Below are positions 1 through 60,096 of a stretch of 60,096 bases of DNA, piece by piece (the first letter of the stretch is position 1; each line of letters begins with the position of its first letter). The position numbers and the translations under genes are program-made. A model generated the notes under the pieces. The model was given only the letters and a program-made list of their open reading frames with translations. It made no database searches and had not been told where the DNA came from. The DNA lies in the NCBI GenBank assembly GCA_009602725.1, contig WELB01000079.1:542833-602928 (forward strand), written 5' to 3'. This DNA comes from Spirogloea muscicola (Eukaryota > Streptophyta > Zygnematophyceae > Spirogloeales > Spirogloeaceae).

Positions 1-75
1 CCCCGAGCAGCACCGGCGGCGGCCGCGCAGCAGGGCGACGCCGGACGCGCGCACGCGGGCCGACGCGCGGCGCGC

Positions 76-2501
76 ATGGCGGAGCTCATGCGGCATGCCG
101 GCCTGATCGTGCGCCAGGTGCGACGCGCCCAGAAATCCAGAACCGCCGTCTCTCACCTTCTGCACAGCCATGCCGCCGCACCTCCTCCGGTGGTTACTGA
201 GCGGGTGATGTACATCTGTCAAGGTGCTTGCCTTTGTACTTGGCCACTCAGGCCCTCATCACTCGATACACACTTTATACTCTCTCTGCGGTGGTGCCGC
301 CTAAAACCCAGCCCGCCATTCTGGGGCTGCCCATCAGCGTGCTGCACCGCATTCCAAAGCCGGGGCTGTCCAAGCTGGCTGCCTGCTGTCGCATGTCACT
401 GGGCTGCCTCGGCTGGGCTGTCAGTGGTCGCCCTTTTGGCACAGTTGGCCATGCGATGGCATTTGTGGAAAGCGCATCTAGACGTCGGACGTGGAATCCC
501 TCAGCGTCGCGCACAGCTTCTTGTTGTAGGCACTGCCATGCCAAGTCATGCTGCCAGCAGAAGCTGTGGTAGCCTGTGATAGTCCTGGTGACTGGACGCC
601 CGCCTGTTGAATGATCGAGGTGCCGCTCAGGCTGGACAACTACGTCCTTCTAAGCAGCCAGCCGCTTAAGTATGGAGGTTGGAGCAGTGCGCGGCTGCTG
701 ATGCTTCTTGCTTTGTTCCCGAGCTGGAGCAGATTGCGCAGCACAAGTGGTCGTGGCCCTTTGAGAAGCCCGTGGATGTCGAAGGCCTGCGCCTCCGAGA
801 CTACAATGTGGTGCGGGCCTCCGCCTCCCTGTCCTCATGTGCCAGCCATGTGCCCGCCGGCCATTAAAGCGGACGCTTTGGTTAGGAGTCCCTTAGAGAG
901 TCAGGGAGTGATATCTGGACTTCTGAAGCCCTGTGTTAGCGCATCTGGCACCCTACTCATATAGGTGATCAAGAGGCCCATGGACCTTGGCACCATCCAG
1001 CAGCGAATGGAGAGGCTGGGCAGCGAGGGGGGTTATCACACACCCCAGGAGATTGCGAATGACGTGCGGCTAGTGTTCAGCAATGCGATGACTTACAACC
1101 ACGAGGGCACTGATGTCCATGTCATGGCCCGGACGCTTGCCAAGAAGTTTGACGAGCGATGGCGGGTGCTGCTTGCCCCCAGGCTCTATGAGGAGGCAGG
1201 TCACTAAGACTCAGACCTCTGCGCAATACCTGGTGGCCCTTTTGCGTTTTGCTCTGCCCCTGCTTTCCTCTGCTGTGCACTGACCAACTCAGTCGTGCTC
1301 TTTTTGCAGGATGAGAGGAGGGCCATTGAGGATTTTGAGGCTCGAAGCACAGAGCAGGCTGCTGACCTTGCTTCAGAAGAGGTTGCCTATGATCAGCTCT
1401 CTGACAACATTGTCAAGCAGGTTAGCTTCCACTTTCGGTTGCTCAATATGGTATTGAAAGCGATTTTGAAGGCGACAAGGATCAATGGCAGGACTGACCT
1501 GCACAGGTGCAGCTGGCATTTCTGAGAGTCATCCAAGTGGGGATCATATGAGGCTGCCTGCATAGGAAGTACCCGCTTGCATCACATAGAGAGATTGTTG
1601 GGTGCTCAATCAGAGGGATATTATCGGAGCCTCCTCGCAAGAGAAGGGCGAGCTGAAAGCATGTTCTTGCAGTTAGATGCAATCGACGTGGAGCTGGAAG
1701 GCCTGAAGCAACAAGTTGTGTCTCAATGCAGGCATGACAGCCACTCACCCATGCTGACCTGATTGTGGCCATTACGGTGCCACACGGCTTTGCTCCAGGC
1801 AAGGCTGTTGAGCGAGAGAACTTGCTGCAAGTACTGCGCTTCACCTGCAATGCCAGCCACAAGATAGCCCTTGGTCATCAGGTCCATGTCTTATGTCCAG
1901 AATCCTAAAGCTTGGATTTCTTTGGAACCTTTCAGATTGATGACAGTGGAGGAGAAGCGGCAGCTGGGCCACAACCTTGGCAAGCTGCCTTCTCAGAACC
2001 TCAATCATGTCATACAAATAATTGCCCAGAAGAATCCGAGGTTCAACGCGTCTGCAGAAGAGGTGGAGGTGGACATTGACGCTCAGGTGCTCGGTCCTTC
2101 ACATGAAGCAACTGGTTTTGTGGTCACCCATGAGTCCCGTTTGTCATGTTTACAACAACCTCTGGTGACAGTGACAACCTATATTGACTTAGTGATGCAT
2201 TCATTAGCTCATCATAATCTCACTACTGTGGTGATGGTAGCCACCCCAAGGGTAACTGCCACTGTCTGCTCTGTCGAAATTGCCCGCTCCTTCTGGAGGG
2301 CACTATTTATGCTACTTGTGGGTGCTCTCCATGCAGGAGCCGGCAACGCTCTGGCGACTGCATCAGTATGTGCTGAGCGTCTTGACTAGAGAGCAGGACC
2401 AAAGCCAAACTTCAGGAGCACCTCCAGCCATGGTCCTTCCTTCCTTCCCCTTAGGCAGGAAGGCGGCGGCCATCACCCCTTCCAAAAGGCAAATGAAGTG
2501 A
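76..2501 (+). CDS. BET/GTE-type bromodomain plus NET-domain protein (GTE1/GTE6-like)
   Basis: Probable chromatin reader that binds acetylated histone tails and supports transcription in the nucleus. The exon model is phase-consistent: 76-117, 724-810, 965-1195, 1310-1420, 1592-1714, 1799-1830, 1936-2086 and 2337-2501, giving about 313 residues. The bromodomain starts at HKWSWPFEKPVDVEGL, continues through VIKRPMDLGTI and keeps the acetyl-lysine-binding Asn in NAMTYN. The extra-terminal (NET) domain follows from LMTVEEKRQLG to EVEVDIDAQ. One bromodomain plus NET is the architecture of plant GTE proteins, and the HKWxWPF start resembles Arabidopsis GTE1/IMB1 and GTE6. The 1196-1309 intron needs a GC donor (GAG|GCAGGT) to keep frame. 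The 32-nt exon at 1799 and the 1592 acceptor are the least certain parts. The start at 76 is chosen because that short exon ends in a donor of the right phase. The first intron holds a retroelement-derived repeat. Confidence 0.85.
185..260 (+). mobile_element. Retroelement-tail fragment inside the first intron of the bromodomain gene
   Basis: The stretch GGTGGTTACTGAGCGGGT followed about 20 bases later by TGCTTGCCTTTGTACTTGGC is repeated almost exactly at 36558-36636. There it follows a stop codon that ends the conserved C-terminal peptide of the dispersed retroelement family. It is therefore read as a short 3'-end remnant of that family within an intron. Confidence 0.55.
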
Positions 2502-3040
2502 GGAGGCAAATGGCCTCAAACTTTCACGCCACTCGCCAGCTTCTTTTCAAATTGCTCATTATAGAATCAGACCTCCACCTGACTCTTGTCAGACGGCCAT
2601 GTTTGGAGCAATTCTACCTGTATTGTATAGTTGCCATATCTTGATTCTTCTGGCAATAATAACAGACTGCTCATCTGCATCGGTTTAAGCTACCACAAAA
2701 TAGCAAAGCAAGCAACTGATGCAGTACTTAGCCGGTGTATCTTTGTACTTCTGGGTTGCTCCTACTCAGCGCAATCCACCTTATTAATCTCCTAAGAATC
2801 ATCACGTTTCAAGCTGCAATTTCTTGCCCTGCATGAAGGGAGAATGTGAATCTGTCTGGAGATGAGGCGGGATGAATGTGAAACATTGAAAGCAAGGCAT
2901 CTATCGCACATCATTGATCCCACATTAGGAACTACTAAGATAGTACTCTCTTTCACCAGCTGGAGTCAGGGATACGGCTCCATCTAGAAGGCGACAGTAG
3001 CTTAGCGCAAGCCTACACTGGAGGTGTGAATAGTAATACA
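2502..3040. other. Convergent intergenic region, no gene seen
   Basis: This is the space between the stop of the bromodomain gene (+) and the stop of the DUF3067 gene (-). It presumably holds both 3' untranslated regions. No open frame with recognisable similarity was seen. Confidence 0.6.
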
Positions 3041-4439
3041 TCAGAAGCAATCAGTCCACTCTTCTCCTCGGCCTTCCCCACGGCTGATGTTCAGCGGAAT
3101 TGATACCGCCTTAGCACCTCCACCGCCTGTGAAGCCTGGCCTCTGCTTGGTGGACTTCACACAGGCACGCACCCTAGCCACCCAGATCCACATAGTTAGG
3201 ACGTACAACACAGTGGATTCCCCTAGAGGGAGTACAGTGCAGTTGAGGAAAAGTTGCCCAGAGCCAAATTTAGGAGACGCCTGACCAGCACGACTGTGGC
3301 AGTCACTATGACAACTGCTGCTACTAAACCCTGCTCAAGGCAGTGAAGGCAATGGCAATGTTGAAGTAGAGAGCGGGGGCAAAAGTCTCACATGTCAGAA
3401 ACTCCCCATTCGCTCACAATCTCCGCCACAGCATCCAGCTGCTCCTGGTATTGCTTCTCCTGCCGAAACAAAGATTTCAAGAGTTTCTACGTTTTCGAAT
3501 CTGCGATGTATTTTGCCCGTACACTCTTCCAAAATCATACAGAGCAGTCAGCGGTGATCAGGAGACACCTCAGTGTTAGCTGGGCAGCACGTCGAATGGG
3601 CTGCATTGTATCAAGTCGTCAAGCGGTAATGAGGAGCAGGTCTTTGAATTTTTGAGCAAGAGACGACAGCTACTGAGCAAACTTTCTTTGAGCAAGAGCC
3701 AACAGCTACTGAGCACCCAGAAAGGTGTCGTTACCGTAAGGTGAAACGACCGTTGCTCCAGGAACCGCCACATTATCTGAGATCACCAAAAGACGTTTGT
3801 TACTTGCACATACTCGCCTGCAGTAAGCATAGCTGCATCTCCAAAAGGCCCTGGCTACTCCAAGACCTTCAGATGTGATTGCAGTCTTCTTAAGCTACGC
3901 ACTCTGAAGTCTCTCTCATGGTGCACAGTGCCAGAATCCAGAGGATCCAGTGTCTTGTGTCAAGGTGATGCATTAAGTAAGAAACGGTGTTGCTTGTAAA
4001 GAGATGTGGGCAGGTGGTACACACAGAAGCGGCGGTGCCTGACCTGCAGATAGACGCGCTGGTTGAACTTGCACAGTCGGACGTCATAGGAGCGACCGTA
4101 CTTGTCCACAACCAGCCGTCTGCAATGGCAAGGGAGGCAACACAAGGAAGGCAACGAATCGGTGACTGACGAAGGCAAGAGCACGGCATCTACCGTCAAG
4201 CTGACTAGCCGCGGCTCTACGCAGCGTCCGGGCAGGCGGCTCGCAGCTGACCGCAGCTCAGCGCCAGTGATGGCCGACGGTCGGAGGGAGCCGAGGAGGC
4301 GCCGCCGCGCCGCCTCGAGCTCGCCGTCCTCGGGGGCCTCGGGCGCGCCGCGGGAGGCGGCGGCGGCGCTGATCCGCGTCCTCGGCGGGACGGCGCGGCG
4401 CCCGGCATCGAGTGAGCGGACCAAGCCTGTCAGCGGCAA
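3041..4439 (-). CDS. DUF3067-family protein, probably plastid-targeted
   Basis: The family (Pfam DUF3067) is found in cyanobacteria and plastid-bearing eukaryotes; its function is unknown. Exons on the minus strand, all phase-consistent: ?-4252, 4119-4044, 3776-3735, 3459-3392 and 3173-3041 (stop TGA 3043-3041). Joined, they read ITGAELRRLVVDKYGRSYDV, then RVYLQIMWRFLEQRSFHLT, EKQYQEQLDAVAEIVSEWGV and a C-terminus with AKAVSIPLNIS. These match the family's TGxEL, KYGRSYDV, IMWRxLEQ, LDAVAxxxxEWG and KAVSIPL blocks in order. The 5' end is unresolved. The frame is open upstream to a Met at 4439, while a more transit-peptide-like start (MHLSGFSSRSFLTPAATFDF) lies in another frame at 4723 and would need an extra intron across a GCC tract containing an N. 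Plastid location is inferred from the family. Confidence 0.85.
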
Positions 4440-4559
4440 GGAGCCGCCAAAGCCAGGCCCTGCTGACGACGGCCTCGCCGTGGCCGCAGGCGGCGGGAGC
4501 TTGGGGCACGCCCCGGGAGCCTCTCGCGCGCGCGGGCCGGCTCGACAACTGTTGCCGTC

Positions 4560-4640
4560 GCCGCCGCCGCCGCNTCGGCGGTGGTGGCGGCGGCGGCGGC
4601 GGTGGTGGCGGCGGCGGCGGCGGCGGTCGCGGTGGCGGCG
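4560..4640. repeat. (CGG/GCC)n trinucleotide tract with one unresolved base
   Basis: Imperfect CCG/CGG repeats flip polarity around the N at 4573. The tract creates long proline-, glycine- or alanine-rich open frames in several frames that should not be taken as genes. It lies over the 5' end of the DUF3067 gene. Confidence 0.85.
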
Positions 4641-4723
4641 GGAGAGGTGAGCGTCGAGGCCGGGAAGTCAAACGTGGCTGCTGGTGTTAAGAAAGAGCGG
4701 CTGGAAAAGCCAGACAGGTGCAC

Positions 4724-5530
4724 GTTGTAGCGGGCACGGCCCGACGGTACGAGTCAAGACAATGTATCCGTAAATACCCATCACATTAAAGCGTCAGTCG
4801 ACCCGACAGCCACCTATACATTAGTGGGCCTGTGGGCATAGTCCGTGGCCTGAATGGCCATGTAGCTTCTGTGCTGGTAGGTCGCTAGCACGCGTCAATA
4901 CAGAGGGTGGTCACACATGATTGCAAAGCCAAAGGCATGGCAAACAGGGCGCTCGCACCTGATTTTGGTGCCGGGCCGCATGCAGTAATGTGGCGCTAAA
5001 CCAGACGCTCCCCAGTATGGGCTCATTGGGACACTTCTCACTGACATCCTGTGCTTGCAATGAGGGAGTCCGGGCCCTATCCAAGTGCATGTACTAATTC
5101 ATTAGCCGGTACACCCTTCCGCTGGGCATTGACCTGTATGAAGAGCTGCCATTGCTCCTGCTGCTTCTCACTTGTGTCAATCGCGCCTGGCACCATCTCA
5201 GTAATCAGACTCGAGTGATCAGGGCCACAGAGAAGTACATAAGATACATTCACCACAGGCCCGTGGAACCTGTCGGCCGCTTGCTGTTCATTAGTAAAGG
5301 ACTGCCTTCTCAGTGAAAGCAATGCAAAGCTTAGGCAAGGAGAGGAGACGCTTCCAGAAGAGGGCGGTGGCTTAGAAAGGCCAGCCCAGAGAATAGAAGC
5401 TTAGGCAAGCATCTGCACAAGCATTCAACACCGGCCATCCCTTGAAGAATTTGCGACTAGAACCGAACCCTTCACCACAGAAGAATCAGCTCTCGATTAG
5501 GCATCAATCATGTGGGCCGCTAAGTAATTA
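4724..5530. other. Intergenic region between two minus-strand genes
   Basis: This holds the presumed 5' region of the DUF3067 gene and the 3' untranslated region of the pyridoxal kinase gene. An 81-codon minus-strand frame at 5322-5077 has no recognisable features. Nothing else was identified. Confidence 0.5.
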
Positions 5531-8500
5531 TCAGAGGAGCTCTGCAGCTATCTGAATTGAGGGGCTAATAAGGTCATCTCTACTCTGAATGAGCTGAAGT
5601 TCCAGATGCTTAGAACTTGACAAGGCTCCTGACACGTCATACTCATTCAATGTCCTCTTCAACACACACTGCAACACAGCGACGAAGATGATGAGTTGAG
5701 AGGGCATTGCTTGTGTCATAGAAAACGTCTCAGTGACATTCTATCCCCAAGGCACAACCTACACATGCATCCAACAACCTTGTGCCAACCTATCAGGACA
5801 AGAGCAGGCCCCAGCCTGCACGAGATGCCTTCCTAAAGACCACCACAACAAAAGCCCGTCATCCTTGGACCTAGAGTCTCTCTTTTTTCTGGATGACGTT
5901 CAGATTTCTGAGATGTACAACAAGAGAGCCATCCCAACCTGCAAGGATGCCACCGACAACTCTGCTGCCTTTGCCAAATCATTAGGATATTTCTGCAGAA
6001 AGAAAGTCCCGGCATGGCAACGTCAGTTGTCTATTTTAGACAGAAATATCTATTATCATATCAGGCCTGGTGATGCAGTCGCCCAGTGTCCTAATCAGCT
6101 CAAGTGATTGCATTTCGTGTTCCAAGGACTCACATAGCTCCAACCGAGTAGCAAAGCTGTCAAAAGATCGCCAGTGCCCTGCAAGTAGAACGGGTATCTG
6201 CTTTTGAGTCAATACATATAATCAACAGGAAGACATCCCAACTTGCCGTACGAATCTACGTAGTGCTAAAGCCTTGCGTTTACGTGAGCCAAAGGTTCGC
6301 CACTTCACAGTTCTGTAAGGTCAGCTGCTTAGCAACTGCCAAGTCAATCTGCCAAGAGTGACAATTGGCACATTCGTATTTGCTATGGCTTTACAACTAC
6401 CGTGAAGTGGGCTTGCAACTTTGGAATCTGGATACGGAATTGTATTGGAGGTTTGCCCTGCACACAATCATCAACAAAACGTCCAGAGATTGACAATAAG
6501 ATGTGCTAGTATCACCAAACCAGAGGGCAAGACACACAAGCACACTAGCGTAGAAAGCTGCCGTCCTACAGATACGTACAGACTTGAAAATGTTTGAAAC
6601 ATGAATAGATGACAGGTATAAGAGATGTTTGCGACCTTCTGCTGATTGTGGCTCCCTACTAATACCAAGGTTTGCTTCATGTCGAAGCCAGTTATGATCA
6701 CCTGCCATCGCATTGTACTCAATGGCTATGGGAGACATGGGTACAATGTTTCAAGGGTCGCCTCATGCTTGACTGTAGTGTCACAACGGTATGGTAAGGA
6801 GGGCCACGCAATGGATAACCAAGCTGGATCTGGACATGAAGATGAAAGTATTTCCAGCAAGCTCAAAGCCAGCTGGACGAGGCACCTATACCTTGGAAGG
6901 GCCCATAGCATGAAGTTGATGACACGCAGCCAAAGCCTCACTCTCAGTATTGATACTGACACCTCCAAACAAACAACCAAAGATGTCTCCCACCTAAGAT
7001 CCCCTTCCGTGAGACCGCGACGTTCAGTCTCTATTTCTTACCAGCTGCAGGGTGAACCAGCTGCAGGGTGAATATACGAATTGTGCCACATGCAGACCCA
7101 TTTTGTCAACAAACAAACTGCAGCAGACCTGTGTTGAATCCCACTTGCTATAACAGATATATGAAGATGACTTGCGCACATCGCTCTTTGCGGCCATTGC
7201 AGCCATCTGATGGGTCGCGATAGAGATAATCAAGAAAAGTACCTGAGGCCTGTAAGTTGCTCCGCCTCGAATTGATTTGGTGTCAGGAGGCTGGCAAGTG
7301 GAGCAACCTGTCAGTGCGGCAACAGTGACCTCTCTGTTATTCTGGACTCAAGTCATTGCCCCACCAGCCGCAGCTATTATGGGGCTACTCCTTAAGCACA
7401 GTGGTACCTAGCAAAATACATGTCTGCTTATATATGTGTACTCATGCAATTGCGACATCACTTGTTTCGCGTTGGCAATCTGTGGCTCACTTTATCACTC
7501 CACAGCTGCTGCTGACTACTGTTTGGCCCCCCCGCCCTTACCTTTTCCCGGTAGATTGGGACAAGCTCAGGTCTGATGTAGAGCTTCCCATTATCCCCCA
7601 TAACAGGATCACAAACTGCAGAACAGGCCAACCTCCTTCAAAATTGTCCCGAAGCTCAAATTCGTTTCCCTCATAGGCATGCAGCGTGATGAATTTACCC
7701 AGAACAACATAGATTCTCCTTGAGAGCAGCAATACTTGAACATGTATAGCAGGCTATATTTGCAGATGACCTACCATATGTCAGATCTGGGTTGATTTGA
7801 CGAAGCTTTTGCAAGACTCGCAGAACAGTTTCAAGGAAAGATAAGGAACCAATGTAGCCTGCACCACACAAAGTCACCACATCATGAACATCTCAAATGT
7901 GTCATACTTACTGCAAGCTATCTTCACTCACCATTGACTTCCATCATGAATCTCATGCTGCCATGTTCTACTGTTACAAAAGCACTGGTCTGATGTTGGA
8001 CGCCGCTGGCAAAAACGTTACGAACAAAATACCAAGCACACCTCACACGGCTGGAGGGAGAGGTCAACACAAACTAGTAAGCACACCTGTCAGTAGATGA
8101 GTATAGTAAAGAAGATTGTTGGCTTCCAGGCCTTCAATGAGAGACCACAGCTGTTCACCATTTAAGACATCACCCCTCCATGTGGGATAACCTACATTCA
8201 TGACTTGAAAAGTGTGTCAGAGCTTGATTGTCGCTGATAGCCTCAATCCATGCTTCTTAAGTGCCGGAGCTAGGGACGTATTGCATGTGCTCCATCTCAC
8301 CTGTGTGATTGGAGAATTGGACCGAGTTGATTGGATCAACATCGAATCCCAGGAGTTGCAGAGGAAATACGGCTGCCTTGTTGCCGACATAGCCCTATTG
8401 TCTTTCCAAGAATTATCATACCAGTGCTTCAGCATACCGGCACATGTAAGACTCATTCTGGCCATTCAGAACTTGAAGTTGCACCAACTTCACTTATGGG

Positions 8501-8674
8501 GAAAGCAACACCGCTGAAGCACTCAAATGAAGTAGAGTCACTGTGCACATCATAGATGCTACCATATTCTTGAGAGTTGGGCCACTCGACATTTCAGTTG
8601 ACCTGAACAGTGTGTGATTGTATGCTGAGGACCCGTCCTGCTTCAGGAAGAACTGCGGATAATGGGGGTGCCAT
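5531..8674 (-). CDS. PDXK: Pyridoxal kinase (PDXK, plant SOS4 type)
   Basis: Phosphorylates pyridoxal, pyridoxine and pyridoxamine with ATP in vitamin B6 salvage. Twelve phase-consistent exons: 8674-8603, 8394-8301, 8191-8087, 7858-7775, 7615-7542, 7307-7243, 6955-6892, 6701-6636, 6457-6401, 6178-6134, 5992-5939 and 5668-5531 (about 306 residues, normal for the family). Landmarks in order are [101 protein letters not shown] with the catalytic Asp of GTGD, and [12 protein letters not shown] near the end. The order matches Arabidopsis SOS4. The chosen start ([13 protein letters not shown]) is short like other cytosolic kinases. The same frame is open to a Met at 8890, so an organelle-targeted longer form is possible. 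Confidence 0.96.
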
Positions 8675-10378
8675 GGAACACCGGGCTGCGGGGCTTCTTG
8701 CGCCGCGGATCGGGTCGAACAGCTGCGGCCTGAGACGGCCACCAGCAGCTGTCCACAGAGATGTTGAAGCTGAGGGGTTCTCGGGCTGCAGGACAGGACA
8801 CCTTCGAAGCCCACGCGGGCGACCTTGGCCTAGGCAATCCAAGTGCCAGACCGCCGTGGCTACTCGGAGAAATGAGCGGTGCATGCTCACGGGCTGGCCG
8901 CCGCGGCGGCGGGCCCGCGAGCGATCCGCCAGGCTGCCATGGCCCTCGCCAACGAAGGTCGCGAGTGAGCCAGACGAGGTCGCTTGAGGCGCCTTCCGGC
9001 CCTCACACTTTGTACAACCCTGCGGAAGAGCCTCTTCGCTAGCTTGTTCATTCCGTTTGCGATGCGGCCCTTCCAGATCTTGTACATTCCTTTGGTCTGG
9101 CCTCTCACAGTCATTGCCGAAATTGGGAGGCTTTTTCTTTTGGGCTGGCTTCTCGCAGCCATTGCCTTACATTGGACGAGCTATTTGTTCAAGTTGCTCA
9201 AGAAGAACCCCCTTTTTCGGGGGACCCGCTTCCAGGAACCCAGTCTCTCTGACCTGAGGCTGCTTAGTAGGGGTTACTGAGTGCTTCGTAGCTGCTTCGT
9301 TTCTTTTTTGTGCTTGTTGTTCTTTTTCGGGCTGGCCTCTGCCAGCCCCTCTTCTCTTTGGGCGCGCACTTTCTTCCTTGAAGCACGACGGAGCCACGTC
9401 TCGCGTAGGCGCTATAGATGGGCAGGACTGTTTCCTGGTGGCTGGCGTCTCCCAGCCACCAGTTAATCTGGCCGCGCTTGCTTGTTTCCTGGCCGTCGCG
9501 GCGGCGCGCCGGCTAAACTGGGCCTCTAACCGGCCCTCACCGCGGACGGCGGGCCCGGTCACCGGGGTCGGGCCGCGGTTAGCCGATACAAACCAACTGG
9601 TTTCAGGCGGCATGGCGGGAACTCGAGGTTTCGAGGTCCACCCCGCCTTGTGCCGCATTTTACCCGCCTCCCGCTACGCAGGCTGTGGCTTCCGCCGCGG
9701 GCCGGGAACTCCTTGCGGCCTCGGCGGCGCCCGTCGCCTGCCTGCAACGAAGGTAATCGGAGCAGCAGCTCTGGCCAGCGGCGCTCCCGGAGGACAGTGT
9801 GAGGACCTCCGAGACGGAGCTGCCTGCATTCAGAATGGCATTGCCACGGAATGGCAAGGTCCCCGCCCTGCTCCGCCTCACTGGTGGCTGCCCGGAGCTC
9901 AGATATCAAGCAGTGTGACAGTCCCTCACTTGCATGGCGTCGTCGTGCAGTGAGAGTGTCGACTGGAAGTCAGGGAGTCAGTCCGGTAGGACAATTGGCA
10001 AAGAAAGCCAAGATGCTTAAACATGACGGCGTTGTTACAGTCTCTCCTGTCAGGTGTTAATCGTCTGACAAACACCCACTCGTTTTTTGTCGAAATTTCA
10101 GCCACTAGAGGCTAAAGAAGGCAGAGGAGCGGTTGTGCTTGATGAGTCTGACGCAAGGAGCCAGCTATATCCATATTGTTGAAGTAAGAATCGCACGGGT
10201 TGTTCTTCTAACATGAGCTTGTAGATGGTTTGCTATGTCCTCCATTCTGACTTGGCCAGATAGCGGCCAAGCCAATTCTGACACAATGTCCTGCTCAAGC
10301 GGCAGTTCGGCAGGATGGGTGCAGCCGGTGCGCTGGTGCTGCCTGGTCGTCGTTCAGCTCGTTTGAGTTCTCTTCGTA
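8675..10378. other. Divergent intergenic region, repeat-rich
   Basis: This spacer separates pyridoxal kinase (-) from RNase HII (+). Positions 8990-9500 hold retroelement-derived repeats (separate entry). The rest is GC-rich and holds no recognisable gene. A long open frame at 9378-9953 overlaps the repeats and has no protein-like features. Confidence 0.5.
8990..9500 (+). mobile_element. Retroelement-family remnant (copy A) with palindromic tail repeats
   Basis: The frame ending at the TGA at 9278-9280 finishes with PSLSDLRLLSRGY, the same C-terminus as the other copies of this family in the window. It is followed by the family's tail motif GGGCTGGCCTCTGCCAGCCCC (9329-9349) and by the 44-bp palindromic repeat at 9441-9484. 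No reverse transcriptase is left; the copy is 5'-truncated and rearranged. Confidence 0.7.
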
Positions 10379-12844
10379 ATGCAGGCACTGCAGCAGGTAC
10401 TAGTCCTGACATACCTTCACAACTCAGCAGAGGTCCACTCTCAAGTCAAGCAGTGAAACATATCTGGTAGCCATCATGATTTGAGTACTTAGCGAGTGTA
10501 GCGCACTTGGAGGGCAGTACCACTGATTTGTGGACTTCAGTAAGTCATAGTAGCAGATGGTAGCCTCCTGCATTATGTAGCCCCCCCCCTCCCCCTCCTG
10601 TCTATGTAGCCTGTGTCTTAGGGGTCTCTGTGTAGAGGGCTGCCAGTTCCTGGCTATTTTAAACCTTCATGCGTTCAATGATAGATTGCAGCTTTTCTAC
10701 TGCTCCAGGCATTAGACTACCAGCCACAGGACAAGTCCCATTTGCAGAGTGCTCGGAGTATCCTGTTGCACAAGAGAAGCCTCAGGCAGCTTACGAAGAG
10801 GAGTCTTCACAAGAGTGGGTCACATGCAGAGTCCTTTTGACTGTTGCCTTCAGGACATGAAGGAGAATCTCAAAGCAGCTGCATATTCAATATAAGAACA
10901 CATTGTCACGTCTTGGTGATTGGCTTTGTGACTGACACACTCTGCATCGAAGAGACTTACCGACCCCAATGTTTCAACAGGAGCTGGCCAGAAGATAGCA
11001 ATGGTATTGAGGTGCCACTAAAACGTGGAAGGAGTAAGGGGGAGAAGACTCTACCGACCAGGGACCTTGAGGTAGCCAGATTCTGCATTTGCTGGTGTGA
11101 GTAGCAGATAATTGCTTCTCCCTTGTTATTGTACAGCAGCGTAGCCAATAGTCAGTCATCTGAGCAGCCTGAAATCAGATCAATGCATTGAATGGAGAAT
11201 AAGTTGCGGACATGAAATGTGTGTGGAATGCATAATAAGGTGGCTCTGACATCCTTTCTGACTCCTTGAAATGGGAATTCAGGAGAAACTCTGGCTGCTT
11301 GGTCATCCCCGAGTGGCTGGTGTTGATGAGGCCGGGAGAGGCCCACTTGCTGGACCTGTAGTAGCAGCTGCCTGCATCATTCCCAGCAGTGTCACCATAG
11401 CAGGTGGGAAGTGATCGCTACATTTAGACATGACATTTTTCATTGGAGATCATTGTGCAACCAGACAGCGTATTGCCATGACAGGGATCTCATAGCAGTA
11501 CCCTTGCAAAGCCTACCTATCATCCACAAGTTGCTCACTCAAGAAGCAGCTTTCAGACCCAGCCTTCCTTGGATGCAGGCAGATACAGTCAATTCATCTG
11601 TTGACTGGGTCATACCTTCCAGGTGCAGGCCATCTGCCTCAGCTAGTGCACATCTGCTCTTTTGCAGGTGTAGATGACAGCAAAAACCTCTCAGAAGAAC
11701 GTCGAGAAGAGTTGTACAAACTTATCACGGGCACCCCAGGTGTCCATTATGCAGTAAGCATGCTCTCTTGCTGATGTATTGCAACTACTCACCTAATAAC
11801 TAGCTGTCCGCAATGCTGGCTGCCCTGTTTCCCAATGCAATTTCAAGAGCTTGGATGGACATTGTCTGAGCCTTCGGCAGTTGCAATGTGCATTACATTC
11901 ACAGTGGTCAATGTACTTGGTCCGCACATATCTCACTAGGACGCCCATCTTGCTGTGAAACCGTACTTCCAACTGCCAGATTCAAGCTGTGGACGTTGCC
12001 ACCATTGACAAGATCAACATCCTTCAGGTACATTGAGAGGCAGAAGGTTTTGTCGCCTCAGAAGGCATACTGCACCCGGCCACATCTGCTAGCAGCAAGC
12101 ATGATATGCTTGCTCGTCATTGCCTGACACATCCATGCATTCTTGCAGGCTGCAATGCGTGCGATGGCCATGGCAGTCAACGAATTGGACCAACAAGGGG
12201 CAGGCAAGGCCTGTTATGTCCTAGTGGATGGTAATAGACTACCAAATGAAATCCCCCCATCCAGGGCTGAATTTGTCATCAAGGTGCTAAATCCGCTCAA
12301 AAGCTTGTAGACCATTAAGAAGTGTATCGCGTTTGCCTAAGGCAGTGTGCTTATTCAGCATTGTGCCAATGTCTGTTGCTCCGCCACACACCAGCAGCGT
12401 AAATTGAGCTTTACTTTAGAATCACCTAAATTGCTGAAGGAAGCCCTTTCTACTTTTCCCAGGGCGATGGCACCTGCCATGTCATTGCAGCTGCTTCCAT
12501 CTTAGCTAAAGTCACACGTGACCGCCTCATGTGCCAATATGACAGGTATACTGGATGACTGTTAGCTTGCTCTTGGCCCCTGCATGCATGTCAAGGGCCT
12601 CAATGTGCATGATCTGGACTCACATGACTGTCTTACTTAAGCAATGTGCAGCAAGTGGCCTGAATATGGCTTCAAGAGCCACAAGGGCTATGCAACAGCT
12701 GCCCACATTGCGGCACTTCAGCAACATGGGCCCTGTGACATACATAGAAGAAGTTTTGCGCCTCTGAAGGAGTGGATCAAGCCAGGTGCAGGCATCAAGA
12801 GATTTTTTGCTGTCCAAGAAAGGGGAGCAGGCCAACTGGAGTAA
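10379..12844 (+). CDS. rnhB: Ribonuclease HII, bacterial type, probably organellar
   Basis: Cleaves the RNA strand of RNA/DNA hybrids and removes misincorporated ribonucleotides. Phase-consistent exons: 10379-10396, 10748-10818, 10981-11071, 11283-11403, 11668-11753, 11980-12027, 12149-12283, 12463-12545 and 12652-12844 (about 281 residues). Motifs are [20 protein letters not shown] (catalytic Asp-Glu), [39 protein letters not shown] (catalytic Asp), [18 protein letters not shown] (catalytic Asp) and YPEYGF-type [18 protein letters not shown]. The [13 protein letters not shown] block is that of bacterial HII, not of the eukaryotic nuclear RNase H2A. The first two exons encode a basic Ser/Leu/Arg-rich leader with no acidic residues, which suggests a plastid or mitochondrial transit peptide. 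These two exons, and so the start, are less certain than the rest. Confidence 0.93.
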
Positions 12845-13720
12845 CGTAACCATTTGTGAAGAGTAACGAACATTGCCATTCACTATCTGGTAAACATGAT
12901 ATCATGGTGAGCCAGCTGGGGAGCCATTCTGTCGAAGCATTGGTATGGTTGAAGCGGCAAACGGGATGGGTAACCATCTGACTCAGCCCACTGGCCATAG
13001 GAGTGCTCCTTGTGAGAAGTGTCGCCCTGGCACTTCGGGGTTATTCGACTCTGAGGCGACCGCGCTGCTCCACTGCGCGCCCATCTATGGCTGCCATCCA
13101 TCTCGGCTGCGGGCGAAGCCTGTGCCAGCTGACCTGTACGTGCCGCCACGAGCTCACTAAATTTGTACAACCGAGAGGAGGGCAGTCTGTTCTATGAAGA
13201 GAGCAGGGTGCCCCAGCTGAAGACAGAGTGGAGAGAGTGGCTAATCAATGCAGTTGCAGCACCAAAACTGGCCAAATCTAAACTTCAGCAACAAAGTTGT
13301 CATGCAGCCTGACTCTGAGATGCAAGACAGCACAAAGTCTCATAAGGGCGGTGCTCATGATCCTCTTGAGATTGTGCTACCTTCTATTACCCGTCCATCA
13401 TTTACCGAAGGGCGACGAGTGAATTTTCTTGCCCTCTCTGTTGGGCTGGCTGCTCAGCCACTGCCCATGTGGTGGAGCTCACTGCTTCCTGTTCGGGGGC
13501 TTCTGCCTTCACTGCTGAAAGTGGCAGACTAGGGCGATTGGACGTGATCATGCAAGACCACAGCTTTGCAATCGACTTCCATCTGTAGAACCCTGCCTGG
13601 TAGTGTCCTTCGACTTTGCGAACCTTGTCCAATGGTCTTGGGCTGGCCCTTAACAACAAATTGCCCCAATGGACTCGCAGACAAGCCGGGGGGGTTGACC
13701 CGCACTTCATCTCGAGCCTA
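12845..13720. other. Intergenic region downstream of RNase HII
   Basis: No gene was recognised. Parts at 13440-13460 and 13620-13650 resemble the GGGCTGGC tail motif of the dispersed repeat family. Confidence 0.45.
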
Positions 13721-13724
13721 CGGG

Positions 13725-13930
13725 AAAGAAGTGGCTCTCCCACTGGGGGCAAGGGCTGTGAGAAGCCAGCCTGAAAAGAATTGACAAGGTTCGAAGGGGC
13801 CGAATTACGAGCTAAGCAGCTACTAAGGGCCTGAAGAGGCTATGGCAGAACGGGGGAGGATGGACCACTCAGTAGTTACGAGTGAGGAGCCTCAAATCCG
13901 ACAGACTAGCTGCCGGGAAATTATCCGCTG
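13725..13930 (-). mobile_element. 5'-truncated retroelement copy B (minus strand)
   Basis: Read on the minus strand, the segment encodes DNFPAASLSDLRLLTRNY and a stop at 13871-13869, followed by about 140 bp of tail. The same coding end and tail are found on the plus strand at 49985-50190 with only scattered substitutions. The 5' side breaks off next to a telomere-like AAACCCCAAACCCTAA sequence on the minus strand. Confidence 0.75.
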
Positions 13931-13956
13931 CCGAAAAACTATACCCTATATTTATA

Positions 13957-13965
13957 TTAGGGTTT
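13957..13965 (+). promoter_or_regulatory. Telo-box / interstitial telomere-like motif
   Basis: TTAGGGTTT is a perfect plant telo-box complement and is followed by GGGGTTTA. An ACCCTA...TAGGGT inverted repeat spans 13943-13962. The nearest gene start is 1.6 kb away, so a chance or retroelement-associated origin is at least as likely as a promoter role. Confidence 0.4.
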
Positions 13966-14359
13966 GGGGTTTACCTGTAGGGGGGGCGGCTTGCAGCAGA
14001 GGCATCGAAGGTCACTGCTCACCATTGGGCAACACAGGCGACGGGGCTGGCTGGGCTGGCGCGGCGTCGTCAAGAGTCCGCCAGGCTGGGGGCAAGCGAA
14101 TCTCTTGGTGGGGAGTGGCAATCGGCACCGCTAGTGGGTGGACCCTCCACCACGCGGCGCCTCGCGATTGGCTAAGACTCATGCGAAGCGGACAATCGCG
14201 GCGGACAATCGGTGACCCCCACGTGGCGGAGCCAGCCCAGCCAACGCCGGCCTCGGGCGTCACTCCCCCCCTCCTGCCGGGCAGGGCCGGGGGTAGGGAG
14301 GAGGGGGGGGTGGAGGCCGCCCGCGGCAAAAGCGGCGCGCCTCTGGGTCTCGGCGGAGT

Positions 14360-14960
14360 GCCTTTCTTGTCCATTCTTTTGGGCTGGCCTCTCCCAGCCA
14401 CCAGTTAATCTGGCCGCGCTTGCTTCTCTTTCCCGGCAGCGAGCTCTCCTCAGATCCGATGTTGCTCACTCGCGGGTACTGAGCTTCCCTCTGCATCGTC
14501 TGTGTTTTGCAGTGTTTTGTAGTGTAGTCCTTTTTCCGGCTCCGATTTGGCTTTGGACATTGTCCGTTCTTTTTGGGCTGGCGTTGCCTGCCCCTCTTGT
14601 CCATGGGCGAGCACTTTCTTCCGTGCAGCGAGCTACTCGGATCTGATGTTGCTCACTCGCGGGTACTGAGCTTCCCTCCGCATCGTCTTGTGTTTTGCAG
14701 TGTAGTGTTTTTCTGGCTCCTCTTTTGGGCTGGCCTCTCCCAGCCACCAGTTAATCTGGCCGCGCCGTTTTGTGGCGTAGTCCTGTTTCCATTGTCCATT
14801 CTTTTTTGGGTTGGCTTTGCCAGCCCCTCTTCTCTATGGGCGCGCACTTCTCTTTTTCCGGCTCCGTTTTCTTTGGCTTTGGACATTGTCTACTCTTTTT
14901 GGGCTGGCGTTGCCTGCCCCTCTTGTCCATGGGCGAGCACTTTCTTCCCCCGCCCCTCCC
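14360..14960 (+). mobile_element. Cluster of retroelement tails (copies C1 and C2) with tandem palindromic repeats
   Basis: Two coding ends, SDPMLLTRGY-stop (TGA 14480-14482) and SDLMLLTRGY-stop (TGA 14667-14669), are each followed by GAGCTTCCCTC-GCATCGTCT. Two copies of the 44-bp palindromic repeat lie at 14381-14426 and 14727-14766. Three copies of a related unit with GGGCTGGCGTTGCCTGCCCC and a GGGCGAGCACTT end lie near 14560, 14790 and 14885. The structure looks like nested or tandem 3' ends of one element. Confidence 0.7.
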
Positions 14961-15569
14961 TCCTCCTCCCCCCCGTCCTCCCTCATCCCGCCCAGCCGCC
15001 ATAGCAGCCCGGGGGGGCGGTNGCCTTAGACCAACGAGCATTACCGCCATGCCATCATTTTGTCCGACGGGCGTGCGGCTACTCCGCCATCGTAGCTGCA
15101 AGCAATCTGCAGGCGTGGGACGGCAATGCAGCCAGGGCATGGATTGGCACGTCAACAAAAGCCGCAGAAGCGCGCGATCACTGAGCGCCAGCAACAGACG
15201 CGGGGCACGGCGCTGGCTGGTCGACCAGCCCGCCTATGCCGCCGCCGCCGCCGCCGCCGCGGGCGCGCCAAGGCCCGGCGAGCCGCCGCGGGGTTGCTGG
15301 CCTCGCTCCCCCCACGGAGGACCTCGCTGGCGCCGGGGCTGTTCATGGTGGCCCCTCGGCCAGGCCGGCGACCTGCGGCCGGCTCGCTGTGAGCGGACGG
15401 CGGCGACGGGGAGTGTCTCCGCCTGCACCACATGGCTGGGTGGCGCCGATAGCTGCTTGCCATCGGTGGAGCCCTTGGTGCGAGCCGCTGATAGCGCCAG
15501 GCCTCGGCAGGCAGAGAGTTCATTGCTCACGTTTGGCAGGCCGCTGGAACCCACGCCTGCGGCAAAGGA
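14961..15569. other. GC-rich 5' flank of the STOP1-like gene
   Basis: This holds a poly-C/CT run, a single N at 15022 and GCC repeats at 15236-15262. A 267-codon open frame crosses it but shows only low-complexity composition. It is presumably promoter and 5' untranslated region. Confidence 0.5.
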
Positions 15570-18500
15570 ATGAATAACTACGGAAACGGCGGGTTCAGCC
15601 GGTTTGGATCCGAGCAGTTGAACGAGGTGTGCTCCCAAACCCCCCTCTATGAATGCCTCGATGTCTCACTGGTCACGGCCCTGTGTTGACCATGAGTTGA
15701 CTTTTTTGCCTGTCCAGTTGAGTCCGTTACTCTGAGCAAGATTGTCCTCTTTACCAAGACTTAAAAACGGTGGTGTAGGATAAGGTGAGGAAGGGTCAGT
15801 TTGCAGTGGCAGGGAGGGTGATAGGGGAGGCTTGCGTGTATTGAGCAGACACATAAGGTGCCTGCCTCAGGCAGTTGTGGTGGATGCTCTGTTGTCATGT
15901 GGAGGCAGGCATTGCTTGGACCGTGCAGAAACATGATGTGAGGTGTCGTTCTTGCCCTCTGATTCTCCAGGCCACCACCATCCTGATATTGTCCCTCTTA
16001 CACAAAGCAGATGTCGCAGCAAATGCACATGCTGGCACCTGCCAACAACAATCTAGCACCAACATCCAATCCCCAGTATGATGGCATGAGATTTGACAAT
16101 CTGGGCATGGCTCAGCTGGGCAACACTCAGTTGGGCGCCAGCCAGCCCCAGTCTTTGATGAGTGCACTCAATCTACTGCAGCAGGTCTGCCCTTCTACTG
16201 GCTTGCCACATAGCTGGTCGATGCTTGTCAGTTGCTGTGGCTTGTACTGCTTGTAGGGAACCGTTGTCATGTCAGTGGTCGTATTTGTTGCTCGTTATGA
16301 ATGGATTACCTTGAAGGATGGCATGCAGATGGTGTGATTTGCATTTGTATGTTTCTAGCATGACCAGTCAACTCAGTGAGAATGTGGTAGCTGTTGTTCT
16401 TGCCTATGGTAGCTTGCTTCAGTGTAGTACCTGATGTGAAGCAGGTATTGTCCTGTTGCTGGGTGTGGCATATTAGATTGAATCTTGCACTAGTGGTCTG
16501 AGGCGTTCTTGTATTTGCTGCCCTACTTGACAAATTTTCCTCGTCTGACTTGGTCTCGCGCAGAATATTGGAGCCTTGCAAGGTCTTGTGCCGCTCATTG
16601 CTCAGAACTCAGCTCAGCCCAATTCCTTGGTACAAGCTCAGCAGCTGCAACAGCAGCAGGCAGTCACTGCAACAGGCGTGGCAACAGTCATTTCTCAGCT
16701 AGCAGTTGCTGCTGCAGGCATCCTTCCTCAGATGAGTCAGTTGCAGGCACTTGGGAGCCAGACAACCGGGAGCCAGGATCAGGCTGTGCATTTTGCTGGC
16801 CTTCCGGCCCACAGCAACGCGAGCAATGGCAGTGCCCACACCTTGAATTTCTTCGTGTCTCCTTCTCAAGGGCAGGGTAATCAGCAGCATGGTGTGGTAG
16901 TGGAGGCACATGACCAGCAGGAACTTTTCCCGGTCACGACTGCTTCATATGACAACTCTCAGAAGGATACTGTGTCTGCTCAGACAACTGCGGATGATGA
17001 TGACAACTACGAAGAGACACTCCCTGGTCAGTAGCGAAGGGTGTGGCATTGATGGTTAAAATCTCAGTCTGCTTAAGGCTGAGCGAGTCACTCTGCATCA
17101 TACTTGCTATAAGTCATGCAGGGTTAGCTTGTAAACTGCTTGGATTAGGAGTTTTGCAGTTCGCATGTTTTAGATTGCTCTTCACCTGTTGTAAGGCGTC
17201 CAACTTTGGGAGGAAGCCATGGGCACCTTTGAGTGAGTTGTTCTCAATAGCCTCACTTGTCTTCATGCAGAGGGGTCTTATGATGTCGTTGAGATGGACC
17301 CTGTAGAGATTCTTGCCGAGCATACGCACTTCTGTGCCATCTGTGGCAAGGGTATGACAGAGCTTGCTAATGTATTTTGCTGATTCTTATCAGTATCCTG
17401 CAATAGGCCACCTTCTGCTCTTCCCAGTCTGCAATTTTGGAACTTGGTCTGACATATTCAGGCACTTGTTCTGACAGGCTTCAAGCGAGATGCTAATCTT
17501 CGAATGCACATGAGGGGTCATGGTGACGAGTATAAGACACCTGCTGCTCTATCCAGACCTGAGAGGCCTGGTCTTGGTTCTGTACCCGTTCGCCCCAAGA
17601 GGTGACAGCTTCCTTTAATATGCCCAGATTTATATTTCCCAACTTCGAGCCTAGGATCTTTGTATGTGAGCTGCATCGTGCCGTAGTCGGTAGTCCATGT
17701 TCTTCATGGCAGTACATATGCTACACATAAACAAGACAATGTCTGGATTGACTGAATTTGGACGGGTGCATGCTGTAATTTTCAATGAGCTTTCTAGCTG
17801 AAGAAAAGGATAGAAGTAGATTGTCTCAGCCCCTTCACAGTATGTGATCAATCTGCTCTGCTTCCTGGGTATTGGACAGATTCAGCTGTCCCTACATGGG
17901 TTGCAAGCGCAACAGGAAGCACCGTAAGTTCCAACCATTGAAAACCATGCTGTGTGTTAAGAACCACTACCGGCGGAGCCACTGTCCCAAGATGCTCACC
18001 TGTTCCAAGTGTGGCTCCAAGAAGTTCTCTGTGGTAGCCGACCTTAAGACGCATGAGAAGCACTGTGGAAAGGACAAGTGGCTGTGCTCCTGCGGGACAA
18101 CATTTTCTCGCAAGGACAAGCTTCTTGGCCATCTTTCTCTCTTCTCTGGCCACACACCTGCCATGCCATTGCATGTAATGGAGGAGGGAATCAACAACTC
18201 AGGAACCCCCCTGGTAAGAACATTCTGATGTGTTGGCTTGAACTGCTGTGGTGGTTCCCTGTCGTACCTCGTTGATTGTAGAGCAGCCCTCATGGGACAT
18301 ACATACAGCTGAAATTGGAGAAGAGTGCATGCAAGGCAGGTGACAGCACACAGAAAAGGTTGCTGAAGTTCACCCGCACTTGACAACAACAGAGCACCTC
18401 GCAAACATGGTTTGGCTTGACCTTGACCTTGACCTTGACTTCCTGCAGACACCAAGGAGCTCGCTTCCGGAGGTGAAGCAGGTGCATGCTGGTGATGCCA

Positions 18501-18619
18501 ATCAGGGCCAGCTGTTGGATGAGTCGTCAAGACCAAGTGCCCTTCCTATACTGCAGAGCTTGTTCACAACAAACTTCTTGGAGCATGAGACTGGAGGAAG
18601 TAGCCGGGCTCTCAGATAG
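15570..18619 (+). CDS. STOP1: STOP1-like C2H2 zinc-finger transcription factor
   Basis: In plants STOP1/ART1 proteins are nuclear regulators of acid and aluminium tolerance. Seven phase-consistent exons: 15570-15626, 16011-16184, 16564-17026, 17271-17351, 17478-17601, 17880-18213 and 18449-18619, giving 467 residues. The N-terminal half is Gln/Asn-rich (for example [13 protein letters not shown]). The C-terminal half has four C2H2 fingers: [21 protein letters not shown], then CPYMGCKRN to [13 protein letters not shown], then [22 protein letters not shown], and [16 protein letters not shown]. Spacing and wording ([14 protein letters not shown], RNHxxRSHCPK, SRKDKLxGH) follow STOP1 closely. The start at [10 protein letters not shown] is the first ATG before a good donor. 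The last intron contains four tandem TTGACC units just before its acceptor. Whether the algal protein responds to acidity or aluminium is an inference from the family. Confidence 0.93.
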
Positions 18620-20550
18620 CCATGCCCTCATGGGGCCTAAAGCAGCAGAGTACTGGTGATTACCATGTCTTCGTCTCATGATACTAGGGTGGTTTAATTA
18701 CCTCTTAGTCACTGTAATTATCCTTTGGGACATTGTTCCCGCAATAGGGTTGTACTTAGTCAAGTCAGGAGCATGCTTTTGTGTGGTTGTCATCAAGACC
18801 AAGCTGCTGTTATACACTCAATGTTTCTGTCAGGCGCTGTATCATGTGGGATGCTGCTGGCAATGACTAGCGTTGAGCCAAGCAGCTTGTCCTCTCGCCA
18901 CTTGTGTTGCATGGTGCTCATCTCCTGCATGATGTCTCAGGCTGCAGGGCAGCTGCTTTATAGCAGACATTTGAGTTAGCTTGCTGGTGCTTGTGGAACT
19001 TGAAGTTGAGTTCAGTAGGAACGGGTATAGGCATTGAGCTTGCTTTTGCTTTCCCCTTGAGCTGCTTTTGGCCTTTGCTTTGGAAGATGTATGCGAGTGC
19101 AAGCTGCTCTGTTCTGGCGTATCAAGTGGCCATTACATTCCCCCTCATGCTGCAAGCTTTTGTGCCAGCCTTCATTGCAATTACTTAGCCTACATTTACA
19201 GTGACTTTTTGGTACTGGGACAACTTCTTTGTGGGTCATGAGGATGTTCATTGCAGGACCCGGTTATGAGTCTTCAATAGCTGATGTGAATCTGTGTTGT
19301 TGGATAGTGTGTTTATAAATAACCAGGCCTTGCAGGCCAGTGTAATTTTTATGCTGTGTGCTGCTAGGCTCAGTAACGTTGGGCACTGGCCAAAAACATC
19401 TTGGTGACAGCGGGCAGGGACTACAGGCCTCAGGCTGTGAGTCAGATGATACTCAGGTTTCCCGTCAATAGTGGTCCATGCCAGCCAGGCCTTAGGCTGC
19501 AAGCTCGTGGAGTCTGGAGTACTGCTAGCAAATGTTAGGCGTGGGAAATTGCATTCTGCGGTTTTGAAGTAAGAACGAAGCAAGAGTGAAGAAGAGGATG
19601 GAGAAGCTGGGCAGACTTGCAGGAAGCTGAGGAGAGCCGCACCTTCTCCTGGAGGAAGTGTCTTCGAAAGGCCAACTCGGTGGACTTAAGTCGAGCAAAC
19701 AAATATGGTAGGAGGCCACAGCCCTCTTGGCAGTGGCAAGTCCAGAGCTGGGTGTATATTTGGCAATGACATGTAAACGCACCTTTTCAGCCAGCTCTTA
19801 CAGGCTATGGAGGCACTTCTCTCAAAAGGAGGAATTACTAACAATGTGCTCAATGGCGCCTGCTGGTGGCTATGTGGCAAGGCATCCACCGAGTGATGGA
19901 GACGTGCATCTGTTTGAGTAGCAACCAATTATGCCACTTGCATTGCTGAGCGGTGATTATTCTTCAGCCTTTGAACCTTGTCCTAGTTTTATGTTAGCTG
20001 CCTTTCACAACAATCGCCGTTTATAGCTTGTTCATCACAATCCAATACTGAACTGAAGTAACAGCTCGCTCGAGAAGACGGAAGGTCCACGGTGCTTATG
20101 ACTTGGGAGGGAGGTTAAGCCGATTACAGCACTGTTCAGGGGGTATGTACTGCCAAGACTGGGGCAAGATGTGGCAATGCCCTTGGCTAGGGGGGGCAAA
20201 GGTAACAGGGCGGCGAAAGCACAACAAATAAGGGTTAACAAAGGTGACATAGACGAGCTCTTTGTCTTCCGAAGGGGCAAAGGCTGTGAGAGGCTAGTCT
20301 CAAATCCTATGCGCATTGCCAAAGAGTTCGCTTCTCTTGAGAAGAGGTAAGCGTTGCATTGGAAGAGCTGTTTCTCGTCCATGAGGACCAAAGAAGAAGG
20401 TGCTCAATGGCGGCTGACCGTGACTAGCTGGCAATGCATCCACCGGTTTCATGCGGCCTTATGTGCGAAGGCAGGCCGCCTCTGGTGCCGCCGCCGCCCT
20501 ACCGCCGAGCGCCGCCGCCGTGAGTGTGCACGGTGCCAGAGCCCGCCGCA
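18620..20550. other. Intergenic region between STOP1-like and FIS1 genes
   Basis: A TGTAA motif, the usual green-algal polyadenylation signal, lies at 18713-18717, about 95 bases after the STOP1-like stop. A fragment at 20265-20340 resembles the reverse complement of the dispersed repeat tail (GGCAAAGGCTGTGAGAGGCTAG). No gene was recognised on either strand. Confidence 0.5.
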
Positions 20551-22086
20551 ATGTCCTACCTCGCGCAGCTCGGCTCGCTCTTCGGCGGCGGCGACACGTT
20601 GCCGTGGACTGACGAGGGCACAATTGCGGTGCGCACAACAAGAGCGCGGATGCCTTGTGCAGAGTCCTCCGGCAGCATGGGCTCTGCCGTTTAGCTTGCG
20701 CAATTGTGTAGTGGGGATGGAGAGCCTGGCGAGCCGGCGAGGGCAGCAGGGAGGCAGCCTGCCCGGGCAGCAACTGTGCAGGCCATGCTCGGTGAAAGCT
20801 TAGCGGCAGGAAGGTCCTGCACAAGCAAGCGCTGCAGTCTTTGCCAGCAATTCACATTAGTGCAACGTTTACAACATGGGGTCCGCGCGTTGGGAGCTGG
20901 GGGCCAAAGGCCACGGGATCTCATCCGTCTCCGCCTGCACTTTGCAGCATTGTGAGCTGGACGCATTGGGCGGTGACCGCGACGCGCCCACTAGGCCGGA
21001 GACGCGCACGGAGTCCATCATGCGCCTCGCCTGGGCGCTCGTCCACTCCCGGCGGCCCGCCGACGTCCAGCGTGGCGTGGCCATGCTTGAAGGTGCTCCC
21101 AACCAGGCCTTGCCCGTTGTTTTACTTGCTATTGCTCGACGTAGCTTGCCGGATTTGGTAGAGCGTCAAATATATCTTTCCATACGTGGCACCTCTTGCA
21201 GTCCATTTTGGGATTTCTCTATCTGCTTCAGTGCATCCGCACATGCAGATCTGACTGCTGACAGAGATGCCAAGGCTCTCCACGGTCTTCGCTCCAAGCT
21301 TTCGTGTTGACACTTGCATGCGTGCTCTCTAGCACAGAGAAGTTGAGGGATAAGCTCTCCAGCGAGCAGCAAAGGGAGGTGCTCTACCTCCTTGCTGTGG
21401 GCTACTTCCGCTCCAGCGATTATACCCGCTCCCGACGCTTTGTGGACAAAGCATTGCAGGTACAATGTCTCCTACACAGCTTGCCTAGCTGCCCCAGCAA
21501 GCTTGTGCGACTTGGACCAGGACAGATAATACTTTCACAAATTCTGCTAGGCTCCTCGAAGCTCTGAGTCTATTTTTGAAATATTATAATCCAAGGTACA
21601 GGCTGTGGCAGAGGCTTTGCTTCTTGACAACCTCATGTCTGTCAGGTGCATACTAGTGTACCTTGTGGGGTATGGTGTAGGCCTGCAAGCTCTATTCTCT
21701 TCAGCACTCAAGAGAGCAGCTATGCCACACCCTACTGCTGCTTTACTGAGGTTGCAGTGGTGCTGGATTGCAGGTGCAACCTAATTTCCGACAAGCTGAG
21801 TCATTGAAGAAGATGGTGGAAGACAAGATTGCAGCAGGTAAAAGCATGTCCAAGCATACCACATGAAGCTGTCAATTATTTCGGTAAACGGAACGAGGCT
21901 CTTGCAGTTGCTGTGGGCCACGTCACACAGCAAGGACCTGCAGCAAGGAAGCTCTCACTATCTTCCACTCATGGGGTTTGACTTGTTGGAGATGCAGATG
22001 GCATGATTGGAATTGGGCTGGCCGCCACAGCAGTAGCTCTGGTTGGAGCGGGAGTAGCTGCTCTTGCCACCTCTCGGAGGAGGTGA
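20551..22086 (+). CDS. FIS1: Mitochondrial fission 1 protein (FIS1)
   Basis: Tail-anchored outer-membrane protein of mitochondria and peroxisomes that takes part in organelle division. Five phase-consistent exons: 20551-20628, 20948-21092, 21338-21459, 21774-21837 and 21998-22086 (165 residues, normal for FIS1). The TPR-like fold is visible as ESIMRLAWALVHSRRPADVQ, EQQREVLYLLAVGYFRSSDY, RRFVDKALQVQPNFRQAESL and KKMVEDKIAADGMIG. It is followed by one C-terminal membrane helix (IGLAATAVALVGAGVAALA) and a short basic tail SRRR typical of tail-anchored outer-membrane proteins. The start gives MSYLAQLGSLFGGGD, and the ATG follows a GC-rich leader. Confidence 0.95.
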
Positions 22087-22968
22087 TGGGCCTCAGTCTT
22101 GCATGCTTGTAGAAGGGCTTGTTCGACTGCGCTTCTCATTAACCTGTACAGAAACGAGGCCAACAAAACCTTGGTGGCTGGGTGCGACCTCGTCTAAAGC
22201 CCCTCCTTATGTCCGTTGGTGAAGCATAGATTATTGGAGAGCTGGAATCTATGTCTTGAGTTGCGATAAGTCTTTGAGCTATGTAAAGGGGCCAGGTGCG
22301 CTGCCCGGCAATCAAGGCTACGAAGTGAGCAAGCTCGAATCCGAAGCTTGAGTTGGAGATGAGGTGATTGCACAGCCAGCTGATGGCCATCATTGCACAT
22401 TCTCGTGCTGCAGGGTGCTATCTGTGCTTAAGCACGCTTACACGCCTCAATATTCCTATTTGAAGGTTTGCTTGCTGGTGACGAGCTTCAGTGCTTGCAG
22501 GCCAAATTATGCGTACCTGATAGATATCAGATGCTCTCGCTCGGCAATGATAGCGACGATGTGAGATATCACTTTGTCGTGGTGGCTGATACTATCGTGC
22601 AGCCATGGTCACTAAGCATCACAATGAGCTCGGCATGCAATTGCATGCGTCCACATTCAGCCCCGGAACTAAATTGTCATCTCCTGGACTGAAGCACAAA
22701 ATAAATTCAAAGCTTCACTGCAACATTAGGCAAACGGGCAGACTTAGCACTGGCGCCCTCGCTCTATCCGTGGCTTGCAAAAGCTGGAGGCTCATTGCAT
22801 CATTGGCCTCAGCTCCACATAAAGCACAGTTCTTAGCAACCACAGTTGGCAGCAAGGTGTGTCCCTACAGCCATAACTCTCGCCTCGTGAGCTCCGCGCG
22901 GCCTGCCTGCTGCAAGCTGTGGCCAGCCCCCGGACGCCAGAAGCGCGGAACCAGCTCAAGGCGCCACC
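22087..22968. other. Intergenic region between FIS1 and RPC6
   Basis: This is the 3' flank of FIS1 and the promoter side of RPC6. No gene was recognised in it. Confidence 0.5.
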
Positions 22969-25900
22969 ATGAATAACGCGCGGTTTGGCGAAGGGACGCC
23001 GCCGACGGCGCCCACTGGCATCCAGTACTCGGTGTGCAAGGCTTGACTTCGTGCTTGAAGGCCTCATTGCGATGGAGGCGCGCCCAGAGACGGCGGGCGC
23101 ACCCTGGTGCGCTTGCTGCGAGGGTCCAGCGTCGTGACGGCGGCCTCGGCGACGGGGAGGGCGGAGTTGGTGGAGCCGCCATGGGCAGCCCTGCAGCAGG
23201 CGCCGAGCAGTCCATCCTCCTGCTCTGCGGGCGGCACCCTGAGGTGCTAAATCCCGGTTTTCCCAAGCCCTTGCAACCGAAAGCCTGCTTAGAAAAGACC
23301 GGAAGCGAAGCCTCGCCTGTTGGCACGAAGGACTGGAGTGTGTAACGCCAACATCTGACCTTCCGTGCTGCACAATCCAGAGTTGGGGTTGTGTAAGTCA
23401 CTGACACATTGCTGCGTACTGCGCTGCGTTCGGCTGCAGGGGCTGGCGGCGAAGGTACTGGAGGAAGAGCTGCGAGCGTACTCGCTGCAGGAGCAGGCGC
23501 AGGCCATAAATGCACTCCTTCAAAAGGTAGGGCTCCGCTGAGCCCCTGAGTGCCTGCAGTTCAGGGTTAGGCGTTTAGGGTTAGGTAGGGTTAACAATTT
23601 CTAAACTCTAAAGCCTCAAGCCAAGAGGCCAGAATACATACACCTCAACCCTGAACAATGGTCAAGTCGGTAATTGCCTACTTCCATAGCTCTGTGCTGA
23701 AGAGGTTTTGAAGCACTCAAGGGGCAAGCCCAGCAGCTTCCACGCTTGTTCTTGTGTGAATGCCGCTGCTTGAACAGTGGTGGACGGCTACTGCTTGGAA
23801 TATGCGGCAGGTCGTGCCTGCTTGCTCGTAGAGGCTGTCAGCTAGGTCCCTTAAGTGCCAGCAGTTTTCTTGGCTGGTGGCTGGCAGCTGCCATCAAAGT
23901 CCTGAATCGGTTGACAAGTCACTATCCTCGGTATCCGAACCCTAAGGCTACTGAAGCTGCTTGTCGGGGGGACACTGTTTTCGATGAGCTGTCCTTAAGC
24001 TGCACACACGTGCATTCGCCTTGTAAGGCAACTCTCTGACTCTTTCGCGCTGGTTTGCGGTGCTGCAGCGGCTGGTGCAACTATTTACCAAGGGCGATAC
24101 CCTGGTGTACAAGGAGTTGGATCAGGAAGAGGCCGTGAAGTAAGGCAGATGGGGCGTGTTTAGAGCCAATCATTCATATTTTCAGTTGTATCTGGCTGAA
24201 TCTGGCACTCTTTGACAATTACCTTGGTTGAGTGTCATGAGATCTGGCAATAACTCCAAATCAAGATTGGTGATCCATTACTGTGACCACATTTTGACAA
24301 GATGGAGGCAGAGATGCTGCTGCCTATTATGAGAGCCATTGGCAGCTTCAGCCTGCTCCTGAGCATTTGCAGGTTCAAGGGCTTGAGCTCGGAGGACATG
24401 CTGGTGTATCAGATCATCCAGCAGGCCGGGAACATGGGTATGTGGAAACACTTGCTCTGGAATCGTCTTCTTAGGCCGCCCTTCATTACAATCGCAGCAA
24501 GTGGTTTGCTTTATCAGTACATCAACCGGTAGTGATTTTTTATCAGCACTTGATGTCAAGCTTCTCTTTAGGTACTTGTCAGCTTCTAATGTGTTGCTTG
24601 AAATAGGGGTCATCGTTCGTTCAAGTCCTTGCAGCACATGCAGATACCTGAACTTGCGTCCTGGTTGTTGGATCTTCCACCTGTTAATGACTTGTGGTTG
24701 CTGCTTGACTAGCTCTCTTGCAACTGTCAGGCATCTGGACCAGGGACATGAAATTGAGGAGTAACCTGCAACAGCCTCAGATCACGAAGATCCTGAAGAC
24801 GTTGGAGGGACGCCACCTCATCAAGGCTGTCAAGTCCGTCGCAGTATGTCATAGGTTTCCAGCTATATAGCTAAGACCAGACTCAAACCAGTCGCTAGAG
24901 CATCCAAACCAGAATATCTAGCTGCTAATGATCTGGTACCTGAAGATATCTACTCACAGGTGGCCCGCAAGATCTGCAGAAATCATCTAAATTGGATGGT
25001 ACATGCATCAGACCTTCTCTGATTTAGTACATGCAGCATCCGCATTAGGGAGGCCTAGAGCAGTAAAAGTAAGTGGCACTTGTGCTGACTTGCACAAGAA
25101 TCTAAGTAAGAGTCTTCTTATCTGTTGACAGAGCAAGAACCGAAAGGTGTACATGCTAATTGAGCTGGAGCCATCCAGGGAGATCACGGGGGGAGCTTGG
25201 TACACCGAGCATGAATTTGATGCTGAATTCATTGCTGTGTTGAGGCAGCAGTGCTTGCAGTACATCCTCCACAAGGTCACCTCCACAATGTCACCCATTT
25301 TAGATGTGCTACTTTGCGACGAGTAATTCGCATATTGAGCACAGTACATGAGGTGCTTTGGAGTTGCTTAAACTTATTGTTGATAAGGAGCATTCTATTC
25401 TGGCCTTTACCCTCAATCGTCACAATGGCTTGAGGAGCTTGCAGGGTGCTGTGACGCTCGAGGACGTCGCCGAGGCTGTGCGGTTGTCAGGGGTGACTAG
25501 GGAAGAGCTCCGTCTGGAAGACTACCAGCAGGTCCGTGATCAACGCAGGTGCACAGCCAAGTTTCTTAGGAGATCAATCAGGCCTGTCGCATGGCAATAC
25601 AAGGTGTACCACTTAAGGCACATGGAGCATGGCAGCAGAGGCACTCCTGTAGGTCACTCTCGAAAATGGACAGTGGGCATGGAGTGGTCGCAACTTGGTC
25701 GCAAGGGCAGTTTCAGATCGCCTTGCTTTACAACATCGTCTGCTGCATGCAGCAACGGCGGGCTGTCCCCAGTCATTGAGCTCCTATGTGCCTGTGCAGC
25801 AGATAGTGAACACTCTAGTCTACGACGGCGAGGTTGAAGTGGTGATGAGCAGTGGACGAGACCCACCATTCCCACTGGTGAGTTGCCAAGACAGTACCGT

Positions 25901-26417
25901 TCGAGCACCTGGTGTGATCAAAACTTTGGATCTCATGCTAATTCCTCGAACCAGATTCTACACCTCAGACAACAACAGTAAATGCTGAGCATGTACGGCT
26001 CTATTGGTCGAGCCTTGTGCTGGACCAAGATCTGGTAATGGTAGGGAATGGTACCCATTCATCTTGTCGGCATGAGGTGCCTGAGACGTGTGGTTTCTCT
26101 GGTGCCGGATCCTTTTCTCTGCAGGGGACTCTGTACTACAAGCCATCGACATCCCGTGTCCCTGATTCGACTCCCTTCACCAGCATCCCTTGTGGTGTCT
26201 GCCCCGTATGTCGATGAGCCTCCCACCTAGCTGCAACTTGAGGTGGCAGCCCTGCTGCACTCATCTGGCACTGACGCATTGTGCGACTAGGGGTCCCGTG
26301 CATATCTGTTTCCTGACCAGCCCACGCTTGGGCGCGCAGGTCCTGCGCGACTGCAGCGATGACGGGCTTGTATCGCCAAAGACGTGCATATACTTCAAAG
26401 AGTGGCTCCAATTTTGA
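22969..26417 (+). CDS. RPC6: DNA-directed RNA polymerase III subunit RPC6 (RPC34)
   Basis: Winged-helix subunit of RNA polymerase III that acts with RPC3/RPC7 in promoter opening and initiation (tRNA, 5S rRNA). Ten phase-consistent exons: 22969-23031, 23440-23526, 24069-24139, 24373-24437, 24731-24843, 25132-25275, 25445-25531, 25803-25877, 26125-26205 and 26340-26417, 287 residues. Landmarks are RLVQLFTKGDTLVYKEL, GLSSEDMLVYQIIQQAGN, GIWTRDMKLRSNLQQPQITK, LEPSREITGGAWYTEHEFDA, NTLVYDGEVEVV, GTLYYKP and the C-terminal CGVCPV with SPKTCIYFKEWLQF, which carries the cysteines of the family's small metal site. The ATG sits in a good context (CCACCATG). Intron 2 contains a degenerate telomere-like tract. 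Confidence 0.95.
23562..23592 (+). repeat. Degenerate interstitial telomere-like repeat (TTTAGGG-type)
   Basis: The tract reads as CAGGGTTAG, GCGTTTAGGG, TTAGGTAGGGTTA, that is, several imperfect copies of the plant/algal telomere unit TTTAGGG. It lies in the second intron of the RPC6 gene. Confidence 0.6.
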
Positions 26418-26695
26418 GCCCCCTTAGCTTTGACAACATTTCTCCATTGAGAATATCTGATTTTTGCCACCAATGTCATCCCATGATGCTCTAGCACAAC
26501 TCCTCCCTGCTTGCCATGCCGGAGCGCAGAAGAGAGCAGAGTTTCAAGATGGGGGGGGTAAACTCTCTTTTGACAATGAGCAGGCTATGCTGCTGTCATG
26601 TCAGGCTTTCACCTCCATTGCGGCATTGTCAATGGCAAGTGGTATGAAGGTGCAGAGAAGAAGGTGAGGCTCAGGAGGGAGGGCCATGAGCAGTC

Positions 26696-26771
26696 CTAAA
26701 TGTCCTGCACTTGCAAACCTGCAGGCAAAGCAGCGGGTACAGCGTCAGGTGAAACAGAGGGGGAAAAGAGA

Positions 26772-26802
<31 letters not shown>

Positions 26803-27609
26803 GTGAGGAAATANAAGACTGCTTAAGCTTGTCAGCCTTGTCGGAGTCGGTGACGCAGAGGGTATAGAGGTACTTGCTGCACCGCACCTTGAACTTCACC
26901 ACATTGCCCGTCTTCTTGATTTTCACAGCTGCCACGCACGGCATATTCACACCTCAGCATGACTCAACACCACTAAGATTGCAGGGTAACTGCACGACTC
27001 AGAGGGGGCTCAGGAGCGCTGGCGCCGCTGAAAGGACGCAGCACTTCATGCGGCCTGCAGCTCCGACCTTGGCCAAGCGCTCCGTCTAAGTGGCCGATGG
27101 GGCAGCAGCTAAGGAGAAAGCCGTCTCTAGGTTCCGCTAGTGGCAGATACACGGACAGTAGAGGGCGGCTGCTCTTGGCGAGAGGCCGTTTCAGCAGCCA
27201 GTGGCAGACGGAACACGGCAGTAGGCCCGGTCCTGCTGCTGCCGAGACACATGTCTGCCGAATGCATGGCTGCAGCCCTGGCTCACGGGCAAGAGGTGGA
27301 GAGCAGAACACAGATTTAGCGAAGAGAGAAGGGTTTCAGAAGGCGGAGGTGGGTTTCGAGTGGGAACCCACATCGCGCATCCTTGCGCCGGGCGGTGAGC
27401 AAGAAGTCCTTGATCTCATTGATCTGGTGCGGCTGCACGCCCGCGCCGACACCGCCGCCACGTTCCCGTCGTGAGGCTCAAGCGACGGCGCTCGGCGCTC
27501 GGCGCTCTTCGCTCGGCGCTCGGCGAGGGCCGGCTCCACAGGCCAGCCGGCGCAGGCGCCGCGGTGACACCGGCGGGCAGCAACAGCGGGGGCGCGGGAA
27601 GCTCACCAT
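26696..27609 (-). CDS. RPL38: 60S ribosomal protein eL38
   Basis: Component of the large cytosolic ribosomal subunit. The first coding exon is only the start codon (ATG 27609-27607, followed directly by GTGAGC), as in many ribosomal protein genes. The next exons are 27432-27372 ([20 protein letters not shown]) and one from 26928 ([38 protein letters not shown]). The expected C-terminus [10 protein letters not shown]-stop is present at 26728-26696 in the same frame. Between KQS and LPAGL lie about 30 extra codons formed by an N (26814) and a run of 28 C on the coding strand. These could be a read-through insert, an intron without a normal acceptor, or an assembly error. Without the insert the protein would be about 69 residues, the family length. 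Confidence 0.93.
26772..26799. repeat. Poly-G run (28 bases) inside the eL38 gene
   Basis: An uninterrupted G homopolymer on the plus strand is followed 15 bases later by an N at 26814. Length and correctness are doubtful because such tracts are poorly sequenced. Confidence 0.8.
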
Positions 27610-28179
27610 GACGGCGAGCAGTTGCTTCAGACGGCGGCGACGGCGCTGGCCAGGCGAGCCCGCGGCGGCGGCGGCGGCGGCGGCGGCGGCAAGCGCGCGG
27701 GCGCGGCGTGATGGCCGGAGGGGGGGGATTAAGGCAGCGGAGGGGCTTTTAGAAGGGCCCCGGGTTTGGGGTTTAAGGGGGCTCTGCCGGCCAACGCCCG
27801 CCGTTCGATGCGCGGCGATCTTCGGCGGCTCCGCGCCGTGCGATGGGCGCCGAGAGGAATGTTCAGTGAACCCCTCTACTTTCTTTGAGCCCTAACCCTA
27901 AACCGGCCTCCCTCCATCCGGGCCCGCCATCGCGGCGCTGCAGCTCGCCGCCGCGAGCCGCTTGCCGCTCGTCTGCCGCGCTTAGCAGCCGCCGCCGCTC
28001 GCCGCCGCCGCCGACGCTGCAGCTGCCGCCGATTCGGCGCCTTCCAAGCGAGCTGACGGCAGGGCTCGTCGCTACTCGTTGGCGGCGGGCCATTTGACGC
28101 GCCCCGGGAGTGGGCCGTCGCTCGGAGCGGGACGCTCGGGAGGGCCCGTGAGCCGGCTTGGCAGCTCTCGATCACCGCC
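27610..28179. promoter_or_regulatory. Divergent promoter region of eL38 and the DHX37-type helicase
   Basis: Only 570 bp separate the two start codons. The region is GC-rich with GCG/GCC runs. It contains CCCTAACCCTAAACC at 27890-27904, a telomere-like (telo-box-like) motif, and GGGTTTGGGGTTTAAGGGGG at 27766-27785. In plants telo-boxes are established elements of promoters for ribosomal protein and ribosome-biogenesis genes, which fits both flanking genes. Actual promoter activity is inferred. Confidence 0.55.
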
Positions 28180-31100
28180 ATGGCGCGGCCGAAGCAGCGC
28201 AGGCGTGCGCTCGGTGGTGCGGCATCATCGACGGCGGCGGCGGCGGACGCGGCGCCGCCTCTTCTGCCGGCGGGCCTGCTCCTGGACCCTGGCATGCTCG
28301 AGGCCGCAGCCAGAAGGTGAGGAGCGCTCGCGACGCGGCGCCGGCGCATGCTGCGCAGACGTCGAGCCGCCCATACTGCTTGGCACCGTTGCTGCAGCAC
28401 CGATGATTATTGGAAGATACTCCACATTGCCGCCCTCAGTGCTAAACCCTGATAGCCACTTCCCGGTCGCCCTTGCTCCTTGCAGCTGCTCCGGCAGTAA
28501 CGCTCTCGTCCTGCCGGCGGCCACCAAGCGCACTGCCTCCACGCGCAAGGTGAGAAGATTGCGGTCCAGCAACAAAGCTTCAACTGGCCAGCGTATGTTG
28601 AGGGATGAGAGCTGCCCTGGCGGCCAGATCAGACACAGCACCTCGCAGCAACAATTGTGCAATTCCGATGGGCTGCAAATATACAGACTCTGCGGATCAC
28701 AGGGCCGCAGCAGCGAGCGCCACGGCAGACCTCCAAACCCACTCAAAAAGCCAACCCGAACCCAAACCCAATGGGAACCGTAGCCGCAAAGGCTTCTGCG
28801 CTGAGGCTCACCTTCTCCTGCCCGATCGCAGGAGGCGGTTGCAGTGGCGGCGGCGGTTGCCAGGAAGACCAAGAGCCAGCTGCGGAAGCTGCGCAGGCTT
28901 CAGGTGCGAGCCCCTATGCTCATCGCAATCACTGTGTCCCTTAGGCATACTGTGCTCACCTGGCAAGGCTTGAGGTAATGCACAGGGGTGCGCAGAAAGA
29001 AGGGATGGGGTTGTGGAAGCCTTCCCGCGAGCAAGCTTCAGCAAATGGACATGTCCTTTGCTGAGAATCGGCAGGGTTGCCGGTAGCAGGAGGAGAAGGA
29101 GAGCAGGCAGATGCGGAGCGCGGCCTTGGCGACCCTCCAGTCCGTAACTCTTGCCTTAGAGCTGCAGCTCAGCAACTCAGTCGTATTTCTCCATATGCTT
29201 TACTAAATGAAGTGCTGCAGTGAAACCCTAGTTTCAGGATTGCGCACATTAGTGACATTCACCGAAGAAGCTATACGGATGTGCTGCTCTGATGGCACCC
29301 TGCCGCAGAGCTCACAGGTTGGACGACAGCTTCCTGCAGCTCCTGTCAGCGAGCAGCTCGCTGGGACAGGTACGGTAGTGCTATTTTGCCCAATCACCAA
29401 GGCCCAACTTGCACCATGGTCCTGCCAAGCTTGCAAGGGCTTCCGGTGCGGTTGACAAAACTGCCCCTCTCAAAGCATCAAGTGGCAGCACGCTCGCTTG
29501 ACATGCGAAAATGGATAGAGTACACAGCTTTCATGAATGTAGATTGCTGGTGCGTCGTAATAAGACACCAATTGCTTGTGGCAGGACGAGACGATGCGAG
29601 AGCGTCTCCGCAAGGCCGTGCGATTCGAGCGTGCAGGGCTTGCGCCGCCGGATGGAGTGCCGCTGTACAAGCGGCAACACAAAGCCATCGGCAATGACAG
29701 TGACAGCGACCAGGAGTTGCAAGAGGGCCAGCACGTTGGTGGAGTCTCGAGACTGGCTGTTTGCATGGACAGGGGACGCCGTGCAGGTACTACTGCTCTT
29801 CACTGTAGCGGCCAAACATTGGAGGGAGACCTGCCAACGGGATCGCTCAAGCCTGCTAGCTCTTACATGCCCGCCCCTACAGATTCTTCTGAACATGCTG
29901 TTGACGTCAGAGAGCCGACCCTAGCAAGCACTACGGCTGCTGGACCGTCAGAAGAGGCAACAGAGGCTGCTAAGCAACACATTGTTGTTGAGCCCAAGAA
30001 GAGGAGAAAGAGCAAGGCCAGGAAGAGGGCAAAAATAAGGCCTCAGCAAGTCGACGTCAACATCCCTCAAGAAGTCGCTGGGGCCATGGAGACGGCATCG
30101 GCAAGGTGTGCCAACACTGAGGAGGAGGCTGTCCTGGCAAACGAGGAGGGTGCCACACAAGCTGCCGGGCGAGACAATGATGCAAATGCCATGGCCACCA
30201 ATGACCCGATGGAGGGAGGCGGCACGGAAGCAGTGGAGGGCGCGCTGGCATTTTGTCAGCAGGAGAAGAGCACGGCAGTTCCCGTCCACCGGAGCTTGGA
30301 GATACAGCGGAGCCGGTCGAAGCTGCCCATCCTGATGATGGAGCAGGAGATTATGGAGGCAATTTCGGAGAGGCCTGTTGTGATCGTTTGCGGCGAGACA
30401 GGGTGCGGGAAGACCACGCAAGTGCCTCAGGTGGTTTTCCTCAGGCATTTGCACAATCTTATAAGTTCCATCATATAAATCTCAGCAGCATTGCATTCTT
30501 GGCAACTCCAGGGTCTTATGTGGCCTGTCTGTTTGGGACTGTCCCCAAACATGTTACGAAGGTTCTAACATGATTATTTTAACATTTATCTTGTGCAGTT
30601 CTTGTATGAGGCTGGCTATGGACAAGCCGCCGGGAGACACCGAGGCATGGTTGGCGTGACACAGCCACGGCGGGTAGCTGTTCTGGCCACTGCACGTCGC
30701 GTGGCCGATGAGCTTGGTTCGACGGTGGGTGCGGCGGTAGGCTTCCAAGTTCGCCATGACCGTCACATTGGAGACACCTGCGCTATCAAATTCATGACCG
30801 ACGGCATCCTCCTGCGTGAAGTTCAGGTTCACCCTGAACTTCACCCGGAACATTCGATGTGGCCTTTTTTGAATGCTTCACTATAGGCCAGTGTTGTCCG
30901 TGCCTGAGAACACTTGGCCAGCTCTAGGTCGTGGCTGTACCTCATCCTGTACTAATAATCGACCCTACTTAGCTGATTGCTTATGTACACCCTGCTGCAG
31001 TCGGACTTCCTCCTGCAGAAATACTCTGTCATTGTGCTGGACGAGGCGCATGAGCGCAGCCTGAATACGGACATCCTCATTGGCCTACTCTCTCGCATCG

Positions 31101-34100
31101 TGCCATTGCGTCAGGTTCGCATCGTGGTTGAGGAATATATTCTCAGGCTGGCTTAAGCACATTCTGAGCACTAAATATCCTAGATATCAACAAGTGAGTA
31201 GCAAAGTGCAAAGTGCACATCGTAGCAGTGGCGTCGGCGCTGGACTGGCCCTCTAGTGGGGTCGCCAGGCCATTGGCATCGCTGCGGCAATACGAGAGTG
31301 GCACGAGAAGGAGCGCAACAGCGCAATCGGGCACTCTCTGTCCTCTGCGAGCGAATCCGTCGCAGATGGCTCGTTCCAAGCCTGCACATGTCATCTTTGC
31401 CGCCATGGCGTGCCTTTGAGTCAAATCGTCCTACAGTTTGCAACCTAAGTCAATGACAGACAAGTACGTGGATGCCGGCACAGCAGAACTGACACATGGC
31501 TTTAGTGGAGCCCTGGCATTTGCTACTGTTCTCTGTTCAGCGACATGGCTTTTCTATTTTCTTATGTGCCTGCCTGGTATTGAGCAGAAGATGTTTGAGG
31601 AGGAGTTGGCAGCCGTGGAGAAGGACGGTGGCACCAGAAAAGGTCATGTGCCGCGGCAGCAAGTGACGCCGCTGAAGCTGGTACTGATGAGTGCCACACT
31701 GCGGCTGGAGGACTTTGCTGCCAACCAGCGGCTGTTCCCGACGCCCCCGCCGGTCATCGTCGTCCCCGCCAGGCAGTTCCCAGTGACTGTGCACTTCAGC
31801 CGGTGCACGGAGCTGGCCGACTACCTCGGCGCTTGCCGGAAGAAGGTCAAGGCCATCCACACGCGCCTGCCTCCTGGTGGTGTGCTGGTCTTTGTTACTG
31901 GCCAGCAAGAGGTTGAGGACCTCTGCCGTGCGCTGCGGCGGCTGTTCCCTTCACGCCGGGTGTGTGGCTCCGCTGGCGTGGAAGTGGGTGGTGGCGGCAG
32001 CGACGTGGAGCTGGACCACATCTGCGGAGCAGCGGACGGGCCTGCAGAAGAGAGTAGTCGGGCTGTGACTTTTGGTGGTGAGATGGACGAGGACAAGGAT
32101 GATGACTATGTCGGTAAGCAGGAGAGAGACGTAGCTGACATCGATGATGATGAGAGCGAGACGGACGACGACGTCAGCAGCAGGGAGGATGACGGGCAAG
32201 AAGGTGACAAATTCCTCCTCCAGGCTACCAACGAGCAATGGGAAGGTCCTGACACGGTAGCAAGCAAAGGGACGGAGGCAGAACTTTCCGTCACATACAC
32301 GAGGTGTGAAGAGGGGCTTCTGCCAGGAGCAGCGATCCAAGAGAAGGTGCCATGGAACATGGGTGTCGACCCCGGCGCACTGCATGTTGTGCCCCTGTAT
32401 GCCGCCCTCTCGGCAAGGCAGCAGTTCCGCGCATTCGCGCCGCCACCCGACGGTGCGCGGCTTGTCGTCGTGGCAACCAATGTTGCCGAGACATCGCTGA
32501 CCATCCCGGGAATCAGGTGGGCTTGTCAACAACAACTGGTCACTTTGTTATGCAAAAAACCTTGCACAAATGTGACGCCAAGGTCTGTCTCTATGCAATC
32601 TGGCTGAAGCTTGGGAGCGTTGGCTGATGTCACCTTGGCCTTATTGGCTTGCTAACCGTCAAATGGACTCAGAAGTTGGGGCTGCGCTACCTCAGAAGGC
32701 TTGACAAGGCCTTTGGCAACTCGGTGTGCACAGATACGTGGTGGACAGTGGTCGCGCAAAGGTGCGGAGCTACGATCTGAAATCAGGCGTATCGCATTTC
32801 ATGGTCCAGTGGATAAGCAAGGCATCTGCGAACCAGCGCGCAGGGCGGGCCGGCCGCACTGGCCCGGGGCATTGCTACCGCCTCTACTCCTCCGCACTCT
32901 ACAATGACGCCTTTCCGGAGCATTTGCCTGCAGAAATCACACGTGCCCCTGTTGAGGGGGTGGTCCTCGAGATGAAAGCCATGGGTATTGACAAGGTCAG
33001 CACAAGCAACAGCCTGGGCTACATGCATTCAAGGCCTTTAGATGCTGCAGACCCAGCACACTCCAAGTTGTACTTTGTAGCATCGATGGGCATGACTGAC
33101 CCTGGATATATAGTGGCATGAGTAGATGCTACGTTGCCGATCGGAGTCATTTCGCGCTGCTGCAGATTTCACGAGTATGAGCTGATTTTCAGCTACAACC
33201 TAAATCCTCTCAGATTATATGTGTCTGTTGACATTTCAGGTTGCCAACTTTCCATTTCCAACACCCCCGCCCCGAGCTGCGATGCTCGAGGCGTATCACT
33301 TGCTGACGGCATTGTCAGCGCTCTTATCAAGTGAGAGCCACGAGGTCACGCCCATCGGCAAAGCCATGGTCTTGTACCCAATAAGCCCGAGGAGCGCAAG
33401 GCTGCTGGTGGCAGCCGTGGCTGCTGTTGCACAGGGGATGGTGCCGGTCAGTGCAGCAGCACTGTTTCTGGCGCACGCTGTCGCAGCTGCCGCAGCTTTG
33501 AGTCTGGAAAGCCCCATGATGCGTGAGGCAGGGCAACTGGCGGCTAATGACGACAGTGATGCCAACAGTACAGCTGTAGCTCTATCGAGGGAAAGGAAGG
33601 GGGAGTTGGCCGGCAGTAGCAGCAAGGAGAAGCCCGTGCAGGATGAGCAGAAGGCGGCAGCTGAGCAAGTGCAATGGCAGGAGCGGCGAAAGCGCAAGCG
33701 GGATGCCAGAGCAGCGCAGTCCCGCTTTCGCGACTGTACTAGTGATGCTCTCACCATCGGTATGTGCACAATCAACCCTCCATTCCATGTAATTGCTGAG
33801 AGCTGCAACTCTGGCTGGCAAGCTGCAGAAAGTGGCAGAATGTTGAAGGCAGACAGGACTGTGTTTGTCACTGAGCTGCGACAGATGTTAAGTGCGGTGC
33901 AACAACCTGTAGCGCCCGATTCACGTAGTGTAGGCTCGTGCTACTTGCCCAGTACTTTTATTTCGATCGTTCACAGAATCTCAATCTACGTTTGTTCCTG
34001 ATACTTACATTTTTCTTTGTATTTGAAGTTTACGCTGTGACCAAGTGCCCTTAGCTCTTACCTCCTCTCCTCCCTCCTTTGCTGCAGTCAATGCATTACA

Positions 34101-35193
34101 CGCCTATGAGGCTGCAGAACAAGCCGAGGTGTTCTGCGCATCGTACTTTCTGCACGCACGGCGCATGCATGAGATGGCCGCACTTCGGCGGCAGCTGGCG
34201 GCTTGCGCAGTGCGGGCCGAGGCAGCTGAGCGGCGGCCATCCGTCTGGAACGCGCTGGAGGGCCTTGAGCAGGCATGGCGGGTTAGCAGTATGGACAAGG
34301 AGTGCGGAAAGGAGAGGCGAGCAGCCAGTGGCAGCTGCGCTCCCCCCCGTTTGGGGGCCGTGCAGCGCACATTGCTGCGGCGTGCTGTGCTTGCGGGATG
34401 GGCCGACCGCGTTGCTCGGCGTGTGAGGCCCAGCAGCGCCGCCAACACTGCCACGGACGGCAGTGGCCCTCGCATTCAACGTGCTGTGCGGTACCAGGCT
34501 TGCTCGCTCCCCGAGAATGACTTCGTGTATCTGCACCCGTCAGCAAGTACACATGCAGATGCACCGCAATATCTGGCGTACACAGACATAGTGCAGGGGG
34601 CGGCTGGCGTTTCTGGCGGTGGCCGTTGCTATCTGGCGTGTACAACGGCTGTTGACCCACAGTGGCTGTCAGTCGAGGCTGCTCCGCTCTGCACTTTCTT
34701 GGCAACTGGCGGCAGTGCCCAATCACCGCAACCAGCAACATATCATGTGGATACAGACCGTGTCGTCACCTGGATGGCACCGGTGTTTGGACCACATCGG
34801 TGGGAGCTTCCGCAGCATGCTGTGGAGGAGCGCGAACCAGCGCGGTGCACTGCGGCATTTGCTGCCGCGCTCCTGGGGGGCCGTGTGCTGCCGGCTCTCA
34901 AGGCGGTGCGCTCGCATCTCTCCATCCGGCCTGAAGCGCTGCTCGGGCCAGGCGCCCAAGTGCAGCGGCGTAGCGGTGAGCTGCTGGCCGCGCTGGGGGC
35001 TGCGGGCGTCACGTCGCGACGCCGCCTTGCGTCCCATTGGGCACAAGACTCTCGGTTCCTGCTCGCCGAGCTCACGGCGTGCCTACAGGGTGCTAAAGCG
35101 CAGGCGCTCTTGCAGTCAATTTGGGCTCAGCTGCTGGTGGAGGCTGGCGTGCCAGGAGTGACGCACGAGGAGTCACAAGTCTTGCTGCTCTGA
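28180..35193 (+). CDS. DHX37: DEAH-box RNA helicase, DHX37/Dhr1 (Ecm16) type
   Basis: Nucleolar ATPase that in yeast and animals releases U3 snoRNA from pre-18S rRNA during small-subunit assembly. Twelve phase-consistent exons: 28180-28316, 28498-28549, 28832-28903, 29090-29139, 29318-29369, 29585-30430, 30599-30826, 31001-31114, 31588-32516, 32734-32995, 33240-33759 and 34088-35193, about 1455 residues. The N-terminus is basic. Helicase motifs in order are [94 protein letters not shown] and [29 protein letters not shown] just after the core is typical of DHX37 rather than other DEAH helicases. A long acidic insert (around 32080-32200) lies between motifs IV and V, as in other family members, and a second charged insert lies near 33590-33720. 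Confidence 0.94.
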
Positions 35194-35790
35194 TACTTGT
35201 GCAAGACAAGGTTGTCAATAGATCACACCGTAGGAAGCTCATCTGCTTAGGCGAGCAGCGGCAGGTATTGTTGCAGAGTAGCGGCAGGTCATTGAACATG
35301 GAGCCGTTTTAAAAATTAATTCTTTTGCAGGTCTCCATGTCTGCTTCATGTTATATTTGTCCAGAGTAGCAGGTCGTTTGTGATGCTGCCAATCAGAGGT
35401 GGAACGGCATCTCCATACTATGCAATGGCTTTGAAAGGCCATCCTAACGAGAGGCTTATGGCAGGCACAGTACACTTGGCCTTAAGGCATTTAGCACTCG
35501 GAAGATGCAGCACACTGAGGGAATTTACTTGGGTCTCCAAGGAGCAAGGAGCTTAAGCATAGGCATGGAGAGCAGCCCTGCAGAGGAAAGCGGCTGCTGG
35601 TCTTCTGTGGTGGCTGCTGTGGAAAGCTAGCTTGAGTGGTCACAGACGAAGTTACACTGGGAAGCAATACAAGCGGAGCTGCAGACTAGGCAGCGCAAGG
35701 GCCTCTCAGTACCGCCGTGTACAGCAAAACTTGCATGGAGCTTAGAGAGGCAGCACCATTGGCGATCGAGCTGGACAAGTAGTTCATTCC
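35194..35790. other. Intergenic region, no gene seen
   Basis: This is the 3' flank of the DHX37-type gene. The open frames are short on both strands and none resembles a known protein. Confidence 0.5.
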
Positions 35791-35799
35791 ATTTTATCT

Positions 35800-36130
35800 G
35801 GCTTTTCAAGCCCTTGGCCCATTCGGAAGAGCTTACTCTCTTTCCCAGGCATCGCCACCTCGGGAAGAGCTCTGCTCCTTCTCTTTCCGACTCTCCAGAC
35901 CTCGTCCCCTTTTACGGGCTGGCCCTTCACAGCCCTCTGCTCCTCATCGTCTTTGGGGCGACGTCTTTCCGCCTGCTAGCTATTCAGACTTGCATCTACT
36001 GACAAGAGGTGACTGAGATTTCCCTTGCTGCTGTCTCAGTCCTTAGCACTCCGGCTCCTTCAGACCTTGTCCATTCCTTTGGGCTGGCCTCTTCCAGCCA
36101 CCAGTAAATCTGGCCGCGCTTGGGAGAGGT
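35800..36130 (+). mobile_element. Retroelement-family remnant (copy D)
   Basis: A coding end reading GDVFPPASYSDLHLLTRGD with stop TGA at 36014-36016 matches the C-termini of the other copies. Family tail sequence follows (CTTCAGACCTTGTCCATTCC at 36058-36077), then the 44-bp palindromic repeat at 36081-36123. An upstream GGGCTGGCCCTTCACAGCCC unit lies near 35920. Confidence 0.7.
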
Positions 36131-36420
36131 CACTTGAATGGGAGCTTACTTCGTCACAGCCATTGGAAGACCTCTTTCTTTCGTGCGGATGAGCTGCTTC
36201 TCGTTCGGACCAGCTACCGTCATCACTGACGGTTGGTGGTCGCAAGGCAGTGAAGCACGTGGCGGCTCGTTTGGCAGGCCGGGCGACGAAGCTGGGTGGG
36301 GGGAGGCCTCAACGGAAAAAGGGGAGGCGGCCGGTAAAGCAACGGGGGCGGGTCGGGGAGGCGGGTGCAGCCAGACGGAGGAGGGAGGTGCGGGGTGATT
36401 GGTTAGCAAGCCACTTGGCC

Positions 36421-36510
36421 ATGCCCGCCGCGCTTCGCGCCGCCTCCGCCGCCGCCGCTGCCGCTGCCGCCGCCGCTCCGCCCCAGGCCCCGGCNGAAGG
36501 GCTTCGTATC
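36421..36510 (+). other. Alanine-rich start-codon exon-like segment
   Basis: An ATG at 36421 opens a frame of Ala and Pro (MPAALRAAS followed by about 11 Ala) through a GCC tract, resembling the N-terminus of an organelle-targeted protein. An N at 36495 breaks the reading. It may be the first exon of a small gene continuing at 36789, or only a GCC repeat. Confidence 0.25.
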
Positions 36511-36524
36511 TGCCATCTAGTGTT

Positions 36525-36640
36525 CAGGCATCGATTAGCGACCTTTATGGTTTGACGCGTGGTTACTGAGCGGGTCAATCTGCTGTAGGTGATGTGCGTC
36601 TCTAGATGTGCTTGCCTTTGTACTTGGCCACTTGGCTTCG
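36525..36640 (+). mobile_element. Retroelement-family remnant (copy E)
   Basis: The frame ASISDLYGLTRGY-stop (TGA 36567-36569) matches the family C-terminus. The downstream sequence up to TGCTTGCCTTTGTACTTGGC matches the fragment at 185-260 inside the bromodomain gene. Confidence 0.65.
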
Positions 36641-36788
36641 TTTGTTTCAAATACACGAAAGTCTTTTCTTAGCGTCCTTTCTTTCTTTCTGGACGAGCTC
36701 ACTTCCTTCGGTTGAAGAAGCTTCACTCCTTGGCATCGGGTGATCGCATGCAAGGCAAGCCCTTGTAGAATGTCTGATCATGTCTCAG

Positions 36789-36979
36789 ACGGCCCGTGTA
36801 CGTCAATGGCCAGCGCAACAAACCCATCTTTGGCGGTGTGGTAAGCAATTTCTGTTCGTTGACGCGGGCCGCTTGTTGACCGCGTGCACTGCGTACCCTG
36901 CCAACGTACTTAGGTTGGTTGGGTTGATAGTGGCAGTTGTTACCACGTCCTTATTGATATTGTGGGAGTTGGATCGCTA
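36789..36979 (+). CDS. Possible exons of a small single-helix membrane protein
   Basis: An exon after the acceptor ATGTCTCAG reads RPVYVNGQRNKPIFGG in the frame beginning CGG at 36791. It has two candidate donors: GTGTGG (exon end 36837, phase 1) and the stronger GTAAGC after GTG. With the first donor and an acceptor near 36930 the frame continues as AVVTTSLLILWELDR-stop, a plausible short C-terminal membrane segment. With the second donor no good continuation was found. I do not recognise the protein. The composition looks coding, but the model is tentative. Confidence 0.25.
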
Positions 36980-36984
36980 GCCAG

Positions 36985-38600
36985 GCACCGGCCTTTGGTG
37001 AGGACATGAAGGAGACCCACCAACTCAGGCTTGGAAAACCTGAATAATGTCATATTTAGTGCTCTGCAAGGTCGGAGGAGATGGCAGAGGTAGCTGAGGG
37101 GGCAGGTCCGGTAACAGTCTGCTTTATTCCACTAGACGCGATGTCGCTGTGCTGCTTTTCTCCAATACCGACTTGTGCTCCAAACTGGACATATAGGGTG
37201 ACAAAGTCATACTGTGTGAGATTCCCAACTAATTTCTCACGTGCTGCTTGCTCTATGAACCTGTCTAGCGTTTTCCTGGTTTGTTCTTCTCACTTGCTTG
37301 CTTGCCTCTAACACTCTATCAGTTGCAATCTCTCTGGTCCTTTCTTGCCAGATATCCGTCTCTTTGGTTCCAGCCCTTTCTTGATATGGCCAACTAATGG
37401 AACCAGCAGTACTAAGCAGTCTGGTAGTACAGAGATCAAAGGGGCTATTGGCCCACTGGCACTTTTCGATGCCACTTCCCCTGCTGAATAAATTGCATAA
37501 ATCACTGGTGAGAAATATTTTTTCTTAGAGAGAAGGCGTGCGGTGCGCATGAAATTGAGAGAGAGGCCGATTCTTGCCTTGCACATGTCCTGGTAACGGG
37601 GAAATGAGTTGGCTAAGGGGGGCACTAAATTCCTCGAGTGAGCACATATATATCTGACAAGCTAAGCTGAGGAGCCAGACCACCACCACGGAAGCCATTA
37701 GCCTGGCCTAATGCACACCCAGCACGCTGGTATCGCGAGCGCCTGGGAGCATAGACTTAGAAAATGACAAATATTTTAGATCACAGGAGCATAGCAGCTT
37801 CATGACAATTCTGGTGGCTGTAAAAAGCCAACATTTTTTTGGGCCAACACATTTTTGTGTAGGTAGTCTGAAGAAGAACCACACAAAGACTAAGGAGCAC
37901 GGAGGCCTTGACCCACGGTCGACTTGTGAAGCTGAAGTCACAGGGACAGCTAAAGTGGAATAGCAATCCCCAATTTATGTTGTAGTGAGTTGTATCTGTG
38001 AGGAGTATGACTGCTGATTGAAGGAGCGGCCACGAATGCCAGTCGAGCTTACACAATTGAACAGAGGGAGCAGCTGCCAGAGGGCCACAGGCTAAAAATA
38101 AGGTGGTCTGTTCGTATTGGAGCTCGCCAAGGAGCCCAGCTTAAGTCTCGACATTTGTCTCACTGGCTGGTCATATGTGCCCATCCCATTGCTGCATCTG
38201 CGACTGCCGCATCTGTAGCACAGCAGGGTGGCTTGCAAGTTGTCTGCTCTACCATGCAGCTGCTTATCCAAACAGGCCAGCCGTAAATCACAGTTGCATG
38301 TTACCAAGTTAGACGCTACAAATCATGTATCGAGCTATGCAGTGAGATCCATGCTTGGAATATGCAAGCTGCATCATCTGCGAGTTGCCGATTTATTCTT
38401 ATGGTATGCTGCCTTCTTAGTACGCAGCCCCAACAGAACTTTAGCTGATTCCATGCCCTTCCATATCGCAGGCAATTCTAGCTTATGCAGCACTATCATA
38501 CTCACAAGGTTTTCAAGCTAGTGTGTCTAGTATCACTATTTCTGTCACAATGTGCAACACAAAAGCGTATTACGGAGTACTCCCTAAGAGCTGTCTGCGA
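36985..38600. other. Gene-poor intergenic region
   Basis: No gene, RNA or clear repeat was recognised on either strand. The base composition is more AT-rich than the flanks. Confidence 0.45.
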
Positions 38601-38632
38601 CACTGCTCCCGAGCACTGTGTACAGTTAAAGG

Positions 38633-38930
38633 TCAACTACAGCTTTTCTGATTGGAGACTCAGAGGAGGACATCTACATGCAGCAACCTGCAGATTTTGA
38701 AGTGACAGGCAAAGAAAATGAAGGTGGGCAAGCTCAAGAAAGCACTACATGGTATTAAACAGGCTCCCAGGGCTTGGTATGCACAGCTTGATACTTTTCT
38801 ACTGAGCCAAGTAAGGGATCTGAGGCTGATCACAGTGTGTATGTGCCAACAGAGGCTACAGAAGCCCTCATATTGTCTGCTGCAGGTAGTATTGCTGACT
38901 CCCTCGCTACAGTGTCTTGGGAAGCAAAGA
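38633..38930 (+). pseudogene. Degenerate Ty1/copia reverse-transcriptase fragment
   Basis: Three frames carry successive pieces of a copia-type polymerase. TAFLIGDSEEDIYMQQPADF (compare AFLNGDLEEDIYMQQP) lies at 38636-38700. After a frameshift, KLKKALHGIKQAPRAWYAQL begins near 38730. After another shift, SEADHSVYVPTEATEALIL begins near 38817. The K-ALYGLKQAPRAWY block is diagnostic of copia elements. No long terminal repeats, integrase or protease were seen, so this is an isolated dead fragment. It ends within a few bases of the PMP3 stop codon on the other strand. Confidence 0.85.
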
Positions 38931-38934
38931 ACCC

Positions 38935-39714
38935 TTAGTATTTCATCAACACGTAAAGGGCATATATGATTCCAGGAATGTATCCTAGGATGGTCAGCAG
39001 CACGCATATCCAGAACTCGATGTGGCACTCACGCTACCTCCAGAAGCGGGACATGCACATACAAACTGTTGACCATCAGGTCAACAGAGGCTTGCATGCA
39101 CACAAGCATTAAAAGCGACGGACATGATAAGACGCCTAATAAGACGCGCGACGAAGACGCGCGTACAATTTTCCTGACACAGCAACGCGCGCGCCACCTT
39201 GAAGGAGTCGCCGGCATGCTCAGAGGCTGGCTTCTCAGATACAAGAGCGCATGCATGCCGGCCCTCAGACTGCTCTAGCAGCACGGCGTTAAGCCTGTTT
39301 GCCATTCGCTCACGCACGATCAGCTGGCAGGCACCCGCTGCATGCCATCTATGAGCACCCTGCTGCCTCTCGATTGTGAGCCCAACCATCGGGAGCCTAC
39401 TGCAGCAGGACCAGAGCAGAGTGCGCTGACCTTCACGAAGACTCCCAGCGGCGGCAGGAGGATGGCGAGGAGCACTCCGCACACGGTCACGGCGCCGTCC
39501 CTGCCACGACACGGCAGCCGCTGCTTGGTGCCGTTGCGCTGGAGCCTCCCACAGCGCTCAACGCCTAGTTGAGTTCCACGATCAGATCGCAGTAACGGTC
39601 ATCACTAGCTGCGGCATGGACGCGAATCTCTAACGACCAACACGGTGCGTTCGTTGGGGAGCCTCCGAGCTACTGTGCTCGTCGCTGCGCTGACCTGTCG
39701 GCCCCCTTGCCCAT
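38935..39714 (-). CDS. PMP3: PMP3/RCI2-type plasma membrane proteolipid
   Basis: Small hydrophobic membrane protein of the UPF0057/PMP3 family, linked in yeast and plants to membrane potential and to salt and cold tolerance. Three phase-consistent exons: 39714-39695, 39500-39431 and 39027-38935, 60 residues. The sequence starts MGKGADRDGAV and carries two membrane helices, VCGVLLAILLPPLGVFVK and FWICVLLTILGYIPGIIYAL, with the family signatures ILLPPLGVF and LTILGYIPGIIYA. Compared with RCI2 proteins, two residues (Phe-Gly) are missing exactly at the last exon junction (VFVK|CHIEFW). This may be a real small deletion or a slightly wrong acceptor. The gene is divergent from the PQ-loop gene, 358 bp apart. 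Confidence 0.93.
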
Positions 39715-39890
39715 GGCGGCCGCGCCGGGAGCTCCTGCGCTGCTGCCGTAGGAGGCGCCAACGGCTGCACGGAGATGGTGCTGGGCGACGGGCGAGGGGT
39801 TGCGCTGCCGCTCTCGCTAAAGTAGAGGCGCCGTCGCGCGAGCCCCAAGGCGCGTGATCCGCAGCGGCACGCGGCGGGAGGCGCGGCGGC

Positions 39891-39923
<33 letters not shown>

Positions 39924-40072
39924 TTCGCCAGATAACGCCGCGCCAGGGCCGCTGCTCGCGGTGCCGCCGCTCGGGGACTGACGAACGCCTCAGTGAGGCA
40001 CACCCCTGCCTGCGCCGCCGCTGCCGTTGCCGGCTTACCCGGGCCTCCGTCTCGTCTCCCGACGCCTCCGCC
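39715..40072. promoter_or_regulatory. Divergent promoter region of PMP3 and the PQ-loop gene
   Basis: A 358-bp GC-rich spacer between two start codons, containing a CGG/GGC trinucleotide run at about 39883-39922. It must hold both promoters and 5' leaders; no defined element was recognised. Confidence 0.5.
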
Positions 40073-43000
40073 ATGGGCCTGCCGGAGACGTGCAGCGTCG
40101 GGCCGGGCGCGCCGTGCTCGGCGCCCGTGTTCCGCTACTTCCTAGACTGCGTGTGCTCGCGGCGCGACGCCGCGTCCTTCGGCCTGGGCCTGGCGTCCAT
40201 CCTGTGCTGGGCCGTCGCCGAGATCCCCCAGATCGTCGCCAACTGGCAGTCGGGCAACGTCGAGGGCGTCTCCCTCGCCTTCATCCTCACGTGGACCGTT
40301 GGGTGCGCCCTCCCAAACCGCCGCCTTGGCTCTGGCAGGCGCCGCAGACCGGCCAGCCGCCCTTGCCCGCGGCTGCTCGACGTTCTCGCTGCATTGGGAA
40401 AGGTCGCAGTTGCGCCCTGCGAGCGGCGCTCTCGTCCCGGCTACCTTATCGCCTGGAGTGGCCTTCAGCGGGCACCTCGGGCCCGCCGAGGCATCTCAAG
40501 CGAGCCCCTGCGGGTTACACATGCGGCTGCGTGGTTGCGGCGTGTCAGGGACGTGTTCAACCTCGTCGGCTGCCTCATGGACCCCGTCACGGTGCACTCA
40601 TCAACCCCCTCAATTTACTGTCTGAAGCAAGGCCCTTTTTTCCGAATCCACAAAGCAGCTGCAGCTCAGACCATACTAGCATGTGCGATGCTTGTGCTGC
40701 GGCCATGGCTGCATGCTGGGAGCAGCACCGATATGGTGCAATCGCCAGCCTCTCGGATTGCTCCTGAAATTTAATGTTGTCCGCTTGTGCCTTCCTCCAT
40801 TGCAGATCCCCACGCAATTCTTCACGGCCGTGGTAATTGCTGCATAGTCTATCGCACCACCCTCCTGCCTCCCCTCCCTCCTTGTTGCCCAAGCACCCAA
40901 TTGCAGTCGGAGCGCCAGTCCACTTGCATGCACAGACGCTTCGGCTCCATGTTAGGAGCTTCAACGCTTGCGCCATGCTGCCATAAGGCTGCCGATGTTG
41001 CTAGCTTTCAACCTCGTTCCCCATCTCCCTAGCTGCTGCTAGGAAGTCTTGGCTTTTCATGCTAGTATTAAGTGCTGCCACACCTGCCGGTGCATCTCGC
41101 AGCTCTACACCGCCACCACGCTCATTCTGGTCTTCCAGCACATCTGGTACAATTGGTCAGGCCGTCACGATGACCCCAGCTCCCAGCAGGTGCAGTGCTT
41201 TGACAGCTAACTGCTTAGGTTGCTATGGCCTTGCAAAGAAGGACACCTTGTTGGTCAGCAACTGCGAGCGGGCGAGCGGTGGCTGCTCAGAGATATGTCA
41301 GCGAGGGAATGTGATCTCCTTGGTGTGCTCTGCTTGGGTGCTGTGGTGCAGGCCGGCGAGGAGAAGGAGGTGGTGCACCGGCAGCACCGTCCGGCGGATG
41401 CGCTGGAGGGGCTCTTCCCTTCCGACCCCACGCTGGCCGATGGCACCAAGATTCCGGGTGTCTCCAGCAGGCGCTCAGAGCGTGGGCGGCCGCCAATGCC
41501 CGTCCCAAATGCGGCCCCCACGCGTACCAATCGCCAGTAAAGCCCCAGAGTCCCACCCCTGCCCTAGAAGCTGCCATGCATGCTCAGCGGTTGTTGTCTA
41601 GTGGCAGACACGCCCCACGACTCAGCTATTCTGCTCCAGTCCGAAGCACATCAGCCTCTGTCTGACTGCAGCTGATCTGCAATGTTGGTGTTCTCTCTTG
41701 GCAGGTCACCAAATTCGTATGGCAGCTGGCGGCGCTTGACGCTGGCCACGTCGTATGGGACCGGGACATCACCGCGTCTTCGAGCTGTAGGCCCACATTC
41801 ATTGAGGCCTACACATCTATGCTCCTGTGATAGTCACTGTATTTTTGATAGAACACCCGCTCCCGTGCAGCAGTCAATCAGAGCTAGCTGCGCCCCTTTA
41901 AAAGTTGGAGAGTGCGAGGCTGCCTCTAGTCAGTTGCACTGTGAGGAAGGCGTTGAGTGAGGTGGGATCGCCATGCAGCTGGTGCAAGCCATGATCTGAA
42001 TGCTGGAACTGCATTTGTGAGGTGCAGGTGCTCATTGGTGCAGTCCTTACAGGAGGTTTGGGGATGAGGCTGCCGTGGCTGGCGGGCAACTACCTTCCAG
42101 ATGGCAGGAGCGACGGGGCAGTTTTTGTGGATGGTGGGAGGAAGCTTCTGCAGGTTGGTGGAGCACCTTGTGCTTTGTCCAACATGTCCAAACACTGCCC
42201 ACTTTTGCCATAACCAAGGCCTAAAGTCCTGAATGTTGAAGCCTGAGCCAAAGACCTGTGACCACATTCGAGCCCGTTCATTTTGGCAAGCATATGGTGC
42301 TGGCATCAAGGCCGTCGCCGAGATTTGACTTGGCCATTCTGACAATGCGGCAGGCTGGAAAGTTCTCGTTTCTTGGGAGTCGAGGCGCACTGCGCGTGGC
42401 AGCAGAGGAGGGCGACATGCGGTTGGTGGTGGGCCAGATTCTTGGCTGGTCCATGACCTGCATTTACCTAACAGGCCGCCTGCCGCAGGTGACCTGTTTG
42501 CGTCCCCGCCGTCCTTGCGTCCAGGCCTTTGTTTCAATACCCGGTTTTTCTCTTTAGTCACAGCTTGTGTGCAAGAAAGGTAAAGCTCTGGCACTCTAGC
42601 TCAGGTATCAGGGGTACCCTTCAAGGGCGACCTTGTCAACAGTTCCCAGATGACAAATTGCCAACAATCATGCAGCAGTGCTCTACCAGCACTCTTGTTG
42701 ATGTCTGCTGTAGAGCAGGCCTCCACGTAATGTCTTCTTACATTGAGAAAGATGCCATTTGTCCAGATTATCCTGAATGTGACACGAGGTAGTGTGGAGG
42801 GCCTCTCCTTCTCTATGTTTGCCTTCGCCATAGGCGGCAATGCAACGTATCTGGCAAGCATCCTTGTCAGAAGCCTTCAGTGGGGCCGCGTCAAGCCCAA
42901 TCTGCCGTGGCTGGTTGACTCCGCCTGTTGCTTGGCCATGGACTTCTCCGTATCCTGGGCCTCAGTCATTCTGCTATTTAGTGCCACAAAAAGTTCACTG

Positions 43001-43370
43001 AAATATGTTGCAGGTTGCACGTTGACTGCAGAGCTTGCATCTGGTCTGTTGCTCGTAATTTTGTCTTGCCTGTGTCCTTGCCTGTCTGCTGATGTTCTAC
43101 ATCAGATGTATTACTGGCCTGTAGTCCAGTAGCTAATGCATCAATAGAGATTCTGATTCACAGTTGAAGGCCTGATGAGAGAAGCTGTACTGCAGCAATT
43201 TGCATGAGACTTACACAAATGGTAGATTTGAGGTCAGCATCCTCTGCGTGCCTTCTTTGACTTTTGGAAATCAGATCCTGGGACAGTTCATCTACTCGAA
43301 CTTCAGGAGCAAGAGGACAGATAATTACTCTGCACTCAGGTGTGCTCGTGGCACTAGATTAGATGACTAA
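40073..43370 (+). CDS. PQ-loop repeat membrane transporter (YPQ/PQLC2-like)
   Basis: Proteins of this type export cationic amino acids from lysosomes or vacuoles in animals and yeast; the plant members are less well known. Supported exons: 40073-40302, 40549-40591, 40806-40832, 41103-41189, 41352-41536, 41705-41786, 42028-42153, 42354-42488, 42767-42949 and 43275-43370. The first PQ loop is AVAEIPQIVANWQSGNVEGV. The second is YLTGRLPQIILNVTRGSVEG, followed by FAFAIGGNATYLASILVRSL and PNLPWLVDSACCLAMDF. Between them are IPTQFFTAV, a helix LYTATTLILVFQHIWYNW and a long soluble Arg/Ser/Pro-rich loop. The exon joins at 41536-41705 (probably one more exon near 41550-41660) could not be made phase-perfect. 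The C-terminus RSKRTDNYSALR and the stop at 43368-43370 are clear. Confidence 0.88.
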
Positions 43371-44439
43371 GGGAATGCTTATAGTTTGCTGCATACATCG
43401 AGTGATCTGTGCTAATACTGATACCTAATATGACGCTTGGTGCAAATGCTGCCTTGCTGACTAACTGTGTGGGCTGTGCACTTGTGGCAGCCCAACAACG
43501 TGATGCTGGAAGAAGTGCCCACAATGATAGGTTTGGCGCTGGTCGCGATGAGTAGGCGGGCTGCACCGCTTTGTGCCGCCCTCTACAATTTTGTCCTCGA
43601 TAGATCTCTAGGAGCTTAAGGTACACCGGGGTCAAAGTGCGGGGTAGTTCATAGGTCGCAAACGAAGTCTTTGCCAGGCTGTGGCTGCTGACGCTGAGTT
43701 GTCTAGGAGTGGTATCAGGTGCAATAGCCACCTTGAAAGTGTAGGGTATGTCCTCTTGGCATGTCACCTGGTATACCGCTGCTTGGATGCTGCAAAGGAG
43801 GCCTTCATAAGGATCCAAAGCTGTCAATCTGTCAGCTGAAATGAGCTAGTATTCTAACGATACTGCCGGGTCAAAGAATGTACCTTACATGTTTATGTGC
43901 CGTTGTCATTGTCTCAGAATTGTTTTCTCGATTTAAATTGCTTTGTCATGGTTTTGAGTTATGTGCTCCAAGGACCAGTCGGTTTTGCTAGGGTGACGTA
44001 CTAACGCTTCAACCTTCTCCCTGAATCACGGTGTTCAATTCTCGTCATACTGCTTTTGCTTTTGCATTCTGTGGTGTTTCACTCTGGTGTTATGTTGTAT
44101 CCAACTTCTTGTTTGTACCAATATGTAAGTTGCATGTCAATTTTCCGGAATCCTTCGGTAGGATCTGACTGCGAAGGATGGTTCACTGTAGCCATCGACT
44201 GTGTGTCAAGGGTAAATATTTCCTGCTCCATATCTTTAGATTGGCAGATAGACATTGAACGTCACCAGGACATATTGCAGTGTGCTCACATTTCCTTAAG
44301 ATACTGGCCACTTGTTAGTGTTCGATGCGTGCCACTTATCTTGTATGAGTGTCAACTGCTCAGAAGATACACACTTCGAGAAGTCATGGCCATCTAAGTA
44401 TTATGAAGATAGCTCATTGTCAACTTCAGTCTTCAGCAG
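43371..44439. other. Region between the PQ-loop gene and an unidentified gene
   Basis: A 157-codon open frame on the minus strand (43827-43354) overlaps the end of the PQ-loop gene and has no recognisable motif. On the plus strand 43498-43630 reads QPNNVMLEEVPTMIGLALVA before a stop. This could be an upstream exon of the gene at 44440, but no join was established. Confidence 0.35.
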
Positions 44440-45182
44440 GTTTACCATCTCCAGGAGGAGGGCTTTACATCCTATTTGCCGAAGTTTGCTGATATGACTT
44501 CACTAAGAGCTCTGTATTGTAGCAGACATGATTGCGGCCCAGTTGACACAGCTGTGTGCGCATCGCGGACCTTACACAGTATGCATAGGAAAGAAGCTGC
44601 TGATCTCTCAAGTAGAAGCACGCTGATCCACAGCTTATATCAACGTTCAAAGGGAGGTCGACCCACCAGACTCCTCGAGAACTGTTTGCGGAAGTTGTCT
44701 TCCACAACTTGCTCGACAGCGCTGGGACCCCTGGCAGCAACCTCCTTCTGGTTCTGGACGCCATTCTGATAAGTAAGCGTGGGCGAGAAGGGGTTTTGCA
44801 GTACGGATCCTGGTGAGAGTTGGTCTTCACTCCCGACCTTGTAGACGTCTTTGCTGTGCTCTTTGTAGATCTGACCCAGTCACACAGGACGAAATCAGGC
44901 TGCTGCTGTGCGACAGTGTCAGGCAATTGTTCATAGCAGGTAGTGGAAGTCAGAGCGGGTTGCTTCTGAGGAACACTTATGTGAGCTGCTCACCAAGACG
45001 GGGGTAGGCTTGGAGATGATCATGGGCAGGGGCAGCTCAGGCTGGCCATTGTGTACAGCGTGCTTCGTGCGCAAGCCCAGCCTGTGCCGGGCAGCGCCTG
45101 TTGGGGTGTCGAGCTCGTCGCTTGCGGTGATCCGGGGAAGCAGCTCGTCGCCCTTCATTACCGGCCACTCTTGCCTGGATAG
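44440..45182 (+). CDS. C-terminal exons of an unidentified protein
   Basis: Five exon-like segments join in phase with normal GT-AG signals down to a stop: 44440-44513, 44657-44772, 44802-44812 (11 nt), 44888-44939 and 45016-45182. They read YHLQEEGFTSYLPKFADM, RELFAEVVFHNLLDSAGTPG, SNLLLVLDAILI, DEIRLLLCDSVRQLFIADD, GQLRLAIVYSVLRAQAQP and GKQLVALHYRPLLPG-stop. The product looks like a helical, Leu-rich solenoid tail, but I do not recognise the family. The 5' part was not found; the last exon ends 100 bases before the assembly gap. The 11-nt exon is the weakest step. Confidence 0.45.
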
Positions 45183-45240
45183 TGCAAGCGAGAGAGAGGG
45201 AGAGAGAGAGGGGGGGGGGGGGAGAGAGGGGGGGCGGAAG
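45183..45240. repeat. GA-rich microsatellite at the left edge of the assembly gap
   Basis: A (GA)n tract grades into G runs. Its counterpart, (GA)n at 45913-45941, lies on the other side of the gap, so the gap probably spans a long GA-type repeat. Confidence 0.8.
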
Positions 45241-45282
45241 GGGGGGGGCACGGAGGAAGGGGCGGGCGACGGCAGTGGGCGC

Positions 45283-45912
45283 NNNNNNNNNNNNNNNNNN
45301 NNNNNNNNNNNNNNNNNNNNNNNNNNNNNNNNNNNNNNNNNNNNNNNNNNNNNNNNNNNNNNNNNNNNNNNNNNNNNNNNNNNNNNNNNNNNNNNNNNNN
45401 NNNNNNNNNNNNNNNNNNNNNNNNNNNNNNNNNNNNNNNNNNNNNNNNNNNNNNNNNNNNNNNNNNNNNNNNNNNNNNNNNNNNNNNNNNNNNNNNNNNN
45501 NNNNNNNNNNNNNNNNNNNNNNNNNNNNNNNNNNNNNNNNNNNNNNNNNNNNNNNNNNNNNNNNNNNNNNNNNNNNNNNNNNNNNNNNNNNNNNNNNNNN
45601 NNNNNNNNNNNNNNNNNNNNNNNNNNNNNNNNNNNNNNNNNNNNNNNNNNNNNNNNNNNNNNNNNNNNNNNNNNNNNNNNNNNNNNNNNNNNNNNNNNNN
45701 NNNNNNNNNNNNNNNNNNNNNNNNNNNNNNNNNNNNNNNNNNNNNNNNNNNNNNNNNNNNNNNNNNNNNNNNNNNNNNNNNNNNNNNNNNNNNNNNNNNN
45801 NNNNNNNNNNNNNNNNNNNNNNNNNNNNNNNNNNNNNNNNNNNNNNNNNNNNNNNNNNNNNNNNNNNNNNNNNNNNNNNNNNNNNNNNNNNNNNNNNNNN
45901 NNNNNNNNNNNN
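45283..45912. other. Assembly gap (630 N)
   Basis: A run of N flanked by GA repeats. Open frames that cross it are meaningless. Confidence 0.99.
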
Positions 45913-45913
45913 G

Positions 45914-45941
<28 letters not shown>

Positions 45942-45944
<3 letters not shown>

Positions 45945-46229
45945 TGGTGAGATGATATGGATACCAGATCAAGTCAATACCATGTCCAAGCAAGATGAGC
46001 CACAAGAGCTGGCCCCCATGCTGAGTTATGTGGTACTCAGCATAGTCCAGGAACTGGAATGCCCAAGCAAATCTATGTATAGAAAGTAGATTGCTACATT
46101 TATATGCACATACAACTTCCTCAGCTCTGCATCAATAGTGATCAGCATGCCTAGTATAGAAGGTCAATAACAAGCTGCCAAGCAATGTTGGCAAGTCAGT
46201 CTCTTCGATAACATTGGGTGGCTCGCTGC
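45942..46229. other. 3' flank of the pyrophosphatase-like gene
   Basis: No gene was recognised between the gap and the stop codon of the pyrophosphatase-like gene. Confidence 0.5.
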
Positions 46230-48686
46230 CTACTTGTAGGAAGAGAGCGGGATGCGTTTGAGGCGCGGGAGCCAGCTGAGGAGGTGGGGGCTCCCAGCTA
46301 TCAGCTCTAGCCACGAGCTGTGCGTCTGTCTCCCTCAGTCCAGAGAAGATCAAGCAGATGTGGCCGGTCAGAATACTCCATAGAGCTACCATCCATAGAG
46401 CTACCGCAGCTTACGACACTGGTAAAGCTGGTGTATACATGTCTCAGCAAGCCTGTCCACTATGTGCAGGCTCTAAGGCCATGCTTCCAGTACAGAGAGC
46501 AGCCAACTCCTCTGCTGCCATTGGGGGCCAAGGAAGAAGATGTGCACCTGTTGAATGACGTCCTGGGCATAGTGTTGGTCCCCAGCACGCTCGTTCAGGC
46601 CGAACAGATTCTCCTGGTCGTGCACATCCAGGCAGTTTCCAGTCCTCAACCACTCCCGGATCTCGTCAGTCGTTCCCGGCATGATCCTGCAAAGCCAAAG
46701 TCAGCTTGTCAGACAAAGTGCACCAATTCTCGATTCTCATACATATGCAAGGTACATATTCCAACATTGGTACCAGAAGGTAGAAGATTCTTCAGTGTCA
46801 AGCTACATAAGGGATTAGAAAGCTTCAGCTATCTGTCACTGTTCTGACAGGCGTACGAGTTTCACAATGTCAGAACAGTATCTCAGTGTGGTCCTTGAAG
46901 CTGACCTCTCGAGGTCCCTAATGTCGTGACAGATGTCGGCCATGAGGTCTTGAAGTGCAATTGTAACCACCTTCCACTGCAGCTTGCCATCTTCGATTAC
47001 CGCAAAGAGACCCAAAGGCTTCACGCTGTAAACCTCTCCTACATTTGCCGCCCTTGTCCCAATCTCCACAGCTTCCACGGGCTTGCCTCCATACTGCACA
47101 CAGCATGAGCACTCTGCTGGCCTGAGCAGGCTGCAATGTGCCTCCTTCTGGCCTTTTATGGCTGTTCATAGCAAGTGGACTTCCATATAGCACTTGCTAG
47201 CAAGCATGAAATGTTAGTCACTCGTTGCAGACATCATGGTCCAGGAATGAAAATGGTGAGTGGTGCACTTCTTGGAGGCATTTCACACCAAAACGATGCT
47301 CATCTAGCATAATGTATTGGGATGCATGTCACATAGAATGCAGGGAATAAAGCTGGTGGCATGCAGGGTACGAGACATGGCAGCAGTGATGGATGCTTGT
47401 GCTTCCCAAAAGTTTCTTGTGAGAGCTCTTCTGGCCTGGCTTCTCACCTGAAAGCCTCCATAGCTGTCATTCCGGAGAGATGGATCACCAAATGTTTGGG
47501 GTAGGGAGCCGTAATTCCACTGCACATTCTCAGCAAAGTGAGCAGGCTTGCCCGCCCGGGCAGCAATCCGGAGGGGTGTGTGCTGCTCGTCCACAGCTAC
47601 CTCCCACCTGGCCCATGTACCGCGTGGTGTGTGGCAGACAAAGTTGAGGCCCGAGTCTGCAGCCTGCAGCGGGACGCAGTGCCACGGAGAGACCTGCAGC
47701 CCAGTAGCAGACACAGCGCAGTAGCAGACAAGGCCAGTGTTAGAGCACAGTGCAATTTGACTTGAAGAGGCTGCAGCAATTTGGCACGGTCTTTATGGCA
47801 GCCCTATGACAAGCTTGGCAAGGCCACAAATCTGGGCAGTAGCCAGCATACCTGTCTGCCCAGGTGATCAACAACGAGCATGCGTGCCCGGAGTGTGCCG
47901 GCGGGGCCAACGTCCACAGCCTGCCATTTTGCACAGCTGCTGTTCCTCGAGGGCGAGAGCGAGAGCTGCCCTACTTGTCTGGTGAGGGTTAGGCTGCGTA
48001 ATGCCTCCCCGTCCTCAACCTTGCAGACCGACTTGTACGCATCGTCTGCTTCGAGGGCACCAAGTGCCAGGCCAGCCAGGCTCCCTAGACTGGAGTCTAC
48101 CTGTGGTCACAACAAGTGGTCGTCCACCAGGATCAGCTAGCGTTTGCGGGTGCAGCGCTGCAGTGGCAATAGAGACCCATGAAGCCTCTGCCACACACAA
48201 TCGTGCTGTGTGTGTGCCAGGAGGCAGGCGTGCAGCACAGACTGCAGATTATCGAGGGCAGCAGCTTGCAAAGGCGGCGACATTGCATATTGTAGCTAGA
48301 GCCCATAGTCATAAGACACGGTCAGAGGTCGTAATCTGCGACTTGACATGTGGACCAAGACAGTGCAGCTGAGGCAGCAGAGTTCTCAATGTTGGCAAGG
48401 ACACTAGAGCTGCACTTGCTATCAAAAGTTGACTCCACAGCTGAGCAGGGCTTTCCCGCACCGTTTCAGAGAGCCCGGTGCAGCTGCCGCAGCTGCTGGC
48501 GTCCCAGTCTTCATCCACGTCGCTGTCGTGCTCAAGGTCGTCCTCCGACTCCTCCGACGAGTCGGCAGCCCACTTGCGCATAGCTGCCACGAGCAGCGAC
48601 TCGCCGTGGCGAGCAGTGCCCACATCGCGCCGCCCCTCGGCTTCCCACGCACCGCGGTCGAGCAGCACCGGAGCAGCCTCAGCCAT
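46230..48686 (-). CDS. Family I inorganic pyrophosphatase-like protein lacking catalytic residues
   Basis: Six phase-consistent exons: 48686-48462, 48100-47852, 47693-47448, 47093-46906, 46686-46548 and 46325-46230, about 315 residues. The fold is recognisable as LVVDHLGRQVSPWHCVPLQ, QWNYGSLPQTFGDPS, PVEAVEIGTRAANVGEVYSV, KPLGLFAVIEDGKLQWKVV, CHDIRDLER, PGTTDEIREWLRT, ENLFGLNERAGDQHYAQDVI and a final THSSWLELI. The essential GDNDPxD motif is replaced by YGGKPVE, the DEGExDWK motif by EDGKLQWK, and the KPENxF lysine is gone. Most metal- and phosphate-binding residues of active enzymes are therefore missing, while Tyr of NYG and Lys of WK remain. A 75-residue N-terminal extension is acidic (SSEESEDDLEHDSDVDEDWD). 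It is read as a pseudoenzyme; a structural or regulatory role is inference. Confidence 0.88.
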
Positions 48687-49495
48687 TGATCTACAACACG
48701 GCTGACGGCGGGCAGGCGAGCAGCTTGAGAACACGGCCACCTCCGCGGTCAGCTTGGCAAGGCCAGAGGCTCAGTCCATTCACAGAGCGAGGCGCCGGAC
48801 GGGCTGCAGCAGCAGGGAGCCGAGGAGGCCCTCCCAGGAGGCAGCCGGGCAGCAGCAGCAGCCGCAGCGGCGGCGGCGGCGGCGGCGCAGGCACTGAAGG
48901 AGCGAGAGCTGCAGGCGGGGCTGCGAGAGCTGGTTGCGGCCACCGGGCGAGCGAGCTGGGGGGTGCCGCGAGGCGAGGCAGGTGGCGAGGAGGGGAGTGG
49001 CAGAGAGACTGGGTACCAGGCGTGACCGAGCTCTCGTACGAACAGAAGTGAGCTCGTCCGACGGGGGCGAGCGCCGAGGCTCTGTCAGGCACCCGGGGAG
49101 GCGCCTGGTCACGCCACGGGCTGACCGCCGGGGAGGGAGGCAAAGGGGCCCGGAGGGGGGGGGGGCCGGCGAGCGGGACGTTGTCCGCCCGACGTCCCGC
49201 GACGCGCGGCACGCCCCCGCCAGGGGCCTCGAGCTGCCGCCGGGAGCCCCCTGCCCGGCCGCTTGCCGCCAAGGCCCTGTGGCCGCCAGACGAAACGGCT
49301 GCTGGCAGCCCCTGTGCGGCGACGCATCCTCGTGCGAGGCGCCGGCCCGTCTTACCCGCCAAGGCACGTGCGACGAATGTCGCACACGTACCCGTGGTGC
49401 CGCGGCCGCCTGGGGGTGCATGCCACGGCTTGTCGCCCAATGCGAGAGAGCTGGGAACGTCCTTAACCTCGCCCTCCAGTAAGAAATTGGCGATT
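48687..49495. other. GC-rich upstream flank of the pyrophosphatase-like gene
   Basis: A plus-strand frame at about 48771-49023 reads SVHSQSEAPDGLQQQGAEEA, a run of alanines and QALKERELQAGLRELVAAT before a stop. It could be an exon of a divergent gene, but no start or neighbour exon was found. Large minus-strand frames here are products of the GC-rich composition. Confidence 0.35.
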
Positions 49496-49499
49496 CAAG

Positions 49500-51130
49500 T
49501 GGGGTGAGGGCTGTGAAATCCACGCCCGAAAAGCATGGACGAAGCCCAGTGATAGAGTAGATTCTTTCCGAAGAGGCCGATGGCTGTCATTGGCCAGACC
49601 ATATGAACAAATTAACAAAGCGAGATGTAAGCGAGTGCCGGCTGACAGAGGAAGAACAGCTCTTCCAATCTTAGGCAGTGGCAGAAAGGCCAGCCCAAAA
49701 AGAGCCCGGCCAAACACGCCGACCACCCGGCTGCCGACGAGTTCGTCCCCCTGGCTGTGGACGTGCATGGGGCTCTCGGATCCCACTGGCTCGACCTGTT
49801 GGCCAGGCTTGCACGGCGCGCTGTGTCCCGCAGGCGCGGTGAGCCGGCTGACTTCAACGCCGCTGGCTCGTGGGCTCAGGTGTATCGTATGCGCTTGTCC
49901 GTCTCCCTCCAGCGGTCCATGGCCCACGCCTTGCATCTGCGTGCTGGCCGTGCTCTCGCTGCGGCCTCCGGCTTTCGTCAGGGGGATAGTTTACCGGCAG
50001 CTAGTCTGTCGGATGTGAGGCTCCTCACTCGTAACTACTAAGTGGTCCATCCTCCCCCGTTCTGCCATAGCCTCTTCAGGCCCCGCAGTCGCTGCTTAGC
50101 TCGTACTTTGGCCCCTTCGAACCTTGTCAATTCTTTTCGGGCTGGCTTCTCACAGCCCTTGCCCTCATTGGGAGAGCCACTTCTTCTCTTAAAAAGAGTG
50201 GACAAGGTCCAAAGAGCCATGTAGGGGTACTCCAGGGAACCCACGAGTAAGTACGTGTAATTTCGACAGGCTAGATTGTGGAAACAGAACGGATGGGACT
50301 TCTACAACCCACGAATGAGCACATCCATATGTTGATAATCTCAGCTGGTGAGCCGGAGCCCACCCCTTAAGCGTGTGACCTAGCTTGGTGTGCGGCGAGC
50401 ATGCTGATAATTGGCTAGAGCGTGGGAACGCTGCAAAGTAAGCGAGAGCCGCATACTGTAAGAAGCAGCCAATGCTTGCGGGGCACTAATATGTCCCAAG
50501 CTACCCGCCCAGATACAACGGCGTGCAATTACCAGCTGGACCAGAGGATGGAGGAGGGAGTACCATTTCACATCATAGCCCGCCATAGATGTCCATAATA
50601 AACGGACAGTGGTCTCTTCAGGGGTGTCCTTGTAATGCCGCTTCTCTTCATTCCTTTGGGTTGTCGCCCAGTCAGGCATGGTCGGCGCGGGTGCTTCTGT
50701 TCGGAAGCGTCCTTCATCAAGGAGGAGGCAAAGCCAACCACTCCGGAGGATGGCATTCACATCGAGATGGCTGGCGGATGGGACAGATGCGACAATGGCT
50801 GTGAGAGGCCAGCCCTAAAGAAGAACAAGTAACTCTTCCAGAGGGTGGCGAAGGCTGGGAACCAGCCCAAAAGGAATGAACAAGGTCTTGAAGGGCCGGA
50901 AGGTGCAAAGGAAGCCCACAAACAGTGGAGGAAGACACAGCGATCTCCAGGGGGGCGAGGGCTGTGCAAAGCCAGCACACAAAAGCATTGACAGGGTCCA
51001 CAGAAAGGAAAAGCTCTTCCAAATTAAGGGGATGGCTGTGAGAAAGAAAATGAAAGCACTTCCAAAAGGGGGCGTGAGCTATGAGAGGCCAGCCCGCAAG
51101 AGATTGGACAAGGTTTGAACGTGCCGGAAG
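49500..51130 (+). mobile_element. Retroelement remnants (copy F and an inverted partner) with multiple tail repeats
   Basis: A plus-strand frame from about 49690 to 50041 reads DEFVPLAVDVHGALGSHWLD, LLARLARRAVSRRRG, YRMRLSVSLQRSMAHALHLR and ends DSLPAASLSDVRLLTRNY-stop. This is the longest coding end of the family and resembles the C-terminal region after the reverse transcriptase of non-LTR elements. On the minus strand at 50760-50380 a frame contains YSMRLSLTLQRSHALANYQH, a related end in opposite orientation. From 50800 to 51120 at least four inverted copies of the tail unit (GGCTGTGAGAGGCCAGCCC and variants) follow each other. Confidence 0.7.
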
Positions 51131-51959
51131 CGCAAGTCACACAGCTACGCAAGTACCACAAAGGATGGTCGCTTAGTAATCTAGAGCTTAGCGAGTCACG
51201 CACACTCCTCTCAGATGGTCCATGTCCGACTCCCTGCATGGCAACCTTTCACAAGTCTGCGACTCCAAAGTCTCAACATAGGCGCTGGTCGTCAGCCCAA
51301 ATTAGTCTGCAGTGCAGGCCAGAGGCCATCAAGGGCTGTGGCCAAGCATTTCAGGCACTGCTTTTAAATGAGGCCCGCCTATGCACACTAGCATGACTTT
51401 AGGAGATGGGCGTCAGAGGTAGGTGGAGGTAGCTGGAGGCATATCGTGCTCCACGTAGGCTCCAGGTAAACTCAAGGGCATGGCAGAGGAAGAGCTAGCA
51501 GTGGAACAAGAAGACTGCTCTGAACACTGTCGTTATTAGAATCCGGAGACTGCAGGACAGCCAAGCCTGTCAGCAGACCAGCTGTGTACTAGATAGTGCG
51601 GTTAGCAAGCCGTGTACACTGGAGTGACGCATTCTGCTCGTCTTGCTGATGCTGACTCTGCCCGTAGAGCAGACAGACAAGCCCCAGCCCTGACACGAAC
51701 ATAGTCCCTTTCAAAATTCACCAGTGATGCTGTTGCCTACCTATTGCTTCCTTCACTCATACAGTCCATTCCATATAGTTTGCTTGCTTGGCCTGCCAGC
51801 TGCCAGCAGATGTCACGCAGTGGCGCCCCTTGCTTTGCATTCTACGGCCTCCCGCCTTTTTCTGACCGACTCGCTCCACAAGGACGTCCTGCCCTGCTAG
51901 TACCACTGAAGAGCTAGGCCTGCTTTTGGTGCCCACTAGATGTCAGATGCAAATTCTGT
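51131..51959. other. 3' flank of the DEIH helicase gene
   Basis: No gene, RNA or repeat was recognised in this stretch. Confidence 0.45.
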
Positions 51960-54900
51960 TTATTGTTGCGTGGGTTGCAAGCTCGAGTCCACGACAGATA
52001 TGTAGCCCTCATACGACATGATGATGGCGACGACATACATTGTTGCTGCGTACACGTCTGGCAGGGCTTGGCTGGGGTGCTTCACCTGCGCAGGTCACCA
52101 CATGTACATAAGCGGCACACGACCTCCTGGCACAAGCCTACCATTGTGGACATGAAGATGGCCACGGATGCAGCATCACAAACTTGACTTCAGCTTGTCT
52201 TTACGTCGCAGTGAATGACAGCAATCACCCAGCTTTGACCAAGGATACAGATGACTATCAGACTAGTCCGGGCAACATGATACAACAGCTTCAGCACCAG
52301 GTCACAGCAAGACTTGCCCACCTTCTGAGCAAAAGTGGCAGCAAGGCGTTGCCGGAGGAGATGGATCTGAGCCGCTTCCATGGCAGAGCACTGGTAGCGC
52401 AGCCACCGATCAACCACAAGAGCTACCTGATTGTCAGGGTCGCCCATCAACTGTTCTTGCTGCTGTTGCTGCCGTTCTGCCAGAGCCACGGGGTTGACCT
52501 TCACCGGAGCCTCCTGTGATAAGGCACAAACAGCTGAGTCGAGATGAGGACGAGGCCAGCAGATAGTGAGCTGAGACCCCGCTGAGACCTGCTCAACCCT
52601 GCTCAACCCTACATTGTGTTCACAATATTGAATGCTGTACCCCTTTTTCCCCGTCAATCAGCACAATCAGCACAAGGCTCAAAGGGCTCAAAGATACATC
52701 ACAAGGAAAACAGCACTGTGATTGTAGGTCACCCAAAGATTACATATAAAGTAGAACAATCCTCTCCATAGTCCAACCACCATCAATTAATGCAATGAAG
52801 GGTTTTGAGAAGAGCAAGAAAGCATTAGCAATGTGATGTACGCCTTCTACCTCATCGCCACTCTCGCCATCAGCATCCTGGTCTTCTTCTACAACTGAGT
52901 CAAGTGGCTGCAGTGGTGCCACAACTACCTCTGCTGCAATGAGCAGCAGGGTGTGGGGCCGTATAAGAGTGCTTGATCGGATGGAGCACATAGATTCGCC
53001 TCTGGTCACCTCATCAAAGATGAGCAATGGTCTGGCTGAAGCTTCCTTGGAGGACAGTGCATCCCTGCAGGTTTGCGGTAGCGGTCACCATAGGGATTAC
53101 TGATATTGAGAACAGAGTTTACCGCCTGCAATACTGCTTAACTACCCAAGAGGTGACGCAAGACTTCATTGGGAGTCAGTCCCGCATTCCATGGAGGTGT
53201 GCCCTGCGGCACAGATTGTTTCCTTGGCCCCCGTCTGACGCTGCCAGCATGTGACCACCAGGCATAGGTGAAGAGGACAGCAGCTCACCCCTGGCTGACA
53301 GTTCTGAAATTGGCAGAGTGGGGATGTATCCGCACTTTCTCCCCGGTTGCGGTTACCACGAGCCCCTTAGGGCCACTACCAGAGAGCGGTGGGAGGACGC
53401 TTGCGACCATGGGGTATGCCCCCGCAGCCAGCACAGCACGGATGACGCCATTGTTCTGAGCATTGGCGCTGCAGGGATGGGCGCCCGATGGCACAAGGCC
53501 CATCTGGACGAGCTCCCGTATCAGCTGTTGCCGCATGCCGGCTAGCATGTGCATGATACCCCCACTGACAAAGTTGGCCGAGCAGAAGGCTGAGTCGCTC
53601 CGTGCAGCTTTCGCTTGCTGCCAGCCGTCAAAGGCCTCAATCACCGCCAGGTGGTCACTGCCACCTCCGTACACGGCTGCAAATGCATGCCTGGCTGCCA
53701 GCGCTCTCCTTTTCTGCAACGTGCGGAGGCATGGACTCTGCATATTAGCCCAAGGGTTGGACTTTAAAGCTCCAAGCAACAACTAAGAATTTGCTCCTGT
53801 CCCAAGAGGTGGTTACCACAGATGGCCAGTCAAACGCGACTTGGCCACAGTCAGGCAGTAAAGGGCCAGCTAAAGAGTACAGCTAAGACGCGGACACACA
53901 GTATTGGTCATGTCCAACCATCTACTTGCTTGCCTGGTCGGGGGTGATGGGCATGACGAAAGGATCCCGGTACGCAGCAGCACATGCCACAGTAAGAGCC
54001 GGTTCAAGGCACTCCAGCAAGATGGCGTGTAGAAGCATTTTGCTGCAAAGCATGCAGGAAATGACATATCAACTCTGACAAAGTGCTGCTTGACAGCGCT
54101 CCTCGCCACGGTCACGTCGATGAATACGTAAAACATCTCTCTCTCAAGCGCCCTTGCAATTGTGGAGCATTTGCAAAGCTTGTAATATTATCACACAGGA
54201 TATTCTTGGTAGTAGAGGCAAGCATATGTCTTCATGTTTTCAGCACACTGCTATCACATCAAAAACCGGACCATAGTTGCCATAGCTCATACATACCCAA
54301 TCACAGGAGGAAGAGGAAGTGAACCCAGCTGTCGGCCCAGATCTGTCAGCCTTTCTTCTTTCCCCAAGGCTCCAATGTCTTGAAGCAGCAGCACTGCATT
54401 CTGAACAGAGATGTCAAGAGGCGGCTCCACTGCCTTTGCAAGGAACTCCCTGAGTCTGATGGAAGGATCCATCAATTTCACCTGCAGGTAAGAAAAACAA
54501 GAGTGCACTGTTTGATCTTCCAGTAGGCATGCTTTGCTAACTACTGCGTTTGTTGACTTTCTGGGGAGAGTGTGAGCCTGCAAGTGCTACTCAACGTACT
54601 GCTACAACCACCTCCATGCTTGGGTCTTGTGCAGGAAGTGGAAACACTCTGCAAGCAGGAGGCATTGTGTACATAGCCTGTGACTACGCAGTGGGACAAT
54701 GCATGACACAGCACCTGAAGACAGAGCTCCTCCAAGGGTGTGCGCTTGATCTCTGGCAGCTGATAATCTGGAAGGGACTCCACGCGAACCTTGGAGATAA
54801 GGTGGAAGCATACTCCTGGCCGAGTTCTACCTGCTCTTCCTTCTCTCTGCTTGACTGAAGCTTTGGATATCCAGGCGGTTTGAAGTGTGGACACATTGGT

Positions 54901-57900
54901 ATAAGGATCGTAGCTCTTCTCCTTTGCCCTGCCCGAGTCAATGACAACTGTGATATCATCGATTGTGACAGCTGTCTCAGCTATGTTGGTAGAGAGCACC
55001 ACTTTCCGTATCCCAGCTGGGGGCCTCTGGAAGACCTGGTATTGGAGATAGGGCATTGTGTAAGTGAAAGTATATCAGCTGGAAGGTCATATCATGTCCA
55101 TGGCACATGGCTACCACCGTACCTAGGCCTCAGCTCAACAATCAATGCATCTCTCCTCCTTTGTGCCTTTGGTCGCTTATGACCAGCTATACAGCCTGCC
55201 TTACAAGGATACACGTTTGCATTAAGTCCTATTCTCACCCAAATCGCGGAGAGCACAAAAACAGTCCAGATCATGTCAACCTCAAGCATACGTTCCTATT
55301 GTCAACAGCAGAAGAGGTCAAGGCTGTACCTTCTTCTGCTCTGTGGGGGTCACCATGGAGTGAAGGGGCAGAAGCAGAAACCTCTTTGCATCCCCAAGCA
55401 CTGGGTTCTGCGACAGCCGCTCCCGAAGCCTCAAAATTTCGTTCCACCCGGGTAGGAAGACCAGGGTTGCCCCCTCGTCCATCACGGAGCCCTTGCCCTC
55501 AGTCACTATGTGCACTAGAAGCTTCTCAATCAGGTCCAAGTCCACCTCTTCCTGGTCCACTGATGTATGGTACTGTCTCAGTAAGTGCTCTTCCCGCCTC
55601 CCCTGCTCCTCCTGCCTCCTCTTGTCCTCCACCTCTTTCTGTTGATGATTTAGCAGCTCAACAACCTGCACAGTGCAACAAGTGCGGAAAAAGTCTCATG
55701 CATTGAGTTTAGTGTTGTAACACTCCTGATGTGCTACAATCATCAGAACGAAGGTAGACGAGAAATCAGGAAGATGCAACAGATTGTCCCACCACATCCT
55801 AAGGATGACATCAGATTTTGCGGCTTTATGCTGCAGAGGTTTTGGTGTGCAAGACTGTCCAGGCAGTCATCCAGCATGCTAGCCCCACAAAGCCACTATC
55901 TTGCGTCTTGCCACATGCTGGTGTTGGTGCAGTTAGACTGGCCAGCTCCGAACACAGCGATATTGAATCCGAAGTAGCACCTCTTCATAACCATTGTTTG
56001 ATGCCCAATCAAGCGCCGTGTAGCCGTCTTGCGACCTTTGGCCTAAGTCCGCTCCCAACCGCAGCAACTCTCTTACTTCTTCCAGCCTCCCCTTGCCAGC
56101 AGTGACCATGAGAGCAGTGGCGCCTGAGAGAGAATGCCCGTAAGCCAGAAGCTGCCGGTGGTCCCCACCACCTTCCATGAATATATCAAAGAGAGACTCA
56201 AAGTCATCTTCGACCCACGCCTGCATCATACAGTCACAGGCAACTTTGGCACTCAAATGCTGGTCAATTATGCATGGACCCATCATAATCAACCGAAAAG
56301 ATAAGATGCACAGGGAAGGCCTGACTTTGGGAGCACAGTGAGATAGATTACCTTGCTCAGCGCTTCATCCATTGCAGCAGCATCGTCAGCACCAAGCTGC
56401 TCGATAATGTCGTCTGCATGTCTGTCATTTGAAGGTAAGGCTGGCCCTGATCTGCGATGACCACTTTCCCGCCAATGAATGAGTGCCAGTATGTCCTCCA
56501 GATAGTAGGATTGGACCTGATAGGTGGAACAGTCATAGGTTCCAAATTACAACATAGTAAAGCTTGGAACTGCATACCAGCATGCAACAACACAAGTCAG
56601 TCAACATCATAACTAAAATTTCACCTGTTGAGTTTCTTTAAGAAATGCATACCTCAAAGAGACAAACACAAAGGTTTAGAGGAGAAGCTGACCTTATGGG
56701 ACGTGACCCTTAGGTTTGGTTCTAGAGCTAACCGGGTGAGTGAAGCCAGGAACTCGCACAACAGGGCAACCTCCAAAGTAAGACACAAACAAGTCTATGT
56801 CTAGTGTGGCACTCATAAGAACCTGCATAGCACAGAGTAGAACAGTATCATGCAACATTTGTGGCAACGATGAATAGTCAGAGATGCTGTATGTGGCTAC
56901 TTACAGGACATTCTCGGAATACGAAGAGGTCAACATTGCATCATACTGCATCTGATGCATGAGGACATTCATACCACTCGAAGACTTGGAGTCAGCTTCA
57001 AGAAGTCCCTGTTCAGAGCAAGCATGGACCTTACGTCAAAGGCAGGACTGACGCTGTCACACAAGATTAGCAGGACAGCGCTGTCTCCTTTGAGAGAGGA
57101 AGTTTTTTATTGCATAGCATCTTGTGCTGGGTGGGAATGCCTACATAGTATGACTTCCAAGAACAGAATGTCATCAGGTGACGAGGAAGATTTGTGGTAG
57201 CATCACCTCAGGATGAGGAGCATGAAGTCTGCATAACGATCCCGCTCATGAATCTCGTCCTGAAGATGCAGGCAATAAGTCACAAGATATGGAAGATGTG
57301 CCCTTGATGAATCTTCTACGCTGTACAGTGGCATGATCAAGAATCTCCTACCATGCAGAGTCAAGGTCAAACTCACCACGATGATGTGTGTTGCATCTAT
57401 GCTGGCCTCCTCAAAATTCACTTGCGGATGCTTCGCACCATTTGTCACTCCCTCCTTGCCGGCTTGCCTTGAGGCAGCACCCAGCTCCACCAGCTTTCGG
57501 AGCACTACCCCAGTCGTGCACAGCATGAGGGAGGAGTGTGGGCCGCCCTTTGTCTCCAATCGAATCTGCTCACACCCAGATACTGCAGAGAGGTTATGCC
57601 AAAGTCTTGGTACGGGTCAACAAAGGAATGCTCAGCTGTCTGCTGAGGACAAGAATGACCAGCACATACAGCAAATGTACTACCACGCCATCAAGGCAGC
57701 TGCAACAATGTTTGAAATGATCATGCAGTACTACAAAAGTGGAGCCGCTGCCAGACAAGGGCTATTTATTACCTGATAGCCCACAGTATCCCCAAGGGTC
57801 TCCCCTCTTTCAGAGGCTATACGCTCCGCCACTGCACCAATACTGCTGCCTTTTGTAAACAATCACTGGACGTGGATGATGCAACTAGTCTAAGGCCACC

Positions 57901-60042
57901 ACCACTGAGGTGGCCTTCAGCGTTGTGGCTGCCCAAGTCATAAATTCCAAACACGTAAAAGGTAACCTGAAGTTGCTGAAATCCGCCGAGGCTGAGTACA
58001 TAGGATCCGGCACCCTTTCCGATTTCGGAGAGCGTGATCTAAGATATACTGGGGCACCTGCCCCAGTACAAGGAGTTTGTCTACTTGTCAATTTTGTGAA
58101 AGCCCACAGCTGAGGTGATTGCAAAGCTTCTGAATATGTCAGAGAGTATGGTGCTCAAGTAAGTTCAGCCTCTGGACTGCTGTGCTTGGTGCTTACAGCA
58201 ATGCGCGCCTCACAGCTCAGGTCAGCATGCAAGCACCTGCGTGGTTTTTCCGCAGCCAGTTTCGCCTGCTATAAGTACCACCTGCACATGACGTGAAGTC
58301 CTGGACGCATCGTTATCTTGACAACAGAATTGGCCATCCAGCAATTAAGCATTCCATGACGCGCACCCACTGCTTGGATTGCTATGTACACCTCTTTGAG
58401 ACTAAGCATGATATTACAAACGTCAACTCCAGCCCTGAGCAGAGTTGCTTCAACAATGCAGAGCAGTCTGCTGCCAACAGATCAGAAGCAAAAGCCCACA
58501 TCCTGCTTGTTCAACATCAACAGCCACAACAAGCAGGCTGTCAGCTTGCTCTTGAGGCTGGCAGTCACCTGGCTTTGCTCAACTGCTTTGATGATTTCAT
58601 GCTGGAAGCGAGCAATGGGGAGCTCGGAGCGTTGCTTGGCCATCTAGGTGGTACATGTAGCGGTTCAGTGCAGTCAGTGCCTACACTAGATCAGGAATGT
58701 TGCCCCCAAGCATGAGGACAAAGCAAAGTCACACCAGACACTGTCCTTGCTTCCGGCATAATGTGAAAGAGCAACAGAATCGTGGCCCCTGCTCAGCTTC
58801 ATCACTGTGCCAATGACCTAAATTGCAACAGCTCAGCTGCAGCTGAGCTTGCTGCTGCTAATATTCTGACTGTAGGGAACTTACTCCGTCGCACCTGCTG
58901 CAGCCCTGGCATGTTCTGTAGCCTCGTTGCAAGCGCATTCGCCTGGCGCTCCACTTCAATGGCGCTGCTAGGCTGCCAAGCAGGCCGGCGGTTCCTATGG
59001 GGAATTCTGTAACCAGGCTCGAGCCTCGCTGAGGCATCCTCGTCGGAGAGGGGAGCCTGCGTGAGCTCCTCCGGCGAGGGGGGGTACTGCACCAGGAGGT
59101 CAAGGATGACCTGCTGCGAGGTCGGAGAGAAGGAGATCGGTGTTGCGTAAGTGGACTTCGGCTTACTCCCTGCTGCCTGGAAGACTGTGACTTTCCGGCG
59201 GTCTCCAACACTGCACCAGCAAAACGAAGACATAAGCAGCGGTTGCAGCACTCAGACGACCACCCATGCTTCAGACTTCTGCTTGCATTGACTGAAGAAA
59301 ACATCAGCCATTCTCTGGTGAGGCGTGCTTTTGGACTTGCACATGGCTTGGCCTGTACTCCCAGCCATGTGAGCTTTGCACACGAGTTGCAACCATCAGC
59401 TTTGCCATCTTGTGCATTGTAAGTGGTGATGCTGCCAGAACAGATGACAGATGTGGCTGTCAAGATGCACATGCGGCCAACGAACTGCCTTCAGAGCAGC
59501 AAGCAACCAAAGGTGGCGAGAGGCGGCAGGCACCCATAGCTCTTGGATTTGAGGCCAAGCTTCTTGCAGAGCGAGTGCACGACTGCACGGTCATGATTGC
59601 TCAGCCCTGCCTCAAACGTGAGCTCTGCAGTTGAGCACAGACCGCCAGACGCTAAGTTCAGGCCTTTGGGCAGGGCGCCGCTTGAGAAGAACGGCACGCT
59701 CAATGGTCCCAGAGCCAAATTTGCCTTAGAATCTTAAGCATTGTGACGTGCAAAGCCAGACTTCTCGAGGTTATGCTAGCAACTGCTCTACTCCTGCTTC
59801 TGCTCATCACACGCAGCCCCTGAGCATCAGCTGGCCAGCTCGCACCACTCAAATCAGGCACCGAGGGCCAGTGGACCCGCCGAGCGCCGCAGCACAGAAG
59901 CCTGAGCTATCGCAAGGAGGTCTCCGGCTGCGGCTCAGAGAGCCGGGGGCATGCCTGCGTTGTCGCCAGCCCTGAATTGCTCCAGGCGCTGTGCGAGGCT
60001 GATGCGGTCGGCCTCCGACACAGGGCGCAGGCCCAGCGCCAT
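51960..60042 (-). CDS. R3H / DEIH-box helicase with ankyrin repeats (NIH/HVT1 type, YTHDC2-related)
   Basis: RNA/DNA helicase of the plant NIH/HVT1 class. Twenty-one phase-consistent exons run from ATG 60042 to TAA 51962-51960: 60042-59955, 59624-59534, 59210-58895, 58634-58569, 58281-58237, 58057-57967, 57831-57773, 57565-57377, 57259-57207, 57008-56975, 56822-56733, 56516-56352, 56220-55981, 55665-55330, 55035-54715, 54481-54297, 54042-53934, 53713-53289, 53031-52851, 52513-52322 and 52085-51960. Order of features: R3H domain ([20 protein letters not shown]), motif [11 protein letters not shown], Ia [39 protein letters not shown], ankyrin repeats ([26 protein letters not shown]), [33 protein letters not shown], the HA2 domain and an OB-fold ([20 protein letters not shown]). 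No YTH domain is present. Two introns (after exons 1 and 17) use GC donors. About 1,050 residues, complete. Confidence 0.95.
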
Positions 60043-60089
<47 letters not shown>

Positions 60090-60093
60090 GGCG
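60043..60093. repeat. (GCC)n trinucleotide repeat before the helicase start codon
   Basis: About sixteen uninterrupted GCC/CCG units lie immediately upstream of the ATG of the DEIH helicase (in its 5' leader) and run to the end of the window. Confidence 0.9.
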
Positions 60094-60096
60094 CGC

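Follow-up and report, generated by a model that had tools for sequence, protein, structure and literature searches.

The window, by which we mean the whole 60,096-nucleotide stretch of DNA analysed, contains a pyrophosphatase-like gene on its minus strand, with an ATG at 48686 and a stop codon that ends at 46230, exactly as first placed by the preliminary description. Six exons join in phase to give a product of 380 residues with a single terminal stop. The earlier statement that the exon joins are phase-perfect stands. All five introns are of the GT–AG type, range from 158 to 361 bases and each carry stops in all three frames. The GC content at codon positions 1, 2 and 3 is 0.66, 0.47 and 0.69, respectively. 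The short last exon is supported by the fact that matches to PDB proteins reach into it. The parts of the gene and the other features recognised in the window are as follows.

1868..2389, plus strand: open reading frame with a BET domain (bromodomain extra-terminal)
17848..18228, plus strand: open reading frame matching STOP2-like C2H2 zinc finger models (E 1e-20 and 5e-19)
31420..35193, plus strand: pieces of a DEAH-box helicase gene, with Helicase_C (just under the cut-off), OB_NTP_bind and DHX37_C
42731..43132, plus strand: PQ-loop repeat protein
45283..45912: gap of 630 N in the assembly, next to GA-rich simple repeats, about 317 bases downstream of the pyrophosphatase-like stop codon
46230..46325, minus strand: exon 6, residues 350–380 and the stop codon; THSSWLELIAG against THDSWKQLIAG in yeast
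46548..46686, minus strand: exon 5, last base of codon 303 to residue 349; Y192G and K193N
46906..47093, minus strand: exon 4, residues 241–302 and two bases of codon 303; YGGKPVE for GDNDPVD and EDGKLQWK for DEGExDWK
47094..47447, minus strand: intron 3, between two copies of TATGGAGGC; its three frames are free of a DxDxxD-type motif
47448..47693, minus strand: exon 3, residues 159–240, SPWH...NYGSLPQT; E189 (yeast E58) and Y219 (Y93) kept; E48H, K56R and R78A
47852..48100, minus strand: exon 2, residues 76–158; linker, then the start of the pyrophosphatase-like part at about residue 144
48462..48686, minus strand: exon 1, residues 1–75; start codon; acidic tract at residues 41–62
53285..55074, minus strand: second helicase gene, with Helicase_C and OB_NTP_bind (under the cut-off)

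No Rfam family or tRNA was found when the window was scanned. STOP1/STOP2 proteins are a group found in plants and their relatives, and because the open reading frame at 17848–18228 matches STOP2-like models we infer a green-lineage source for the DNA.

The family I pyrophosphatases are housekeeping enzymes and are strongly conserved. The Pfam family PF00719 matches residues 177–354 of the predicted protein with 72 bits (E 6.3e-20; profile positions 2–152 of 153), well above the curated cut-off of 23.5 bits that marks membership of the fold family, and the Pfam search of the 380 residues found no second family at E ≤0.1. Among the NCBIfam models a single pyrophosphatase model matches weakly, at 25.8 bits where the cut-off is 247. 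A phmmer search of the PDB (E up to 1) gave 29 distinct sequences. The top 25 are pyrophosphatases of the eukaryotic type, with E from 3.4e-34 to 2.1e-22 and with many yeast variants among them; three pyrophosphatases at E 0.47–0.88 and one epoxide hydrolase at 0.97 follow. The aligned span runs from about residue 139 to 363, and the acidocalcisomal, human and yeast enzymes are matched at E 3e-34 to 7e-32. By these matches, which lie far beyond chance, the predicted product of 46230–48686 is a member of the eukaryotic-type family I pyrophosphatase fold family; the Pfam score and the 25 PDB pyrophosphatases thus agree with the inorganic pyrophosphatase fold initially proposed here. Annotation by PF00719 alone would name the gene a pyrophosphatase because it passes the cut-off of that model.

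The active site tells a different story from the fold. We aligned the protein to yeast IPP1, numbered without its Met, using what we take to be the active-site residues of that enzyme (including the numbering of D147 and D152). All five metal-binding Asp residues are replaced in the alignment (D115G, D117K, D120E, D147E and D152Q), which confirms the previously noted changes of GDNDPxD to YGGKPVE and of DEGExDWK to EDGKLQWK. The place of the DXDXXD motif, given as the family I signature in an excerpt of PMC8386120, is taken by GGKPVE, and E274 and Q279 stand in the second metal-binding segment where yeast has D147 and D152. Further changes are E48H, R78A, Y192G and K193N, with a conservative K56R, and the active-site residues kept are E58, Y93 and K154. 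In the phosphate and pocket set (K56, R78, Y93, K154, Y192 and K193) only Y93 and K154 are therefore unchanged, alongside the Arg at K56 and A209, G319 and N320 at the other three positions. The suggestion that the phosphate-binding Arg and Lys residues had changed accordingly holds for R78 and K193, but K56 has become another basic residue. Excerpts of PMC11210485 name Asp115, Asp117, Asp120, Asp152, Tyr93 and Lys56 of the yeast enzyme, and describe Asn116 and Trp100 as helping to place the attacking water; these last two positions are Gly243 and Phe226 in the pyrophosphatase-like protein.

These losses are not spread evenly over the domain. Of 76 columns that are invariant among four active eukaryotic enzymes (yeast, human and two acidocalcisomal, two of the four being 86% alike), 41 are kept. 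Only 3/13 are kept at the active site, as opposed to 38/63 elsewhere (Fisher p 0.03, for an active-site list drawn in part from general background and excluding a fourteenth position, Y89, which varies among the references); put as losses, the contrast is 10/13 against 25/63 (40%). Asp117 is the water-activating residue of yeast pyrophosphatase (PMC11210485, excerpt), and the D117A mutant of mouse PPA1 has no detectable activity (PMC3633968, excerpt). Loss of PPi hydrolysis is very likely because all five Asp residues are gone, including the one that activates water and whose replacement by Ala abolishes activity in mouse PPA1. The alignment strongly supports the reading of the protein as a pseudoenzyme. 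Could it still be an enzyme with altered chemistry, one that acts on or binds another phosphate ester? The pocket is still polar, with E58, Y93, K154 and the Arg at K56 present and Lys and Glu gained, but a carboxylate is left at only two of the five metal positions (Glu at D120 and D147), D117 has given way to Lys, and R78, Y192 and K193 have been replaced as well; we regard such an activity as very improbable.

An assembly error or a wrong gene model might in principle mask a canonical enzyme, and the 630-N gap about 317 bases beyond the stop codon gives this idea some footing. Against it, each of the ten substitutions affects a codon of its own, and together they are spread over exons 3, 4 and 5 of an open frame. 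The preliminary description had named an exon 3/4 junction restoring GDNDPxD as one observation that would overturn its reading. We enumerated single-intron joins of exon 3 to exon 4 between 47693 and 46906, allowing GT or GC donors and AG acceptors, and none of the 456 open in-frame joins (0/456) carries a DxDxxD, DND, GDxD or DxDP motif. Nor is DxDxxD, DND, GDxDP or DxDP present in the three forward frames of the 2457-base gene span, and the D147 and D152 positions lie inside exon 4, clear of any junction. Alternative exon 3/4 splicing that restores the metal motif is thereby ruled out for single-intron joins, and an artefact of assembly or gene model is largely refuted and scarcely credible.

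The exon 3/4 junction does have an unusual feature. A direct repeat of nine bases, TATGGAGGC, is found at the end of exon 3 (47448–47475) and the start of exon 4 (47070–47093); exon 3 ends in ...TATGGAGGCTTTCAG and exon 4 begins with TATGGAGGC. Random pairs of 20-base segments share at least nine bases in 29/20000 draws from the window and in 35/20000 draws from the CDS, where overlapping draws were counted as none, and the chance over five junctions is ∼0.007–0.009. At each of the four remaining junctions the shared stretch is 4 bases at most. The repeat aligns exactly at the former G-D-N of the signature. We offer the conjecture that D115 was lost in a single event, when these nine bases at the exon 3 end served as template for a copy placed over the first bases of exon 4; target-site duplication by intron insertion may be another origin for the repeat. 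A plain five-residue insertion is argued against by the distance from PQT to EIG, which in the four eukaryotic references is only 1 or 2 residues shorter than in the pyrophosphatase-like protein.

Among the enzymes compared, the highest identity (39%) is to PPA6, the plastid soluble pyrophosphatase of Arabidopsis, which is also the nearest tree row by path; PPA6 was compared by a provisional sequence, and its grouping with the pyrophosphatase-like protein, to which a long branch leads, is tentative. The provisional PPA6 sequence has an equal length between PQT and VEIG. Unlike in the pyrophosphatase-like protein, the active site of PPA6 is presumably complete, and PPA6 carries a transit peptide. 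The pyrophosphatase-like protein is perhaps plastid-type by descent. The best PDB scores come from the acidocalcisomal pyrophosphatases 5c5v and 5cux (E 3e-34 and 9e-34; 37% identity), which we take to be VSP1 from a trypanosomatid source. These enzymes share with the pyrophosphatase-like protein a shortened loop before WNYG, but they keep GDNDPVD or GDNDPID and DEGKMDWK or DDGQMDWK. Yeast IPP1 and human PPA1 are 33% and 32% identical over the whole domain and have the SPWH/SPFH, NYG..PQT, EIG, WKV and TH..W segments in common with it. It differs from both in the replacement of the five metal Asp residues, R78, Y192 and K193, in its N-terminal extension and in the lack of a long C-terminal tail.

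Searches for relatives covered the window and several outside collections. Searched by tblastn at E up to 0.01, with the spliced protein and with five reference enzymes as queries, the window yielded this gene alone, and the E. coli pyrophosphatase gave no match there. A scan of viral contigs returned one locus, L001, with 30.8 bits, which we reject as a chance match: a stop codon interrupts the aligned frame, the stretch with EDGKLQWK occurs elsewhere, in an open reading frame on the other strand, and the record has no PF00719 match. Four further scans, two of viral contigs and two of prokaryote genomes (alignments A1 and A2), found no relatives in these collections, which were not aimed at green algae; because they are not meant to hold green algae, absent matches say nothing on orthologues. 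Chlamydomonas IPY3 is called a soluble inorganic pyrophosphatase in an excerpt of PMC3235179 and is also named in PMC4746324. In the open-access literature, as represented by titles and the beginnings of abstracts and with most subscription papers outside it, we recognised no natural non-catalytic family I pyrophosphatase.

Is the gene maintained, or is it decaying? We simulated neutral decay of the domain (codons 144–361) from the present sequence by substitutions only, to an amino-acid change of 40%, a target of our own choosing. The runs accumulated a mean of 4.3 stops, and no stop arose in 1% of 2000 runs. The end branch of the pyrophosphatase-like protein is 2.02 changes per site, compared with 0.04–0.48 for five canonical eukaryotic rows, one of them a provisional sequence; this contrast is partly one of sampling, as the two short VSP (acidocalcisomal) end branches share an inner branch of 0.81. 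The long end branch, together with the change of 25/63 invariants outside the active site, indicates that relaxation is in part real. Both observations would also fit a relaxed or young paralogue that is turning into a pseudogene, its function lost, its sequence drifting and its frame open by chance. This is an unlikely reading, though the most serious of the alternatives, for it must accommodate five clean introns and 380 open codons, losses that are enriched at the active site, and a probability of no stop of 0.01 under substitution-only decay, with indels not yet counted. We consider it probable that the locus encodes a real, maintained, non-catalytic protein. On the best reading, the gene is a rapidly evolving paralogue of the eukaryotic-type family I enzyme that is no longer catalytic. 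The intact frame and the concentration of losses in the active site lend only indirect support to its retention for another function. If the gene is maintained without the metal Asp residues, the pyrophosphatase barrel can serve without catalysis, and the protein would provide a clean test of fold constraint apart from chemistry.

What might such a maintained, non-catalytic protein do? It is predicted to adopt the normal barrel fold but to lack the Mg cluster. The Lys at the D117 position and the Glu residues at D120 and D147, with E58 and K154 kept, could form salt bridges that fill the metal site; K244 (D117 position) would lie between E247 (D120) and E274 (D147), with E189 and K281 kept, in a Mg-free salt-bridge core. 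Its action would then consist in binding, either to a partner protein or to an anionic ligand, and not in hydrolysis; such a binding role is the simplest reading and also the least certain step, a possibility that we put forward tentatively. NURF38 is a pyrophosphatase-fold protein with a role outside PPi metabolism. The action of PPA1 on JNK likewise ties the fold to such a role, but PPA1, unlike the pyrophosphatase-like protein, keeps its active site and loses the JNK effect with D117A (PMC3633968, excerpt). More doubtful still is the full proposal of a dedicated green-lineage family of non-catalytic pyrophosphatase-fold proteins under selection, with a Lys–Glu core in place of the Mg cluster, that would serve as a nuclear or cytosolic scaffold or a phosphate/PPi sensor and whose signature was possibly erased by the TATGGAGGC copy.

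An alternative is a heteromer, in which the protein would join a canonical soluble pyrophosphatase as its regulatory, non-catalytic subunit. Such an arrangement appears improbable. W52, the H87 loop and the C-terminal tail, which we take to make up the yeast dimer interface, are not kept (W52 is Gly, the H87-bearing loop is shortened and the long tail of the yeast type is absent from the alignment), which argues against pairing with a canonical enzyme in the yeast manner, and green plastid soluble pyrophosphatases are monomeric. In its favour are the common fold family, PF00719, and the statement in an excerpt of PMC8386120 that most eukaryotic pyrophosphatases are homodimers.

The N-terminal region bears on where a maintained non-catalytic protein would act. 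About 143 residues stand before the pyrophosphatase-like part. The acidic N-terminal extension of 75 residues noted initially corresponds to exon 1, which is indeed acidic (20 D/E against 6 K/R), but the acid is mostly at residues 41–62, where 13/22 are D/E, and the region preceding the domain is longer than stated. The first 40 residues contain 6 D/E, 6 K/R and only 2 S/T, a comparison of composition only, and an upstream exon may exist. Because this composition is unlike that of a transit peptide, the protein may lie outside the plastid. The acidic, Ser-containing stretch at residues 41–62 presumably resembles casein kinase 2 targets or interaction segments, and it would be an interaction or phosphorylation segment of a protein in the cytosol or nucleus.
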